Source: Crateriforma conspicua | GTDB taxonomy: Bacteria; Planctomycetota; Planctomycetia; Pirellulales; Pirellulaceae | Reading direction: 5' to 3' | Assembly (NCBI RefSeq): GCF_007752935.1 | Contig: NZ_CP036319.1 | Span: 4,340,001-4,404,000, forward strand | Length of the DNA: 64,000 bases | Part shown: piece after piece, positions 1-64,000 of the stretch | How the letters are laid out: every line of letters begins with the position of its first letter | Position numbering within the stretch: position 1 is the first letter of the stretch | The notes under the pieces: model-generated | Told to the model about the DNA's origin: nothing | Database searches by the model: none | Seen by the model: the letters and a program-made list of their open reading frames with translations, nothing else | Position numbers and translations under genes: made by a program

Positions 1-882
1 TTCGAACGCGATTTGCGAATTGGCGGGGTACTGTTCGCCGTTGACGATTCCCGGGTTCTGAACCGCGGTCACGGCGACCGGATCCCATAACTTCAACGCC
101 ATTACGGGCATGTTGGTGGTGTGACAGGCCATATCGCCAAGCGCGCCGGTTCCGAAATCGACGAAACCACGCCACTTGAACGAGTGATAGGCACCTTCGA
201 CAAACGGACGCATCGGAGCCGGTCCGATCCATGCGTCCCAGTTCAGCGAATCCGGCACCGGGTCTTCGCCGGCGGGCCGTCCGGCACCTTGTGGCCAGAT
301 CGGTCGGTTGGACCAAATGTGGACTTCGGTCACGTCGCCGATGCCACCGCTTTGGATGACTTCGACCGCTTCACGCAGACCGTCTTCGCTGGTGCCCTGG
401 TTGCCCATTTGCGTCACGACGCCGGTTTCGGCGGCCGTTTCTCGCATCAAACGGGCTTCACGGATCGACCACGTCATTGGTTTTTGGCAATAAACGTGCT
501 TGCCCATCCGCATCGCGCGGACACAGGCGGCCGCGTGGGTGTGGTCCGGCGTGCTGCAGGTGACGATGTCGACCTTGTCGCCCAGCTGATCCAACATCTC
601 GCGGAAATCATCGAACTTCGCGGCATCGGGGAATTCGCGTGCCTTCTTGTCCAACGTCTTACGATCGACGTCGCACAAGCCGACGATGTTGACGCCTTGT
701 TCGGCGATGTGGCTGGTATCGCTGCTGCCTTTACCGCCGACTCCGATGCAGGCGGCGGACAATCCGGTCAGGGCGCTGTCTTGCCCGCGGCTGACCGATG
801 CCGCGCTGGTCCAGTATCCGACACCAGCGGTCAATGCCGCCGATTGGGCCAAAAATTTACGTCGATTGCTTGGTCGCGTCAT
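1..882 (-). CDS. Gfo/Idh/MocA family oxidoreductase, Tat-exported (3' end outside window)
   Basis: Reading the minus strand from the ATG at 882 gives 294 codons that run off the window without a stop. The N-terminus carries a twin-arginine signal (SNRRKFLAQSAALTAG), so the enzyme is expected outside the cytoplasm. A Rossmann segment follows (SAACIGVGGKGSSDTSH, then IVGLCDVD), with a DIVTCSTPDHTHA stretch and a QKP motif (YCQKPMTWS) where most family members have EKP. These are hallmarks of NAD(P)-dependent sugar or inositol dehydrogenase-type proteins, which planctomycetes encode in many copies. The substrate cannot be told. It is divergent from the leucine-rich-repeat gene across about 410 bp. 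The C-terminal domain is cut by the window edge. Confidence 0.9.
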   Translation of the reverse strand, partial: MTRPSNRRKFLAQSAALTAGVGYWTSAASVSRGQDSALTGLSAACIGVGGKGSSDTSHIAEQGVNIVGLCDVDRKTLDKKAREFPDAAKFDDFREMLDQLGDKVDIVTCSTPDHTHAAACVRAMRMGKHVYCQKPMTWSIREARLMRETAAETGVVTQMGNQGTSEDGLREAVEVIQSGGIGDVTEVHIWSNRPIWPQGAGRPAGEDPVPDSLNWDAWIGPAPMRPFVEGAYHSFKWRGFVDFGTGALGDMACHTTNMPVMALKLWDPVAVTAVQNPGIVNGEQYPANSQIAFE

Positions 883-1294
883 GAAGGTTCTCCGACGGCG
901 GGACAGATTGGAAAAATGGATCCGAACGAACGAAATCGCGGGCCCCAGAAAAAGGCGGGAACGCGAGTTTCGGGGATCCAAAATCGCGTCGCAGTGAAGC
1001 GGAATCCGGCACCATCGGCCGGCTCTGGGGCTGCAGTCTGCCCTTGCAGAATACCAAGCCCTCAACACGCAAACAATCGTCACCCCCGTGCGACCGATCG
1101 CAGCGTGTCCCGCCGGACAGCGTGTTCCGTTCATTGTCAGCATTCGCGGCGATGTTTAGGCTGGCGTGTGAAGCGACGCTGCACGCCGTCAAACACCAGC
1201 ATCGCTTTCCCGCCTGCCTTGCCATTGACGTCGCTTTAGGCGTTCTGACGACGTCCCGCCCCCCACACATTTCCCGAAATCCATTCACGATCCG
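883..1294. other. Divergent intergenic region, 412 bp
   Basis: This region lies between the oxidoreductase (minus) and the leucine-rich-repeat lipoprotein (plus) and must hold both promoters. Open frames exist on both strands, but their translations show no family motif or plausible start. I see no convincing sigma-70 boxes, hairpin or repeat. Confidence 0.5.
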
Positions 1295-2644
1295 ATGAAA
1301 CGTTTCCTATCGCCTCTTTCGTCCGCCGCATTACTTGGCTGTTTCGGTTTGTCCCTCGTGGCCACGATGACCGGATGCAAACCCGCTTCGGTGGCCCCCG
1401 AAGCGAAATCGACGGAGTCGGAAAGTGCCGCGGACGCCGCGCCGGCCGCCCCACCGCTTCAACAGGACGACGAAGCCGTCGCAGCTTTGGAAGCCAACGA
1501 GAATATCGAGTTAAAGAAAGACGAATCCGGCAACGTCGTTGAAATTTCCGTTAATGGTGGTGAGGGCGTCGCCGACGCGATGGCCAATTTCGCGGGGCTG
1601 CCGTTCGTCACCAAGGCAAATTTCAGCGGTCCAGAAATGACCGATGATGGCATGCAGCACCTGCCGGAACTGGCTCAGCTGCAACGATTGGATTTCGCAG
1701 GATCGGCCATCACCAACGCGACCCTGGAACACGTCGGAAAGGTCGACGGCCTGATCGCATTGTCGCTGCGCCGCACCGGCGTGACCGACGAAGGCTTGGC
1801 CGCCTTGGAATCACTGGGCAAGCTGCGTGCGATCGACTTGCGAAACAGCAACATCACGGATGCCGGCATGGACAGTCTGGCGAAAATCACCACGCTGGCC
1901 GACGTACAGCTGGAATACAGCAAGGTGACCGATGCGGGCGTGGAAAAACTGGCGGGTCTTCCCCTGAAATCCTTCAACGGAAACTACCAAACCACACTGT
2001 CGGACAAAACGCTGAAGGTCTTGGGCAACATCGAAACACTGGAATCGATCCAACTGGACCAGACCGAAATCAGCGACGAAGGCATGCAGGCGATCAAGGA
2101 CCTGCCTCGATTGAAACGGCTACGGATCCGTGGCACCGACATCACCGGCGAAGGACTGAAAGCGATCGAAGGCAAAACGACGCTGGAGCGGTTCGAGCTT
2201 CGTGAATCATCGCTGGACGATGACGGCTTGGCGATCATCTGCGCCTTGCCCAACGTCAAGCACTTGGACATTTCCGAGTGTCGTTTGGTCAGCACCGAAG
2301 GACTGAAGCAAATCGGAAAACTAAAATCGCTGACGTACCTGGGACTGTGGGAAACCGACACCGACGACGAAGTCATTGCCAGCTTTGGCGATCTGACCAA
2401 TTTGGAAGACGAATTGAATTTGATGTCCACCGACATCAGCGGTGAAGCGGTCGACACGCTGTTGAAGATGACCAAGCTGAAGAAGTTGAACGTCAGCGGG
2501 ACACGCTTGGGCGACGAAGAACTTCTGAAGCTCGCTGCTCTGCCGAATCTGCAGGTGCTGTCCGTCGCCAACACGGACGTCAGCTATGATGCACTGGATG
2601 AAATGGAAGAAAAGTATCCGGACCTAACGGTCTTGGATTACTAA
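1295..2644 (+). CDS. Leucine-rich-repeat lipoprotein
   Basis: 449 aa. The N-terminus is a lipoprotein signal: basic MKR, a hydrophobic stretch, then TMTGC with the lipobox cysteine near residue 28, followed by a low-complexity Ala/Glu/Pro linker. From about residue 100 to the end it is made of roughly 24-residue leucine-rich repeats of the type LxxLxxLxLxxTxITDEGLxxL (for example VDGLIALSLRRTGVTDEGLAAL). Such repeats form a curved protein-binding surface; planctomycetes have many paralogues of unknown partner. It stands 105 bp upstream of the DUF58 operon on the same strand, but nothing ties it functionally to that operon. The ATG is the only good start in front of the signal peptide. Confidence 0.85.
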   Translation: MKRFLSPLSSAALLGCFGLSLVATMTGCKPASVAPEAKSTESESAADAAPAAPPLQQDDEAVAALEANENIELKKDESGNVVEISVNGGEGVADAMANFAGLPFVTKANFSGPEMTDDGMQHLPELAQLQRLDFAGSAITNATLEHVGKVDGLIALSLRRTGVTDEGLAALESLGKLRAIDLRNSNITDAGMDSLAKITTLADVQLEYSKVTDAGVEKLAGLPLKSFNGNYQTTLSDKTLKVLGNIETLESIQLDQTEISDEGMQAIKDLPRLKRLRIRGTDITGEGLKAIEGKTTLERFELRESSLDDDGLAIICALPNVKHLDISECRLVSTEGLKQIGKLKSLTYLGLWETDTDDEVIASFGDLTNLEDELNLMSTDISGEAVDTLLKMTKLKKLNVSGTRLGDEELLKLAALPNLQVLSVANTDVSYDALDEMEEKYPDLTVLDY

Positions 2645-2749
2645 GAATCTCCTCCCCCGCAGAAGCCTAACAGGTCGCCGGGTCCTCCATCGTCCGCCAC
2701 GTCCACGGTCGCGCTGCCGTAGATCGCCGCGATCGGACGGACCCGGTCG

Positions 2750-3664
2750 ATGACCGACGTTGGAACCAATCGCTTGTCGCTACGCCAGTGGATCGCTGCG
2801 AAAGACTTTGATCGCGTCGCCAGACTGCAAGTCTTTGCCCGCGAAGTCGTGGAAGGTTATTGTAGCGGGCGTCACCGCAGTCCGCAGAAGGGATACAGCG
2901 TCGACTTCAAGGAACACCGGCAATACGTCCGCGGCGATGAATTGCGGGACATCGATTGGAAGGTCTACGGCAAAAGCGACAAGCTGTTCGTTCGACAGTA
3001 CGAAGAAGAAACCAACCTGCGGTGCCATTTGGTCGTCGATACCAGCGGTTCGATGGCCTATGGCGGTGAACACAGCAAAGCGGACTATGCCACACGTCTG
3101 GCCGCCTGCTTGACGTACATGATGCTGGGCCAGCAAGATGCCGTGGGATTGATCACATTCGATGATCGGCCACGCAGCGTCGTGCAGGCATCCGGTCGCC
3201 CATCGCACTTGGCACAAATCTTGTCGGCGCTGGTTGCCCAGACGCCACAAAACGAAACCGATCTTGGAACCGCACTGCGACTGGCGGCCAGCCAAATTCG
3301 TCGTCGTGCCTTGGTCGTGATCCTGTCCGATGGCATGGGCGATGTCCAGTCGATGAAGACCGCATTGGCGATGTTTCGCAATCACGGTCACGACGTGATC
3401 TTCTTTCAAATTCTGCATCCCGATGAATCGGAGTTTCCGTTTCAAGGTCGAATCCGATTTCGCGATCTGGAACATGACACAACCGAACGGACCGTGGATT
3501 CAAGCACGATTCGTCAAGCCTATCTGGATCGCTTTGCCCAACACCAAAATGACTTGAAATCCATTTGCCGGACCCACCGCGTCGACTTGGTGACCTTGTC
3601 GTCGGCCGTTGACCCGGTCGAAGGTTTGCATCGCTATGTCACCCTGCGAAGGGCCGCGCGATGA
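2750..3664 (+). CDS. DUF58 domain protein with von Willebrand A MIDAS motif
   Basis: 304 aa, no signal peptide. The DUF58 signature is clear: EHRQYVRGDELRDIDWKVYGKSDKLFVRQYEEE near residues 62-92, then the MIDAS-type motif VVDTSGSM, a second metal site near QNETDLGTAL, and an ILSDGMGD strand. DUF58 proteins work with MoxR AAA+ ATPases, probably as chaperones that assemble or activate periplasmic or membrane targets. The MoxR gene usually found directly upstream is missing here; the nearest lies at 24.7 kb. The stop overlaps the next start as ATGA at 3661-3664, so translation is coupled with the BatA-like protein. Confidence 0.9.
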   Translation: MTDVGTNRLSLRQWIAAKDFDRVARLQVFAREVVEGYCSGRHRSPQKGYSVDFKEHRQYVRGDELRDIDWKVYGKSDKLFVRQYEEETNLRCHLVVDTSGSMAYGGEHSKADYATRLAACLTYMMLGQQDAVGLITFDDRPRSVVQASGRPSHLAQILSALVAQTPQNETDLGTALRLAASQIRRRALVVILSDGMGDVQSMKTALAMFRNHGHDVIFFQILHPDESEFPFQGRIRFRDLEHDTTERTVDSSTIRQAYLDRFAQHQNDLKSICRTHRVDLVTLSSAVDPVEGLHRYVTLRRAAR

Positions 3665-6027
3665 CGTTCATCAACGCATTACTGGCCTGGGGCGCATTGG
3701 CCTTCACCATCCCCTTGGCGATTCATTTATTTTTTCGCCACCGATTTCGCACGATCGATTGGGGATCCATGTGGCTGTTGGACAGCGTGATCCAGCAAAA
3801 CCGTCGACGCTTGCGCTGGACGAATTGGCTGTTGCTGTTGCTTCGCTGCTTGATTCCCATCTTGTTGGCCGCCGCAATGGCCCGGCCGCTGTTGCATGCT
3901 TTGCGTGTCGCGCCCGGCCAATTGGCACAAACGTTGGTGCTGGTCCTCGACGACAGCCAAAGCATGAATGCCGTGGATGACGACGGCGTTTCGAGATTCC
4001 AAAAAGCTCGGAACCAAGCCTTCGAACTCGTTTCCGATCTGACACGCAACGACGAAGTCATTCTGTTGCAAAGTGGCGACCTGACCGCTCCGCCGTCGAT
4101 CATCGCCCCGATCGCCGCTGCAGACCAGCTTCGACAACTGGCCCCAGGAACCGGACCGTACACCCTGGGCGACGCTCTTGACGCAGCCGTGTCTGCGCTG
4201 CGTTTCGCATCCAACCCGCATCATCGAATCGTTGTCATTTCCGACTTTCAGGATGGCGTCGTTCCCACGGACATCGCACCGCAACTGGAATCGATCGCCC
4301 GCCGTATCGACGATTCGGCGATGGCGGCAAACATCAGCTTGCTTTCAGTCGCCGATGACGGTGAAGACCCCGGCAACGTTTCGATCGACTCCATTCGATT
4401 GGAATCGCCCATCGCCATTGCAGGTCATCGAACCACGGCCGCCGCCACCATTCGTAACGCTTCCGATTTGCCCGTCAGCGGCGCTGCCCTGCGATGGCGT
4501 ATCGACGGAAAAGTGGCCGCTTCGGGTTCGATCAATGTCCCCGCAAGAGCCGAGACGACGGTACGTTTGAATTTCAGCCCAGACCAAGTGGGTCGACGTC
4601 TGGTGACCGCGACCATCGATTTGAAAGACGCGTTGGCCAACGACAACCGACGCGAGTTCGCGCTCGACGTGACACGGTCGATTCGCGTCGCCCTGGTGGA
4701 CGGCAGCCCGAGCGGCGAAGCCCTCACCCGGATGTCCGATTTTCTGTTCCTGGCGCTTCAGCCAAACATCGTATCGGACGACGCATCGTCGGCCCCAAGC
4801 AATCGTTTTGAAGTATCCCGCTGGACGCCCGGCCAATTGGTTCGATCGTCCCCCGCTTCGCGTCCGGATGTAATCATCTTGGTCAACGTGGCGATCGACG
4901 AACCGGCACGACAGGTCATTGCCCAGCACTTGGCCGTCGGCGGATCGCTGGTCATTTTTGACGGCCCACGAACCGCGCCTGATCAATACAACCGTCCGCT
5001 GACGGAAAACCAAGACAACATCGTACATTTGCCGGCAGCCTTGGGACCACGCATCGAATCCACCACCGATGCACCACGACAGATCGCCGAAACCGACCAA
5101 ACGTTTTCGGCATGGTCCGGAATCACCGGCGACCAGGACCGGGTTTGGAAAGACATCGAAGTCGCAAACTATCGATCATTGACGCTACGGCCCGCCGGCC
5201 CCGCCGCGCGGACGCTGATTCGTTTGGACGACGACACCGTCATTGCGACCATCGGCAAACCGATCTTGGATCGATCCGACGGTGATAAAGACGCATCGTC
5301 GCCCTCCGGCTTCAACGGCCGGATCGTCCAGTTCGGTCTGGCTCCACACCCGAGCGACTGGAACCTGCCACTACGGCCCTGGTTTGTTCCTCTGATGCAA
5401 CAGCTTGTCTTGGAACTGGCCGGGCAAAACAACACGGCCAATTTGTTGACCGGCCAGCCACTGGTCGTTCCGTTGCCGAATTGGCTCGACGGTGCCGATG
5501 CCAGTTCCGAGAGTAACAATGCCAGGCCTAGAACCTTTCGCATCGTCGCCCCCCATGGTGACACGGTCGCGGAAAAGACGATCGACGCTGGTCGATCGAC
5601 GTCGGGCTCTGAAATCGTGTTGCGTGCTTCGACACGCACGGCCGGTCGCTACGAGCTGACCGTTTCCAACGTGACGGGCGAAGCTGGAACCGACGATGCC
5701 AATGGTGCCACAAACACCTCGCCGGATCGCGTGATTCAATGGCATTTGGCACAGCTTCCACTTGAAGAATCCAACCTGCGTTCGGTTTCGCCCGAACGTT
5801 TGGAATCCGCGGTCCAGCCGTTTGATGGTCGTGTCTTTTCATCCATCCAAGCACTGCAGGACGACGAACGCTTGCAGACGGAAGGTCGCGAAGTATGGCG
5901 GCCGATCTGCATCGCATTACTGCTGTGTCTTGTTTTGGAAATCGCACTGCTGGCGCGATTGAATCCGGGTACTTCGACGGCACGCCCTGTTGCCCCCAAG
6001 ACCAACGTCGAGGGCATGGTGTCATGA
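3661..6027 (+). CDS. BatA-like membrane protein with von Willebrand A domain
   Basis: 788 aa. The N-terminus (NALLAWGALAFTIPLAIHLFFRHR) matches the BatA-type N-terminal segment, with a second membrane span at about residues 58-76. A von Willebrand A domain follows with the metal-binding sequence VLDDSQSMN near residue 98 and VVISDFQDG. The middle is long and Ig-like (APATIRNASDLPVSG type strands), and there is a last membrane span near residues 745-765. In Bat/MoxR systems these proteins are thought to act at the cytoplasmic membrane in envelope stress or complex maturation. It overlaps the genes on both sides by 4 bases. The domain layout is typical for planctomycetes; the precise role is unknown. 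Confidence 0.85.
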   Translation: MTFINALLAWGALAFTIPLAIHLFFRHRFRTIDWGSMWLLDSVIQQNRRRLRWTNWLLLLLRCLIPILLAAAMARPLLHALRVAPGQLAQTLVLVLDDSQSMNAVDDDGVSRFQKARNQAFELVSDLTRNDEVILLQSGDLTAPPSIIAPIAAADQLRQLAPGTGPYTLGDALDAAVSALRFASNPHHRIVVISDFQDGVVPTDIAPQLESIARRIDDSAMAANISLLSVADDGEDPGNVSIDSIRLESPIAIAGHRTTAAATIRNASDLPVSGAALRWRIDGKVAASGSINVPARAETTVRLNFSPDQVGRRLVTATIDLKDALANDNRREFALDVTRSIRVALVDGSPSGEALTRMSDFLFLALQPNIVSDDASSAPSNRFEVSRWTPGQLVRSSPASRPDVIILVNVAIDEPARQVIAQHLAVGGSLVIFDGPRTAPDQYNRPLTENQDNIVHLPAALGPRIESTTDAPRQIAETDQTFSAWSGITGDQDRVWKDIEVANYRSLTLRPAGPAARTLIRLDDDTVIATIGKPILDRSDGDKDASSPSGFNGRIVQFGLAPHPSDWNLPLRPWFVPLMQQLVLELAGQNNTANLLTGQPLVVPLPNWLDGADASSESNNARPRTFRIVAPHGDTVAEKTIDAGRSTSGSEIVLRASTRTAGRYELTVSNVTGEAGTDDANGATNTSPDRVIQWHLAQLPLEESNLRSVSPERLESAVQPFDGRVFSSIQALQDDERLQTEGREVWRPICIALLLCLVLEIALLARLNPGTSTARPVAPKTNVEGMVS

Positions 6028-8540
6028 TGGCGTGGTTCACCAACGTTCCCGATGTCGAGTGTCTTTTTCAAACATCATTTTTGGGTCAACTGCGTTGGGG
6101 CACCCAGTGGCCACCCTGGCAAGTCGTCGGGCTTGCCGTGCTGTCGGCGATCACCGTGTATTGGCTGTATGCCAGGCAATTGCCGGACGTCACACGCTGG
6201 GCACGTTGGATTCTGCCGTCGTTGCGTGCGTTGGCGGTCATCGCGACGGTCATCATGTTGGGACAACCCACCTTGCGACAACGCAAAACCATCGGCACGC
6301 CAGGCCGCGTTCATTTTGCCGTCGACGTTTCGTCCAGCATGTTGGTGACCGATGACAGAAATGATGGCACGTCACGTCTGCGGCGTGCCGCCGGCTTGAT
6401 CGGCGGTGACGCGGGACAGCAAGGCTGGATCGACCGTCTGCGCTCGACCCACCAAGTCGGTGTTTCGGCATTTCATGACGGTGAAGTCGTCCCCATCGGA
6501 TCCACCGACCTGGGGTCCGATCCCGCTAGTGCCGATGCCGGCCAGACCATGGCGATACGTTTAAGCCAGTTCGATGGCGGTGGCACCTCCCTGAACACGC
6601 CACTTTCGCGTTTTTTATCGGACCATCAAATTCGCACTCGGGCCGACGATGACTTGTCGGCCGAAGCATTAACGTCCGACGATGATTCGGATCGTGCTCG
6701 CCAAGCAATCGTGCTGATGACCGACGGAAGATCCAAGGACACCTCCGCAGCGATTGAAACAGCCCAGCGATTGTCATCGGCCGGTATCGAAGTGTTCGTG
6801 TTGGGCATGGGCGCTGCTGACCAGCGTCCGGATTTCGGCGTGACCCAAGTGTCTGTACCGGAATCCGTCGCCGCCGATGGCGTTCTTAATGGCAGCATCG
6901 ACGTCGTGTCGCGTGGCGGGAAAAACAATCCCATCACCGTTTCGATCACATCGGCCGATAACGTTGTTTGGAGCCAGCAGATTGTTCCCCGCCGCGATGG
7001 CGTCACGTCCGTCCCGTTCCAAATCGATGTACCGGAGCTGGCGGACCAGTGGTCCACGACCGGCGACAAGAATCAATCCGCCGTCATGCAGTTGTCCGCT
7101 CGTGTGCAGTCCGATGCGGAAAACCGTCTGGTGGAAAACGATGGCTATCCTTTCCGTGTGATCGCCAACCGCAACAACCGTCGTTTGTTAGTGATGGATG
7201 GGTCCAGCCGGTGGGAAATCCGTTACCTGCGAAACCTTTTCCAGCGAGACCCGAACTGGGACGTCGACACGCGATTGTTCGGTCCGGGAACCGACACCCC
7301 CGATGTTGCCCGGGATGATTCCGAAGGTGCGATCCCGGCCACGGCCGAAGCATACGCGGAATACGATGCCATTGTCCTTGGCGAAATCCCGCCGGACCAA
7401 TGGACCGATTCCGACGCGGAACGTTTGCGACAATACGTGTCTCGGGGTGGCGGGCTGATCGTTTTGGACGGTCGGCTGGATCGCGTGATGGCGTTGGTCG
7501 AAAAAAACTTGGGCGACATCTTGCCCGTCAAACCCGCGTATCGTCCGCCACCGCGGTTCGGCGCCACGACGGATCTCGATCAACAGTCGCCCAGAATCGA
7601 TCGCCCTGATTCGATTCACCCGGAACAAGTCGCCGTCGATTTTCCCGTGTTTCAACTGGCCGATGACGCAGACTTGTCGCAACGACTGTGGCCACAGTTG
7701 CCGCCGCCACAGTCGGCCCGAGCCGTTTCGACGGCGATGGACGCCGAAGTCTGGGCGACCATCGCGGATTCCAAAGGCAAACGCTGGCCGTGGATGGTGA
7801 CGCGGTTGTTCGGCAGCGGACGTGTCATCTATCTGGCTTCGGACGAAACATGGCGATGGCGTTACAAGGTCGCCGACCAGATTCATTCACAGTTTTGGAA
7901 TCGCTTGTTGGCGACGGTGATGCCAGCGTCCTACTTATCCGACGACGGGTATGCGTCGATCGGTACCGACCGCATTGACTATGGTCCCGAGGACGACATC
8001 ACCATCGCGGCTCGATTGCGAAACGCCGACGGTCAACCGGTCGCCGACAGCACCGTCGACGCACTGCTGTACCAAGACGATCAACTGGTCACCGTTATAC
8101 CGATGTCGATCGACAATCCCGACCGGGGAACCTTTTTGGCAACCGCCAGCGGATTGGACGCGGGACGATACGACATCCGTTTGCGTGCCAGTGGATTCCA
8201 GGATGACGTGTTGACCGCCACTTCGCCGATCTGGGTGTCCGACCGGCTGTCCGATGAATGGGCCGATGTGTCGTTGAACGAAGCCGACCTAAGTCGTTTG
8301 GCCGATTCGCAGCCAACACAAAGCCGGCCACCATCCCAGGGGCAATCTGCGGCGGAAAATCGCGGCGGCTATTTTCACGAAAGCGAAGCGGACCGCTTGC
8401 TCGAAGCCCTGCGACCTTTGTCGTCCGGCCAAGTCATCCAGAAAGACCACGCCCTGTGGCAATCTTGGCCATGGTTTGTTCTGGTCATGTCGCTGTTGAC
8501 CGCCGAATGGCTGATCCGAAAACGCGTGGGTTTGGTGTAA
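6024..8540 (+). CDS. Membrane-anchored von Willebrand A protein of the Bat-type operon
   Basis: 838 aa from the ATG at 6024, which overlaps the previous stop (ATGA). Two membrane spans lie near residues 30-50 and 60-80, then a von Willebrand A domain with FAVDVSSSM (DxSxS metal site) and VLMTDGRSKD. A later block (DAIVLGEIPPDQWTDSDAERLRQYVSRGGGLIVLDG) has the fold expected of a class-I glutamine-amidotransferase-like domain without a catalytic cysteine. The chain ends with a C-terminal membrane span (WPWFVLVMSLLTAEWLIRKR). It is the third coupled gene after DUF58 and BatA-like protein, and the three probably form one membrane complex. Function is inferred only from the operon. Confidence 0.85.
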   Translation: MMAWFTNVPDVECLFQTSFLGQLRWGTQWPPWQVVGLAVLSAITVYWLYARQLPDVTRWARWILPSLRALAVIATVIMLGQPTLRQRKTIGTPGRVHFAVDVSSSMLVTDDRNDGTSRLRRAAGLIGGDAGQQGWIDRLRSTHQVGVSAFHDGEVVPIGSTDLGSDPASADAGQTMAIRLSQFDGGGTSLNTPLSRFLSDHQIRTRADDDLSAEALTSDDDSDRARQAIVLMTDGRSKDTSAAIETAQRLSSAGIEVFVLGMGAADQRPDFGVTQVSVPESVAADGVLNGSIDVVSRGGKNNPITVSITSADNVVWSQQIVPRRDGVTSVPFQIDVPELADQWSTTGDKNQSAVMQLSARVQSDAENRLVENDGYPFRVIANRNNRRLLVMDGSSRWEIRYLRNLFQRDPNWDVDTRLFGPGTDTPDVARDDSEGAIPATAEAYAEYDAIVLGEIPPDQWTDSDAERLRQYVSRGGGLIVLDGRLDRVMALVEKNLGDILPVKPAYRPPPRFGATTDLDQQSPRIDRPDSIHPEQVAVDFPVFQLADDADLSQRLWPQLPPPQSARAVSTAMDAEVWATIADSKGKRWPWMVTRLFGSGRVIYLASDETWRWRYKVADQIHSQFWNRLLATVMPASYLSDDGYASIGTDRIDYGPEDDITIAARLRNADGQPVADSTVDALLYQDDQLVTVIPMSIDNPDRGTFLATASGLDAGRYDIRLRASGFQDDVLTATSPIWVSDRLSDEWADVSLNEADLSRLADSQPTQSRPPSQGQSAAENRGGYFHESEADRLLEALRPLSSGQVIQKDHALWQSWPWFVLVMSLLTAEWLIRKRVGLV

Positions 8541-8660
8541 GACGGCACGCCAAATCGATCGGCCGCATCTATCAACGGGGTGTTGAATTCGATTCAATGC
8601 CCGCTAACCATCACGACTGATCGCATCGCTTCCTATTCCAACCAAAAGGCAACGTCACCC

Positions 8661-9083
8661 ATGGCTGTTGAAATCAACGTCGTTTACCAGGGCGAACTGG
8701 CTTGCCAGGCCACTCATGATCCAAGCGGAATCCAGCTGACCACCGATGCGCCGGTGGACAACGGCGGCAACGGATCATCATTTTCGCCGACCGATTTGGT
8801 GGCCACCGCTTTGGGATGTTGCGTGATGACGATCTTGGGACTGATGGCCAAACGGCACGACGTTGATTTGGTGGGGACACGCGTCCACGTGACAAAGGAA
8901 ATGGTGACCGACCCGCTGCGTCGTATCGGATCGCTGGTAACGACCGTCACCATTCCGCCCGGCGTGTCCATGGAAGCATCCATGCGTCAGCGTTTTGAGA
9001 AAGCGGCCCGGACGTGTCCTGTCCACGCCAGTTTGCACCCGGACATCAACGCCCCGATCGAATTCGTCTATCCTGAAGGGTAA
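8661..9083 (+). CDS. OsmC family peroxiredoxin-like protein
   Basis: 140 aa, the usual size for the OsmC/Ohr superfamily. The two redox cysteines are seen at residue 53 (ALGCCVMTILG) and residue 119 (ARTCPVHASL), on the expected helices. The conserved FSPTDLVATALG precedes the first cysteine. Members reduce organic hydroperoxides, though YhfA-like members have no proven substrate. The ATG at 8661 is preferred because it begins directly at the conserved MAVEINVVYQG strand; the frame is open further upstream. It has its own 120-bp upstream gap and no partner genes nearby. Confidence 0.88.
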   Translation: MAVEINVVYQGELACQATHDPSGIQLTTDAPVDNGGNGSSFSPTDLVATALGCCVMTILGLMAKRHDVDLVGTRVHVTKEMVTDPLRRIGSLVTTVTIPPGVSMEASMRQRFEKAARTCPVHASLHPDINAPIEFVYPEG

Positions 9084-9129
9084 ACGCAACTCCTTCGTTC
9101 GCTTCTCGTTTCCCGCAGGTTTCCTTGCT

Positions 9130-10029
9130 ATGACGACGACGCCAGTTCATCGCAATCGCCGACGTCGCGTCATCGCCGCGGTCGTCCTGACCATCGGATG
9201 GGGCGTCATCGCAGCCACCGATTTGAATGCCCAATTGCCCCCGGAAATTACCGAAGACGAAAACATTCGCGTGACTCGGGTGACTCCCGAAGCGGCGTTG
9301 GCCCAGCTGCAACAAGAATATGCCCAGCTGCTGCGAACGGTCGGCGCCGATCATCCTGACGCCCAAGGTGTGGCCCAGCAAATCAGCCAGATCCGAATGG
9401 GCTTGGCGGCATTGGGACGACCGGTCGACGACGATGCGATGTCCAGCGACGTTCCCGCGGTGACAATTCCCCAAAGCACCCTTCCACCCAATACAGTTCC
9501 AGCCGATCGGGCCGCGGCGACCGACGCATCCGCCAGTGACGGTGAAGAAGCGGAGCTGAGCCTGAACCCGCGACAGGTCCAATTGCTACAGGATCGCTAC
9601 CGCGAATTGGAGCAATCACTCGGCACGTCGCACCCGATGGTCCAGCAACTGGCCGCTTTGTTGGGACGTTTGACGGCGGAGGTCCCGACCGCGCCGCCAG
9701 CGTTCGCCCCCGCCGGATCGCCGGCATTTCCCGCTGCGCCCCCGGGGATTCCGCCGCTTGCGCCATCGACCGTCGATCCGAACAATTCGCCCGCATCACC
9801 ATCGGGCGATCCGATGCTGAATCCCGAATCGGCGGATCCTTATGACCTGCTGGTGATCATGGCAAGACGAGTGGTGCGGCTGGAACAGGAAGTGTTGCGA
9901 ATGCGCGACGAAATCCAGCGTTTGCGTGACAGCGATCGCGACGCACGATTGGTCCCGGGGACCGGCGACCGTGACGCCGGCACCACCACGGATTCCCTGC
10001 CTCCGGCATTGGAATCTTTGCGGCCCTAG
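9130..10029 (+). CDS. Secreted coiled-coil protein with two LQxxY...LG.xHP units, function unknown
   Basis: 299 aa. It has a basic start followed by a hydrophobic signal sequence ending near AATDLNAQ. The mature part holds two related segments: LQQEYAQLLRTVGADHPDAQGV (around 57-78) and LQDRYRELEQSLGTSHPMVQQL (around 155-176). Each is an amphipathic helix followed by an (G/T)xxHP turn and another helix, as also seen in polysaccharide chain-length determinant proteins. A Pro/Ala-rich linker leads to a C-terminal heptad stretch (VVRLEQEVLRMRDEIQRLRD). I do not recognise the family. It sits just before the ECF sigma factor gene on the same strand and may belong to that transcript. Confidence 0.7.
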   Translation: MTTTPVHRNRRRRVIAAVVLTIGWGVIAATDLNAQLPPEITEDENIRVTRVTPEAALAQLQQEYAQLLRTVGADHPDAQGVAQQISQIRMGLAALGRPVDDDAMSSDVPAVTIPQSTLPPNTVPADRAAATDASASDGEEAELSLNPRQVQLLQDRYRELEQSLGTSHPMVQQLAALLGRLTAEVPTAPPAFAPAGSPAFPAAPPGIPPLAPSTVDPNNSPASPSGDPMLNPESADPYDLLVIMARRVVRLEQEVLRMRDEIQRLRDSDRDARLVPGTGDRDAGTTTDSLPPALESLRP

Positions 10030-10106
10030 CAATAAGAATATCTTTTTCCGATGAATCGTCGGGATTTTTGAATAAATCAACACGACGCCCGCATCCCCGT
10101 GTTGTC

Positions 10107-10670
10107 ATGCCGCCCACTGAACTTTCCGACCGCGTTCGTCTGCAGGCCAGACGTATCATCGAAAGCCGATCGGCCGCCCTGTCGGGTCTGTACGACCTGA
10201 CCGCGGTTCGATTGTTTCGTTACGCGTCGTCGATCACTCGTCACGCCCAGGATGCGGAAGACGCGGTGCAATCGGCGTTGGTCCAGGTCGCCGATCGTCC
10301 TTGGATGATCGTCGATTCGGATCAACCTTGGCCGTATTTGCTGCGGATGGTCCGCAACGAATCGTTGATGATCGTTCGCAAGCGTCGACGATGGGCATTG
10401 CTGACCAGCATCTCGGATCGTCTGATCGGCCGCGGTGACGATTCACTGGACCGGCATGAAACGGAAGACCAGGTCTGGCGAGCCTTGAGCGAGCTGCCGC
10501 CAGAACAAAGCGAGCCGGTTGTACTGAAGATCTGGGAAGACCTGACGTTTGCTCAGATCGGCGAAATGCTGGAAATCCCCGCCGCGACGGCAGCCAGTCG
10601 TTACCGATACGCGATCACCAAACTGCAGCAGAAGCTTCAACACGTTGCACCGGAGCATCTATCATGCTGA
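10107..10670 (+). CDS. ECF-type RNA polymerase sigma factor
   Basis: 187 aa from the ATG at 10107; a TTG 39 bases upstream is in frame and could extend it by 13 residues. Region 2 is seen in LYDLTAVRLFRYASSITRHAQDAEDAVQSALVQV and region 4 in ALSELPPEQSEPVVLKIWEDLTFAQIGEMLEIPAATAASRYRYAITKLQQKL, a helix-turn-helix with the usual -35-binding layout. It redirects RNA polymerase to a small set of promoters. The next gene overlaps its stop by 7 bases and encodes a small one-span membrane protein, the usual place for an anti-sigma factor. Downstream on the same strand is the pseudopilin cluster, so the factor could control it. Confidence 0.9.
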   Translation: MPPTELSDRVRLQARRIIESRSAALSGLYDLTAVRLFRYASSITRHAQDAEDAVQSALVQVADRPWMIVDSDQPWPYLLRMVRNESLMIVRKRRRWALLTSISDRLIGRGDDSLDRHETEDQVWRALSELPPEQSEPVVLKIWEDLTFAQIGEMLEIPAATAASRYRYAITKLQQKLQHVAPEHLSC

Positions 10671-11035
10671 CCAAGTGCGACCACGATGCATTGGAACCAC
10701 CGTCGGTGGAACGTTTGATCGATCAAGCGGGACGCGGCGTTCGCGTGAACGAAACACTGCGGTTGCGAACGATCGACGAAGCCCGACGTCGTGATCAGGA
10801 AAGATCGCTGCGACAATCCTTGGCCGCGACGGTGTTGTTCGTGTTTGTGGTCTTGTCCGCGGTCACGTTCAGTTTTGAATTGATGCGACAAGATTTTCTG
10901 AAACATCCGTCCGATTCAACGGGTGTGGTGATTCCAACCCACAACCACGAAGCCACCGTTTCACCTTGGAAACTGGTCGATGCGGTGGATCATTGGCGAC
11001 GGTCCCAAGCGCAACAGTGGAACGGCGGTCGTTAG
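10664..11035 (+). CDS. Small single-span membrane protein, possible anti-sigma partner
   Basis: 123 aa. It has a soluble N-terminal half with charged helices (VERLIDQAGRGVRVNETLRLRTIDEARRRDQERSLRQSL), one membrane span (AATVLFVFVVLSAVTFSFEL) and a short outer tail. There is no zinc-anti-sigma HxxxCxxC motif. The ATG overlaps the end of the sigma factor gene by 7 bases, so the two are translated together. Position and topology suggest a sigma-sequestering protein, but this is inference. It could also be a small membrane component of the pseudopilin machine that follows. Confidence 0.65.
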   Translation: MLTKCDHDALEPPSVERLIDQAGRGVRVNETLRLRTIDEARRRDQERSLRQSLAATVLFVFVVLSAVTFSFELMRQDFLKHPSDSTGVVIPTHNHEATVSPWKLVDAVDHWRRSQAQQWNGGR

Positions 11036-11160
11036 GTCGATTTTCTGGCAAACTTTTTTAAACAAATCGTTTGCCTGATTGCATCATCCCTGTAAAGCCG
11101 CGAAGCATTCGGCCAAGCCGTGACGCCTTCGCACCGATGCTTTGATCGATAGGAATGATG

Positions 11161-12198
11161 ATGCCAGATCCACCCGCACCCGATTCGCCGACGCCGGATC
11201 GTGATGCCACAAGGGTTGAATTTTCGCAGTGTGTGGAATTTAACCAGTTGTTGGTCGCGCTCAGCCGGGCAGATCTTTCGCTGCGGCTTTATCCCGGTCG
11301 ATACGGCGACGCCTTTGTTGACGATTTGCGGGCCCTGGAATCCGACATCGCGCGTTCGATCGGCTTGGGCGGCGAACTGCCAGCGGTATTGGATGATGTG
11401 AAGGTTACTCCGCCACGATACGCCGCCGCGTTTCGCACTTGGGTTGGCAAAGCGGATGCGTCGGTGGCCCTGTCAGCATTCACCCAGTCCGACCCTCGTG
11501 AATCGCTGCAACTGCACGCCTGGTATCGGACCGGTGCAAGCTTGGCGGTTCTGTTGGCGGTCGCTTGCGTGGTGTTCGTCATGGCGGCCGTTTTCAGTGC
11601 CCCGCGCATGGATCGATTGTTCGACGATCTGGGCTTGGACGGTGGCGACCAAACGGGCCTGTTGTGGTGGATGGCCGGCACCGTTTGCATCGCTGTATTT
11701 GTATTGTTGGCTGCCGGATTTTATTTCGGCCGCCGCGTATTGGGCGGACTCCACGATTCGATTGCCAACTCCAATCTTTCGAACTTCGGATCGTCCGCCC
11801 GCCGCCAATCCTTTGCATCCGACATCGCCGCTCGGACCGCGGCACTGGTGTCCACGGGTTGGTCGTCTGACGTTGCGGTGCGTGAATCCATCCGATTGTC
11901 GGTGAACCGAAACGATCCGCCGGGCGCCTGGGGTTCACTGCTGCAATGGGCCAGTCGTACGGAGTCTAGCCCGCATTCCGCGGACGGTGCGGACCCGCCC
12001 ACTGGCCCAACCGAAGGCTCCAGCCCGGCATTTTTTCAGTCCGTGTCCAACGCGTATCAGCAACTGTCGGAATTTGGCCGACCACGCCAATCGCTTTGGC
12101 CCGCGCTGACCCATGCATTGATCGGTGGCGTGTTGGTGGCAACGGCCGCGTATTTTCTGATCGGCCCCTATGTTCGACTTCTCATTGCGGTCAGCTGA
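11161..12198 (+). CDS. GspF-like inner-membrane protein, divergent (first of three)
   Basis: 345 aa from the third of three consecutive ATGs (11155, 11158, 11161). AGGA at 11151-11154 gives the last one a 6-base spacing. Two membrane spans lie near residues 123-145 and 170-190 and a third at the C-terminus (IGGVLVATAAYFLIGPYVRLLIAVS). The segment FASDIAARTAALVSTGWSSDVAVRESIRLS resembles the GspF pattern of a helix, a short turn and LxxALxxA, and the C-terminal span is where GspF/PilC proteins have theirs. The match is weaker than for the next two genes. GspF proteins are the inner-membrane platform of type II secretion and type IV pili. Confidence 0.6.
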   Translation: MPDPPAPDSPTPDRDATRVEFSQCVEFNQLLVALSRADLSLRLYPGRYGDAFVDDLRALESDIARSIGLGGELPAVLDDVKVTPPRYAAAFRTWVGKADASVALSAFTQSDPRESLQLHAWYRTGASLAVLLAVACVVFVMAAVFSAPRMDRLFDDLGLDGGDQTGLLWWMAGTVCIAVFVLLAAGFYFGRRVLGGLHDSIANSNLSNFGSSARRQSFASDIAARTAALVSTGWSSDVAVRESIRLSVNRNDPPGAWGSLLQWASRTESSPHSADGADPPTGPTEGSSPAFFQSVSNAYQQLSEFGRPRQSLWPALTHALIGGVLVATAAYFLIGPYVRLLIAVS

Positions 12199-12204
12199 CA
12201 AGTC

Positions 12205-13116
12205 ATGAATCAAACCAACAGCCCACCGGAACCGCTGACCTGCGAACAAGCGTTTGCAGCGGAGATCGGCTATCGACAAGTCACCCGTCTGCTACGAGGC
12301 CGCCGGACACTGGAACGGTCTGGCGAAACCGAGATATCGGCGACATCGGCCGCAGCCGCCGTGGAACTGGCTTCGATTCGCCTGGCCAACCGGCGACGTC
12401 GCATCGCTCAGGTCCTGTATCCGCTGTGTGTGTTTGTATTGACCGTGATCGTCTTTCTGGTTTTGAATTTCACGGTCATTCAAGACTTCCGACAGATGTT
12501 TTCCGAATTCGGTCTACAGCTTCCGGCACCCACCCTGTTGTTGGTCAACCTTAGCCGTGCCGCGGGCGATTCGCCGCTGGGATTTCTGTTTTGGATCGTG
12601 ATCATTTCTCTGGTGATCGTTGGGATCTCCATCGCCATGATTCGATTCGCATTCGCCTATCGGCCGCTACGATTTTTTACCGCCGGATCGATGTCACCCA
12701 CCGAAACCGTGGCGGAACTGAGCAGTTTGGGTGCCGAAGCATTTCGCGGGGGTGCCGATGCAAGACGCGTGGCCGACCATTTGACGCAGGTTGCCTACCC
12801 GGCACCGTACCGGCACGCCCTACAGCAATTGTCGGCGGTAATCTCTGGCGAACAGACCCCCACGCGACTGGAGGATCTGGACAGTTTGCTGCCGCCCAGC
12901 TTTATCGCGGCATTCGCGCCGCATCAATCATCCGAATCGGCCGCCAAGTCATTGGAAACGGTTTCCCGAGTGTACGTCCAGCGATTGCGAATCCGCGGAG
13001 TGACACGCGGCGGGATCCCGGCGGAAGTTGTGCTGGTCTTTCTGGGCGGCATGATTGGTTTGTTGATCATCGCGTTGATGATGCCTCTTGTGTCGCTGAT
13101 TTCGGGGCTCAGCTGA
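12205..13116 (+). CDS. GspF-like inner-membrane platform protein (second of three)
   Basis: 303 aa. Two membrane spans at about residues 68-92 and 128-152 and a C-terminal span (VVLVFLGGMIGLLIIALMMPLVSLISGLS) that fits the GspF C-terminus well. The stretch before it (SAAKSLETVSRVYVQRLRIRGVTRGGIPAEV) matches the family pattern of an amphipathic helix followed by a positively charged turn. In type II secretion and type IV pili GspF/PilC binds the assembly ATPase and scaffolds pseudopilins. It starts 7 bases after the previous gene and its stop overlaps the next start (TGATG). Confidence 0.75.
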   Translation: MNQTNSPPEPLTCEQAFAAEIGYRQVTRLLRGRRTLERSGETEISATSAAAAVELASIRLANRRRRIAQVLYPLCVFVLTVIVFLVLNFTVIQDFRQMFSEFGLQLPAPTLLLVNLSRAAGDSPLGFLFWIVIISLVIVGISIAMIRFAFAYRPLRFFTAGSMSPTETVAELSSLGAEAFRGGADARRVADHLTQVAYPAPYRHALQQLSAVISGEQTPTRLEDLDSLLPPSFIAAFAPHQSSESAAKSLETVSRVYVQRLRIRGVTRGGIPAEVVLVFLGGMIGLLIIALMMPLVSLISGLS

Positions 13117-14306
13117 TGTCTTGGCAAACGATCATTGAAAAAAGCGTGATCCTTTCATCGCTGCGATCGCTATGGCGACGGATCGAAACATTGATGCCTG
13201 CCGCGATTGCGGACTTGGATTCACTTGGCAGTGCGTTTCGGTCCACGCCGGCTTTCAAACGAGACGCGATCGCGGCGTTGCAGTTCGGCACACTGCAGTG
13301 GATCGATCATAGCCATCGTCAGGGGACCGATCTGATCAAGACCCTGAACCGTTATGCAAGCGAAAATCGCGGATGGTATCGACGACGTCTGCGATTGATG
13401 ACCACGCGGTTGCGTGAAGGCACGTCGTTGGTCGACGCCATCGAACAGACCCCGGGGGTGCTTTCGGATGAAGACGCGATTGCAATCCGCTTTGCCGTTC
13501 AGAATGGCACGTTACCCACGACATTGGAACGTCTGGCGGCACAGCCGGATCTGTTGCGTCCGCAAACGCAAAGCCGCATTCGATCCACCCTTCGTTACGC
13601 CGTTTTGCTTTTGGTGGTCGGTTGGCTCGTTCTGCTTTGGATGCAGATGATTTTCATCGACGGTGGTATCCAACGATTTTTGTTGGCGTTCCGCGATTCG
13701 ATGCTGGGATGGTCGGTCCCGGATCAAGACCCTCCGCCACTGGACCGTGCGATTTTGTGGATCGACTGGATCGGCCAGAACTGGGTGCTGTGCCTGTTGG
13801 TGATCTTTATTGCCGGATGGTTGTTGCTGGCCCGTGCCCCTCGTCGCTGGTTGTCCCGGCGTATCGAACGCAGCGGTTGGGCACGACGAAACCGCACACA
13901 AATCCCGACCTTGTTGGATTTGCTGGCCGATGCATCGCAGTGCGGGCGGCCCCTGGTCGCATCGGTTTCCACGCTGGGGCGATATCACTTCGACCCGAAA
14001 ACACGTCAACGTTTTCTGTTCGCACGGAACGAGATGGACCATGGCATCGCACCCTGGGAAGCCCTAGCGGAGTGCGGAGTGACCACCACCGCCGAATCCA
14101 ACGCGCTGACGATCGCCCGCGATGTAGACCGGCCGTGGATTTTGCGGTCGCTTGCCAGTCAATTGCGCGAAAATTCGGCACGACGTTTTGAATGGGTCGC
14201 CTTGATACTTCAGTTGGCCGTCGTCCTGCTGTTCGCTTTGGTGGTGATGGCCTTGGGTTGGGTGTTGTTCGGAACCTTAGCGGAGCTGATTCATGGACTT
14301 GCCTAG
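13116..14306 (+). CDS. GspF-like inner-membrane platform protein (third of three)
   Basis: 396 aa from the ATG at 13116 overlapping the previous stop; the frame is open upstream but that part runs inside the preceding gene. It looks like a nearly full GspF: a helical domain (LKTLNRYASENRGWYRRRLRLMTTRLREGTSLVDAIEQTPGVLSDEDAIAIRFAVQNGTL) followed by a membrane span near 155-175. After a second span near 225-245 comes a second helical domain (LLDLLADASQCGRPLVASVSTLGRYHF) and a C-terminal span. Three GspF-like genes in a row is unusual, since most systems use one. The next gene overlaps its end by 14 bases. Confidence 0.8.
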   Translation: MSWQTIIEKSVILSSLRSLWRRIETLMPAAIADLDSLGSAFRSTPAFKRDAIAALQFGTLQWIDHSHRQGTDLIKTLNRYASENRGWYRRRLRLMTTRLREGTSLVDAIEQTPGVLSDEDAIAIRFAVQNGTLPTTLERLAAQPDLLRPQTQSRIRSTLRYAVLLLVVGWLVLLWMQMIFIDGGIQRFLLAFRDSMLGWSVPDQDPPPLDRAILWIDWIGQNWVLCLLVIFIAGWLLLARAPRRWLSRRIERSGWARRNRTQIPTLLDLLADASQCGRPLVASVSTLGRYHFDPKTRQRFLFARNEMDHGIAPWEALAECGVTTTAESNALTIARDVDRPWILRSLASQLRENSARRFEWVALILQLAVVLLFALVVMALGWVLFGTLAELIHGLA

Positions 14307-14742
14307 CGTTCCCAGGCGAACGGTGCCCCGTATCGTCAACCGCGGTGGTTTTTCGATCACCGAAGTCGTCACCGGATGTTTTTTGATAACCGTCATGGTG
14401 GGTGCAGTGGCACCGATCGCATTGCTGTCGCGAAAGACCGCCGACATCGCCCACCAATCGCAAATCGCGACGGAGATTCTGTCGGCGGAACTGGATCGGT
14501 TGACGATGATGCCGGCGGAAGAAGCGCAGAAACAACTTACGACGTATCCAAAAAGCGATGGCGTCCATCCCGCGCTACTGCAGGCGACGCTTCGCGGCAC
14601 TTACTTGGACGACACCGACGGCGCAAGAATCCAAATGACTTTGACTTGGGGTGCACCCCAGCGTCGACGATCCACATCACTGGTCGGCTGGATCAACGAT
14701 GCGGACGCCCAAGCGATGATCAAAGCGGAGCCATCGCCATGA
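14293..14742 (+). CDS. Minor pseudopilin-like protein with prepilin cleavage motif
   Basis: 149 aa. After 18 mostly polar residues comes the prepilin motif RGGFSITEVVTGCFLITVMVGAVAPIAL: glycine before the cut, phenylalanine after it, and glutamate at mature position +5, leading into the hydrophobic helix that anchors and polymerises pilins. A prepilin peptidase, which is not in the window, would cleave after the glycine. The short globular part fits a GspI-like minor pseudopilin, but that identity is only positional. The ATG overlaps the third GspF-like gene by 14 bases and the stop overlaps the next start (ATGA). Confidence 0.8.
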   Translation: MDLPSVPRRTVPRIVNRGGFSITEVVTGCFLITVMVGAVAPIALLSRKTADIAHQSQIATEILSAELDRLTMMPAEEAQKQLTTYPKSDGVHPALLQATLRGTYLDDTDGARIQMTLTWGAPQRRRSTSLVGWINDADAQAMIKAEPSP

Positions 14743-15296
14743 CCCAAAACTCCATCAGCCGAAACGGCCGACGTGGCAACGCCGGCGGTGTCCATCGACG
14801 CCACTCCCCCTATCGGTTCACCGGATTTTCGTTGATCGAAATGTTGGTGTCCCTGTCGTTGGCCAGCATGCTGGGAACGATTGCGGTGGGCTTGCTATTG
14901 CGTTGCCAACAACTGTCTGACGGCACCAACAGCCAATTGGACCAGATCCAAACGTTCAGCCGGTTGGCCGACACCTTTCGCAACGACGTCCATACCGCGT
15001 TGTCGGCCGACGCGGAAACAAATGCATCGGTCACGCTGCGATACGCTGGCGATTTCGTGATTCGATATCAGTGGGACCAAACCAACAGTCGAATCGTCCG
15101 ATCGACCCGACGTTCCGACCAGATCGTCGCATCGGAGTTGTACGTTTTGTCGTCGAAGACTCAGGCCAGATTTGAACAATCCTTCGACCCAAACATCGTG
15201 CGACTGAATTTGGAAACCGCCGGGCGATCTGACAAGGCAACAAACGCGGTGGTCTGCCAAGCCGTCGTTCATCGTTGGCCGGAGGTTTCGAAATGA
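14739..15296 (+). CDS. Minor pseudopilin-like protein, GspJ-like
   Basis: 185 aa from the ATG at 14739, coupled to the previous stop. A long polar leader (about 28 residues) precedes the prepilin motif FTGFSLIEMLVSLSLASMLGTIAVGLLLR, with the conserved glycine and the +5 glutamate. The rest is a small globular domain with segments such as FRNDVHTALSA, typical of PulJ/GspJ-like pseudopilins. Such proteins sit at the tip of the pseudopilus. The stop overlaps the next gene by 4 bases (ATGA at 15293-15296). The GspJ label is tentative; the prepilin nature is clear. Confidence 0.8.
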   Translation: MTQNSISRNGRRGNAGGVHRRHSPYRFTGFSLIEMLVSLSLASMLGTIAVGLLLRCQQLSDGTNSQLDQIQTFSRLADTFRNDVHTALSADAETNASVTLRYAGDFVIRYQWDQTNSRIVRSTRRSDQIVASELYVLSSKTQARFEQSFDPNIVRLNLETAGRSDKATNAVVCQAVVHRWPEVSK

Positions 15297-15739
15297 TGAA
15301 ACATTCCATTCATCACCCGATCACCCGTCGTCGCGGTTCGCTTGTCTTGATCGCCCTGGTGTGCCTGATCGTCGGCATGTCCGTCTTGGTGTCATCGGCG
15401 CACCGTGCGTTGTTGGTGCAACGACAAACCGAACGCTTCACAGCGTTGCGGCAGTGTCAGTGGCTGCTGGACGCCGGAATCAATCGCGCCGTTGTGGCCA
15501 TCCAGAATGACGCCGAATACGACGGCGAATCATGGCAATTGGACCAGCCCCTGCCCGGCCGGCGTACCGGTCGGGTGACGATCGCGGTGCAAGCGTCCGA
15601 GTCGGCGAAAGGTTCGTCTCGGATCCAGGTGACCGCCGTTGTTGAAACCAGAAACTCGCCGGTCGGCCGCGGCCAGATACGGCGCAGCCATTCATTCCAC
15701 CTTCCCGTTTCCGATAATCACGCCCAGGATTCCCAATAA
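15293..15739 (+). CDS. GspK/PilX-like minor pilin component
   Basis: 148 aa. The ATG at 15293 is chosen over an in-frame TTG 18 bases earlier because GGAGG lies at 15281-15285 with good spacing. The N-terminus has a basic leader and hydrophobic helix (RRRGSLVLIALVCLIVGMSVLVSSAHRALLVQRQTER) followed by a helix and a beta-rich domain. This is the layout of GspK or PilX-type minor pilins, although the usual glutamate at +5 is not seen. In type II secretion GspK caps the pseudopilus. Stop and next start overlap (TAATG), so it is translated together with the DUF1559 protein. Confidence 0.7.
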   Translation: MMKHSIHHPITRRRGSLVLIALVCLIVGMSVLVSSAHRALLVQRQTERFTALRQCQWLLDAGINRAVVAIQNDAEYDGESWQLDQPLPGRRTGRVTIAVQASESAKGSSRIQVTAVVETRNSPVGRGQIRRSHSFHLPVSDNHAQDSQ

Positions 15740-16653
15740 TGTACACGTCTCATTCCCGGCGGCGAATTCACTCCCTAGCCGGCTTTACCTTGGTTGAATT
15801 GTTGGTGGTGATCGCGATCATCGGTGTGCTGATCGGACTGTTGCTGCCGGCGGTACAATCCGCGCGTGAAGCGGCACGTCGATGCAGTTGCGCGAACAAT
15901 CTGGTCCAGATGGGTTTGGGCATGCATCAATACGAATTCGCCAACGAAAGCTTTCCTTCCGGTGTGATCGATGACGAGGGCCCGATCCGCAACGAACCCA
16001 TGGGGCGACACGTGTCATGGACCGTTCAGATCCTGCCATTCATTGAACAAGTCAATGTGTCGCGGCACTTTGACCAGGAAGCCGGCGCGTATGCCAGTGT
16101 GAACATACCGCCACGAAAACAATACATTCCCACCTATATTTGTCCGTCCGAACCGCGGGCGTCGGTCGAGATGATGCCATCCGACACGGCATCGGAGGAT
16201 CAATCACAGATTCCGCAAGAGTTTCCGATCAGCAGTTATGCCGGATGCCAAAATGATGTCGAAGCCAGCATTGATGCGGACCGCAATGGGATTCTGTTCT
16301 TCAACAGCGACGTGCGGTTCGAAGATCTGACTGATGGATCTTCCCAGACCCTGCTGATCGGTGAAGTCCGCCACGAGGAAACCTTGCTCGGTTGGCCATC
16401 GGGAACGCGATCGACCTTGCGTAACGCCGTCGACATCAATTCCATTTCGTCTTATCGATCGGAACCCGACCCTGAACCATCACCACTCGGACCGCTGGAC
16501 GTCGGAGGTTTTTCCAGCAATCACCCGGGCGGTTGCAACTTTGTGTTCGCCGACGGGTCGGTGCGTTTCCTGTCCGAAGCGATCGAACCGGACCTCCTTC
16601 GCCAACTCGGCCATCGTGCCGATGGCGAACTGTTGGAAGGCGACGGGCTGTAG
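15739..16653 (+). CDS. DUF1559 domain prepilin-like protein
   Basis: 304 aa. It has the planctomycete prepilin head LAGFTLVELLVVIAIIGVLIGLLLPAVQSAREAARR, with cleavage expected after the glycine near residue 14. The DUF1559 body follows, including RCSCANNLVQMGLGMHQYEF and the terminal GGCNFVFADGSVRFLSEAI, which is diagnostic of the family. DUF1559 proteins occur in very high numbers in planctomycetes and their role is unknown; the head shows that they use the pilin export route. It is the last gene of the cluster that starts at the ECF sigma factor. Confidence 0.93.
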   Translation: MYTSHSRRRIHSLAGFTLVELLVVIAIIGVLIGLLLPAVQSAREAARRCSCANNLVQMGLGMHQYEFANESFPSGVIDDEGPIRNEPMGRHVSWTVQILPFIEQVNVSRHFDQEAGAYASVNIPPRKQYIPTYICPSEPRASVEMMPSDTASEDQSQIPQEFPISSYAGCQNDVEASIDADRNGILFFNSDVRFEDLTDGSSQTLLIGEVRHEETLLGWPSGTRSTLRNAVDINSISSYRSEPDPEPSPLGPLDVGGFSSNHPGGCNFVFADGSVRFLSEAIEPDLLRQLGHRADGELLEGDGL

Positions 16654-16725
16654 GTTTCGCTTCCATGTCCGGCGGGTTTGATGACGGGCTGTTGCATCAT
16701 CGCCCAGCCGATCATCACGCGAAAT

Positions 16726-17268
16726 TCATAACCATCGTCCGAACCAGTCTCCCACCGCATCGGTGAACGACCGTGCCGCTTCGCCCATCGGTTTCGCCGT
16801 CCCCAGTTGATCTCCCAGCCCGGGCAAGGCCATCGCGGTGACCAAGAACAGAATGAATCCGGCAAAGGCCAGCGTGGATGTTCCCGCGCTGTCGGTTCCG
16901 CGAACATCACCATTGCGAAACAGCGACCAACTGACATGTTCACTGGGCGGTTCGGTCAAGTCTCTTAAACGCCGCATGCCGACTTGGACATGCCCGTCGG
17001 GGGAATGAAAGAACCACTGTGCGTGGACCTCGAACCGGGTGCCATCAAACTCCAACACCCAGGGACGCCCCACTTTGACGTGTTTGGCTCCTTCCGGTGT
17101 GACCAGAACAGTGAAACCATCAATGCTGGTTTCCTGTACGGTGACGGCTAGCTTACGCCGTCCGATTCGGATCAAGGCGGATCCTTGATCGGCCTGAACC
17201 GGGCAACGAAAGAAATCCGACGTGGCCTCTTCTGGCGAATCGCAGTGTTGGACGTCTGATTGGCTCAT
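16726..17268 (-). CDS. PilZ-like protein with C-terminal membrane span
   Basis: 180 aa from the ATG at 17268; the frame runs on to a TTG at 17298. The soluble part resembles a PilZ-type beta-barrel: IRIGRRKLAVTVQETSIDGFTVLVTPE contains a degenerate (D/N)xSxxG motif, here ETSIDG, and later strands (PWVLEFDGTRFEVHAQWFFHSPDGHVQVGMRRL) fit. A membrane span follows (TLAFAGFILFLVTAMAL). Real PilZ domains bind cyclic di-GMP through an RxxxR motif, which I do not see clearly, so binding is doubtful. It is convergent with the pseudopilin operon, 72 bp from its end. Confidence 0.55.
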   Translation of the reverse strand: MSQSDVQHCDSPEEATSDFFRCPVQADQGSALIRIGRRKLAVTVQETSIDGFTVLVTPEGAKHVKVGRPWVLEFDGTRFEVHAQWFFHSPDGHVQVGMRRLRDLTEPPSEHVSWSLFRNGDVRGTDSAGTSTLAFAGFILFLVTAMALPGLGDQLGTAKPMGEAARSFTDAVGDWFGRWL

Positions 17269-17791
17269 GCTGGGTACGCTCGTTTGCGTTGGCGACAAAT
17301 CACTCCGTCATGCGATGGATCACCACCGGCCTGATCGCCAGGTCGTTGATCCGTCGCATGGTCGTACGGGATGTCCGGTCCGCCCCCGATGCGAAAACCG
17401 TCGCGGGACCTCCGACACATCGGTTCACCCGATCGGGCGACTCGTGGAGAGAGTCCTGCGTTGGAAAGCTAGGTCACGATGCCCCGCTTGGCTCAGGCAG
17501 ATCATCAAACCGTGACATTTTTCACCCACCCGTGGGGCGGGGCAGGAAAAGAATTCCGGTTACAGGGGCTGTACCGGTCACGCAGTCGGCCGAAACCAGC
17601 CAACCGTTTCGGATGACGCGGATCTTGACGATCGGACGGGTCGCATGAATCGATCGGATCACAAGGGCAGTCCCAGATGCACCAATCCGATCGGTCATTC
17701 GGCGTCGATCGATTGAAACGAGGAATCGTTGATCCGTCGCCGGCACCGCTGCGCGGATCGATCATCGCCCACCGCGAACACGGAAGTGCAG
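17269..17791. other. Intergenic region, about 520 bp, no gene recognised
   Basis: This stretch separates the PilZ-like gene (minus) from the cytochrome gene (plus). Short open frames occur on both strands (for example 17289-17648 plus), but none has a family motif, a supported start or planctomycete-like protein composition. GGAAG at 17782-17786 is the ribosome binding site of the cytochrome gene. No clear terminator or RNA structure was noticed. Confidence 0.5.
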
Positions 17792-19741
17792 ATGCCGCCA
17801 CAGCGTCGAATCGACATTCGACAGGACGCCGCGCCGAACAAACGTAAGTCGCGAAACCGTCTGGCCGCGCGCATGGCGGGCCCTTGGCCGCTGGCGTGCG
17901 TGATGGCGATCGCCTGTGTAGCGGCGATCGGTGCGTCGTGGGGACGCGCCGACGATGAAAGCCTATTGCTGGCTGATCCGGCCGATACTGCGACGTCAGC
18001 GAACGACGATCCGCTGTTGAACATGGCGCGGCCGAAAGAGACCGGAAAAGATCCCGCTAAGAAAAAAGCGGACAACCAATCTGATTCCCAAGCGGAAGAC
18101 CCACACCTGCAACTGTGGACCGAAAACTGTTACCCGTCGGCGGAAACCTGCCGCAAGTGCCATCCTAAGCAATACGACGAATGGTCCATCAGCAGCCACG
18201 CCTATGCCGCGGTGTCGCCGATGTTCCAGCGGTTCGAACAAGCGATGACCGAATTGACTCAGGGCACCGTGGGTTCGTTCTGTGTCCGGTGCCATTCCCC
18301 TGTGCAAACGCAACTGGAATTGCCCCGTGACCTTAGCCTGTTGGAAGCCCCCGCGGTGGTCCGCGAGGGGATCACATGCATCGCCTGTCACCGAGTCAAC
18401 GAGCATTATGGGCGCAGCCACGGTGACCGCCGCATCGAACCCGGCAATATCCACGCCCCGGTCAACGGCGGTCACGGCGGCCACGGATTGCGTGATGCGT
18501 TGGCACAAGCGAACAAGTTGAAACTGAAAACAAGTCCTGACCAAAAAGGCCCGGGACAACCCATTCACGCATCGGCCAACTTCTTTTCGCCGATCACCAA
18601 CAGTGACGTCTGTGTTTCCTGTCACCAAGTCGCCGTGCATCCAGGGCTGTGGCTAGAGATCGTTCACGCCCAATATCGGTCGGGTCCCGCCGAAGCCAAG
18701 GGCATCAGTTGCCAAGACTGTCACATGGGTGCCGTTCCCGGGAAGCCCCTGGGATACGAACAAGGCCATGCCGCGGTCCTGAACGACAAACCCTTTGGCA
18801 CACCTCGTAAACATTCCAATCACACCTTTTGGGGTCCGGGATACTCGATCGCCCATCCGGGCATTTTCCCCCATCACCCCAAGGCCAGAAAGATCGCGCC
18901 GCGCGACTGGCTGGCTTTCGATGTGAACGCCGGCTGGGGCACCAAAGCTTTCGAAGATCGCGTCGACGATTCCGTGGTCTTTCCCGAACCCTGGTCGACG
19001 GTCGACGATCGCATCGATGGACGAAAAATCATCGATGAAAACATTGCACGCGTGCACGAAAAACGATCGTCATCGGCGATCACACTGGAATCCGCGATCA
19101 AGGTCAGCGACCCGATTTTTTATCATCCACCGCGGTCCGGCCGACCGCTTCACGTGGGCTTCCGCATCGATAACGTCAGCGAAGGCCACAACGCACCGAC
19201 GGGATCCCTGGGCGCTCAGCCGCAACTGTGGCTAAACGCGGTCTTGATTGATCCGAAAGGCCGCCGCGTTTGGGAAACCGGTTACCTGGATCGACAGGGT
19301 GACCTTGCGGATCTGCACAGCGTTGATGTGGCCCGCGGGCACGTTCCCCGCGACGCAGAACTGTTCAATCTGCAAACGAAGTTCTTGATTAACAACATTC
19401 GCGGAACCGATCGCGAAGTGTCGTTGCCGTTGAACTTCAGTTTGGACCAGTTGGTGTTTCTGCGCCCTGGTGCGGTGCCGGTCAGCGTGCTGAATCACCC
19501 TCCGCTGATTCGCATGGAAGCTCATTCCATCCCGCCGCTGGATCACCGCATCGCCAATTACACGATCCCACCCACCGCAATGAAGTTGCCGGGCCCCTAT
19601 CGGCTAAGTGTGCGTATGCGAAGCCGGACCGAACCGATCTATTTCATGAAATTGATCGGCGCCTCGCCGGACATGATTCGCCGCATGAACGCGAACATGA
19701 TCGACATCAATCAACGCAGTCACACATTCTGGGTGCGCTGA
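17792..19741 (+). CDS. Five-heme cytochrome c, cytochrome c554-like
   Basis: 649 aa from the ATG at 17792, which has GGAAG six bases upstream. The N-terminus is a basic stretch and hydrophobic signal sequence ending near WGRADD, so it is exported. Five CxxCH heme sites are seen at residues 120 (CRKCH), 164 (CVRCH), 196 (CIACH), 274 (CVSCH) and 307 (CQDCH), all in the first half. Extra histidines nearby can be second axial ligands. The first half resembles the cytochrome c554 group. The second half (from about 390) has no heme site and is beta-rich. The next gene, one base away, is a porin-like protein, which suggests that electrons are passed across or near the outer membrane. Confidence 0.9.
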   Translation: MPPQRRIDIRQDAAPNKRKSRNRLAARMAGPWPLACVMAIACVAAIGASWGRADDESLLLADPADTATSANDDPLLNMARPKETGKDPAKKKADNQSDSQAEDPHLQLWTENCYPSAETCRKCHPKQYDEWSISSHAYAAVSPMFQRFEQAMTELTQGTVGSFCVRCHSPVQTQLELPRDLSLLEAPAVVREGITCIACHRVNEHYGRSHGDRRIEPGNIHAPVNGGHGGHGLRDALAQANKLKLKTSPDQKGPGQPIHASANFFSPITNSDVCVSCHQVAVHPGLWLEIVHAQYRSGPAEAKGISCQDCHMGAVPGKPLGYEQGHAAVLNDKPFGTPRKHSNHTFWGPGYSIAHPGIFPHHPKARKIAPRDWLAFDVNAGWGTKAFEDRVDDSVVFPEPWSTVDDRIDGRKIIDENIARVHEKRSSSAITLESAIKVSDPIFYHPPRSGRPLHVGFRIDNVSEGHNAPTGSLGAQPQLWLNAVLIDPKGRRVWETGYLDRQGDLADLHSVDVARGHVPRDAELFNLQTKFLINNIRGTDREVSLPLNFSLDQLVFLRPGAVPVSVLNHPPLIRMEAHSIPPLDHRIANYTIPPTAMKLPGPYRLSVRMRSRTEPIYFMKLIGASPDMIRRMNANMIDINQRSHTFWVR

Positions 19742-19742
19742 C

Positions 19743-21641
19743 ATGTCGAATGGACAAGATCGACCATCGCCGCTGCTGATCGCCATTCTGCTGGCTTCCG
19801 TGTTGTCAGTGAATACGGTCCCCGCCCAGCAACCATTTCGTTTACCCGGCACGGTCGCGGGACCGAAAAAACAAACGGCTGCACCGAGCCCCCAGTCGCG
19901 TTGGCTGCGGCTGCCATCGCCCACCGGATCGCCGGCGTCGGATGAAACGCCGGCGGACACGATGCCGATCAAATTGTGGCCCGCAGACAAGCCTCCGGTG
20001 CAACGCCGTGTTTCCCCCATCCGCGACAATCCGTTTGCGGCGTCAACGCCCCAGCCGAAACCGTTGCCGATGATGATGCCGGCGGCCGTAGCACCGCGTC
20101 AGCCGCCCGCGCAGACTTTACAGCCATCCGATCCGCTGGAAAACAGCACCGATGCGAGCGGATCAGCCAATCGCGAACCAACGAACCGCATCGTCGACAA
20201 AACGGCAAGCGAGCCGGCGAACAACGCGTCGTCACAGCAGGCGACGTCTGACCCTCCGGTCGATTGCGATCGGCCACCGGTCCACTACAACGATTTTTCG
20301 CCGACGCCCGTACCAGCCGTGTCGATGGTCCATGACCCGATGCGCGAGGCGTATGTTTACGATGCCAAACGCAGCGTTCCGACACAGCATCCCTGGATCG
20401 AGTGGGGGCGAATCTTCTACGGCAATGGCATCACGCCCCGTGGCCAGGACTGGTTCGGTCAAATGAACATGGTGCGATCGGAGTTCTATGTTTACGGCGA
20501 CTATCGGATCGGTTTGGGCAGCGGACGCAACGCGGGTGGGCGTGCCGACAATTTGGCCGCACGGCTGAACCTGGACATGGATTGGCAATTGACCGACACA
20601 GAGCGGTTGCACGCATTCATGGGTCCGCTGGACAAGAACAATCAGTTCAATCGCATCGAACTGATCGACGGTGACCTGCAATACGAACCGGTGTTCGACC
20701 CGAACTTGGTGACGTTCTTTTTCGAAGGCGATCTCGGGGCGATGGCCGCGGGGCTGCACGACATGCGTTCGCCCTTCGAATTGCCGATCACGGTCGGCCT
20801 GATCCCGCTGCTGTTTCAAAATGGCGTCTGGATGGAAGACGCCGTGACCGGTGCCGCCATCGCACTACCGGCCAAACACAGTCGGCTGCTGAACTGGGCC
20901 AATTACGACTGGACCTTCTTTGCCGTTGTCGATCAGTTGAACAGTCCAGCGTTCGGGGCGGACAAACACGCCGCCCAAGCTTTCGGAACGGCCATGTTTA
21001 TCGATGCCTACGATGGGTACATCGAAGCCGGCTATGCGTACCTGCGTGATCGCACCCAAAGCGAGCGCAGTTACCACAACATGACCGTCAGTTTTACGCG
21101 TCGCTACTTTGATCGAATCAGCAACAGCGTTCGCTTGATCATCAACACCGGCCAAGACCTGCGGGCAGACCTGCGCACGGCTGACGGCGGACTGTTGCTG
21201 GTGGAAAACAGTTGGGTGACCGACAATCCGTTGCGGGTCGTCCCGTACGCTAACTTCTTTTTCGGCTGGGACCGGCCGCAATCGGTCGCCCGTGCGGGCG
21301 CCGCCGGCGGGATTCTGCGGAACACCGGGATCAATTTCGACACCGACGGTTTGAACGGTTTGGCCACCTTGGATCCCACCGCCAGCGATACGACGGGATT
21401 CAGCATCGGCGTCGACCTCATCGGACAACGGCTGGACCGACAATGGCTGTTGGAGTTTTCTTACCTGACGCCCCATGGCAATCGAAACCTGGATGTCCCG
21501 GATGACCAGTACGGGGTGGGAACTCGGTATCAGTTTCCCATCAGCCATCGATCACTGCTGCGATTCGATGTGGTTTACGGATGGCGTCGCCAATTGGAAG
21601 ACGTTTACGGGACTCGAGCCGAATATCGGTGGAAGTTCTGA
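19743..21641 (+). CDS. Outer-membrane beta-barrel porin-like protein paired with the cytochrome
   Basis: 632 aa. Signal peptide (LLIAILLASVLSVNTVPAQ), then a long Pro/Ala-rich disordered region to about residue 170. From about 210 to the end come alternating strands rich in aromatic residues (RSEFYVYGDYRIGLGSGR, DGYIEAGYAYLRDRTQSE, RQWLLEFSYLTPHG). The chain ends in ...RAEYRWKF, a terminal phenylalanine as in BAM-inserted barrels. The start is one base after the cytochrome stop, so the two are expressed together. Substrate and pore size are unknown. By context it may anchor or house the multiheme cytochrome, or carry its substrate. Confidence 0.7.
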   Translation: MSNGQDRPSPLLIAILLASVLSVNTVPAQQPFRLPGTVAGPKKQTAAPSPQSRWLRLPSPTGSPASDETPADTMPIKLWPADKPPVQRRVSPIRDNPFAASTPQPKPLPMMMPAAVAPRQPPAQTLQPSDPLENSTDASGSANREPTNRIVDKTASEPANNASSQQATSDPPVDCDRPPVHYNDFSPTPVPAVSMVHDPMREAYVYDAKRSVPTQHPWIEWGRIFYGNGITPRGQDWFGQMNMVRSEFYVYGDYRIGLGSGRNAGGRADNLAARLNLDMDWQLTDTERLHAFMGPLDKNNQFNRIELIDGDLQYEPVFDPNLVTFFFEGDLGAMAAGLHDMRSPFELPITVGLIPLLFQNGVWMEDAVTGAAIALPAKHSRLLNWANYDWTFFAVVDQLNSPAFGADKHAAQAFGTAMFIDAYDGYIEAGYAYLRDRTQSERSYHNMTVSFTRRYFDRISNSVRLIINTGQDLRADLRTADGGLLLVENSWVTDNPLRVVPYANFFFGWDRPQSVARAGAAGGILRNTGINFDTDGLNGLATLDPTASDTTGFSIGVDLIGQRLDRQWLLEFSYLTPHGNRNLDVPDDQYGVGTRYQFPISHRSLLRFDVVYGWRRQLEDVYGTRAEYRWKF

Positions 21642-21681
21642 CTCGGGCATGCGAATCGATCTTTCAGATCGACCACGAACG

Positions 21682-22518
21682 TCAGTCTTGTGGCGGCAAC
21701 ATCGCGGTGGCCACCAGCACGGCATCGCAGCCGGCGTCCACGAAATTGCGAACATCATCGGCGTTTCGCACTCCACCACCGCTGATCCACCGCACCGCTG
21801 GACCGCCCATCGTTTGATATTGTCCGATCACGTCGCGGCACAACTGCATCGGATCGCTGCCACCGGACGCGGTTCCTACTTGAGCGACATCCAGGATGAT
21901 CGCCGTGTCGATGGACTGCTGCTGTACAGTTTCCAGCCACTGTTGCAGGCTAGGGCCGCGCGACCAGAATTCGCCGCCACGAAAGTCGAAACTAAAGACC
22001 ATCCGATCAGTACCGATCGGTGGACATCGCTTTTGTAGAGCATCCACGTTTGCCAGCGATTCGCTAGCCATCACCCAACGCACCCAGCTGTACTGGCGGC
22101 TGATTCGGCTGACTTCACCGTGAATTTCCGGCGACTCTTGGCCGGTCCACCCCAGGTCGATCCAACAACGGATTCCGCCTTGGTGTGCCAAGTGACGCAG
22201 GATACGCCGCAAGGTTGGCCACTGTGGTTCGCGGCCGCAAAGCGAATCCAGATCCGCCAGATAGAACTGCCGCAAGCCGAGCCGCAGGTAGTGATCGGTC
22301 AATGCAATCACCGAACCGGCATTGGACGCATCGGCCGACAAACGAATCGGACGATACGATTCACGGTGCCCGGCGACTGCATGCACCGCATGATGATCGG
22401 CCAAGTCCAGCACGGCGACACAGCGGGTCAGATCCCAGGACGCTGTCCCCGGCACCGGGGGCACTGCTTCGGCTTGCGTACGCTGGTCCTCGGTCGTTTT
22501 TGCATCGCCCCCGCTCAT
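21682..22518 (-). CDS. HisA/HisF-related TIM-barrel protein
   Basis: 278 aa. It begins with CVAVLDLADHHAVHAVAGHR, like HisA (the first barrel strand with its aspartate), and ends with the phosphate-binding loops IDTAIILDVAQVGTASG and WISGGGVRNADDVRNFVDAGCDAVLVATAM. No other his genes are near. A HisA/HisF-like family of this kind is known from methanogens, methylotrophs and planctomycetes, where it is linked by distribution to tetrahydromethanopterin-dependent C1 metabolism. That role is from general knowledge and is not shown here. It is 29 bp downstream of the DUF2617 gene on the same strand, so the two may form an operon. Confidence 0.75.
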   Translation of the reverse strand: MSGGDAKTTEDQRTQAEAVPPVPGTASWDLTRCVAVLDLADHHAVHAVAGHRESYRPIRLSADASNAGSVIALTDHYLRLGLRQFYLADLDSLCGREPQWPTLRRILRHLAHQGGIRCWIDLGWTGQESPEIHGEVSRISRQYSWVRWVMASESLANVDALQKRCPPIGTDRMVFSFDFRGGEFWSRGPSLQQWLETVQQQSIDTAIILDVAQVGTASGGSDPMQLCRDVIGQYQTMGGPAVRWISGGGVRNADDVRNFVDAGCDAVLVATAMLPPQD

Positions 22519-22547
22519 CGATTCGATTCACCCCGATCCTGGATAGA

Positions 22548-23108
22548 TCAAGCTTCCAACGAGAACAGCGATTCGACTTTCACGATCGCGTAATCGTCGG
22601 GAAAGGTGTGGATGGCTTGGACCAGCATCGAACGCAACCGCAATTCGATGTTGATGTAGCTGAGAGCACCAAAGGCCATTCGTCCGCTGGAATCGAAACG
22701 GTGCAGCAGGCCTTCGGTGGGACCGTTGCCCAGTTGTTTTTGAACCATCCAGAACATGTCCGGTTCAACCGATTCCAATTGAAAGTGGGTTCGATAGCTG
22801 ACACCGCCACGGCATTCGGCCGTTTCGGTGCGACTGCCCTTCAATGGCTGGGTCAACAAACAACGCCGCTTGGGCAGTGGTTGGCGGGCACTGGTGGCGA
22901 CTTCGCACAGGGTGCCGCCGGCCGCGTTCCACGTCACGACGTGGCCACAATTGGTCAATTCGATCCGCGATTCATAGTTGCTGCGTTCAATCCGCCGACT
23001 CTGATGCACCACGTACAGTTCCGGGTGCAGCGAGCGGCTGAACACATGAAAAGCCAATTCGGCAACTTTGGGGCGAACCGAAAGCAAAACGAGACGTCCA
23101 AAATTCAA
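22548..23108 (-). CDS. DUF2617-like protein
   Basis: 186 aa from the outermost TTG at 23108; a TTG at 23087, giving the start LSVRPKVAEL, is equally possible and there is no clear ribosome binding site for either. The segments SVRPKVAELAFHVFSRSLHPELYVVHQSRRIER and GHVVTWNAAGGTLCEVATSARQPLPKR look like DUF2617, a family of unknown function that I recall in planctomycetes and some actinobacteria. No membrane segment or catalytic motif is visible. It lies directly upstream of the HisA-like gene. Confidence 0.6.
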   Translation of the reverse strand: MNFGRLVLLSVRPKVAELAFHVFSRSLHPELYVVHQSRRIERSNYESRIELTNCGHVVTWNAAGGTLCEVATSARQPLPKRRCLLTQPLKGSRTETAECRGGVSYRTHFQLESVEPDMFWMVQKQLGNGPTEGLLHRFDSSGRMAFGALSYINIELRLRSMLVQAIHTFPDDYAIVKVESLFSLEA

Positions 23109-23423
23109 AGAGGAAAAGAATCGCTAGATCGAGCCGCCCGCGGTAACGCCGCCTGGAACGACAAGACGCCGGCACGCGTGCCGCAAAGATCAAGCCGTCC
23201 AGGCCGACACCGTTGGTGAATCGCAGTTGAACACACGTTGTTGTTGAACGCACGTTTCATGGGATCGTTACCCGTGAAACGGGGTCGCTGTCCCTGTCGG
23301 CCCGTGCATTATAAGCTTTGCGTCAAAGACGGCGCAAGATCGTTTACGCCGGCGATTTCGAAGAATCCGTTTTTCGATTCCTTTCCGCATTTTCCCATTG
23401 ACATTCGCTGCCGGTGCAGGCTC
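23109..23423. other. Divergent intergenic region, 315 bp
   Basis: This lies between the DUF2617 gene (minus) and trpG/pabA (plus). The trpG frame stays open upstream to 23238, but that translation is arginine/proline-rich and not part of the amidotransferase fold. No tRNA, T-box or leader peptide with a tryptophan run was seen. Confidence 0.45.
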
Positions 23424-24008
23424 ATGGTCGTTGTCATCGATAATTACGATTCCTTCACCTACAACCTGGTCCAGCGGTTGGGTGAAATTGACGGTGCAGT
23501 CGACGTTCGCGTCATTCGCAATGACGAAATGTCGGTCGATGCGATCGCCGAATTGCATCCGTCTCGGATGATCATTTCGCCCGGCCCTTGCACGCCCAAC
23601 GAAGCGGGTGTCAGCGTCCAGTGCGTGCGTCGGTTCGCCGGTCAGGTTCCGCTGCTGGGCGTCTGTTTGGGGCACCAGTCGATCGGCCAAGCGTTCGGCG
23701 GCGACATCATTCGTGCCCCCGAATTGATGCACGGGAAAACGGACCAGATTCATCACGACGATGGCGGACTGTTCGCCGGCGTGCCGATGCCGTTCATCGC
23801 CACCCGCTATCACTCCTTGGTAATCGACCCGGAAACTTGTCCCGATGATTTGATCGTTTCGGCCTGGACCGACACCGGCGGCAATCGCCAAATCATGGGC
23901 GTCCGCCACCGCGAGTATCCGTTGGAAGGCTGGCAATTTCACCCGGAAAGCTTCCTGACCCAGCCCGGTGTTGAACTGCTACGTCGCTTTCTGAACTGGT
24001 CGAAATAG
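23424..24008 (+). CDS. trpG: Anthranilate / aminodeoxychorismate synthase glutamine amidotransferase subunit
   Basis: 194 aa, full length for the family. It starts with VVVIDNYDSFTYNLVQ, has the oxyanion segment ISPGPCTPNEAG, the nucleophile Cys81 in LLGVCLGHQS and the His173/Glu175 pair in WQFHPES, so the glutaminase triad is complete. It releases ammonia from glutamine for anthranilate synthase component I (tryptophan) or PabB (folate). Neither partner is in the window, so the choice between trpG and pabA is open and one protein often serves both. The ATG at 23424 is chosen because homologues start exactly there. It is a single gene convergent with the RDD gene. Confidence 0.9.
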   Translation: MVVVIDNYDSFTYNLVQRLGEIDGAVDVRVIRNDEMSVDAIAELHPSRMIISPGPCTPNEAGVSVQCVRRFAGQVPLLGVCLGHQSIGQAFGGDIIRAPELMHGKTDQIHHDDGGLFAGVPMPFIATRYHSLVIDPETCPDDLIVSAWTDTGGNRQIMGVRHREYPLEGWQFHPESFLTQPGVELLRRFLNWSK

Positions 24009-24086
24009 CCAGCCGAATCGTCCGACGGACAAAAACGTTGCCGCCGCAAAAACGTCACGCGGCATGCAAACGTGGGGCCTTACTGA

Positions 24087-24626
24087 TCAGGCGAGAATCT
24101 GGTCCTTGATGACTTTCGTCTTCGCGATGTCGTCGTGCAAGCAAGCGCGATTGCTGCGGAAAATCAGCAAGGCGTCGATCAACGGGATGACCCCACCGAC
24201 GATCGGAATCAGACTGCACGCCCACAGCCAGGCGTAACGTTTGCCGATCAGCGGCCAGAACGGCAGCAGTTGTTCGGTGTCGCGGTGCACGATCGTCGTC
24301 TTCATCACGACTTTGCCGATCGTCTTGCCCTTGCTTGCCAGCAAGTATCCGTTCAACGCCAAGAAGATCGCAACGCCGACCAGAGCCCCCGCCGCTTCGA
24401 TCGCATATTGATAGGTCTCCACCCCTTCAACACCCACGGCGGCGGCAAAGGCGAAACCGATTCCGAACGAAAACGGGATGATCAGCACCAACTGAATCAC
24501 GCCATCGATCAGTGCCCCAAGAAATCGTTCGCCCAATGTCGCAAGCGCGGTGGACTGCGGCACCGTGGTGAACGGATCGGCGGACATCGTTTCAGCAGTC
24601 GGTGCGTACGGATTACTTTGGCTCAT
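24087..24626 (-). CDS. RDD family membrane protein
   Basis: 179 aa. After a polar N-terminus comes LGERFLGALIDGVIQLVLIIPF, the R...D part of the RDD signature, followed by further spans and SKGKTIGKVVMKTTIVHRD, then LIPIVGGVIPLIDALLIFRSNRACLHDDIAKTKVI with the final aspartates. Four membrane spans can be drawn. RDD proteins are poorly understood; a few affect sodium tolerance. It is convergent with trpG and 99 bp downstream of the orphan MoxR gene on the same strand. Confidence 0.88.
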   Translation of the reverse strand: MSQSNPYAPTAETMSADPFTTVPQSTALATLGERFLGALIDGVIQLVLIIPFSFGIGFAFAAAVGVEGVETYQYAIEAAGALVGVAIFLALNGYLLASKGKTIGKVVMKTTIVHRDTEQLLPFWPLIGKRYAWLWACSLIPIVGGVIPLIDALLIFRSNRACLHDDIAKTKVIKDQILA

Positions 24627-24725
24627 TGCGTTAACTCAGCGGTAACCATGGATTGAAACGGCGCAGGGGGGCACTGGGGGGGGCCGCCAAATCATATCAC
24701 GTCTCCGACGCGTCGATGCAACCAG

Positions 24726-25838
24726 TTACAGCGCCGACTGATCCGCTTGTTTCGTCTCATCCATCAGCCGATCAATTAGATCATCCACACGGATGCCATC
24801 CGCTTCGGCCGCAAAGGTCGGGACCATTCGGTGTCGCAAGATGGGATGGGCCAAGGCCTGGACATCTTCCACGCTGACCACGCTGCGTGAATGCAACAAA
24901 CACCTGGCTTTGGCGGCCAAAACCAATTGCTGTGATGCACGCGGCCCGGGACCCCACTGAACGAACTCGCGCACCCACGCCGGACTTGATGGATCACTCG
25001 GTCGCGCCGAACAGACCATTTCCAGCACCCAATCACGAACGTGCTGGGGCAAGGGCACACGGCGAACCAGCGATTGAAATCGAACCATGTCGTCGCCCGA
25101 AACCACCGCGCGGACTTTCAGATCCGATGTGGAGGTGGTGCGGTCAATGATCTCGGCTTCTTCTTGACGATTCGGATAATTGACCAAGACATGAAACAAG
25201 AATCGGTCCCGCTGGGCTTCGGGCAACGGATACGTGCCTTCTTGCTCGATCGGATTCTGCGTGGCCAAAACAAAGAAGGGCTCTTTCAGCCGATACGTGT
25301 GCCCCGACGCGGTGACTTCGTGTTCCTGCATCGCTTCCAACAAAGCCGCCTGGGTCTTCGGCGGCGTTCGGTTGATCTCGTCAGCCAACAGCATTTGCGT
25401 GAAGACCGGCCCCGGTTGAAACACCAATTGCCGACGATTCGTCTCCGGATCCTCTTGGATGATGTCGGTGCCGGTGATGTCCGCGGGCATCAAGTCGGGG
25501 GTGAACTGGATTCGACGAAAATCCAAATGCATCGATTGTGCCAACGTACGGACCATCAAAGTCTTGGCCAGTCCCGGCACCCCTTCCAACAAACAATGCC
25601 CTCGAGCCAGGATCGCGATCAACAATTGCTCGATCACATCGTCTTGTCCCACCACGACCTGGGCGACTTGGTGACGAATCGCTTGACAGGCTTCGACCAA
25701 TTGCCTGGCCGCGACCAAATCGTCGGTGGGGTCGACGGTCGCCGACTTCCGTTGGCCGGATGACGGATCGCGATCCACTTCGCCGGCTGATGCATTGTCC
25801 TGGAAATCCTGGTCGCGAAATGCGTTGGGTTCTTGCAT
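24726..25838 (-). CDS. MoxR-type AAA+ ATPase (orphan)
   Basis: 370 aa from the ATG at 25838; the frame continues upstream but loses all similarity. Walker A is the MoxR form [16 protein letters not shown], with Walker B in [24 protein letters not shown], sensor 1 in [28 protein letters not shown] and sensor 2 in [16 protein letters not shown]. MoxR ATPases remodel or activate partner proteins, usually with a DUF58 protein from the next gene. Here no DUF58 gene is adjacent, whereas the DUF58/BatA operon at 2.7-8.5 kb has no MoxR. The pair may have been separated. It is divergent from the FHA-kinase gene. Confidence 0.93.
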
Positions 25839-26164
25839 CGGTGGGCGTCGTCGAAAACGGGGGGTGTGGGCGGCGTGTCGACCATGTCCGCTGTGATCGG
25901 AGCAATGCGAACCGCCAACAGCGGACGGGTCGACCGCGTTTGTGGACCAACGTGATTGGTTGCCGGCCAACGTGAAAGATGGCCCAAACGTGTGGTACAT
26001 TCTTCACAGACGCTGCGCCGATCACAATCGGTGCAATGCCAATCCATGCGACCACCAATCAACGGTGGCAGGTCGGACCGGCTGGTACGACCGTGGGCCG
26101 CCGCACCGTTCGGACTGGCCGCCTGGACAGTTGCCCCAGCTATTTATTTTCGACGATTCTTCCC
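25839..26164. other. Divergent promoter region between moxR and the FHA-kinase, 326 bp
   Basis: The region holds both promoters for the MoxR gene (minus) and the FHA-GAF kinase (plus). A TACATT at 25996-26001 could be a -10 box for the plus strand, but I see no good -35 at 17 bp. The kinase frame stays open to 25979 without similarity. No repeat or hairpin was noticed. Confidence 0.35.
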
Positions 26165-28117
26165 ATGGCTTCCCTGTTTGTAGTTCGCGGCCGCAACCAG
26201 GGATCCTATTTCCAGCTGCGTTCGGCCGTTCATCGGATCGGACGCGAAGGCCACTGTGACATCCAGCTGCTGGACAGTGAGGTATCGCGGACGCACGCGG
26301 AAATCCGCTGCCAAGCGACCGCGGGCAAGTACCAACTGCTGGATCTGGGCAGCAGCAACGGGACCCGCATCAACGGCGAAAAAGTTCAAAACCACTGGCT
26401 GCAAAGCGGTGATCGAATCGAAATCGGCCAGTCGTTGATGATTTTTACCGGCACCGGGCTGCCAGCATCCCTGGATGCCGCCCACGGTGTCGACATCGTC
26501 GGCAAGTCACGTGACAGCGAAGCTAGCCAGATCGTCTCGTCGCTTTCACGTTCCGCTGCGACCGGTCCGCCGTCGGCATCGGACGCCGAACGATCGTTGG
26601 AAGTCATCTATCGAACCGCGATCGCCGTCGGACGTGGCGAAGACCTGGACACCGTGCTGGACCGGATCCTGCAATTGGTTTTTGACTGGGTCGATGCGGA
26701 TCGCGGCTGCATCATGCTGAAAGATCCGGACACCGGCCAATTACAGCCCGCCGCACGATGCGACCGCCAACTATCCAAACCCAACAAATCGCTGGGTAAA
26801 TCGGATTCGCTTCACCTGGCGGCGTCGCCGAAGTCCGATTCTTCATCGGCGACAAAGGTCAACTCGGACGAACGGATCGCGATCAGCCGGACCATCCTGG
26901 ACTATGTGATCGACCGTCGCGAAGGTGTCCGTACAACCGATGCGAAAGGCGACGACCGTTTCGAATCGGCCGCGTCGATTGTCCAGGCGGGTGTCCGCGA
27001 AGCGTTGTGTGTGCCGCTGCAAGGCCGTTATGACATCGTCGGTGCCTTGTACGTTGACACCTACAGTTCGCCGGGACGGCTGATGCAAAGCGGCGGCCAG
27101 CCAAGGTTCACCGACGAACACCTGCGTTTGATCACGGCCATCGGATATCAAGCGGCGCTTGCGATCGAAGACACGTTTTACTATTCGGCACTGGTGCAAA
27201 GCGAACGCTTGGCGGCGATGGGCCAAACGATCGCGATGATCAGCCATCACGTAAAGAATATCTTGCAAGGCATCCGCGGCGGCAGCTATTTGATCGATGC
27301 GGGGCTGAAACGTGACGACAACGACGCGGTACGACGCGGCTGGTCGATCGTTGAACGCAATCAGGATCGCATTTCCAACTTGGTCTTGGACATGCTGTCA
27401 TTTTCCAAAGAACGCGAACCCGAACGAATCGATGCGGACTTGAATGCCACCGTGTCCGACGTGATCGAACTTATGCACAGCCGGGCACGCGAACTGGACG
27501 TCCAGTTGGGCTGCGACTTGGCCGAAGATTTACCGATCGCAAAATTCGATCCCGACGCGATCCACCGCGCATTGCTGAACCTGGTCACCAACGCGATCGA
27601 CGCAGCCAAGGCCGGTGTGGATGCCCGAGACGATGTGACCGATTCGGTGACGGAAATTCGGTCCACCGAACAAACCACCGACGACATTTCATCGACCTCG
27701 GACACACTGGAAAGCCTGACGTCACACACCCCCACCGGTCCACTGGCCGAAGACGTTCCGAACGATGGCGAAGACCAAGCCAAAGTGTTTGTGCAAACAA
27801 AATTTGTTGCCGGCCACGGATGGCGAGTCGATGTGATCGACAACGGCCTGGGCGTGCCGCCGGAACAACGCGAAAAAATCTTTTCGCTATTTGAATCTAG
27901 CAAGGGTTCCACGGGGACGGGCTTGGGATTGCCCGTCAGTGCCAAAATCCTGCGTGAACATGACGGCGACATTCAAGTTTTGGATTCGCCGGTCGGACGC
28001 GGCAGTTGTTTTCGGATTTGGCTGCCCTGCGAAAAAACGGACTCCACCGGGGCCATTCACAGCACGACCATGCCCGATGACGCGGTCGTCACCGACCACG
28101 ACACCGAAAATTCCTGA
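26165..28117 (+). CDS. FHA-GAF domain sensor histidine kinase
   Basis: 650 aa from the ATG at 26165, where the FHA domain begins. Residues about 1-100 are FHA: VHRIGREGHCDIQLLDSEVSRTHAEI and LDLGSSNGTRING, which binds phosphothreonine peptides. Residues about 135-340 form a GAF sensor domain (FDWVDADRGCIMLKD, VREALCVPLQGRYDIVGALYVDTYSS). The kinase core has phospho-acceptor H361 or H362 (MISHHVKNILQGI), the N box ALLNLVTNAIDAAKAG, and G boxes VIDNGLGVP and STGTGLGLPVSAKIL. There is no membrane span, so it is cytoplasmic. No response regulator gene is next to it. It sits between two MoxR regions, and FHA input points to cross-talk with Ser/Thr kinases. Confidence 0.92.
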   Translation: MASLFVVRGRNQGSYFQLRSAVHRIGREGHCDIQLLDSEVSRTHAEIRCQATAGKYQLLDLGSSNGTRINGEKVQNHWLQSGDRIEIGQSLMIFTGTGLPASLDAAHGVDIVGKSRDSEASQIVSSLSRSAATGPPSASDAERSLEVIYRTAIAVGRGEDLDTVLDRILQLVFDWVDADRGCIMLKDPDTGQLQPAARCDRQLSKPNKSLGKSDSLHLAASPKSDSSSATKVNSDERIAISRTILDYVIDRREGVRTTDAKGDDRFESAASIVQAGVREALCVPLQGRYDIVGALYVDTYSSPGRLMQSGGQPRFTDEHLRLITAIGYQAALAIEDTFYYSALVQSERLAAMGQTIAMISHHVKNILQGIRGGSYLIDAGLKRDDNDAVRRGWSIVERNQDRISNLVLDMLSFSKEREPERIDADLNATVSDVIELMHSRARELDVQLGCDLAEDLPIAKFDPDAIHRALLNLVTNAIDAAKAGVDARDDVTDSVTEIRSTEQTTDDISSTSDTLESLTSHTPTGPLAEDVPNDGEDQAKVFVQTKFVAGHGWRVDVIDNGLGVPPEQREKIFSLFESSKGSTGTGLGLPVSAKILREHDGDIQVLDSPVGRGSCFRIWLPCEKTDSTGAIHSTTMPDDAVVTDHDTENS

Positions 28118-28143
28118 TCCAGCATCGTCGTTTCCAAATGCCG

Positions 28144-28162
28144 GCGTGATCGATGATCACGC
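28144..28162. terminator. Perfect inverted repeat between convergent genes
   Basis: GCGTGATC - GAT - GATCACGC forms an 8-bp perfect stem with a 3-base loop between the stops of the FHA-kinase (28117) and the transglutaminase gene (28157, slightly overlapped). It could work as a terminator for both strands. Neither side has a T run, so this is only a candidate. Confidence 0.35.
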
Positions 28163-30388
28163 GAACGGCGTCGGCGTCCGACCGCGATAGCGATCCGCCG
28201 CGTACCGTCGATACCAATCGGCCATGGACGCCAATCGATCGGATTGCTGCTGATCCACGCCACGATTGGTTTGCTGGAAACGCGACAAAGCGTCCACGGA
28301 AGCCTGTTCCACTCGATCGGCGAATCGATGCAATGTTTCGTTGCTATGGCGGATCAGTGAATACCGTTTCACCTTGCGATCAACATGACGCAACATTCGT
28401 CGGGCGCGAACGTCATCGTCCGTATCATGTTGCTGTCGACGAATGCGTCCACGAAACCAGACCAAGCCGACCAACAAGACAAACAACGGCAACTGGACCG
28501 ACCGGATGCTGGACGAGAAAAACGCAATCACACCACTGCCGATCAAGCGCCCGTACAGCCAGGAAAACAGCCCGGAATCTCCTTCGCCGACTTGGTTTGC
28601 GTTGTACCAGTCATCGTCGCTGGCCAGGTCGGCCTGATTTTCAAAATCCAGTTGGCTGTACCGTCGACCGGGCGTCGATTCGACCGCAAACCACACTTGA
28701 TTCTCGTCGTCGTACGCTTCGACCCATGCATGGGCATCTCGGTTTCGTGCCAAGTAATATTCTTCTTCGGTGCTCTTTTCCCAAGTCACGTACCCCGTGA
28801 CATACCGTGTTGGGATTCCCGCCTGTCGAAGAATCAATGCGGTGGCGGAGGCAAAGTATTCACAGTGTGCCGGATGCCGCGTGTCCAAAAAATACTTCAG
28901 CGGATCGACACCGCGTGGCGGTCGAGAATCCTGATTCAGCGAATACTCGAACTTTGATTGAAAGAACTGCGCGACCGATTGTGCGTTTTGCTGGGCAGTT
29001 TTTTCGCGGGTGCACAACATTTCCGCAAACGTTGCAAGGGTCGATTCCAACGGACCAGGCACACGCAACAGAGCGTCTCGCTGCTCCGGTGCAATCGCCT
29101 GCCGAATCGGATCTTTGACAACGCCCAACACGTAGGGCTCGGTGATGTTGACCCCCGATTCGATGACTTCGTGACTGGTCAACTGAATGCTGTCAGCCAC
29201 CGCTTCGATCCATCGCGTGTTGAGCGATGTAAAAATCACCAGTCCCTTTTCCGGTCGATTGTGAACCTCAATGGTCTTCGTCTGACGGGTTGGTGCCCCG
29301 GCCGGATCCGCCAGCACGCGTCCGCCGGGCGAATAGTCTTCATCACGAACGGGAAAGCGAAGCAATTCGTCGCTGATCGCACCAAACGTGGGACTTGTGC
29401 CGGTCTTCGAAGCAAAGATCACGGTCAAATCGCTGTTGCGTCGTCGCCCAAGGCTGGACTCACTGCTCAATAACCATCGTCTGGACCGATAGGTGTCGAA
29501 AACCGTGCCACGTAGGTAGCCGGGTGCGGAATCGGCAAAAGCGCGAAAGGCAATCTCCTCTGGCGAAGCCAAGATGTGATTTCGGATCACTCCCAACCGG
29601 GAACCGTGAACGTACGACATACCCGCGATCACGATCCGATCGCTCAGTGCATCAAGCGAATTGTTCAGCTGGTCCTGCAATCGCTTTTGGATATCGGGCA
29701 ACAGAGTACCGGCCGCCTGGGCCATCAGCGTCGTCCCGGTCAAAATCCCGGTCGCCGCAACAGCCGAAAACATCCAGGGGCCCGAAGCCAATCGCACCAA
29801 CCAGCTTTCGCCATCGATCGACGACGTCAACGCGACATCGCGGCGACGTTCGGAGGAACCGGATTGTTGTCCGGCGTGTTCCAGCGGAGCCCAGCCGATG
29901 ATTTGTGCCGCGACAAGAAACGAAAGACAGGTCACAACGCCGACGGTGGTTTGTCCCAAAATCGTCTGACTGGCGCCACCGACCAAAACACAAGCCAGAA
30001 CGGCCGCCAACCCGCCGCCCAACATCAAAACGTGCCCGCGGTTGGGCCGCATCACCCAACCGACCATCGACGCAAAAACGCAGCCGTGCGCGATCATGTC
30101 CGCAGCGGCCTGGATCGGGTTGGCGTTATCGCCACCATACTGACGCGATCGCCATGCAACTGCCAACACGATGGCGATCATCGGTGCTAAGAAAGCAAGG
30201 CGTTGTCGCGAACCAGGACTGTGCGCGCCACTTCCTTCGCGCTGTTGACGGCGATACGCCGAATGTTGGCCGACGATGCTGGCCAGCAACAGCAGTGGCA
30301 ACAACATCGATGTGGTGTCGAACGTCGAACCGACGAACAACCCTAATCCCAACAGCAATCCGTTCAGAATCAAGCGATCATGCAGCAT
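28157..30388 (-). CDS. TgpA-like membrane transglutaminase-domain protein
   Basis: 743 aa from the ATG at 30388, which overlaps the DUF58 gene by 11 bases. The N-terminal third holds at least six membrane spans (DUF3488/TgpA-like), then a periplasmic transglutaminase core: Cys509 in RHPAHCEYFASATALILRQAG, His553 in RDAHAWVEAYD, and Glu570 in FAVESTPG where most family members have aspartate. One more span near 625-645 precedes a cytoplasmic tail. This family acts in protein cross-linking, amide hydrolysis or peptide handling, and its substrate is unknown. It is the last gene of the MoxR-DUF58-transglutaminase operon, a known conserved trio. Confidence 0.9.
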   Translation of the reverse strand: MLHDRLILNGLLLGLGLFVGSTFDTTSMLLPLLLLASIVGQHSAYRRQQREGSGAHSPGSRQRLAFLAPMIAIVLAVAWRSRQYGGDNANPIQAAADMIAHGCVFASMVGWVMRPNRGHVLMLGGGLAAVLACVLVGGASQTILGQTTVGVVTCLSFLVAAQIIGWAPLEHAGQQSGSSERRRDVALTSSIDGESWLVRLASGPWMFSAVAATGILTGTTLMAQAAGTLLPDIQKRLQDQLNNSLDALSDRIVIAGMSYVHGSRLGVIRNHILASPEEIAFRAFADSAPGYLRGTVFDTYRSRRWLLSSESSLGRRRNSDLTVIFASKTGTSPTFGAISDELLRFPVRDEDYSPGGRVLADPAGAPTRQTKTIEVHNRPEKGLVIFTSLNTRWIEAVADSIQLTSHEVIESGVNITEPYVLGVVKDPIRQAIAPEQRDALLRVPGPLESTLATFAEMLCTREKTAQQNAQSVAQFFQSKFEYSLNQDSRPPRGVDPLKYFLDTRHPAHCEYFASATALILRQAGIPTRYVTGYVTWEKSTEEEYYLARNRDAHAWVEAYDDENQVWFAVESTPGRRYSQLDFENQADLASDDDWYNANQVGEGDSGLFSWLYGRLIGSGVIAFFSSSIRSVQLPLFVLLVGLVWFRGRIRRQQHDTDDDVRARRMLRHVDRKVKRYSLIRHSNETLHRFADRVEQASVDALSRFQQTNRGVDQQQSDRLASMADWYRRYAADRYRGRTPTPFA

Positions 30389-31874
30389 CGATCGGCTCCA
30401 TCCGGCTTGACGGTTGTCCCACTGTCGCGGTGACACCGGTCGGTTCGTTACCACTGGTTGCACCGGAGGCGGCAAAGTTGGTCGTCTTTTCGTCGATCAC
30501 CAACACCTTTGCTTGGTGCGGCAGCAAAGCCTGGCCGTCCAGTGCTGGATCGACGGATCCGACGGTGTCAGTCAGTTCCACGGGTAAGCCGGATCGGACC
30601 AACGACGCTTGAGCCTGCGCCGGGTCATAAGATTCGTTTCGCAGTACCAATAAAGAGCCCGCCCCCACCCGAATACTCGCTTGAGCAATCGTTTCAACGG
30701 CGTCCTCAGGACCACAACGATCGGCCACCGCCAATCGCATCAGCAACGGCATCGCCTGGTTCACGGCACCCTGCGTCACGGTTCCTAAGTTTCCCTGTTC
30801 GCTGTCCTGTCCCGTAATCGCCAAGTCGACTTGAATGCCATCCTCGGTCAATCGATGCACGACTGTTGCGGCGGCGCTCAACAGCTTTTCCAGCCGTTGA
30901 CGGTCATGCTGCATCCGCCGTCGACGGTCTCGCCGACTCGCTTTGGACGACAACGGCGGGATCGTCAGCGAAGTGTCCACCAACACCGTCGCGCGGATCA
31001 CGCTGTTGGCACTGAATTCGCGAACAATCGGCTTCCCCAGCCTGGCCCAAGATGCAAAATCCCACCGTCGAACCGACATCCCGACCTGGTACTCGCGACT
31101 GCCGGTGTATTCCATTGATTCACCAGCCAAAATTCGCCGAGCCCATTGTCCCACCGATTGAATCAACTGCATCGCTTCGTCCCCGTCATCGCCGGTCAGA
31201 GGTCGGGGCGTGACGGTCACCATTTCGTCGATGCGGTGCCCGCGGCTGAACCGAAACAGGTGAAACGGAAATGTGGACGCATAGTTCACCGCCGGCAAGC
31301 GGCGCCGTCCACGCCGTTGTGGAACCAGTGAATAATTCAGGTCGATCGATTCACCCGGTCGCAAGAAAGGCAGACGTCGCCGCGACGACTGAACGATCCA
31401 GTCGGTTGTTCGTCGGGACGACCATTGCGTCGTCGCGGCAATGTCACCCGCGGACGTCAAACGTGAGGTGGCATCGTCCCGGTTGAGTCGCCCCAGCTGA
31501 AACCAGCTTTGCAAGATCGGCAGCCGTCCGGCGTTGCGCACATGAACGCGGACCATCATGGATTGGCCCGCTTCGCAAGCGACCGCCGACATCACGTCGA
31601 CATCCAATCGTGGCCCAAATGCACGATTGGCGATCCAGCCGAAAAACAGCATCGAACAACAGGCCGCAAACATTCCCGTCCACGGATAACCCCAGATGAC
31701 ATTCAACGTCACGATGGTGATCAACAGCAAGGTGATCGACACCGGAGTCATCGTTGCCCGCACCCAGCGAAAGACTCGCACGGGAAAACGAAGCAGCGTC
31801 CAGAACACCCCACGTCGCGTCGGACGCGATTCGGTGTGACGCGAGATTCGGTCCTTGGATGCTGTCGAGTTCAA
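30378..31874 (-). CDS. DUF58 membrane protein of the MoxR-transglutaminase operon
   Basis: 498 aa from a TTG at 31874 that overlaps the MoxR stop as TTGA; this mirrors the ATGA overlaps of the region. Two close membrane spans (TPVSITLLLITIVTLNVIWGYPWTGMFAACCSMLFFGWI) are followed by a beta-rich region and the DUF58 core: MEYTGSREYQVGMSVRRWDFASWARLGKPIVREF, with VLVDTSLTI in the place of the vWA metal site. This is the larger, membrane-bound type of DUF58, unlike the 304-aa soluble one at 2.7 kb. It likely links the MoxR ATPase to the transglutaminase protein. The start is less certain because the first ATG (MTPVS) would cut the leader. Confidence 0.88.
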   Translation of the reverse strand: MNSTASKDRISRHTESRPTRRGVFWTLLRFPVRVFRWVRATMTPVSITLLLITIVTLNVIWGYPWTGMFAACCSMLFFGWIANRAFGPRLDVDVMSAVACEAGQSMMVRVHVRNAGRLPILQSWFQLGRLNRDDATSRLTSAGDIAATTQWSSRRTTDWIVQSSRRRLPFLRPGESIDLNYSLVPQRRGRRRLPAVNYASTFPFHLFRFSRGHRIDEMVTVTPRPLTGDDGDEAMQLIQSVGQWARRILAGESMEYTGSREYQVGMSVRRWDFASWARLGKPIVREFSANSVIRATVLVDTSLTIPPLSSKASRRDRRRRMQHDRQRLEKLLSAAATVVHRLTEDGIQVDLAITGQDSEQGNLGTVTQGAVNQAMPLLMRLAVADRCGPEDAVETIAQASIRVGAGSLLVLRNESYDPAQAQASLVRSGLPVELTDTVGSVDPALDGQALLPHQAKVLVIDEKTTNFAASGATSGNEPTGVTATVGQPSSRMEPIDAA

Positions 31875-32881
31875 ACAGGCACCTCCACCTGCGAAACGAT
31901 ATCGCGAAGAATCTCGCCGACTTCTTCCATGGTGGCCGACACCGATCGCGAAACCACGCGATGGGACAGCACATCGGGGGCAAGTTCCGCCACGTCGTCG
32001 GGCATTACAAAATCGCGGCCTTTCAACAATGCATGGGCTTGTGCCGCACGCATCAGCATTTTTGAACCACGTGGACTGCAACCGACACGCAGCCGAGGAT
32101 CTCGACGCGTCAGTCCGACGATGTCCACCAGGTATCCGGCAACCTTTCGATCCAACGTCGTGTTTTGAACTTCTGCCTGCAGTTTCAACAGCGATTCGCG
32201 ATGCAGAATCGGCTTCAGATTGGCCGACGGCTCGTACACGCGTTGCTGAAGCAGCAGGTCGACCTCGCTCTCGGGATTCGGGTAACTCATCGACAACCGC
32301 ATCAGGAACCGGTCCAGCTGACTTTCGGGCAACGGGAACGTGCCTTCAAAGCCCGACGGGTTCTGTGTCGCGATGACAATGAACGGCTGTTCCAAGTCGT
32401 AGCGTTTTCCGTCAATCGTGACCTGCGATTCGGCCATCGCCTCCAATAGGGCACTTTGGGTCCGCGGCGACGCGCGATTGATTTCGTCAGCGATCAAAAG
32501 ATTGCAAAACACCGGTCCGGGGCGGAATTCAAAAGTCCCGCTGGACGGTTGATAAATCGCTCCGCCCAAGATGTCCGCGGGCAGCAAATCGGGGGTGCAC
32601 TGGATCCGTTGGTATTTCAGGTCGATCAACGCGGCGACCGATTTCGCCAACGTCGTCTTTCCGACCCCTGGGACGTCTTCCAACAAGACCGATCCACCGG
32701 CCAGCACCGCGGTCAGTACTCTTTCGATCACCGCAGATTTGTCGCGGATGACCGATTCCAAACTCTGTTGCACGTCGGCCAGATGCGCCCGCAATTGCCG
32801 CGCGTCCGACGGATCCGGCATCGCCGTCGTGCCGTCGTCCGATTGTGTTTCCGACGGCGTGGCCAAGGGGCTTCCGGACAC
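31871..32881 (-). CDS. MoxR-type AAA+ ATPase
   Basis: 336 aa from a GTG at 32881, supported by GGGAG five bases upstream; an ATG at 32821 is the alternative. Walker A is EDVPGVGKTTLAKSVA, Walker B LLIADEINRASPRTQSALLEAMAE, sensor 1 FIVIATQNPSGFEGTFPLPESQLDRF, and the lid domain contains GCSPRGSKMLMRAAQAHALL. It is the first gene of the MoxR-DUF58-transglutaminase operon, and the stop overlaps the DUF58 start. The pair is expected to act as ATP-driven chaperone and adaptor for the membrane transglutaminase. Confidence 0.95.
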   Translation of the reverse strand: MSGSPLATPSETQSDDGTTAMPDPSDARQLRAHLADVQQSLESVIRDKSAVIERVLTAVLAGGSVLLEDVPGVGKTTLAKSVAALIDLKYQRIQCTPDLLPADILGGAIYQPSSGTFEFRPGPVFCNLLIADEINRASPRTQSALLEAMAESQVTIDGKRYDLEQPFIVIATQNPSGFEGTFPLPESQLDRFLMRLSMSYPNPESEVDLLLQQRVYEPSANLKPILHRESLLKLQAEVQNTTLDRKVAGYLVDIVGLTRRDPRLRVGCSPRGSKMLMRAAQAHALLKGRDFVMPDDVAELAPDVLSHRVVSRSVSATMEEVGEILRDIVSQVEVPV

Positions 32882-33126
32882 GGTGTCTCCCGCAATGAAG
32901 TGTTGTCTTTCGGACGCAATCGCTGAACCGTGGTCAGTTTAACCGTCCAGCTAGCCCCATTTCCATGCAGCAAATCCGCACCCGGCTCAGGGAGGCCCAG
33001 GCGACCGTAATTCCATGCCGACAGGACAAAACCGCTGCATTTCTTCCTAAAGGAACCATGCCCGATGGTCCGATAGTACCGTCATGATCGGATTGGTCGT
33101 CGAAAGTTGCACAAACCTGCCAACCT
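32882..33126. other. Intergenic region upstream of moxR, no gene seen
   Basis: This region holds the promoter of the MoxR operon on the minus strand and leads into the tRNA-Cys promoter on the plus strand. Short open frames show no recognisable protein. No other structure was noticed. Confidence 0.4.
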
Positions 33127-33155
33127 TGACTAAACCGGAAGATCATCCTATTTTC
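33127..33155 (+). promoter_or_regulatory. Candidate sigma-70 promoter for tRNA-Cys
   Basis: TTGACT at 33127-33132 and TATTTT at 33150-33155 are separated by 17 bases, the ideal spacing. Transcription would start near 33162, about 85 bases before the tRNA, leaving a leader that RNase P would remove. Confidence 0.5.
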
Positions 33156-33246
33156 GCGTTTTCAACGTGCGGGGCAGTGACCAAAGCGGTCGCCGTCACG
33201 TCGGTGCGGGCGATCCGCAACATTGCGATTGAAACGCGAATCAACA

Positions 33247-33319
33247 GGCGACGTGGCCAAGCGGCTAAGGCGAAGGATTGCAAATCCTTTATTCGTGGGT
33301 TCGAATCCCACCGTCGCCT
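33247..33319 (+). tRNA. tRNA-Cys (GCA anticodon)
   Basis: 73 nt cloverleaf. The acceptor stem is GGCGACG (33247-33253) with CGTCGCC (33312-33318), and the discriminator base is T, as expected for cysteine. The anticodon stem AAGGA/TCCTT encloses loop TTGCAAA with anticodon GCA at 33280-33282. The T arm is GTGGG-TTCGAAT-CCCAC. CCA is not encoded. It stands alone, downstream of a good promoter. Confidence 0.96.
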
Positions 33320-33329
33320 CTTTTGAATC

Positions 33330-33347
33330 GGAGGCCTTCTTGCCTCC
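33330..33347 (+). terminator. Hairpin after tRNA-Cys
   Basis: GGAGGC - CTTCTT - GCCTCC forms a 6-bp stem 11 bases after the tRNA. The following bases are T-rich (GTTTGGTTTCTTCC) but not an unbroken run, so termination is plausible rather than certain. Confidence 0.4.
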
Positions 33348-33500
33348 CTCGGCGTTTGGTTTCTTCCAAACTCTTCTGATGCTGACCGGTGGACGGTGAA
33401 TCAACGCCCACGCTCTTCGACGTCGCACCAGGTCGTCCAGCACGCCATTGATGCCACCATCTTTGATCCGTGGCGTTCCCGCCCCCGGCGTAACTTGCTT

Positions 33501-33818
33501 CTATGCCGCGGTCATCTTCAGCCCGATGATGCCGGCGATGATCAGGCCGACGAACAGCATGCGAATCGGATCGGCGGATTCGTTGAACAATCCGATCCCC
33601 AGCAACACAGTGCCCACCGTTCCGATGCCCACCCAAACGCCATAAGCCGTTCCGACGGGCAAGGTGCGCATGGCGGCGCCCAACAATCCGAAACTGACCA
33701 CCATCGCCGCCAAGGTTCCGACCGTCGGCCAAAACTTGGTGAAGCCATCGGAATACTTCATGCCGATCGCCCAAACGATTTCCAACAGGCCGGCGATGAC
33801 CAAAAAGAGCCAAGCCAT
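33501..33818 (-). CDS. gdx: SMR family guanidinium exporter Gdx/SugE
   Basis: 105 aa with four membrane spans, the standard small multidrug resistance size. The N-terminus [26 protein letters not shown] carries the essential proton/substrate glutamate (E13). [23 protein letters not shown] matches the Gdx/SugE branch rather than EmrE. Members of this branch work as dual-topology dimers that expel guanidinium in exchange for protons. The identification is strengthened by the guanidine-II riboswitch 19 bases upstream of the start. The frame is open further upstream but the riboswitch lies in that part, so the ATG at 33818 is right. No guanidine carboxylase or hydrolase gene is close. Confidence 0.9.
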
Positions 33819-33837
33819 CTTCGATTCACAGCATCCG

Positions 33838-33881
33838 CAGGGCCGTCCCTGAATGAACCGGAGCGGTGGGGTCGTCCCCAC
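33838..33881 (-). promoter_or_regulatory. Guanidine-II (mini-ykkC) riboswitch
   Basis: Read on the minus strand, two hairpins follow each other. P1 (33881-33866) is GTGGGG-ACGA-CCCCAC and P2 (33851-33838) is CAGGG-ACGG-CCCTG, with a 14-base linker. Both loops fit the ACGR tetraloop that defines the class, in which the two loops dock and each binds a guanidinium ion. The gdx/SugE start codon is 19 bases after P2, and such exporters are the commonest genes under this switch. In this class ligand binding is thought to free the ribosome binding site. Confidence 0.87.
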
Positions 33882-33967
33882 TTCCATGATGGTCACGCCA
33901 CGCGACGACGCCGCGATAAGGCGTGCTTGCGGGGTGTCGCCGAATCGGCATGTTTCCCGGATCGACC

Positions 33968-34897
33968 TTATCGCAAGTCGACAAGGTAATCCAACAGATG
34001 GCACAGCGAATCGCCGGCGAAATGGAATCGCATTTGGCGACGAAGCGACTGCGTCAGCGCCTGTCCACCCACGACCAAACGCTGTCCGGGACGCAACGAC
34101 GAAAACAAACGATCATTGATCTGAACCACGCTGTCTGGCTGCTGCACACAAGTGTAAGTCAGCCAGACAATCTGCGGACAGTAATCGTTGATTGCCGCTT
34201 GCAGACTGTCAACGGGCAACGCCGCCCCCAGGGATCGGGTCGTCATTCCAGCGGCGGTCAAAACCAACTCGATCATCTTGGATGCGACGTCGTGTTGTTC
34301 GTCACCGACCGCACAACCGACCGCGTGGATCTGATCGTCGGGCTTATCGTTGATCGCCGTTGATGACCGATGGCCGGACGATTCCGTCATCGACAGCATC
34401 GGTCCCGTTCGCATCTGTTGTTTCACCATCGACAACGCATCGCACAGCGTCGCGGTGCATTCGTGTTCCTGGTACACGCAAAAGCGACCCGATTCCCATC
34501 GACGGCCGACCTCCCACAACGCGGGCGCGACCGTTTGGTCCATGACTTCCGCCAGCTCTCGAGCCGACGCGAAAACGTCGTTTGCACCACTACGCTGCAT
34601 CGAACGCCAGCGCCGAACGATGGCGTCGGCCAGATCGATGCTGCGGCCCCCGACCAACATGTCCACCACCCGGTCGGTGGCCAGGACGCTGGTTCGCCGC
34701 TTGGGACCAGGCTGGCTGAATGCATTCGTGTCGGAGCGGTCGTTCATCCACCTGCGAATCGAATCACCCGCGATGCGACGGTGGCCGCCTGGCGTTCGCA
34801 CTACCGACAACGTCCCTTCATCGCACATTCGTTTGACCGTCGACCGGCTGACGCCGAGCAAACGCGACGCTTGAATGCTGGAAAGATGCTGCTGCAT
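33968..34897 (-). CDS. MerR-type regulator with B12-binding domain, CarH/LitR-like
   Basis: 309 aa from the ATG at 34897; translation upstream loses similarity. The N-terminal helix-turn-helix ([38 protein letters not shown]) is MerR-type. A helical cap domain follows with W134, nine residues, then E144-H145 ([12 protein letters not shown]), the Wx9EH motif of adenosylcobalamin photoreceptors. The Rossmann B12 domain has E200-Q-H202 (GDEQHDVA), the lower-ligand histidine, with alanine in place of the usual glycine of ExHxxG. CarH proteins repress in the dark as AdoB12-bound tetramers and fall apart in light. A 9-bp palindrome stands 47 bases upstream. Its targets are not evident in the window; the next gene on the same strand is gdx. 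Confidence 0.85.
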
Positions 34898-35544
34898 GGG
34901 ACCATCCGCGAGGCGTGGGGCATTTGTGGTGCGACGGCAAACGATTGTTTTGATTCTGTCAAAACAAATTTGCCACCCAAATGATTGGGGCGCGGTCGAT
35001 TTGAACCGTTTCCATGTCTGTATCGCCAAGAACCTGCTCGGTTTCGGACGCTTTGATCCGCTAGTCGGTCTGCGCAGAATGGACCGAGGCTGCCGGCACT
35101 AGCGATCATTCAGCTCAAACGCGTCTCTGGCCCCCGCACCGCCAAGGGGTATGACGTCCGTGAATCAGGGTTTGATACGTCGGGTCGTATCGATCGCGCA
35201 CGGACAGCGATCGATGAAACGTTCGATCAAGGATCGAATTCGTCCAAATCGACACGCATTCACCAAGTCCGCGTGACAGGGTTTAGTGACGCCGTCCGAC
35301 GCACTGTCACTCCTGACGTCGACCGCCGTCGCCGTGAAGTCGCATGATGCTTCATCACACATTCGATGCGTCTCGATCGGTGTCCCCACCACCGGTCGGG
35401 ACGCACGGTTGCCTCAGCCAGCACGGGGGGCAGTAACGATGTCGTGCTCACCCCGACATCGTGGATTTTTCCGACGCCGATCATTCTCGGCCGATACTGC
35501 CCGGCTGGCGGCTGCATTCACATCGCCGCCGGAACGCCAGGGCA
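34898..35544. other. Long intergenic region upstream of the B12 regulator, 647 bp
   Basis: No gene is supported on either strand. The region holds the palindrome at 34945-34967 and a smaller inverted repeat, GATACG-N6-CGTATC, at 35174-35191. It lies downstream of the rimO stop, so it should also hold the rimO transcript end. No cobalamin riboswitch pattern was seen. Confidence 0.45.
34945..34967. promoter_or_regulatory. Perfect palindrome in the promoter of the CarH-like gene, candidate operator
   Basis: TTGTTTTGA-N5-TCAAAACAA is a perfect 9-bp inverted repeat, 47 bases upstream of the regulator start codon. Read on the minus strand it contains TTGACA, a consensus -35 box, inside the second arm, so a protein bound here would block RNA polymerase. 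No good -10 follows at 17 bases. Autorepression by the CarH-like protein is the simplest reading. Confidence 0.55.
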
Positions 35545-36972
35545 TCAATCATCCAATGGCGCGGCCACAACGTCGTAGCCGTTGGCCACAACGATTTCAC
35601 AGCGGACCATTTGCCCGACTTCGATCGTCGATGTTTGGTCATCGGATGAAACAAACACCACGCCGTCGATGTCGGGTGCTTCGGCCACGCTGCGGCCCAT
35701 GAACAGGCCGGGCTGATCGGGAACTTCCGCATCGATCAACACATCGACAGCGGTTCCGACACGACTCTCGTTCCACTCAAAGGCGATCTGCTGCTGAATC
35801 GCCATCAGTTCTTCTTGACGTCGCAGCGAGACGTCTTCGGGCACCCGGCCCGGAAGTTTCGCCGCCGGCGTGTCCGGTTCGACGCTGTAAGTGAACACAC
35901 CCAAGTGTTCGAATTTTTGTTCAGCGACAAAGTCACACAGTTGACGGAAATCGTCATCGGTTTCACCGGGGAATCCCGTGATCATGGTGGTCCGCATGAC
36001 CAGATTGTCGATACGTTGCCGTAGCTTTTCCAAGATCACTTCTTGGCTGGCGCGAGTGGTCTTTCGCGACATGCGTTTCAACATCGTGTCGCTGGCGTGT
36101 TGCAGCGGCATGTCGATGTAGGGCAACACACGCCGGGCACCGACAATGACGTCGATCAAATCGTCGTCGATGTACATCGGATAAAAGTACATCAGCCGGA
36201 TCCAATCGATGGATTCGATCTTGTCCAATTCCGTCAGCAATTCGGTCAAGCGAGGGCGACCGTACAAGTCCATGCCGTAATAGGTCGTGTCTTGTGCGAC
36301 CACGACGACTTCACGGACGCCGCTGTCACCCAGCCGTTTGGCCTCGTCGACGACTTGTTCGATCGGCTTGCTGTAGTGCTTTCCGCGCATCTTTGGGATC
36401 GCACAGAACGTACACAACCGGTCACAACCTTCGCTGATTTTCAAATAAGCGAAGTGCCGTGGGGTGATGGCCGATCGCATCGAATCGGAAAGCGGCTGGA
36501 TCGCGGCGGGCTTGAAAACCGTCCGCTGTTCTTCCAGCCCGCTGTACAGATCATCGATCACCGCGACGATGTCGTTCCGCCCAAAAACGCCGACCATCGC
36601 ATCGATTTCGGGACGTTCCTTCAGCAGTTCGCCTTGCCCACGTTCGGCCAGACAACCGGTGACGACGACGTTACGGATCTTGCCGTCGCGTTTCAGCTGC
36701 AGCATTTCGTCGATCGCGCCCAGCGATTCGTCGCGAGCCGATTCAATGAAGCCGCACGTGTTGACGATCACAAAGTCGGCATCGTCGACATCCGGGACCA
36801 TCCGATAGCCGTCATGGTCCAAACGCCCCAGCATCTGTTCGGTATCGACCAGGTTTTTGGGGCACCCCAGACTGACGACGGCATATTGACCGCGTGCCTT
36901 TCCGTCACCGGTGGATTCGGCCGGCGAGGGGGCATTGGAAGACGCGGTATCGGTAACGATGGGAAGTTTCAT
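35545..36972 (-). CDS. rimO: Ribosomal protein S12 methylthiotransferase RimO
   Basis: 475 aa from the ATG at 36972. The N-terminal UPF0004 domain ([34 protein letters not shown]) has its three iron-sulphur cysteines. The radical-SAM domain has the CxxxCxxC motif in [18 protein letters not shown], and a TRAM domain ends the chain. RimO adds a methylthio group to the conserved aspartate of ribosomal protein S12, using two 4Fe-4S clusters. The GCPKN segment and [11 protein letters not shown] favour RimO over MiaB. It is 74 bp downstream of the DUF1501 gene on the same strand. Confidence 0.94.
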
Positions 36973-37046
36973 AGCGGGAATTAAACCGACCGCCGCGGTT
37001 TCTGGCAAACGGAAGTTTCCGGCAAAAACCGGTCTCCGCCGCCCAG

Positions 37047-38345
37047 TCAGCTCAAAAGGGCCTGGATCGGCTGTCCTTCCGCACCACCGATCTTGAACGG
37101 GCGGCCGTTGGGGGCATAGAAATCCTCGTCCGTCGGCAGCCCCGCGGCGGCCGCGATCGTCTTGTTGAAATCGCTGATCGTCACGTGGTTGTCCACAACG
37201 CTGTGCCCTTTTTCGTCCGATGCACCATAGACCTGCCCCATCTTGATCCCGGCACCCGACAGCAGACTGCAAAACGCCCCCGGATGGTGATCGCGGCCGG
37301 CATTCTGGTTCACGTTCGGCTTGCGTCCGAATTCCGTCGTCAGGACCACCAGGGTTTCGTCCAGCATTCCCTTGGCGTGCAAGTCACGTAGCAGTGAACT
37401 GAGTGCCGTGTCCAACGCCGCCGCCTTGTCGGTCAACCGACCGTACAAGTCCTGGTGCATGTCCCAGCCGCCGTCGCTAACTTCGACAAATCGTGCACCG
37501 CTTTGAACCAAACGACGGGCCAACAAGCAGCCTTGGCCCAGTTTGTTGTTCCCATAGGCTTCGCGGACCGCCGCCGGTTCGTCTTTCAGGTTGAAGACTT
37601 TCAGATGTTCGCTGCCCATCAACTGCCGGGCTTCGTGATACAGCTGGTTGTAAGATTCCAGTTCGCGGCTCTTGTGAACGTTTTGGAACTGGCGGTCAAA
37701 TCGGGACGCCAACGTCAGTCGGCGTTGGAACATCGTGTCGTCGACGTACCCGGGCAGCTTGATGTTCTGCAGGCCCGATTGCGGATTGGCAATCGGCACC
37801 GGTGCCAACGAAGGTTCCAAAAAGCCTGCGCCCGGATGGCGGTCGCCATTGCCGATCAAGAAGTTGCCGGGCAGTTCCTTGTTGACGCGTCCCAGTTGGT
37901 CCTGCATCCACGCCCCCAGGGCAGGGTGCCGGATACTGTTGATCTGCTTGTACGCCGTCCGCATTAGATAGCGGGCCTGTTCGTGCGCCCCGGTTTCGGT
38001 GCTCAGCGATCGGATCACCGCCAGCGCGCCGGCCAGCTTAGCAAGCTTCGGAAACCGATCGCCGAACTGCATGCCGGGGACCGCCGTTTGAATCGCTTTG
38101 GTCTCTCCCGCCTCTTCCACGCCGACCTTGGGATCAAACGTGTCCAAGTGAGTCATCGCGCCGTCCATGAACAAATAGATGACGTGCTTGGCCTTGCCGG
38201 CGCGTCCACTTGAAGCGGCAATCGCCGGCTGGTCCAAGAACTTTGATCCGGCCGCGCTGCCGGCGAACGTCACGCCCAAACATGTCCGCGTGATCCGCTG
38301 CATGAATTGCCGGCGGTCTTCATGAGTAAATTCAGTGCGTGGCAT
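37047..38345 (-). CDS. DUF1501 domain protein
   Basis: 432 aa. The start [33 protein letters not shown] has a twin-arginine-like signal, so export is likely. The body carries DUF1501 features: [49 protein letters not shown] and [28 protein letters not shown], arranged like an alkaline-phosphatase/sulfatase superfamily fold. The enzymatic function is unknown. DUF1501 genes nearly always stand next to DUF1549/DUF1553 genes in planctomycetes, as here (121 bp downstream of one), so they probably act on the same extracellular substrate. Confidence 0.93.
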
Positions 38346-38466
38346 CGCGATGTTGACCTGGGTGAAAGGAACCGATGACGAGTGCGAAAAGGGGTTGCCC
38401 GCCGAGACCCGGCTGGATTCGGTCGAACGCTGTAACCGTCAAACCGAAACCGCAACAGCCAGTGGA

Positions 38467-40542
38467 TCAGTGGATGAACATGAATTCGCGAGTGTTCAAA
38501 AGCGCCCAAATGATGTTGCCAAAGGCGACGTGAGGACGAGTCTGTTCACGTTTCAGTTCGCTGGACGCCACACCGCGATCGATGCTGCTGGGGCGACGCG
38601 ACAGAACCGACAAAAAGACCGCGTCGATGCGATCACGAACGGTCCGCTCCGACGAGACGTTGTCGACGATCGACGACCCCGCTTCCAACATCACGTGAGT
38701 GATAGGGCCATTGAACATCGCCAAAATCTGGGGCACCGTCGCGGACAATTCGGCGCCGTTGATGGTTTCCCGATCGCCTTGGCCGAACTGTCGCAAAAAG
38801 TGTTGGCTGGGGGCCGGACTGGGCAACTCACTGGCTCGGCAAAGTACGTTGCCTTTGTATGCGTGCTGGTTCAAGGATCGGTTGTATCCGGCGGCAAAGT
38901 ACGTATCGCGGAACGTTTCCGACTGTTGCTTTAACTGTTGATACGTGATCTTCGAAAAATCAATGTCCACCACCTCGGCATAGTCTTTCGCCGATGGACG
39001 TTGAAACGGCATCGGGTTGACCACGGCCAGGGTCAGCATTGAATCCCAAACCTGTTCCGCCGACATTCGCCGGATTGCAGGACCGGCGTACAGGAACGGT
39101 TCGTCGGACGTTGGATCGTAAACCGCCGATTCACGTTGGTAGGTTTTGCTGTACAGCACGCCGCGCATCCACTGCTTCATGTCGAAACCGGTGTCGACCA
39201 TCGCGGTGGCCAAGTATTCCATCATCGCTTCGTTGCTGGGCGGATTGTCGTCGTTGAAATCGTCCACGGGTTCAACCAAGCCCACGCCGGTGAATTGTCG
39301 CCACAGACGGTTGGCGATCATCTTGCTGAACTGAGGGTTCTCCGGCGACGTCAACCATGCGGCAAATTTTTGCCGCGGCGTTTTGAATTGATTCGAATCG
39401 GGCACTTCGCCCCACGGCACCGCGGGTTCAACGACCTCACCCGGCTTGGCGTCGGTGTAGGCGTAGTCTTTGGGCAAACGCAGTTTGCGTGGCTTTTCGC
39501 TGACAACATAGGTGTTCGCACGAGCCAGACGCTGGAAGTATCCCGGCACGCGGCCTTTGTCAAAGTCGTTCTTGGCCTGGTTGATCAATTTCTGAGCGGG
39601 GTTCTGTTTTTCGAAACCCGGGTCGCCACGCTGAATTCGCGTCCGCACGCCTGCGGTGAAGGCGGCCAATTCATAGAACTGGTACTGCGTCCAATCGGCG
39701 AAGGGGTGATCGTGACACTGGGCGCATCCGATTTGCGTTCCCAAGAAGACACGTACCGTGTTGTCGATGTACGGCAACGCCATGCCGTCATCACGCAACT
39801 GATAGCCCACCGCGGGATTCGTCCACGATTTTCCGTCGGCTGTCAGCATTTCATAAACCCAGTCGTCATAGGGCTTGTTTGTGCGAATGGCTTCCTTGAC
39901 GTAATGCGAAAACGGGTTGCCAATGATGTTGGGCTGCGGTCGATCGACGATCCGCAAGGTGTCCGCCCAGACGTTGTAGAAGTGGCTGACCGAATCGGGG
40001 CTGCCCAACAACTGGTCGATCAAGTCTTCGCGTTTCATCGGATCATCGGAATCCAAAAACGCTTGGGTTTCCTGCAGCGTCGGGATGCGGCCGGCGACAT
40101 CCAAATAGACGCGTCGGACGAACGTCGAATCATCCGTCATGTCATTGGGCAATTGTCCGCCTTGGACCAACGCACGTTCAATCAAGCGGTCGATCTCGGC
40201 CGCCATCAGCTGGGCTTCGCTGCGAGACGATCGGCCGACGCCGGTGACCTTCATCGTCGATTTGGGAGCCCGTCGCACGCTTTCGGGCAAGCGGATTTTC
40301 GGAGGTGCAGGCTTTTTTGCCGCCGGTTTGCCTTTGCCACGATTTTGCTGTGCCGTCGCAGGAACCGCTGAACCGGCCGCGATCAGCAAACAGACCAACA
40401 TGCAAACCAAACCATTCACACGGCGTCCAGCACGCGGTCGGCGCACTCGGGGAACCTTGGTGGTCTGCAAATCAGCGATCTGAAAACCAGCGATCTGCGG
40501 GTCAGTGGATCCGGCGCGACCGCCGGCCCGAAGGAACGACAT
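38467..40542 (-). CDS. DUF1549/DUF1553 domain protein with CxxCH heme-like motif
   Basis: 691 aa from the ATG at 40542; an in-frame TTG lies 21 bases upstream. After an unusually long cytoplasmic leader comes a signal-type span (VNGLVCMLVCLLIAAGSAVPATA). DUF1549 is seen in DDSTFVRRVYLDVAGRIPTLQETQAFL, then the motif GTQIGCAQCHDHPFADWTQ with a possible heme-binding CAQCH. DUF1553 follows, for example in SKMIANRLWRQFTGVGLVEPVDDFNDDNPPSNEAMMEYLA. It is a planctomycete hallmark family of unknown function, transcribed ahead of the DUF1501 gene. The leader suggests that the true start could be lower, near the signal span. Confidence 0.92.
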   Translation of the reverse strand: MSFLRAGGRAGSTDPQIAGFQIADLQTTKVPRVRRPRAGRRVNGLVCMLVCLLIAAGSAVPATAQQNRGKGKPAAKKPAPPKIRLPESVRRAPKSTMKVTGVGRSSRSEAQLMAAEIDRLIERALVQGGQLPNDMTDDSTFVRRVYLDVAGRIPTLQETQAFLDSDDPMKREDLIDQLLGSPDSVSHFYNVWADTLRIVDRPQPNIIGNPFSHYVKEAIRTNKPYDDWVYEMLTADGKSWTNPAVGYQLRDDGMALPYIDNTVRVFLGTQIGCAQCHDHPFADWTQYQFYELAAFTAGVRTRIQRGDPGFEKQNPAQKLINQAKNDFDKGRVPGYFQRLARANTYVVSEKPRKLRLPKDYAYTDAKPGEVVEPAVPWGEVPDSNQFKTPRQKFAAWLTSPENPQFSKMIANRLWRQFTGVGLVEPVDDFNDDNPPSNEAMMEYLATAMVDTGFDMKQWMRGVLYSKTYQRESAVYDPTSDEPFLYAGPAIRRMSAEQVWDSMLTLAVVNPMPFQRPSAKDYAEVVDIDFSKITYQQLKQQSETFRDTYFAAGYNRSLNQHAYKGNVLCRASELPSPAPSQHFLRQFGQGDRETINGAELSATVPQILAMFNGPITHVMLEAGSSIVDNVSSERTVRDRIDAVFLSVLSRRPSSIDRGVASSELKREQTRPHVAFGNIIWALLNTREFMFIH

Positions 40543-40961
40543 CGTCAAAACCGACCTCTGCAAAAAAAACGAGACTGAGCAAAGTCGTCCGCGACGTCAT
40601 GTCGCGAAGAATACAGAAAAGGGATCACCAGCACCCATTGATAGCCGGCAATGTTAATATCATAGCCGCTAAAACAAGATCTGGAATCGGATTTTGGTGG
40701 ACGAACGTTTCGACGCTGCGTCAATTTGCGCCGTCGGATCCGACCACCCGAGGTTGCTAACGCCGACAACAAGCCTTTGAACCCGTTGTCGATGACCAGA
40801 TTTGATAAAAATGGGGCATCCGTCGCGGAATCACACGGCGGATTCCCACCTCTTCCCCCAAAGAGCCCGGCTGAGGCGGGGGGGGGGATCCCGCTGGCCG
40901 CAAGGCTGACCGGCCCCACCCGCTGCTGACCCCGTCCCCCCATTTGCTTCGCACGCTGACT
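40543..40961. other. Divergent intergenic region with a G10 tract, 419 bp
   Basis: This separates the DUF1549 gene (minus) and the DUF6807 gene (plus). A run of ten G (40878-40887) lies inside GCGGG...CCCGC at about 40876-40894, roughly 75-85 bp before the DUF6807 start. Apart from this I see no gene, repeat or clear promoter. Confidence 0.5.
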
Positions 40962-42077
40962 ATGAATCGAAATCTTGGCGCGAGTCTTTCCCGTTTCGAA
41001 AGTTTCCATCGATCCGTGTTTCAGCCGGCGGCACGCTTGGCGTTTGCCGTTGTCGTCCTGGCTTGCGGTCAAGCGGCTGAGGCGGAAACGACCACGACGA
41101 CGACAACCGGCGCGTTGACGGTCGTTCCGGCGGACGAAGGACAAGGCTGGACGATTCTGTCGGGCAATGAAGTGATCGCGGGCTACGTGGTGGATTCGGC
41201 CGGCAAACCGATTGTTTACCCCATCCACAGCCCGGCCGGTCGCCGCGTGGTGCGCGACTATCCGATGGGTCCGCAGGGACCGAAAACACGTGACGATCAC
41301 CCACACCATCGATCGCTTTGGCTGACCCACGGCGAAGTGAACGATCAAGACTTCTGGTCGACCAGTGAAGAACGTCAGGGCGGTACGATCCGACAAACCG
41401 CCGGCCAAGCCAGCGCCAACGACGACGGTTCGGTGGTGATCGAAACCACCAACGACTGGCTTTCGACCGAAGGCAAGCGTGTCCTGTCCGATCACCGTCG
41501 ATTCACGTTCCGTTTGGCTGAAGATGCCCGGGGAAAAGCACGCTTGATCATCGATTGCGATTTTCGTCTGACCGCCGACGATGACGAAGTCCATTTCGGC
41601 GATACCAAGGAAGGCACCTTCGGCATTCGAGTTGCCGGGCCGATGAAGGTCGACGCGAAACTGGGCGGCAGCATCATCAACAAGTCGGGCGATCAGGGCA
41701 GCGGGGCGTGGGGCAAAGCTTCGCCCTGGGTCGACTACACCGGTCCGGCACCGGACAGTGCCACCGAAAGCGACGCTGATGATGAAACACTTAAAGCGTT
41801 GCCCAATGCCGGGATCACCATTCACTACCACCCGTCCAGCCACGCCGCGCCCTGCCGCTGGCATGTGCGGACCTATGGATTGTTCGCGGCCAACCCGTTC
41901 GGCGTGCATCATTTCGACGGCGGCCCCAAGACCGACGGCTATCGCTTGCCGGCCGGTGAATCGATTAACATGTTCCACCGCGTCGTCGTCCATGACGGAC
42001 CGTTTGACCGCCAGCAAACCCTGGCCGACGAACAAGCGTATGCGACGGCCGCCGTATCGCCGGTCACCGGACAATGA
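40962..42077 (+). CDS. DUF6807 / PmoA family protein, secreted
   Basis: 371 aa from the ATG at 40962; a TTG 18 bases upstream is in frame. A signal peptide (LAFAVVVLACGQAAEAE) is followed by a threonine run. The family signature is DDHPHHRSLWLTHGEVNDQDFW near residue 110, together with GTFGIRVAGPMKV and WHVRTYGLFAANPFGVHHF. The name PmoA is historical: it is not the methane monooxygenase subunit, and the family is more like beta-sandwich carbohydrate-acting proteins of unknown activity. An SDR dehydrogenase follows after 10 bases, suggesting sugar-related metabolism. Confidence 0.88.
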   Translation: MNRNLGASLSRFESFHRSVFQPAARLAFAVVVLACGQAAEAETTTTTTTGALTVVPADEGQGWTILSGNEVIAGYVVDSAGKPIVYPIHSPAGRRVVRDYPMGPQGPKTRDDHPHHRSLWLTHGEVNDQDFWSTSEERQGGTIRQTAGQASANDDGSVVIETTNDWLSTEGKRVLSDHRRFTFRLAEDARGKARLIIDCDFRLTADDDEVHFGDTKEGTFGIRVAGPMKVDAKLGGSIINKSGDQGSGAWGKASPWVDYTGPAPDSATESDADDETLKALPNAGITIHYHPSSHAAPCRWHVRTYGLFAANPFGVHHFDGGPKTDGYRLPAGESINMFHRVVVHDGPFDRQQTLADEQAYATAAVSPVTGQ

Positions 42078-42087
42078 CAGCATCACG

Positions 42088-42900
42088 ATGACCGAATCCG
42101 ACAACGCGTTTTCGCTGGCCGGTCGTCAAGCCTTGGTCACCGGCGGGACTCAAGGCGTGGGCGCCGCGATCGCACGAGCGGTGGCGCGGGCGGGCGCTGA
42201 TGTGATCGTGGTCGGCGTTCGCGACGACGCTTCGGCCCAGGAAGTCTTGGACGACATCCGACGGCACGGTCGCCAAGGCGAATTGCTGGTCGCCGACCTT
42301 TCGCAACCACCCCAGCGATACGTCGATGACATCTTGGCCGCCGCGTTGGATCGTTTTCCCGACTTGGGTTTGTTGGTCAACAACGTGGGGACCTACATCG
42401 ATCGTCCATTCTTGGAGATGGATTGGTCGACGTACCAGACGACGATGAACTTGAACGTCGCGTGCGGTTACTTCTTGACGCAAGCGTTCGCGCGACACTG
42501 GATCACAAAAGGCATCGAAGGCCGAGTGGTCTTCACCGGTTCCATCAACGGCATGCTGGCCGAAGCCGACCACACCGCCTATGACACCAGCAAAGGCGCC
42601 GTTGCGGCGATGGTGCGATCGCTGTGTGTCGCTCTGGCACCGCACGGCATTCGCGTCAACAGCATGGCGCCGGGGCTGGTCCGCACTCCGCTGACCGGAC
42701 CGGCGCTCGACCAAAACCGCTTGCAAGAATGGATGGAATTACACACTCCCAACGGCCGGGTTCCCGATGCAGACGTCTGTGGCGACGCGGTCGTATTCCT
42801 GCTGTCCCACGCGGCACGTCACGTTCACGGACAAACAATGTTGGTCGATGGCGGCATGAGTGTTTGGCAGCAACCCGATCCGCCATCGCAATTCGGTTAG
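42088..42900 (+). CDS. Short-chain dehydrogenase/reductase
   Basis: 270 aa. The coenzyme motif is TGGTQGVGAAIARA, followed by NNVG, the catalytic serine in FTGSINGML and the Tyr/Lys pair in YDTSKGAV, so the enzyme should be active. The C-terminus VHGQTMLVDGGMSVW is typical of 3-oxoacyl-reductase or sugar dehydrogenase-like SDRs. Coenzyme preference (VGVRDD after the second strand) is unclear. It is translated 10 bases after the DUF6807 gene and is probably co-transcribed with it; the substrate is likely a sugar or polyol. Confidence 0.92.
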   Translation: MTESDNAFSLAGRQALVTGGTQGVGAAIARAVARAGADVIVVGVRDDASAQEVLDDIRRHGRQGELLVADLSQPPQRYVDDILAAALDRFPDLGLLVNNVGTYIDRPFLEMDWSTYQTTMNLNVACGYFLTQAFARHWITKGIEGRVVFTGSINGMLAEADHTAYDTSKGAVAAMVRSLCVALAPHGIRVNSMAPGLVRTPLTGPALDQNRLQEWMELHTPNGRVPDADVCGDAVVFLLSHAARHVHGQTMLVDGGMSVWQQPDPPSQFG

Positions 42901-42925
42901 ACTTTCGCCCGACCCGTTTCGGTGA

Positions 42926-42979
42926 ACTGTGTATTTCGACAAGACTGTGTATTTCGACAAGACTGTGTATTTCGACAAG
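42926..42979. repeat. Three perfect 18-bp tandem repeats
   Basis: The unit ACTGTGTATTTCGACAAG occurs three times head to tail at 42926-42943, 42944-42961 and 42962-42979 without a mismatch. It lies 25 bp after the SDR stop, in the 352-bp gap before mdh. The unit length is divisible by 3, but no gene covers it. Confidence 0.95.
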
Positions 42980-44200
<1,221 letters not shown>

Positions 44201-44748
44201 ACCCGATCCTTGGATTCCGACGCCGTGTTGGCACGCTTACCGCGTGCGTTGCCAGCGTTGATCACGCGGGGCTCGCACACACGGCAAACGAACCGGGCGT
44301 CATCGGATTCAATCGCATGGCCTGGATTGCGTTTGCATCATCACGATCAAACGCGATCCGCTCCTCAAAGTCGCCGGTATGTCGCTGGCGTTTTTGCCAC
44401 CGCGATGCATTCCGGGCAAGTTTATCGATCAGGTCCGCTGATCGTAAAAACACAGTCCATTTGGATGTGTCTTTGCTAGCGTCATTGCTAGTCCAAAGAC
44501 GATGCCTGCGGCACGCCAGGGTTACAATTTCCGCTTTATCACATTGAAACGGAATGCCATTCGGCTGCTCCGTTTTTTACCAGCGTCATCGACATTGACA
44601 CCGGTCTTGCGCGACGCCTAACCTTCCGCTTATCTGGCGTGAAACCGGTGTTCAGTGTTCGGCAAAGCGGTCGCACCACTGTCACCCGCTTTTGCGCGAC
44701 CTCCGCCTCTCGCCTTGTCCGCCGCACGTTCCTCCTTCCAAAGAAACC
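44201..44748. other. Intergenic region downstream of mdh, 548 bp
   Basis: No protein-coding gene is supported. It contains a GCACGC-TTACC-GCGTGC hairpin at 44231-44247 and the terminator-like hairpin at 44547-44578. The long gap before that terminator could hold a small RNA, but I see no clear promoter. Confidence 0.4.
44547..44578 (+). terminator. Terminator-like hairpin downstream of mdh
   Basis: AAACGGA pairs with TCCGTTT; inside it GCC pairs with GGC around the loop ATTC. Three more T follow directly, so the hairpin ends in a six-T run. It lies 346 bp after mdh and 170 bp before the next gene, so it may end the mdh transcript or that of an unrecognised small RNA. Confidence 0.5.
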
Positions 44749-45603
44749 ATGCGACGATTTCATGACCCCGACGGTCTCAGCACTGAAGCGTCCGAGCCAT
44801 CGGAGACATGGAAATCGCCATGGAAAGACGAACCGTGCGGCTGGTCCGATGATGTCGCCGCCACGACCGATTCGTCGGCGATTGTTGGTGAAGATTCGAC
44901 GGATGAATTGCCCGCGGCACGAACGTTCCTGCTGCCGCTGCACTATGAACCGGGCTACCAGTACCCGCTGGTCATCTGGCTGCATAACGACGGCTTTAAC
45001 GAAACCCAAATCGAACAGGTGATGCCGCACATCAGCCTTCGCAATTATGTGGGCGTCGGCGTCCGCGGGGCGAAAGCCGGCGATGCGATCGGTCATCGAT
45101 TTGACTGGTCCGACACCGAAGCGGCCGTGCAATCGGCTTGGCGACAAATCAATTCGGCGATCGACGAATCCAAACGACGGTTTGCCATCCATCCGGACCG
45201 GATTGTTTTGGCCGGATACCGCAGTGGCGGCACGATGGCACTGCGATTAGCGCTGCGTCATCCCGAGGTATTCGCGGGCGTGATTTCTTTGGGTGGTGCC
45301 TTGCCCACAGGACGCCGGCTGTTCAGCGACTTGAATGACCTGCGACGTCAGCGATTGTCCATGCTGTGGAGCTGGGCAGTGCAGGGCGACCATTTCCACA
45401 ACACCACGATGGCCGACAATCTGCGTCAAATGCTGATGACCAAGTGCCGCATCGAAGTGCGGCAATACGTCGACGATGACGAGATGAATACCGTCACATT
45501 GTCGGACGTCAACGAATGGATCATGAATCGCATCGTTGCCGGAAACGTCTGTGTGGACGGTGAACCGGAAACCTCTCCGTCGCTGAATTTTTCTCAAAAC
45601 TGA
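44749..45603 (+). CDS. Alpha/beta-hydrolase fold protein lacking the catalytic serine
   Basis: 284 aa, no signal peptide. The fold resembles carboxylesterase/phospholipase or esterase D types: TFLLPLHYEPGYQYPLVIWLHNDGFN, RFAIHPDRIVLAGYRSGGTMALRLALRHPEVFAGVISLGG. At the nucleophile elbow the usual GFSxGG reads G156-Y-R158-S-G-G, so arginine occupies the serine position and the serine is one place later. The place of the catalytic histidine near the C-terminus reads EMNTVTLSDVNEW, without histidine. It may therefore be a non-catalytic binding protein. The gene is intact, preceded by a 548-bp gap, and no partner is evident. Confidence 0.75.
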   Translation: MRRFHDPDGLSTEASEPSETWKSPWKDEPCGWSDDVAATTDSSAIVGEDSTDELPAARTFLLPLHYEPGYQYPLVIWLHNDGFNETQIEQVMPHISLRNYVGVGVRGAKAGDAIGHRFDWSDTEAAVQSAWRQINSAIDESKRRFAIHPDRIVLAGYRSGGTMALRLALRHPEVFAGVISLGGALPTGRRLFSDLNDLRRQRLSMLWSWAVQGDHFHNTTMADNLRQMLMTKCRIEVRQYVDDDEMNTVTLSDVNEWIMNRIVAGNVCVDGEPETSPSLNFSQN

Positions 45604-45786
45604 CGCTTCGCCGCCGGTTCGCTTGACGGCCCCGCCGAGGCCGAAGTCGCCGAAAACGCTTGGGTTCGGCCTGCGTCTTTGCCGACTCCCTACATCGCCC
45701 CGCTTGTCGACCGGGCTTGCCGGTGGTTAAGTTTCCACGAGGGCAATGATGCTCCCCGAGTGGCTTCTTTTTCCAGGCGGTTCCCA

Positions 45787-46170
45787 GTGACGGCTGAATC
45801 CAGCGGCAAACGAATTCTGATCGTCGATGACGATGCCGAAATCATCGAATCGGTTCGCTATGCGCTTGAAGGCGAAGGTTACGAAGTCGTCATCGCGCGC
45901 GACGGGAACCAAGGCCTGGCGGTCGCCGAACAAGAAAATCCAGATCTGATGATCCTGGACATGATGATGCCCAAACGCAGTGGATTCCTCGTACTGGAAA
46001 AACTGCGGCGAATGCGTGACGATCCGCTCCCGGTCGTGATGATCACGGGCAATGAAGGGCATCGTCACCAAGCGTACGCCGAATTGCTGGGCGTCAGCGA
46101 ATACATTCGCAAACCATTTCCGATGGACCGCTTGATCGACGCGGTCAACAACCTGCTGAACCAGGATTGA
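45787..46170 (+). CDS. Single-domain response regulator (CheY-like)
   Basis: 127 aa from a GTG at 45787, supported by AGGCGG eight bases upstream; the longer frame to 45679 adds unrelated sequence. It is a bare receiver domain: Asp14/Asp15 (LIVDDDAE), phosphorylation site Asp58 (MILDMMMPKRSG), Thr88 (VVMITGN) and Lys110 (EYIRKPFP). There is no output domain, so it must act through a protein partner. The next gene starts 5 bases after its stop and pyrB follows, but no link with pyrimidine synthesis is known. Its cognate kinase is not adjacent; the FHA-GAF kinase at 26 kb is one of many possibilities. Confidence 0.92.
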   Translation: MTAESSGKRILIVDDDAEIIESVRYALEGEGYEVVIARDGNQGLAVAEQENPDLMILDMMMPKRSGFLVLEKLRRMRDDPLPVVMITGNEGHRHQAYAELLGVSEYIRKPFPMDRLIDAVNNLLNQD

Positions 46171-46175
46171 TCGAC

Positions 46176-46685
46176 GTGCCGTGCTTGCCGACCGATGCTC
46201 AAAGTCACCACTGGCTGGGTTGGGCCGGCGTGTGTGGCGGATTGGCGGTGTTGATCGGGGCATTCGGTGCCCACGGATTGCCCGATCACTTATCCGCAAT
46301 GGGTTTGGACCAGGCTTTGATCCAACGCCGCTTGGATCAATTCGATGTGGGGGCCCGCTATCACTTGGCTCACGCGGTCGCCCTGCTGGCATTGTCGGCT
46401 TTGCCCACAAGCCGACGTCACGCCTGGACCGTGCGTTGGGCTTACCGGCTGATGTGGGCCGGTGTCCTCCTATTTTCCGGCAGCCTATACCTACTGGTGT
46501 TGACCAACACCCCATGGTTGGGCGCGATCACTCCGCTTGGCGGTTTGGCATGGATCGCCGCATGGACGCTGTTGGCAATCGCCGGATTTTTCCCCGTCCG
46601 AAATGGTGACCAACATCACCGCAAAACACAGACAATTGCACCGGAGCCGGATTCGGCGGAAAGCCGGTCGGGAGCCCCACGTTGA
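46176..46685 (+). CDS. DUF423 membrane protein
   Basis: 169 aa from a GTG at 46176 with AGGA nine bases upstream; a TTG at 46167 overlapping the previous stop is the alternative. The DUF423 pattern is seen in [22 protein letters not shown] and [17 protein letters not shown], with four membrane spans in all ([46 protein letters not shown]). The function of the family is unknown. Its stop overlaps a TTG in front of pyrB, and the genes 45787-48946 appear to form one transcript. Confidence 0.88.
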
Positions 46686-46696
46686 CGGAGACCGAT

Positions 46697-47653
46697 ATGT
46701 CGACAGCGGAAACCATTGAGTATCCGGCGAATTGGACTCGTCGGCATTTGCTGGATTTGGAAAGCCTGTCGTCCGAAGAGATTGTCATTCTGTTGGACAC
46801 GGCGGATAAGCTGAAACGCATGACCGATGGTTGTCGGCGTAAACTCTCATTGCTGACCGGCTTGACTTGTGCCAACTTGTTTTTCGAGAACAGCACACGG
46901 ACGCGAAACAGTTTCTCTCTGGCGGCAAAGCGTCTGGGCGCCGACACGGTGGAATTCAGCAGCGCCGGCAGCAGCGTTGCCAAAGGCGAATCGTTTGTCG
47001 ATACCGCAAAGACCATCGAATCGATGGGTGTCGACTGGGTGGTCACACGGCACAGCACGCCGGGCACGCCCCATCTGTTGTCTCGTGAACTGGACTGCAG
47101 CGTCTTAAACGCCGGCGATGGCCCCCATGAACATCCGACCCAGGGCCTTTTGGATATGCTGACGATCCGCCAGCATCGCGGACAAATCGCCGGCTTGACC
47201 GTTGCCTTGGTCGGCGACATCGCTCATAGCCGAACCGCTCGCAGTAACATCTGGGGCCTGAAAAAACTGGGGGCACATGTCATCATCTGTGGCCCACCGA
47301 CGTTGGTCAGCCAACGTTGGTCGGAATTGGGATTCGAGGTTTCCTACAGCTTGGACGAAATCCTTCCCCGATGCGATGTCTTGAACCTGCTGCGGATCCA
47401 ATTCGAACGCCAATCGGCACGGCCATTTCCCAGCGTTCAAGAATACGCGGCGTTGTATGCGATGACGGGTGATCGTGTGCGTCGATCCAAAGACGGGATT
47501 CTGATCATGGCACCCGGGCCAATCAATCGCGGCGTGGAAATCACTCCGGAAGTCGCCGACGGACCGCACAGTGTCATCTTGGAACAAGTCAACAACGGGA
47601 TCGCGGTACGGATGGCGGCACTTTGGCTTTTAGCCGGGAAACAAGAGGTCTGA
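46697..47653 (+). CDS. pyrB: Aspartate carbamoyltransferase catalytic subunit
   Basis: 318 aa from the ATG at 46697 with GGAG six bases upstream. The carbamoyl-phosphate motif STRTR is at residues 66-70 ([12 protein letters not shown]), HPTQ is in [14 protein letters not shown], and the aspartate-binding part contains LLRIQFERQ and [12 protein letters not shown]. It joins carbamoyl phosphate and aspartate in the second step of pyrimidine synthesis. The downstream pyrC homologue starts 7 bases later and lacks its active site, as in the Pseudomonas-type enzyme where inactive PyrC' supports an ATCase dodecamer. No pyrI regulatory gene is present. Confidence 0.95.
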
Positions 47654-47659
47654 TCAACG

Positions 47660-48946
47660 ATGACAGCTTTGCTCATTGAAAACGGCCGATTGGTTGATCC
47701 GTCGGTCGGATGGGACGGACCCGCCCGCTTGCTGGTCGTCGACGGAATCGTCGCAGCCATCGATCCGTCCGACGGCGACATCCCCCAAGGCGCCGATCGC
47801 ATCGACGCGTCCGGACAAATCGTTGCACCGGGGCTGGTCGACTTGGCAGCGGAACTTCGAGATCCGGGACGTGAAGAAGACGAGTCCATCCAAACCGGAA
47901 GCGATGCGGCGTTGGCCGGCGGATACACGTCCGTACTGTGCAGCGCCAGCACATCGCCGGTCATCGACACGCCAGCGGCAGTGGAACTGGTCCGACAGAA
48001 ATCCGCACAAGCTAGCGGCGTCCGAGTCCACGTGATCGCGTGCCTCAGCAAGGGCCGCGAAGCGGATCAGATGGCGGAACTCGGTTTGCTGTCGGATGCC
48101 GGCGCGGTCGCGTTCAGCGATGCGCCTTACCCGATGCCCAACGATGCCTTGCTGAAGCGTGCGTTGGAGTACTGTCGGATGCTGAACAAGCCGATTTTTG
48201 ATCGTCCGGAAGTTCCCGTGCTGGCCAGTAGCGGCGTGATGCATGATGGCCAGGTATCCCTTGTCCTTGGGCTTCGCGGTCTACCGACTGAAGCGGAAGA
48301 CTTGGCGGTCGCACGAGACGTCCGCTTGGCCGAGGCGACCGGCGGATGGTTGCACGTCGGACCGGTCAGCACGATGGGTTCGATCGACTTGCTGCGACGC
48401 GTTAAATCACGCGGCGTCCAGGTCACCGCCTCGTCCTGTCCGCACAATCTGTTCCTGACCGATTCTGAATTGCGGTCGTACGATTCCCGCTTCAAGGTTC
48501 ACCCGCCACTACGCAGCCCGCGACATGTCGAAGCATTGCGTTTGGCGATTGCCGACGGAACGATCGATGCGATCGTCAGCGGCCACATGCCACGCGCAAC
48601 GGAAAAGAAATCCAACGATCTGGATCGAGCGCCGTTTGGCGCTGCAGCTTTAGAAACCTCGCTATCAAGTGTCGCAACATTCATGGTCCGCCCCGGACAC
48701 CTGACATGGGCAGACGCGATCGACCGTCTGTCGACCGCACCGGCACGCATCGCCGGGATCAATGCCGGTGGCCTCTCGGTGGGGCAAGCCGGCGATATCG
48801 TGATCTTTGATCCCAGCGCTCAGTGGACCGTTGACGGATCAAAGTTTCGATCGCGATGCAAGAGCAGCCCGCTTGATGGAAAGCAACTTGAAGCATTGGT
48901 GACCCGCACGATTGTCGGTGGTCAGGTCAAATTTGCTCGCAGTTGA
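47660..48946 (+). CDS. Non-catalytic dihydroorotase homologue (PyrC'-like)
   Basis: 428 aa, full length and intact. The fold is that of dihydroorotase (IENGRLVDPSVGWDGPARLLVVDGIVAAI, IDASGQIVAPGLVDL, TAPARIAGINAGGLSVGQAGDIVIFDP), but the metal ligands are gone. The HxH of DxHVHLREPG reads D61-L-A63-A-E65-LRDPG. The second histidine region reads FDRPEVPVLA instead of HCED. The catalytic DHAPH reads SGHMPR near 307-312. It cannot bind the usual zinc pair. In Pseudomonas such a PyrC' is a required structural subunit of aspartate carbamoyltransferase; the tight pyrB link here suggests the same. A true dihydroorotase must be encoded elsewhere. Confidence 0.88.
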   Translation: MTALLIENGRLVDPSVGWDGPARLLVVDGIVAAIDPSDGDIPQGADRIDASGQIVAPGLVDLAAELRDPGREEDESIQTGSDAALAGGYTSVLCSASTSPVIDTPAAVELVRQKSAQASGVRVHVIACLSKGREADQMAELGLLSDAGAVAFSDAPYPMPNDALLKRALEYCRMLNKPIFDRPEVPVLASSGVMHDGQVSLVLGLRGLPTEAEDLAVARDVRLAEATGGWLHVGPVSTMGSIDLLRRVKSRGVQVTASSCPHNLFLTDSELRSYDSRFKVHPPLRSPRHVEALRLAIADGTIDAIVSGHMPRATEKKSNDLDRAPFGAAALETSLSSVATFMVRPGHLTWADAIDRLSTAPARIAGINAGGLSVGQAGDIVIFDPSAQWTVDGSKFRSRCKSSPLDGKQLEALVTRTIVGGQVKFARS

Positions 48947-49278
48947 ATGCGGCCCGCCACTTCACGAACGCCGATGCATCGCTGCAACGGCTGACGATTA
49001 ACGACCTGAATCCCGGTTGCCATCTCATACTGCCATCCATGCCATGGGCATGTCACGCACGGATTGCCGTCGACATCATGTCCTACATGCCCCTCGGCAA
49101 TCGGTCCACCCTGGTGCGCGCATAGGCCATCCAAAGCGTATAAGCGACCATCGACCCGAAAGATTGCCACGACGCAATCACCAAAGACGACCTCCTTCGC
49201 AGACGCATCGGGAAGGTCCGATGAAGCCAGCACGTCGGTCCACGAGTCGTCGGATTGCTGAGTCTCGCTGGGTTTCAT
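48922..49278 (-). CDS. Rieske-type [2Fe-2S] ferredoxin
   Basis: 118 aa. The cluster ligands are C53-x-H55 (GLCAHQGGP) and C77-x2-H80 (VTCPWHGWQY), the normal Rieske set. There is no signal or membrane anchor, so it is a soluble cytoplasmic protein like NirD or oxygenase ferredoxins. VDGRLYALDGLCAHQGGPIAEG is typical of stand-alone Rieske proteins. It overlaps the 3' end of the pyrC homologue by 25 bases tail to tail. No oxygenase or nitrite reductase gene is near, so the electron partner is unknown. Confidence 0.92.
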   Translation of the reverse strand: MKPSETQQSDDSWTDVLASSDLPDASAKEVVFGDCVVAIFRVDGRLYALDGLCAHQGGPIAEGHVGHDVDGNPCVTCPWHGWQYEMATGIQVVNRQPLQRCIGVREVAGRIQLRANLT

Positions 49279-49572
49279 TGCTTAATGGCCTTTGCCGTCG
49301 TCGATATTGATTCGCGTCCGAATCTAAACCGCCACCTCCCACCCAATCCAGCCCCTTTTCATTTGGTGCCACCCACCTTTTGAATACTCACATTAGCAGC
49401 GTTTCCCGCCCACGCATCGCCGCCCCCCGGCCCAACACTTGCATCGGCCATTTCTTGACCAACAATCTTCACTCGAGAAGCGACAACGACGGTCAATTAT
49501 CTCGCCGGGCGCGCATCGCCACCCCAGAGTCACCAAACGAGAAGATCGTGAAGGCTATTCGAGCGGGACGGG
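49279..49572. other. Intergenic region between Rieske gene and transposase
   Basis: 294 bp. It contains the left GTGCCACCCACCT repeat copy at 49366-49378. The sequence from 49380 on looks different from flanking genes and may belong to the mobile unit. No gene is supported. Confidence 0.4.
49366..49378 (-). repeat. Left inverted copy of the GGTGGGTGGCAC repeat
   Basis: GTGCCACCCACCT is the reverse complement of AGGTGGGTGGCAC found twice on the other side of the transposase gene. It lies about 195 bp beyond the 3' end of the transposase. Together they bracket the unit 49366-50835. Confidence 0.75.
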
Positions 49573-50754
49573 TCAGCAAAAGAAGGCTGCAACGGCACCC
49601 TGACCGCGATACCATCGCCTTCCAGAATTCTCTGCATCAGCCTTCATCGCTTTCGGGCTTCCTGCACACCCAGATCGCCCGAAGTATCGCTGCCAATTCC
49701 AAACCAATTCCGACCACATTTCCGCTTCAATACCTCGATGCCGCAATGCTCGAGCAACATCCTTGGGAACCGATTGCCGCCCACGCATGGACTCTCGTCC
49801 GGCACTTGCCGTCCACCGCAGCAGTCGCATGTATTCTCGCAAGGAAAGATTGAGATAGCCGCTGTTGCTGCACCGCAATCCTTCGCGATGGACCTCCGGG
49901 TCATTGGCCAGCTTGCCAGCATCAAGCGACAGATTTGCCAGCCAAGCGTCGCGCCGGATCCTTCGACCGGATGACGAACGCTGTTTAGCTTTCTTCGCTC
50001 GACGCAGCTTCTCAGCCGGAACTTCGAGCGACTGTCCACTCGCATCACTCACAGGAACCGGTTGTAAATCAAAGGCTGCGGAATTGATTTGCTTGCCCTT
50101 CGCTGCTTCGATTCGATCATAGGCCGAAGTATGCGGAACGCAGTCCGGCGAATCACCGACCGCGGCCCGAACTGGATTTAGATCCACATACATACTGCAC
50201 GCCAAAAGCCCGGCTTCATCGACAATTCGCTGTGCCTTGAAACGCCCCTCCCAAAACCTTCCGGTACAGTCGTCCTGACGATTTGCCATCCGCGCAATAG
50301 GTTCGGCCAGCGCACGCATGAACCAGGAAATATCAGAAAGCCGGTTGCGAATTTCTTGCAGTCTTGGCTTATCCCGACACAACCGCTGCACCTCCGCCTC
50401 CGTGGGTTCGCCAAGATGCTCCTCCAGTCGCCGGCCCGGAAAGACCTTCAGCCAGCGAATCGCCGCTTCTTCATCTGCCCAAGAAGCTACAACATCGGGG
50501 CGATTACGCAAAATCAGATGCAAATGATTGCTCATGATTGCGTAAGACAACACGTCGATCCCGAAAGCGGAAGCCAACGCCTCCATACGTCTGCGGATCC
50601 ATTCCTTTCGATACGAATAATCGCATCCACTCACCGGATCAGCGCCTGCCAAGAACGCTCGGCGAACGCAGCGTTGCACCACGTGAACCACACAGACCTC
50701 TTGGGCAACGAACTGTTCCGTACGCTTTGCACGTGGCACGATCATTCCTCCCAT
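49573..50754 (-). CDS. REP-associated tyrosine transposase (IS200-like, Y1 type)
   Basis: 393 aa from the ATG at 50754; an ATG nine bases later is also possible. The HuH motif of Y1 transposases is in LSYAIMSNHLHLILRNRP, and GRFWEGRFKAQRIVDEAGLLACSMYVDLNPVRAAV matches the C-terminal part of the IS200/RAYT domain. It has a long N-terminal VVQRCVRRAFL segment and a basic 140-residue tail, as in planctomycete members. RAYT proteins process palindromic repeats and rarely move themselves. The gene is bracketed by inverted GGTGGGTGGCAC copies, which are candidate substrates. It looks intact. Confidence 0.85.
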   Translation of the reverse strand: MGGMIVPRAKRTEQFVAQEVCVVHVVQRCVRRAFLAGADPVSGCDYSYRKEWIRRRMEALASAFGIDVLSYAIMSNHLHLILRNRPDVVASWADEEAAIRWLKVFPGRRLEEHLGEPTEAEVQRLCRDKPRLQEIRNRLSDISWFMRALAEPIARMANRQDDCTGRFWEGRFKAQRIVDEAGLLACSMYVDLNPVRAAVGDSPDCVPHTSAYDRIEAAKGKQINSAAFDLQPVPVSDASGQSLEVPAEKLRRAKKAKQRSSSGRRIRRDAWLANLSLDAGKLANDPEVHREGLRCSNSGYLNLSLREYMRLLRWTASAGRESMRGRQSVPKDVARALRHRGIEAEMWSELVWNWQRYFGRSGCAGSPKAMKADAENSGRRWYRGQGAVAAFFC

Positions 50755-50797
50755 CAAAACGAAAACCGAAGCGTATCTAGTACAGCGAACCGAAACA

Positions 50798-50835
50798 ATA
50801 GGTGGGTGGCACATTCTTGGATAGGTGGGTGGCAC
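50798..50835 (+). repeat. Two direct copies of ATAGGTGGGTGGCAC
   Basis: Perfect 15-bp copies lie at 50798-50812 and 50821-50835, 23 bp apart start to start. They lie just upstream of the transposase start and 84 bp before the M16 peptidase start, in inverted orientation to the copy at 49366-49378. Confidence 0.9.
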
Positions 50836-50918
50836 TTTTTAGGGAGGGGTTGAGAGGTGTGAAAAACGCTACACTGCCGCAGACGCGATTTCACCCGATC
50901 GAAAAAAGGAATCAATCG

Positions 50919-53813
50919 ATGAATTTCACGGCCATTGCTAATCTTGGTCGCCCACGGAATCATTCTCCGTTCGCTCTTTTGCGAAGCCGCAAACGTGTTC
51001 TCCTGCCCATCACCAGGGCCTCCTTGGCGGCTTTCCTTGCCTGCATGACTTGCCTGTCGTTGCCCGCGGCTGCCCAGGACTCCGATGCGGCTACCAATCA
51101 GACCGCCCAATCATCCGACGGTAATTCGCCGAACCAAGACGAAACATCGATCATGAAAGTCACTGAAATCGAGGGCATCACCGAATACCGGATGGACAAC
51201 GGCGTCAAAGTCTTGCTGTTCCCCGATCCCTCCAAAGAAGTGGTGACCGTCAACATGACGGTCTTCGTCGGATCGCGGCACGAAGGCTATGGCGAAGCCG
51301 GCATGGCGCACCTTCTGGAACACATGTTGTTCAAAGGCACTCCCTCGCACCCCAACGTTCCAAAGTCGCTTCAAGATCGTGGTGCTCGATTCAACGGCAC
51401 GACCTGGCTAGACCGAACCAACTACTACGAAACGCTACCCGCCAGTGACGAGAACCTGGAGTTCGCTCTCAAACTGGAATCGGATCGCTTGGTCAACAGC
51501 CTCATTCGTGGCGAAGACCTGGAAAGCGAAATGACCGTGGTGCGAAGCGAATTTGAGCAAGGCGAAAATTCGCCCGTCCGTGTGCTGATGCAACGCATGC
51601 AAGCGGCTGCCTATGAGTGGCACAACTACGGCAGAACGACAATCGGAAACCGCAGTGACATCGAACGAGTCCCGGTCGTTCGCCTTCGCCGCTTCTATCG
51701 AAAGTTCTATCGACCCGACAACATCATGGTGGTCGTCGCCGGCAAATTTGATCCGGATACCGCGATCGAGATGCTGCAAAAGACATTCGGCAAATTACAG
51801 GTTCCTGATTCGCCGATTGACGACACCTACACCGTTGAACCCGCTCAAGACGGCGAAAGAACCGTCGTCCTACGCCGTGTGGGTGACGTCCAATGGGCAG
51901 GTTCCGCCTACCATGTCCCTGCCGGCAGCCATCAAGATTATGCCGCGGTCGCCGTGCTGCAGTACATCCTGGGCGATGAACCATCGGGGCGTTTGTACAA
52001 ATCGCTGGTCGAAACGGAATTGGCCAGCAACGTCTACGCCATGGTAAACGGGCTGTACGAACCAGGACTATTCAAAGTCCTTGCCGAAGTCCCCAAAGAT
52101 CAGTCGATCGAGGAAGCTCGTTTGAAGTTGATCGAAGTGATGGAACGTTCGTTCACAGAATCGCCCGTCACCGAAGCTGAACTGGACCGTGCCGTTCAAA
52201 ATCTTCTGAAACAGCGTGAATTACAAGCTGCCGACAGTGACCGTATCGCGGTGGCCCTCAGCGACTGGGCCGCTCAAGGTGACTGGCGACTGTACTTCCT
52301 GTTCCGCGACAACTTGGAAAAGCTGACCATTAAACAAGTGCAACAGGTCGCACAAACGTATTTCATTCGCGACAACCGAACCGTGGGCTTGTTCATCCCG
52401 ACCGATGAAGTACAGCGAGTCACCGTCCCGGAATCTCCGGACTTGGCGACCGTGCTGGATGGTTACAAAGGCCGCGAAGCCGTATCCCAGGGCGAACAAT
52501 TCGATCCGGATCCCTTGGCCATCCAGGCTCGGGTGCAACAGGGTGAATTGACCGGAGGAATCGAATACGCACTGCTACCCAAAAAGACGCGAGGCGAATC
52601 GGTCGTCCTGCAACTTCGATTGCGTTTCGGGACGGGACAAACCTTAAACGAACGACGTGGTGCGGTGGAATTACTGGGTCTGGCAATGGCTCGAGGCACC
52701 GAAAAACTTGACTACCAGGAACTTCAGGACGAACTGACTCGCCTGCGTGCCGAACTTTCCATGTTCAGCCAGATTGGTCAATTGAATGTTCAAGTCCAAA
52801 CCAAACGCGAGTTCGTCCCAGAAGTCATTGCATTGATCGGCGACTTGGTCCGCCATCCGCGTTTTGACTCCGACGAATTGGAAGTCATTCGGCGTCAGAT
52901 TTTGACGAGCCTGGAACAAAACATGAACGATCCCGGATCACAAGCCGCGAGAGCCGTGCAACGTGCTTTGTCACCGGACGATCCGTCAAACATTCGATAC
53001 GTGCAAACACTCGAAGAAGAGATTGCCATGTACGAATCGGTGACGATCGATGAGATCCGCGAGTTGTACAACGAGTTCCTGGGCAATCAGGCCGGCCAAT
53101 TGATTGCCGTCGGAGACTTTGAACCCGAAGCCATCGTCGACGGGTTTTCTTCGTTTCTGACCGACTGGAAAAGTGATGAGCCGTACGAACGAATCGGGCG
53201 GTCGACGATTGTGCTTGACAGTGCACTTCGCCCGATCATCGAAACTCCCGACAAGGAAAACGCAGTCTTGTACGGCGGCCAGCAGTATGCGCTGTCCGAC
53301 ACTTCGGACGAATACGCTGCTTTGGTCTTGGGCAACTTTATCCTGGGCAGCAGCGGGCTGAGCAGTCGCCTGGGCGATCGCGTCCGACAACAAGAAGGCC
53401 TGTCATATGGTGTGGGAACCGGATTGACCGCCTACGCAAAAGACGAGCTTGTCAGCCTGACGCTGTACGCAATCACGAATCCCACGAACCGCGAGAAGAT
53501 CGTGGAAGTGATCACCGAGGTCATCAATGACCTAAGAGAAAATGGTGTGACAGAGGATGAATTGCAAAGAGCGAAGACCGCCTACCTGCAAAAACAACGT
53601 GTGGGTCGAACGCAAGATCGAAATCTGGCCGTTCTGCTAGGCAACAACCTGTTCTATGACCGCACGATGGAGCACCAAGCTCGCTACGAACAACAGATTG
53701 CCGATGCCAGCTTGGAACAGGTCAATCAAGCGATTCGAAACCACATTGATCCTGAAAAGATGATCATCGCCTTGGCCGGCGACTTTGCAGGAGCGGAAGT
53801 CACCGCCCCCTAA
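50919..53813 (+). CDS. M16 family zinc metallopeptidase, secreted
   Basis: 964 aa from the ATG at 50919 with AGGA eight bases upstream. A signal sequence ends near LSLPAAAQ (residue 52). The inverted zinc motif HxxEH is at 131-135 (GMAHLLEHMLFKGT), as in pitrilysin/insulinase peptidases. The first M16 pair covers about 85-520, and a second M16 pair without the zinc motif (EYALLPKKTRGESVVLQLRLRFGTGQ, SRLGDRVRQQEGLSYGVGTGL) fills the rest, as in fused two-domain forms. It degrades short peptides or signal peptides outside the cytoplasm. It stands alone, next to the RAYT unit, and ends in a clear terminator. Confidence 0.93.
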   Translation: MNFTAIANLGRPRNHSPFALLRSRKRVLLPITRASLAAFLACMTCLSLPAAAQDSDAATNQTAQSSDGNSPNQDETSIMKVTEIEGITEYRMDNGVKVLLFPDPSKEVVTVNMTVFVGSRHEGYGEAGMAHLLEHMLFKGTPSHPNVPKSLQDRGARFNGTTWLDRTNYYETLPASDENLEFALKLESDRLVNSLIRGEDLESEMTVVRSEFEQGENSPVRVLMQRMQAAAYEWHNYGRTTIGNRSDIERVPVVRLRRFYRKFYRPDNIMVVVAGKFDPDTAIEMLQKTFGKLQVPDSPIDDTYTVEPAQDGERTVVLRRVGDVQWAGSAYHVPAGSHQDYAAVAVLQYILGDEPSGRLYKSLVETELASNVYAMVNGLYEPGLFKVLAEVPKDQSIEEARLKLIEVMERSFTESPVTEAELDRAVQNLLKQRELQAADSDRIAVALSDWAAQGDWRLYFLFRDNLEKLTIKQVQQVAQTYFIRDNRTVGLFIPTDEVQRVTVPESPDLATVLDGYKGREAVSQGEQFDPDPLAIQARVQQGELTGGIEYALLPKKTRGESVVLQLRLRFGTGQTLNERRGAVELLGLAMARGTEKLDYQELQDELTRLRAELSMFSQIGQLNVQVQTKREFVPEVIALIGDLVRHPRFDSDELEVIRRQILTSLEQNMNDPGSQAARAVQRALSPDDPSNIRYVQTLEEEIAMYESVTIDEIRELYNEFLGNQAGQLIAVGDFEPEAIVDGFSSFLTDWKSDEPYERIGRSTIVLDSALRPIIETPDKENAVLYGGQQYALSDTSDEYAALVLGNFILGSSGLSSRLGDRVRQQEGLSYGVGTGLTAYAKDELVSLTLYAITNPTNREKIVEVITEVINDLRENGVTEDELQRAKTAYLQKQRVGRTQDRNLAVLLGNNLFYDRTMEHQARYEQQIADASLEQVNQAIRNHIDPEKMIIALAGDFAGAEVTAP

Positions 53814-53879
53814 ATCGCATCTTTGACTGCGGCGATGAATCATCCCATTGCCGCTATCAAAACGAATGGCAAACGCAAT

Positions 53880-53924
53880 GCCGCTGCTTGGGTCCGCCAA
53901 GGACTCACGCAGCGGCTTTCTTCT
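53880..53924 (+). terminator. Rho-independent terminator after the M16 peptidase
   Basis: GCCGCTGC (53880-53887) pairs perfectly with GCAGCGGC (53909-53916), with an inner TTGG/CCAA stem, and TTTCTTCT follows. It lies 67 bases after the stop codon, in the gap before the convergent antiporter gene. Confidence 0.75.
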
Positions 53925-53934
53925 ATCCCCGACG

Positions 53935-55581
53935 TCAAACGTTTTGCGAACCTTCATCGGAGGCCTTTGCGCCGGCAGTCGCCAAGAACCTAGTCAATGC
54001 GATCGACGCCTCCGCTTCCTCGCTGACAACGTGATCGGCGCCGACAGATTTCAGTTTCGGCAACGTTGCTTGATACCGGCACCGGACAACAATCAACGCT
54101 TGTCGATTCAATTGACGAATCTTTCGTACGGTGCGAATCGCAACGGCATCGACTGGCACGCAAACGGCGACCGCAAAGCAACGATCGACTTCGGCAAATT
54201 GCAATGTTTGTGCTTCCGTCGCATCGCCACAAACGGTGCGAAACCCTTCCTGGGCAAATGCGTGCAAATTGATTTGACTTAAATCAACCACACAAACATC
54301 TTTGCCTTCGATTTCCCACTGCGATGCGACCTGCCGACCAATGGGGCCGGCACCAATCACGGCCACGCGATGGCTTTCACGGCGCGGCGCCACGTCCGTG
54401 ACCTGACCGCTGTCCATCTCCGTTTCATCACGTGTCCAACGAAACCCGAGCTTCATCAGCGGTGGTGTCAACAACAATGTGCCAACGGCCAGAGCTACGA
54501 TTTTCTCATAGGCCGAGTGGCTGACGACCCCCGATTCGTATCCCAAAAGCGCGAGCACGAACGCAAATTCCCCCACATGCGCAAGACCAATTCCCATTCC
54601 GATCGCGGGTCGAATCGCTAACCCCGTCAGCCGCAGCGCGATGGTCGCGGCAACCGCTTTGACTAGCACCAAAGCCACAAAGGCGGTCAACATTCCCCAG
54701 GGTTCACGGGCCAATAGCGCTGGGTCCAAAATCATCCCCAAGCCGATAAAAAACACGGCCGAGAATGTTTCGCGAAATGGCAAGACCAGGGCGTCGATCT
54801 GACGAGACCACCGGTTTCCGTTGAAAATCAATCCGGCCGCGAACGCACCAACCGCCGGAGGCAGACCGACCAAGTGTGCGGCCCAGGTCACCGCCCCCAA
54901 AACCACGATCGTGAACAAAATCACCAACTCGGGGCTTCGGTATCTTGCCAACGTCGGGATCAACCACTGGCCGATGACGTATCGCATCGCGACCACCATC
55001 GCCAGAAACCCGACGGACATTGTTGCCAACAGAATGTACTGTCCGAATCGAACAGCTTCGCCGTCACCGGTCAACAACGGCACCAACAGAAGCAATGGCA
55101 CCAGTGCCGCGTCTTGAAAAAGCAGAATACCGATCGCGCGGCGACCGGGTGGACGATGTGCTTGCCCCCATTCCGAAAGGGCTTTGAAAACCAGCACCGT
55201 CGAACTGAATGCCAACGCCGAAGCCACCAAGACCGCCGAGCGCCAATCTTGGCCATTGGCGATCAACCATGCCGAAATCGGTCCGCCCACCAACAGCATT
55301 TGGACCGACCCGCCGACCAACAGATTTCGTCCCAATCGACGAAGGTCACCCAGCGAAAATTCTAACCCGATGGTGAACAACAACAGAAACACGCCGCCTT
55401 CGGCGATGTGCGCCAACTCTGCTCGTTCGTCGACGACCCAGCCTGTGACACCGGGTCCAAGCAAGACGCCGACCAACAGATAGCCCACCAGCACGGACAC
55501 GTTAAGCAACCGACAAAGCAGTCCGGCGGCCAAGCCGGCCGCCAAAATGATCATCAGGTCATGTATCAGTGCTTCGGTCAT
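53935..55581 (-). CDS. CPA2 family cation:proton antiporter with TrkA-N domain
   Basis: 548 aa. About twelve membrane spans fill residues 1-390, including GYLLVGVLLGPGVTGW, GVFLLLFTIGLEFSLGDLRRLGR and ILLFQDAALVPLLLL, a Kef/YbaL-like pattern with the ion-site acidic residue in LFQDAA. Residues about 410-530 are an NAD-binding TrkA-N domain (VAVIGAGPIGRQVASQWEIEGKDVCVVD, CGDATEAQTL), which gates the channel. It probably moves K+ or Na+ against H+. It has its own upstream gap of about 100 bp to the dabA gene on the same strand; ion balance and the carbon pump could be linked, but nothing proves it. Confidence 0.93.
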   Translation of the reverse strand: MTEALIHDLMIILAAGLAAGLLCRLLNVSVLVGYLLVGVLLGPGVTGWVVDERAELAHIAEGGVFLLLFTIGLEFSLGDLRRLGRNLLVGGSVQMLLVGGPISAWLIANGQDWRSAVLVASALAFSSTVLVFKALSEWGQAHRPPGRRAIGILLFQDAALVPLLLLVPLLTGDGEAVRFGQYILLATMSVGFLAMVVAMRYVIGQWLIPTLARYRSPELVILFTIVVLGAVTWAAHLVGLPPAVGAFAAGLIFNGNRWSRQIDALVLPFRETFSAVFFIGLGMILDPALLAREPWGMLTAFVALVLVKAVAATIALRLTGLAIRPAIGMGIGLAHVGEFAFVLALLGYESGVVSHSAYEKIVALAVGTLLLTPPLMKLGFRWTRDETEMDSGQVTDVAPRRESHRVAVIGAGPIGRQVASQWEIEGKDVCVVDLSQINLHAFAQEGFRTVCGDATEAQTLQFAEVDRCFAVAVCVPVDAVAIRTVRKIRQLNRQALIVVRCRYQATLPKLKSVGADHVVSEEAEASIALTRFLATAGAKASDEGSQNV

Positions 55582-55680
55582 TCGATTGCATTGAAATCAA
55601 GGTGGAGCAGACACTGCATCGAGCAGACTAACATCCACCTTGTTCCCTGCGAAGGATTGTCCGAATCGGATTTTGGGGTC

Positions 55681-58311
55681 TCAAGCGGCAACGTCCGAGG
55701 CGACTTCGACCCATTGTCCGTTGTCCGACAATCGGAACGACTGCTGCCCTTCGATCGCGACCAAATTCAGCCATCGATTTTCGATCCAAGTGCGAACATC
55801 ATCGTGGGATGCCAACACCCGATCGACCACCGACCGCGAAGCATAGAACACGGCCAACAGCCGCAAGGGTTCATGGGCGTATCGGCTGCCATTATGTAAC
55901 GACTGCCAAGCCAAACCGTTCATCAAATCACCACCGTTGCCCGACTGAACGCCGAAGCCCCCGACGACGTTGTGGACAGTTTTGTTGCCGCTTCCGAAAT
56001 GTCGATTGTCCACGACCGAGGCGTAGTACTGCATGTTGATGCTGTGCGCGACCACCAGCGGACCGGCCACCAAATTGTTTAACAGTTCGCCATCCGGGTC
56101 GCTTTCGGCGTCGTATTCGTGCAGGAAGACACGACCGTTCAGGTCCGCCGACCGAGTTCGTTCGCGTGGACCAAAAACGATCGCGGCATTCCCGGCCAAG
56201 CCCCATTCGGGTCGCACTTCGCCCCAGTCCAGCGAACGCCGGAGTGAATCACCGTCCGCCCCCGGTTCCCGCCAGGTTATCTGTCGTTCCCGACGAGTCG
56301 CCTTGCACGCGACTTTGATGGCATCCTTCACTTGACTGAGTTGCGATTGCAATTGCGATGGGATCGAATCGGCATCCACCAGACGAATGTGATCGGTGGT
56401 CGTTTCGTGGACAGCCGCCAGCACAACGGTGGACGACGGAATACAGACGCCACGTTCGCTGAGAGCTTCACGAACATCAGGTCGATTCAATAGCGCGGCC
56501 GCCACCCTGGCATTCACTTCGCCGGAATGCCCGCCGCAAGCACCGCACTGCAACGTCGCGGCAACGGGATTGTTCGTCGTGTGGCTTTCGTGTCCGCACA
56601 GGATCAACAAATCGCTGATCGGTTTGCCGACCAACCCCAATCCCCGAATCAACCCTTCGGCCGCATCGATCCATGCTTGCTGGCATGCGGTGTCCAAGTC
56701 GGACATCGGGGCCACCGGTTCGGTCCCGCAGGCTGCGTGCGATTGCGAGCCCTGCTTCGGTTGCAGCGTTGGCAATACGGTTTGTCCAAACAGCTTCGGT
56801 AAAAACGAAAGCCCCAGTGATTCGACGAACGCGAATCCGCCCAGTGCCGTGTCTTTCAAACTGCTCAGCCACGATTGGTTCTTTCGCTGTTGAATCGCCA
56901 CATGCCTTTGCCAAGCCAATTCGTCGGCATTCGCACCGCGATGGCCTTCGAAGACCCGCAGCGATGGCCGCAGCAAGAACGGAACCTGTGGCTTTGCGGC
57001 TTCGGAATCCAGCGGCACGTAGTCGATCGGCATTCCAAAGAAACCGGCAAACCCAAGCGTTTGCACCTGAGCATTGCTGGATTCGAGGTGTCGGCGAAGT
57101 CGTTCGCTTCGCACGTCAATACAAAACGCAATCTGTGCGATGGGCGTTTCATCTGGTTTCGGATTGGTTTGGTCGCTGTCGGCATGCTGCGATGTCTGAT
57201 CCGTCTGACCGTTTTGGTTCACCAGTGCTGGCGGGTGCCCGGTCGATGAAAGCTGGCCAAGCAATTCCCGCTGGAACGTCAATTCTGTCGCCCGCAGCAT
57301 CAAATACCGCAGCTTGACCTCTTCCAGCGATTCATGGACCGATGCTGCAAAACGCCCGACTCGATCGTCCGCAATGTTATCCCAGCTGACGCGATAGGAT
57401 TCGGAATCTGCGATTGCGGCTTCGTAGGCCAGATGAATCGCCAACAAATCGATCAACTCGTCGGGTTCACCCGCGTGTCCATACTGTTGCGACTGGAATT
57501 TCACCCAACCGTACCACCCCGGCATTTGAAAGACCAAACACAACAAATAGGTTTCCCACCATCGTTGGGGAACCCGCAGGAGTTTCAAACAATGGACGAT
57601 CGCCGCTTTGGGCGACGGTGGAAGCAACGAAACGAATTCGCGAAAATCCTTCACCCCAAGCACTTCGACCGTGCGATCGATCCGCGCCAAGCTGTGCCAC
57701 GATTGATACAACGTCAGGTTTCGACATGGCATCGACCACAATGATGTCCCGCGATCGTAATAGGCCGGGACATGCTTGCCGATTTCGTCAATGACGGTCC
57801 GCTCGTAATCCGTGCCCATTTGCCGATCCAACAACTCGGACATGCTGCGCACGCGTCGGTCGGGGTTGGGAATGGACAGCGGAATGTCAATCCGGTCCGC
57901 CGCGTCCGCATCGGCGGGTCGCGGTGGAACCGACCGAAGCTTTTCAATCAATTCGTCCACCGCCCACGGTGCATCGTCCTCGACGCCGTCGGTTCGCAGT
58001 TCGTCCAAAGCGTCAGCGATAGCCTGTCGCCCGACTTGGCCGTCGCGAAACAGGTCCGCGTAATACTGCAGCGGCATGAGTGTTTCGGACTCTGAAAACA
58101 CTCGCAGAAATCCGCGAGCGTTCAGAAAACGTCGCTCCGATATCCCGACGTACGGATTGACCGCGACATAGTCATCCAACGGCCACACGGGCGCGATCAC
58201 GTCAAAGATGCGTTGGACCAAATCCCGAAACTGTTCGGCGGGATGCAGCCGTGTCGTGGCTTCCGTTGCGACGCTTAGTCCGGATTGCTGGGCAGAATCA
58301 GCTTGCGACAT
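55681..58311 (-). CDS. dabA: Inorganic carbon transporter subunit DabA (DUF2309)
   Basis: 876 aa from the ATG at 58311, supported by AGGAG eight bases upstream; a GTG at 58335 is in frame. DabA is a membrane-associated beta-carbonic-anhydrase-like protein. The zinc site is complete: Cys397-x-Asp399 (AFCIDVRSER), His574 (CGHESHTTNNP) and Cys589 (LQCGACGG), with the same 15-residue spacing as in the characterised Halothiobacillus protein. With DabB it drives CO2 hydration to bicarbonate using the ion gradient. The dabB gene lies directly upstream on the same strand (71 bp). No carboxysome or RuBisCO genes are in the window, so it more likely feeds carboxylases of a heterotroph. Confidence 0.94.
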   Translation of the reverse strand: MSQADSAQQSGLSVATEATTRLHPAEQFRDLVQRIFDVIAPVWPLDDYVAVNPYVGISERRFLNARGFLRVFSESETLMPLQYYADLFRDGQVGRQAIADALDELRTDGVEDDAPWAVDELIEKLRSVPPRPADADAADRIDIPLSIPNPDRRVRSMSELLDRQMGTDYERTVIDEIGKHVPAYYDRGTSLWSMPCRNLTLYQSWHSLARIDRTVEVLGVKDFREFVSLLPPSPKAAIVHCLKLLRVPQRWWETYLLCLVFQMPGWYGWVKFQSQQYGHAGEPDELIDLLAIHLAYEAAIADSESYRVSWDNIADDRVGRFAASVHESLEEVKLRYLMLRATELTFQRELLGQLSSTGHPPALVNQNGQTDQTSQHADSDQTNPKPDETPIAQIAFCIDVRSERLRRHLESSNAQVQTLGFAGFFGMPIDYVPLDSEAAKPQVPFLLRPSLRVFEGHRGANADELAWQRHVAIQQRKNQSWLSSLKDTALGGFAFVESLGLSFLPKLFGQTVLPTLQPKQGSQSHAACGTEPVAPMSDLDTACQQAWIDAAEGLIRGLGLVGKPISDLLILCGHESHTTNNPVAATLQCGACGGHSGEVNARVAAALLNRPDVREALSERGVCIPSSTVVLAAVHETTTDHIRLVDADSIPSQLQSQLSQVKDAIKVACKATRRERQITWREPGADGDSLRRSLDWGEVRPEWGLAGNAAIVFGPRERTRSADLNGRVFLHEYDAESDPDGELLNNLVAGPLVVAHSINMQYYASVVDNRHFGSGNKTVHNVVGGFGVQSGNGGDLMNGLAWQSLHNGSRYAHEPLRLLAVFYASRSVVDRVLASHDDVRTWIENRWLNLVAIEGQQSFRLSDNGQWVEVASDVAA

Positions 58312-58382
58312 CAATAAGTCTCCTGGGACGAACACCAGTGTGTGTTGTGAGTGATTTCAAGGGTTTACGACGGGCGAATCGA

Positions 58383-60122
58383 TCATTCGTGTGGAAGCAG
58401 GCGGATCCGACGACGCAACCATGCATCGACGTAGAAGCCATTTCGAACGTGAACGTAAAGAGCCAACCAGCGCTGACCGTCTCCCCACATGACCTGTCGC
58501 TGGATCCAAGCCAAGCCGACAAAGGCAAGGATGGCCACCACACCGACAGCCCATTGCACCGGAGCCATCGCGGCGTGCGATAAATCGGTCGACGCGATGA
58601 ACACGACAAACGTTAAAGCGGCGACGTAGGCCGCCACCATCAGCACCACCCGAGCGGCGATCGCTCGGTGACGGGGTAGTCCCGCGTGTGAGCGACCGAC
58701 AAGACGTTGGCCCCAACGCATCACGCCCGCCTGTGTTTCCGTCGGTCCGAATCCTGACGACGTGCTTTGAGACACCGACAACCGGGGCATCGACAATGCA
58801 AACAGTGATATAGACATGACGCAGGCGAGAACGATCCCACCGGGTTTGTGCAACGGATCGAAACCGAAAACGCTTAGCAACGTCAAAATCAAAGCCACCT
58901 GTGACGCAATGATGGCAAAGGAAACCAAAGGCCTGGCAAACACGGGCGAGACCGATGAATCACCGGCCTGATCCGCTGCATGGGATGCGCCGGTGGATTT
59001 CCCGGTCTTGTCGTCAGCCAAATCGAATCGAGGCAATTCACCGCTGGCCAAGAATGCGTTGGCCTTGAAAACCGAATGGGCGATCAGGTGCAGCAGAGCG
59101 ACACCGAAGGCGCCCAAGCCGCATTGCAACATCATGAATCCCATCTGTGCGATCGTCGAATACGCCAACTTTCGCTTGATGTTGGTTTGCGTCATCATCA
59201 CCAGTGCGGCGAAGACCGCGGTCACCAAACCCACCATTGCCAGGGTCGCCAAGGCCGCTGGCACCTGCGAAACGATGGGGCTGGTTCGAATGATCAGATA
59301 ACCGCCCGCGTTGACGATCCCGCCGTGCATCAGGGCCGAAACCGGCGTCGGCGTTTCCATGGTTTGTGGCAACCAAGTGTGGAACGGCACCTGGGCCGAC
59401 TTGGTCGCGGCACCGGCGATCAAAAGCCAAACAGCGACTTGCACCGGAGTCTGAACGCCCGCCGAACCGATGGCCTCCGCGGTCGACGCGAACATCGCTT
59501 GAAAGTCCAAGGTGCCAAAATTCTGCCACAGCAGGACCGCCGCGATGATCAAACAGAGATCGCCCAACCGACTGATGAAGAACTTTTTCCAGGCGGCAAT
59601 CCCGGCCGCAGGTCGGTGACGATAGTGGACCAACAACTGGTGAAGCGACAGGCTGGTGGCCACCCAAAACAAGATGAACAAGGCCAGGTTGCTGGACAGC
59701 ACCAACAAGCTGACCGATCCGGTTGCCACCGCAATCCAGCGAAAGAAACGCCCCTGGGCGGCCTCGCCGTCCAGATACCGAAGGCTGTACCGTGCAATCA
59801 CCACCGCCAGAGTGGAGATCAACACCAGCATGATCGCCGCCAAGCCGTCCAAACGCAGAAGCGACGTGAAGGGCAAAAAGCGAAACGTATCGCCGATGGA
59901 CCACTGTGAGACGCCGGCTTGGGGATCCAACCAGCGATTCCAACCGACCCACGCGAACGCCAACACACTGACCAGCCACTGCACGGCCAAGGTGTTGGTG
60001 ACCAGACGCGAAATTCCGGTCGCCCAGTGGTTGGCCCGGCGGTCGGGCAACAAAGCAAGAGCCACCAACAACAGGGGCAACACCGACGTCGCCACGACAG
60101 GCAACCAATTGGGTTCGACCAC
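58383..60122 (-). CDS. dabB: DabB proton-conducting membrane subunit (NuoL-like)
   Basis: 579 aa from a GTG at 60122 with GGAG eight bases upstream. About 13 membrane spans; the proton-translocating module is seen in SLSLHQLLVHYRHRPAAGIAAWKKFFISRLGDL, KSAQVPFHTWLPQTMETPTPVSALMHGGIVNAGGYLI and KRKLAYSTIAQMGFMML, like NuoL/MrpA. Alone it would suggest complex I or Mrp, but the next gene is dabA, which identifies it as DabB. It couples cation flow to CO2 capture by DabA. It is divergent from a winged-helix regulator with a palindrome between them. Confidence 0.92.
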   Translation of the reverse strand: MVEPNWLPVVATSVLPLLLVALALLPDRRANHWATGISRLVTNTLAVQWLVSVLAFAWVGWNRWLDPQAGVSQWSIGDTFRFLPFTSLLRLDGLAAIMLVLISTLAVVIARYSLRYLDGEAAQGRFFRWIAVATGSVSLLVLSSNLALFILFWVATSLSLHQLLVHYRHRPAAGIAAWKKFFISRLGDLCLIIAAVLLWQNFGTLDFQAMFASTAEAIGSAGVQTPVQVAVWLLIAGAATKSAQVPFHTWLPQTMETPTPVSALMHGGIVNAGGYLIIRTSPIVSQVPAALATLAMVGLVTAVFAALVMMTQTNIKRKLAYSTIAQMGFMMLQCGLGAFGVALLHLIAHSVFKANAFLASGELPRFDLADDKTGKSTGASHAADQAGDSSVSPVFARPLVSFAIIASQVALILTLLSVFGFDPLHKPGGIVLACVMSISLFALSMPRLSVSQSTSSGFGPTETQAGVMRWGQRLVGRSHAGLPRHRAIAARVVLMVAAYVAALTFVVFIASTDLSHAAMAPVQWAVGVVAILAFVGLAWIQRQVMWGDGQRWLALYVHVRNGFYVDAWLRRRIRLLPHE

Positions 60123-60275
60123 GGGACATTCTCCGGAAACACAGAAATCAGTAAAAACGCAACCTGTTTCACGCTTCAGTTTTCGCGAAGCCTAAAGCAC
60201 GACAACATTTTCGTCAATTCGCAGTCGCGTTTTGAGTTTCATTTTTCTTGCCCGCGGGTCTCGATTTGGCTCAAA

Positions 60276-60295
60276 TTCCCGGCATTTCGCGGGAA
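60276..60295. promoter_or_regulatory. Palindrome between dabB and the winged-helix regulator
   Basis: TTCCCG-N8-CGGGAA is a 6-bp inverted repeat in the AT-rich 298-bp divergent region. A smaller CCCGCGGG palindrome lies at 60251-60258. Either could be the operator of the adjacent regulator; evidence is positional only. Confidence 0.35.
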
Positions 60296-60337
60296 AAAGG
60301 CGTCAGATTGTTCGCGAATTATTTTTCGCTTCTTTGG

Positions 60338-60343
60338 TACAAT
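60338..60343 (+). promoter_or_regulatory. Candidate -10 box for the winged-helix gene
   Basis: TACAAT, a near-consensus -10 hexamer, lies 78 bases before the GTG start at 60421. The -35 position 17 bases upstream (CGAATT) is poor, which fits an activator-dependent or regulated promoter. Confidence 0.35.
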
Positions 60344-60420
60344 CGCGGTTTGCCGACTGCGCGACACGGCCGCGACGTCGCGATCGGTGCTTTTCTTGGG
60401 TGACAGAAACAGGAATCGAC

Positions 60421-60801
60421 GTGGCCAAAAGTACCCCCAATCGCTCGCGAACCACTTCCCCAGCGACCCCTCCACCAACGGTGCCCGCGGTGGATCCGAT
60501 ACCGACGGCGCACCGGTGGACGTTCCTGACGAATCACGCGCACGTGCTGATTGTGCTGCACGGACAGCCCGATTTGGTGCTACGCGAAGTCGCCGTTCGG
60601 GTCGGGATCACCGAACGCGCGGTCCAGCGGATCGTCCAAGAATTGGAAGAAGAGGGGTTTCTGCGGCGAGAAAAGGTCGGCCGCCAAAACCATTACCACG
60701 TCATCACCGACCAGCCGCTGCGCCACCCGATTGAGGCGCATCGTGATATCGGCGATCTGTTGGAATTGATCACCAAAGCGGGCTCCGGCGGCCCGTTATA
60801 G
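60421..60801 (+). CDS. Winged-helix transcriptional regulator
   Basis: 126 aa from a GTG at 60421 with AGGA six bases upstream. After a disordered Thr/Pro-rich head comes a winged helix: [61 protein letters not shown], with a MarR/ArsR-like recognition helix. There is no ligand domain. It is divergent from dabB-dabA across a region with a palindrome and may sense or control inorganic carbon supply. Homologues with general sequence like this are common in planctomycetes. Its stop overlaps the convergent CRTAC1 gene by 6 bases. Confidence 0.85.
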
Positions 60802-62667
60802 ACTGCATCGGTCGTCGGGATCGCTGACCGCCAGCCCGTCGCCTTCGCGAAAGACAACGGTCGAATCCACTGCATCGGCGTCAAACGATTCCACGTTACC
60901 ACTGGGCCATGCAACACGGATGGAATCGACTTGATCAACGTCGCCAAGCCCAAAGATCAATTCCTTTTGACACTGGCTGAGGTAACTGCGGGTCGGCATC
61001 ACCGTCTGGGACACGACCGCATCGCCCGACGTCAGAGTCACGTTCGCACCGATCGCATCACGGTTGCTTTCCGTTCCGATCAGCCGCACCTTCAAGAAGT
61101 GATGACCGGTCTGTTGGTCGTTTCGAAAAACACGCGCCGGTCCACCGCTGGTGGAAATCACCACGTCGGGATCGCCGTCGTCATCGAAATCACCATAGGC
61201 GGCGCCGCGTCCGACGATCGGCTGTTGAAATCCGTCGCCCGTTTGTTCGGCTGATGTCAGAACCAGTTCGGTTCCCGCATCGGGGCCCGCGTTCCAAAAC
61301 AACTGCGGCGGCTGATGGTATCGTTGGGTCGACTGTGTCTTGGCAATGTCATCCTCCAGGTGCCCGTTGGCACCCAGAACATCGGGCCGACCGTCAAGAT
61401 CCGCATCAAAGAAGAACAGGCCGAACGTCAAGCCTTGCCGGGTCGGCGGGCCAAATCCGGTGAACATCGCCGCATCGACAAACTGATCTCGACCAGGCCG
61501 TGTCATGTAAAGCGCACTGGCCTCATTGGCAAAGTTACCGATGCCCACCGCCAAGGTTCCGTCGCTTCGGAAACGGCTGCAATCAATACCCATCGCACCG
61601 CGTGCATTGCCGCTGCGGTCATAGGCGATGCCACATAATTGGCCGACTTCGACAAACGTGCCATCGCCCTGGTTTTCGAACAGAAAGTTCCGCACGGTGT
61701 CGTTGGCGACGATGATGTCGATCCAACCATCATCGTTGACATCGACCGGTGCCAGCCCCATCGCTTTACCCAGCGGCACATCCGTATCGGGATTGCGAAT
61801 CTGTATTCCCGCGGCCTGTGAGACGTCGGCAAAGGTCCCATCGCCGTTGTTGCGATACAGATAGCTGAACGTGCCGTTGAATGCCCGCGGGGGACCGTAC
61901 GCCCGATTGATCCCATCGAGCGTAAAGTTCTGGGACAGATCCGAATCGCGATCCCACGCGACGTAGTTGCAAACAAACAAGTCCAAGTAGCCGTCGCGGT
62001 CGAAATCAAAGAATCCGCAACTGGTGCTCCACGCATCGTCGGCGCCGGCGACACCGGCGGCATCGGTGATTTCCACAAAGCGACCGTCGTCGTTGCGTAG
62101 CAGACGATTTTTTCCGACCGCACTGACGAACAGATCCGCGTCACCGTCGTTGTCAAAATCGGCCGTGGCCACGCCCATGCCGTACAGCTTCAACGCCGCG
62201 CCCTGGTCTTCCGAAACATCGGTGAAGTTGCCTTGACCGTCGCCTTGGAACAGACGGCAGGTCGGCGGCGGATCGGAGGGCGATTCGGACCAGGGCCAAT
62301 CGTCACCGTTGACCCAGAAAAGATCCTGGTGGCCGTCGCCATTGAAATCGAGCACGGCCACACCGCTGCCCATCGTTTCGGGCAACAATTTTTCACCGGC
62401 GCGGCCGGTGTGATGCAAAAAATCGACGCCGGCGGAATCGCTGACGTCGGTCATCGTCAGCGTGGGCAGGTCGGACGCCTGTTGACGCAGTTCCGGGTTG
62501 ACCGTTTCGAAGACTTGTGGCTTGGGCGGTTCCGGGGATTCCGCAAACACCAACCACATCAAACCGCCGGCGATCGCCAGCAGACCGATGATCAAGACCG
62601 ACCGACGTAGGGCGACGCCGATGATGGCGTCGTCTTCGGTGTTTTCATCTCGAATCGGTTCGTTCAC
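60796..62667 (-). CDS. CRTAC1 / ASPIC-UnbV domain protein with FG-GAP repeats
   Basis: 623 aa from a GTG at 62667. One N-terminal membrane span ([20 protein letters not shown]), then FG-GAP/VCBS repeats with calcium-binding DxNxDGxxD loops: [60 protein letters not shown] and [12 protein letters not shown]. The C-terminal ASPIC/UnbV domain ends with [21 protein letters not shown]. These form a beta-propeller on the outer face of the membrane, with a binding role that is unknown. The family is strongly expanded in planctomycetes. It is 40 bp downstream of ilvC on the same strand, probably by chance. Confidence 0.93.
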
Positions 62668-62707
62668 GGTCCACCCGTTGGGGAAAAGGCGACGGAACGA
62701 CGGAAAG

Positions 62708-63715
62708 TCAGTCGACTTCCTTTTCGTCGATCCAGTTCATCATTCGACGCAAACCCTTGCCGACTTGTTCAACGCCGTGCTGGCGTTCACGGCGACGAGT
62801 GGCCTTGAAGAACGGAGCACCGCCACGATTCTCCAAGATCCAGTTGCGTGCGAAGGTGCCGTTTTGGATTTCCAGCAAGACCTTCTTCATCTCCGCCTTG
62901 GTTTCGTCGGTGATGATGCGAGGTCCGGTGCTGTAGTCACCGTATTCAGCAGTGTTGCTGATACTGTAACGCATGTAGCTGAGCCCGCCTTCGTACAACA
63001 GATCGACGATCAGCTTCAGTTCGTGCATGCATTCGAAGTAGGCCATTTCCGGCTGGTAACCGGCTTCGACCAGCGTATCAAAACCGGCTTTGACCAGTTC
63101 GCTGACGCCACCACACAACACCACCTGTTCACCGAACAAGTCGGTCTCGGTTTCTTCGGCGAACGTGGTTTGGATCACACCACCGCGGGTGCCGCCGATG
63201 CCTTTGGCGTAGGCCAAACCAATTTGCTTGGTTTCATCGCTGGCACCATCACCCAGGGCCAACAGGGCGGGGACACCGCCACCCTTTTCGTACTCGCTGC
63301 GGACCAAGTGTCCGGGGCCTTTGGGGGCGACCAGCATGGTGTCGATCCCGGCGGGCGGCACGATTTGGCCGAAGTGGATGTTGAAGCCGTGGCTGCACAT
63401 CAAGATGTTGCCTTCGGACAAGTTATCGCGAATCGAATCACGATAGATGTCGCCTTGGACTTCATCGGGCAACAGGATGTTGATCACATCGGCCGCCTTG
63501 GTCGCATCGGCGATCGACATCGGCTTGAATCCATGCGAAACGGCCAAGTCATAATTGGCCGATCCGGGACGCTGACCGATGACAACGTCACAGCCGCTGT
63601 CTCGCAGGTTTTGTGCTTGGGCGTGACCTTGGGAACCGTATCCCAAGATGGCAATCTTCTTGCCCTTCAAATGGGACAGGTCGGCATCGTTGTCGTAATA
63701 AACCGTTGCGGCCAT
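62708..63715 (-). CDS. ilvC: Ketol-acid reductoisomerase, class I
   Basis: 335 aa, the class I length. NADPH-binding motif [21 protein letters not shown], with the specificity loop [10 protein letters not shown]. The knotted helical domain holds the two-magnesium site: [35 protein letters not shown]. It converts acetolactate to dihydroxy-isovalerate in valine/leucine synthesis, and the homologous step to isoleucine. ilvN lies just upstream on the same strand (174 bp), the common ilvN-ilvC order. Confidence 0.97.
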
Positions 63716-63889
63716 GTTGATCTATCGTTCGTGGGAGAAGTGGAAAACGGGCATTCAGTTGGACGATGGGCCGGACGATCGATTCGGTGTGGCACAATCG
63801 AACGTGCCGCAACGAGAAAGATAGCGATCGCACGGAAGGCAGATCGGCGACCGTGGACGCCGAATCAAACGTTGTATTTGCGGAGGATT

Positions 63890-64000
63890 TCAGGCGGTCG
63901 TGAAGCGACGAATCGTACCGACGTCGGACGTCGGCGGTTCTTCGGTGATGGCCGGTCCGCTGGCACCGCGGACCATGGCGACGCGACCGGTGCGGACCAG
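63890..64000 (-). CDS. ilvN: Acetolactate synthase small subunit, C-terminal end (partial)
   Basis: The last 36 codons and stop on the minus strand; the rest lies beyond the window edge. The sequence LVRTGRVAMVRGASGPAI matches the conserved end of the ALS regulatory subunit (typical homologues read ELVRTGRVAMVRG). This subunit gives valine feedback inhibition. Its place right before ilvC supports the call. Confidence 0.8.
   Translation of the reverse strand: MVRTGRVAMVRGASGPAITEEPPTSDVGTIRRFTTA

Follow-up and report, generated by a model that had tools for sequence, protein, structure and literature searches.

In the window, the whole 64,000-nucleotide stretch of Crateriforma conspicua DNA analysed here, a nine-gene block probably encodes a pseudopilus machine of the type IV filament superfamily that serves one DUF1559 prepilin, with a probable F1-F2-F3 heterotrimer as its platform and with an ATPase that would originally have been dedicated and would now be borrowed. 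As far as can be read from sequence, the block and its genome offer three features of this superfamily, namely putative prepilins, a GspF/PilC platform and an available prepilin peptidase.

A nine-gene block with a core that recurs in Planctomycetota

The block spans positions 10107-16653 and comprises nine genes on the plus strand in the order sigma-sm-F1-F2-F3-I-J-K-D. Most of them overlap, with six overlaps of 1-14 nt (sigma/sm, F2/F3, F3/I, I/J, J/K and K/D), a gap of 6 nt between F1 and F2, and a gap of 119 nt between sm and F1 that contains a promoter-like site. An earlier note had described nine consecutive plus-strand genes, several of them overlapping, and all were found in place and on that strand:

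10069..10095, plus strand: promoter-like site before sigma, a variant of TTAGACAAA-N13-GCGCATC with 3 mismatches
10107..10670, plus strand: ECF-type sigma factor (Pfam Sigma70_r4_2 5e-10, r2 3e-7; sigma70-ECF 1e-18)
10664..11035, plus strand: sm, small one-TM protein (TM 53-71), candidate anti-sigma factor or sensor
11059..11085, plus strand: promoter-like site ahead of F1, a variant of the same motif with 2 mismatches
11155..12198, plus strand: F1, divergent GspF/PilC-family platform protein (hhalign 99.43-99.71%, nearly full length)
12205..13116, plus strand: F2, GspF/PilC family, first cytoplasmic domain reduced (hhalign 99.91-99.94%)
13116..14306, plus strand: F3, GspF/PilC family, two T2SSF domains (Pfam T2SSF 2e-21; hhalign 99.80-99.86%)
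14293..14742, plus strand: I, minor pseudopilin-like, GFSITE N-terminus (from sequence; R.G....E motif in a 34-row alignment)
14739..15296, plus strand: J, minor pseudopilin-like prepilin (N_methyl 3e-5; IV_pilin_GFxxxE)
15293..15739, plus strand: K, short GspK-like minor pseudopilin without Glu5 (NCBIfam GspK 0.0024, sub-threshold; 33-row alignment)
15739..16653, plus strand: D, DUF1559 prepilin with an H-X9-DG C-terminus, proposed major pseudopilin (Pfam DUF1559 3.7e-55)

The block recurs repeatedly across Planctomycetota. In the synteny search that the earlier note had called for, the order F1-F2-F3-I-J-K-D was complete in 97 of 104 non-redundant spanning loci (108 of 115 with duplicates); the non-redundant counts leave out 11 of 133 F3 loci that duplicate DNA already represented or carry a near-identical F3. 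All 153 loci were found via F3 or D, and for those anchored on F3 the co-occurrence of the two genes follows in part from the search itself. F3 was absent from 20 of the 153. Of these 20, 12 belong to the 80 D-anchored loci, and several of the 12 run into the end of a contig close to D; the other 8 are further D genes, mostly located away from blocks of this type.

As determined by comparison with the congeneric genome, dN/dS is 0-0.38 for all nine genes, which indicates purifying selection and, together with the conserved order, rules out a chance or pseudogene block. D and sigma are the most conserved proteins, with identities of at least 47% in 31 relatives and at least 44% in 21 relatives, respectively; conservation is low for F1, I, J and K, whose median identity is 19-27%. 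Both flanking genes tested (n=2), one ending at 10029 and a convergent one at 16726-17298, were rejected as parts of the block; among the fetched loci they matched only within the genus, in the congener, and the limits 10107-16653 therefore look right.

Three distinct members of the GspF/PilC family

A GspF-type platform protein usually occurs in one version in other such machines. That this block encodes three distinct ones, as the earlier note had suggested, is borne out by profile comparison with five canonical GspF proteins of the same genome (hhalign 99.4-99.9%), for which the controls, column-shuffled profiles and other proteins, gave at most 7%. Locus L098 was left out of all three profiles and L087 out of that of F1, the F1 of these loci being wrong or missing. 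F1 produced only unrelated sub-threshold matches in Pfam, and no Foldseek match of its AF2 model reached significance, the PilC N-domain coming first at E 0.7; against PDB, its profile matched PilC at 8.4e-24 and GspF cytoplasmic domains at 3e-7 and weaker. F2 matched T2SSF of Pfam below threshold (0.0057) and PilC of NCBIfam at 5e-11, under the cut-off of that model. The hhalign and PDB matches exclude that F1 and F2 are unrelated to GspF. In a tree of the F proteins, F1 and F3 each form a group (98/99 and 100/99, respectively); F2 is not a clean clade and requires two changes.

The Klebsiella protein PulF is a homotrimer according to a published trimer model, and the same source proposes it as an ion channel that helps to energise assembly, working with its ATPase (PMC10790770). 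The column of the PulF TMS3 Glu holds Glu in 0 of 100 F1, 11 of 111 F2 and 3 of 118 F3 sequences, and the TMS1 Pro of PulF is found in 0 of 118 F3 sequences. By analogy with the PulF trimer model, a hetero-oligomeric platform of F1, F2 and F3 is plausible; the heterotrimer proposal rests on the homology of all three to GspF and on their near-constant co-occurrence.

Alternatively, F1, F2 and F3 might be three homo-oligomeric platforms, each for a different pilin or ATPase, as the homotrimeric state of PulF would allow and as might be suggested by some genomes in which the matches listed include several genes of the D type as well as several short ATPases. We consider this rather unlikely. Almost all spanning loci retain the three genes jointly, also where only one D and no E (the GspE-like ATPase gene described below) is present, and the channel residues lost differ among F1, F2 and F3, as would fit subunits that complement each other better than units working on their own.

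One DUF1559 prepilin and three putative minor pseudopilins

The class III prepilin signal is recognized by N_methyl above cut-off in D and J and by motif only in I and K. D matches PF07596 with 188 bits and N_methyl with 26 bits (5e-6), both above cut-off, and H-X9-DG at 2e-11. Its AF2 model (pLDDT 87) has an N-terminal helix of 52 residues; Foldseek retrieved the pilin helix only (1ay2, E 0.3), with no match for the globular part. For I, family searches gave sub-threshold matches only, none of them convincing, and I and K are putative minor pseudopilins by position and weak motifs. The earlier note had seen in the terminal gene a possible link between the expanded DUF1559 family and an assembly machine of its own. 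What stands, more narrowly, is a fixed link of the block to one DUF1559 prepilin, of a single subfamily. Planctopirus limnophila has 68 DUF1559 paralogues, two of which are essential (PMC10632474). The same species has an essential secretion operon, Plim_0410-0401.

Distribution of ATPase, secretin and prepilin peptidase

No T2SSE gene is present at the window block. The genome, a single contig, encodes 14 T2SSE proteins, and the nearest of their genes lies far from the block. The claim that the machine lacks an ATPase is thus true at this locus and does not hold in general: of the 93 non-redundant loci with enough upstream sequence, 11 have a GspE-like ATPase gene, E, directly upstream. Three of these 11 also carry sigma, two of them in the order sigma-sm-E-F1-F2-F3, and 37 of 39 non-redundant loci with sigma, sm and F1 contain neither E nor a remnant of it in the gap. 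The cluster ATPases form one group (97/99) in a tree calculated without L231, whose ATPase is distant (about 1.7 kb before F1), and 0 of the 14 T2SSE proteins of the window genome fall inside it. A relocated dedicated ATPase was also sought in this genome; the candidate, an orphan of 421 aa encoded at 6036885, falls together with 3962154, apart from the cluster ATPases, and was rejected.

A tree of D for 92 of 101 loci (identical, short and D-less rows were dropped, and the window is represented by its congener) contains a 66-locus clade (97/95) that includes this congener and in which every locus is without E; outside it, 15 of 26 loci also lack E. On this unrooted tree, drawn midpoint-rooted, the presence of E has to change 5 times, and no fewer than 3 of these changes are forced. 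E was probably lost in the clade of the window rather than never gained, loss being the best fit on a tree that is unrooted.

The absence of E and the low identity of F1, I, J and K would also suit a paralogue of the housekeeping type II secretion system that is in decay. Such decay is very improbable, given the purifying selection on all nine genes, the order kept throughout the 66-locus clade without E, the retention of D at no less than 47% identity and the separate grouping of the cluster ATPases from the genome's own type II GspE.

Another reading is that the loss of E is tolerated with no cytoplasmic ATPase at all, the platform using ion-motive force or the prepilins partitioning into a short, static pseudopilus. 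The dedicated ATPase group is not represented in the single-contig window genome, 21 of 58 chosen genomes have no such ATPase among the matches listed, and the proposed channel function of PulF (PMC10790770) points the same way. That channel is, however, proposed to act with its ATPase and not instead of it; the constriction Glu of PulF is missing from F1 and seldom found in F2 and F3, which weakens the ion-driven version, and each of the 58 genomes has one or more GspE/PilB-type matches as possible substitutes. We therefore regard this reading as unlikely. Its far-reaching form, that the clade runs a type IV filament machine without a motor ATPase, an obligate F1-F2-F3 heterotrimer assembling DUF1559 filaments with no ATP hydrolysis at the platform, appears about as unlikely. 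A borrowed ATPase remains our preferred reading. Among the matches listed for the window genome, GspE of the type II secretion system is best at 375 bits, followed by one at 372 bits.

The same genome has a type II secretion system with GspD-, GspE-, GspF- and GspG-like proteins, and prepilin peptidase PF01478 is above cut-off at two unlinked places. Its secretins are all encoded elsewhere, the nearest far from the block. In 115 spanning loci no secretin was found as part of the block with a profile made of four pieces of own-genome secretins, in keeping with the earlier description of a machine without secretin; the gspE/gspD pair that might always adjoin the block in relatives is likewise not seen, E being present sometimes and a secretin in no block. 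One Tad-like secretin fragment occurs at L070, several kb from the block.

Sigma factor, sm and a putative promoter motif

The sigma factor belongs to the ECF type, with regions 2 and 4 present and region 3 absent in Pfam. The small protein sm, which has no family match in Pfam or NCBIfam, is encoded in 34 of 35 non-redundant loci with sigma versus 0 of 58 without. Its gene is the only one of the nine still unassigned when the block is compared with type II secretion systems and their GspC/L/M assembly proteins.

The motif TTAGACAAA-N13-GCGCATC precedes sigma in 29 of 41 loci (at most 2 mismatches) and F1 in 12 of 41. Taken alone, the promoter sites of the window are not above chance (7 at up to 3 mismatches versus 5.2 expected). 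Five genomes whose block is without sigma were searched: in three (G006, G072 and G085) a sigma-sm pair lies elsewhere with the same motif upstream, and in G028 and G036 no exact motif was found. Across 32 genomes, the exact motif has 24 sites versus 11 for the reversed control; by coordinate comparison, 17 of the 24 belong to blocks and 3 to sigma genes that are not linked to one. The sole exact site of the window genome, where the reversed control also has 1 match, precedes another DUF1559 gene, one absent from the congener, and the site is therefore a lead only.

Proposed mechanism

On the basis of these data, we propose that the ECF sigma factor, probably held by sm, transcribes its own gene and the F1 operon from TTAGACAAA-N13-GCGCATC, a putative pairing of sigma factor and motif. 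A shared prepilin peptidase would cut D, I, J and K; I, J and K would then start the filament and D would polymerise as its main subunit, as suggested by the relation of GspI/J/K to GspG and by the conservation of D. F1, F2 and F3 would form one platform, in the simplest case a 1:1:1 heterotrimer replacing the GspF homotrimer. This platform may originally have been driven by the dedicated GspE-like ATPase encoded directly upstream and, after its presumed loss, may borrow an ATPase, most likely GspE of the housekeeping type II system. Without a secretin of its own, the filament would stay periplasmic or use the secretin of another system.

The DUF1559 family thereby gains one concrete setting for its assembly, with the parts listed in their order. 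The block also bears on the disputed stoichiometry of GspF platforms as natural evidence, because a trimer would be expected to give rise to three paralogues that are inherited together and degraded in different ways. Furthermore, the E-less clade, with its other genes under selection, provides a natural test of the ability of type IV filament machines to share an ATPase or to forgo it.

Comparison with known systems

Type II secretion systems (GspD-E-F-G-H-I-J-K, L, M) share with the block a GspF-family platform, I/J/K-like minor prepilins and one main prepilin and, with some of its relatives, a GspE-like ATPase. The first N-domain of GspE binds PulL (PMC10790770); the cluster ATPase of L223, the only one scanned, matches GspE from profile position 95 on and thus differs in lacking this domain. 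Further differences are three GspF paralogues instead of a single GspF, a DUF1559 prepilin replacing GspG, the lack of a secretin and, in the lineage of the window, the lack of an ATPase.

The block resembles the Com competence pseudopilus as a compact operon with platform and several prepilins. Com operons (ComGA-ComGB-ComGC..G) encode an ATPase, ComGA, one platform protein, ComGB, and several prepilins with the small ComGC, not a DUF1559 protein, as main pilin, and monoderms need no secretin. The block, in contrast, sits in diderm bacteria and has three platform proteins and a DUF1559 prepilin. The Verru_Chthon cassette families TIGR02596 and TIGR02599, whose cassette context is in a related phylum, are also prepilin-like; their matches here are sub-threshold and N-terminal only.

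More than one platform protein is also found in the Tad/Flp pilus (TadA, TadB, TadC). TadB and TadC each correspond to half of a platform protein, with a single T2SSF domain, and arose by gene fission (PMC6668835), whereas F3 has two T2SSF domains; a similar fission origin of F1-F3 was rejected, since their profiles gave at most 7% against the genome's own TadB/C. PulF is the product of one gene, and F1-F3 retain its Tyr-Pro/Glu-Pro channel pairs only in part; in the trimer model (PMC10790770), its three chains round one axis would offer a natural place for F1, F2 and F3.

Layout and annotation of the block

As the earlier note had read from the sequence, nine consecutive genes encode an ECF sigma factor, a small membrane protein, three GspF-like membrane proteins (F1, F2 and F3), three minor pseudopilin-like proteins (I, J and K) and a DUF1559 prepilin (D).

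10107-16653, plus strand: nine-gene block

Neighbouring genes overlap by 1-14 nt at six junctions; a 6-nt spacer separates F1 from F2, and the sole real gap, 119 nt, follows the small gene and precedes F1. Pfam and NCBIfam assign the sigma factor, F3 (two T2SSF matches), J and D (N_methyl), and D also as DUF1559 with H-X9-DG; F2 scores too low for Pfam's cut-off, and neither collection gives a convincing match for F1, I, K or the small protein. The source genome is a single contig of 7.18 Mb, of which the window covers 4340001-4404000, with T2SSF at eight places, only two of which, judged from positions, have no adjoining T2SSE: the window block and an orphan at 435685. This orphan GspF-family gene (L101:8647-9687, genome positions 435685-436632) contains two T2SSF stretches with no T2SSE nearby, and inspection of the adjoining genes by eye picked out no prepilin gene. 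A multihaem cytochrome c554-like protein is encoded at window positions 17729-19741 (Pfam Cytochrome_C554, 2e-10).

F1, F2 and F3 are GspF homologues

Orthologues of F1, F2 and F3 were gathered from relatives by iterative profile searches and compared by hhalign with an alignment of the five canonical GspF/PilC proteins of the same genome. With strict assignment of one profile per ORF, the probabilities were 99.55% for F1, 99.94% for F2 and 99.86% for F3; the smaller first-round sets gave 99.43%, 99.91% and 99.80%, and the pairwise comparisons F1-F2, F1-F3 and F2-F3 98.8-99.9%. Column-shuffled profiles (15 runs) all remained below 1%, and eight other profiles (I, J, K, the GspE-like ATPase E found in some relatives, sigma, D, the small protein and TadB/C) reached at most 7%. 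A PDB search with the F1 profile matched PilC over nearly the whole length of F1 (8.4e-24), as well as four GspF/PilC cytoplasmic-domain sequences. F1 and F2 are thus relatives of GspF, as proposed earlier. Each of the three proteins has three membrane regions by hydropathy with overlapping windows merged; an AF2 model of F1 of moderate quality (pLDDT 81, pTM 0.62) adds little. In the F-family tree, F1 (98/99) and F3 (100/99) each form one side of a branch and F2 needs two changes. Because the minimum of three changes suffices for all four groups together, the triplication is older than the spread of the block.

Distribution and conservation

A search with F3 found relatives in 38 of 119 family genomes (E<=1e-6, own genome counted). 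The degenerate D peptide pattern GWxSGTR[AS][TS]L retrieved 319 relatives among contigs, and the best 80 of these 319 were all labelled Planctomycetota, those labelled to genus being mostly Pirellulales; F3 was also present in 68 of the 80 loci, and several of the other 12 end near D. Five bins labelled Candidatus Kuenenia stuttgartiensis (L120, L123, L124, L153 and L160) carry Pirellulales-like D genes or blocks and are probably mislabelled. At E<=1e-60, the full D profile matched 36 of 392 phylum genomes, every one of the window's class, and, among the matches listed, 85 of 119 family genomes; these counts are upper bounds for the machine, since D paralogues outside blocks match too.

F3 was found in 133 of 153 fetched loci. 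After removal of duplicates, 122 F3 loci remained, of which 104 span the whole block and 97 of these 104 contain F1, F2, F3, I, J, K and D complete (133, 115 and 108 with duplicates). Further D-type genes lie 3' of D in 9 of the 104. One fetched locus (L230:8557-13872) has five D-like DUF1559 genes in tandem, with no platform gene found in the 19 kb fetched, and several Pirellulaceae genomes carry, side by side, related but more divergent blocks or D genes (L256-L259).

Identity to the window copy is at least 47% for D in 31 relatives and at least 44% for sigma in 21; median identities are 19-28% for F1, F2, F3, I, J, K and the small protein. Relative to the congener, dN/dS is 0 for sigma, 0.08 for the small gene and 0.07 for D, 0.18, 0.11 and 0.10 for F1, F2 and F3, and 0.38, 0.38 and 0.34 for I, J and K. 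A slow-evolving main subunit with fast minor subunits would suit a filament system, and the block presumably forms such a filament.

The cluster ATPase is probably lost

The earlier description of a machine without ATPase is true of the window block, in which no ATPase gene is found, but not of all its relatives: among the 93 non-redundant loci that extend more than 2.5 kb upstream, 11 have E immediately before F1 (11 of 101 when duplicates are counted). An additional E-bearing locus, L128, comes from a contig that starts inside its ATPase gene. This one excepted, the cluster ATPases measure 394-455 aa (ORF from first start). They retain the stretches GPxGSGKTT, QDPxV..GE.RD and FHAG, which we take to be the Walker A, Walker B and His-box motifs, and most have a CxxC motif; in the one scanned, the N-terminal region of GspE is missing. 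When 12 cluster ATPases were placed in a tree with every one of the window genome's 14 T2SSE proteins, the 12 formed a single group (97/99, 96% of bootstrap trees). Counted among the 12 is the ATPase of L242:8720-11044, where a D-like gene lies directly 3' of a cluster-type ATPase gene and F1-F3 are absent, as if the block were split.

Sigma is also present in 3 of the 11 E-bearing loci (L223, L225 and L229). The order detected in L223 and L225 is sigma-small-E-F1-F2-F3-I-J-K-D (sigma profile 2e-70 and 2e-69), and therefore the window arrangement looks like the same order minus E. Of the loci that combine sigma, the small gene and F1, 37 of 39 after removal of duplicates (45 of 47 before) have neither E nor a trace of it in the gap. 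A D tree of 92 loci contains a 66-locus clade (97/95), mostly Pirellulales by label and including the congener, with E in none; outside it E occurs in 11 of 26 loci and is missing from 15. Most simply, E was lost early in this clade while the remaining genes were kept. Three points weaken this reading: the root is a midpoint only, the E label takes 5 changes on the tree, at least 3 of them forced, and the 15 loci outside the clade are without E too.

Across 58 chosen genomes, the matches listed comprise cluster-type ATPases at 436-680 bits and a second short type at 375-412 bits; canonical GspE/PilB proteins, whose ORFs span at least ~490 aa, score no higher than 389 bits. Among the matches listed (to ~346 bits), 29 genomes have the cluster type, 8 the second short type only, and 21, the window genome included, neither. 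By coordinates, and again among the matches listed, a divergent D match lies ~5-6 kb from a short ATPase in G085, G090, G110 and G115. The motor ATPase was probably lost in evolution, and the machine may borrow one.

A profile built from four secretin pieces of the own genome detected no secretin as part of the block in any of the 115 spanning loci, which bears out the earlier note on this point. The single match, in L070, is a fragment that reads as Tad-like, several kb off and on the opposite strand. Elsewhere in the own genome, seven secretins exceed the cut-off, one of them directly adjoining the housekeeping type II system, in which NCBIfam matches GspE, GspF and GspG, with only GspG passing its curated cut-off.

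A promoter motif ties sigma to the block

Of the 93 non-redundant loci with sufficient upstream sequence (more than 2.5 kb), 34 carry both sigma and the small gene, 1 sigma alone and 58 neither. With up to 2 mismatches, the motif TAGACAAA-N13-CGCATC precedes sigma in 29 of 41 non-redundant loci (none for letter shuffles) and F1 in 12 of 41 (0.15 for shuffles); of the 36 sigma sites at up to 3 mismatches, 33 have a spacer of 13. Both positions are represented in the window:

10069-10095: motif site before sigma, 3 mismatches
11059-11085: motif site before F1, 2 mismatches

The congener has a sigma site with 3 mismatches and, in the stretch scanned before F1, nothing better than 4. Across 32 genomes the exact motif has 24 sites and its reversed pattern 11; from their coordinates, 17 of the 24 fall at blocks and 3 at sigma genes unlinked to a block. 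Five motif-search genomes have a block devoid of sigma and the small gene, and the three of them searched for the pair (G006, G072 and G085) all encode it elsewhere, where it lies unlinked behind the same promoter motif (L263, L264 and L265). These sequence patterns suggest that the machine is the centre of a small, self-activating regulon, in which sigma would recognise the motif and the small protein may act as an anti-sigma factor.

In the whole of the own genome the sigma motif has a single exact match, just 5' of another DUF1559 gene (L266:3472-4593, 7109471-7110592, minus strand); this is only a lead, because the reversed control also matches once and the congener is without the gene.

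Comparison with known systems

A study of Klebsiella PulF supports a homotrimeric GspF, used there to model a 6:3 complex with the ATPase hexamer, and describes Tyr-Pro (TMS1) and Glu-Pro (TMS3) pairs of the central channel as conserved in GspF/PilC (PMC10790770). Both pairs are kept in all five canonical GspF proteins of the own genome. Compared with this channel, the block proteins mostly keep the TMS1 Tyr (F1 68/100, F2 103/111, F3 96/118), whereas the adjoining Pro is found in 69/100 F1 and 101/111 F2 but 0/118 F3, and Glu occupies the expected TMS3 column in 0/100 F1, 11/111 F2 and 3/118 F3. In F1, the Pro aligns one column early, and Glu occurs within -2 to +1 columns in 1/100. Of the window copies, F1 has neither Tyr nor Pro in TMS1, F2 has Tyr-Pro and F3 Tyr only. 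Three co-inherited F paralogues fit a PulF-type trimer, and we infer that F1, F2 and F3 may assemble as a heterotrimer.

A machine with three GspF proteins appears in no title or abstract that we found on DUF1559, pseudopilins, type IV filaments or GspF in Planctomycetes, a search with the subscription literature mostly outside its scope. What the earlier note observed holds up; its interpretation stands in part, and is extended by the probable evolutionary loss of the motor and by the promoter motif that ties sigma to the block. In the text examined of a superfamily survey, pairs of platform homologues are described in Tad and some archaeal systems, and 'planctomycet' appears nowhere in that text (PMC6668835). 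The block is a variant among type IV filament machines, not a separate kind.
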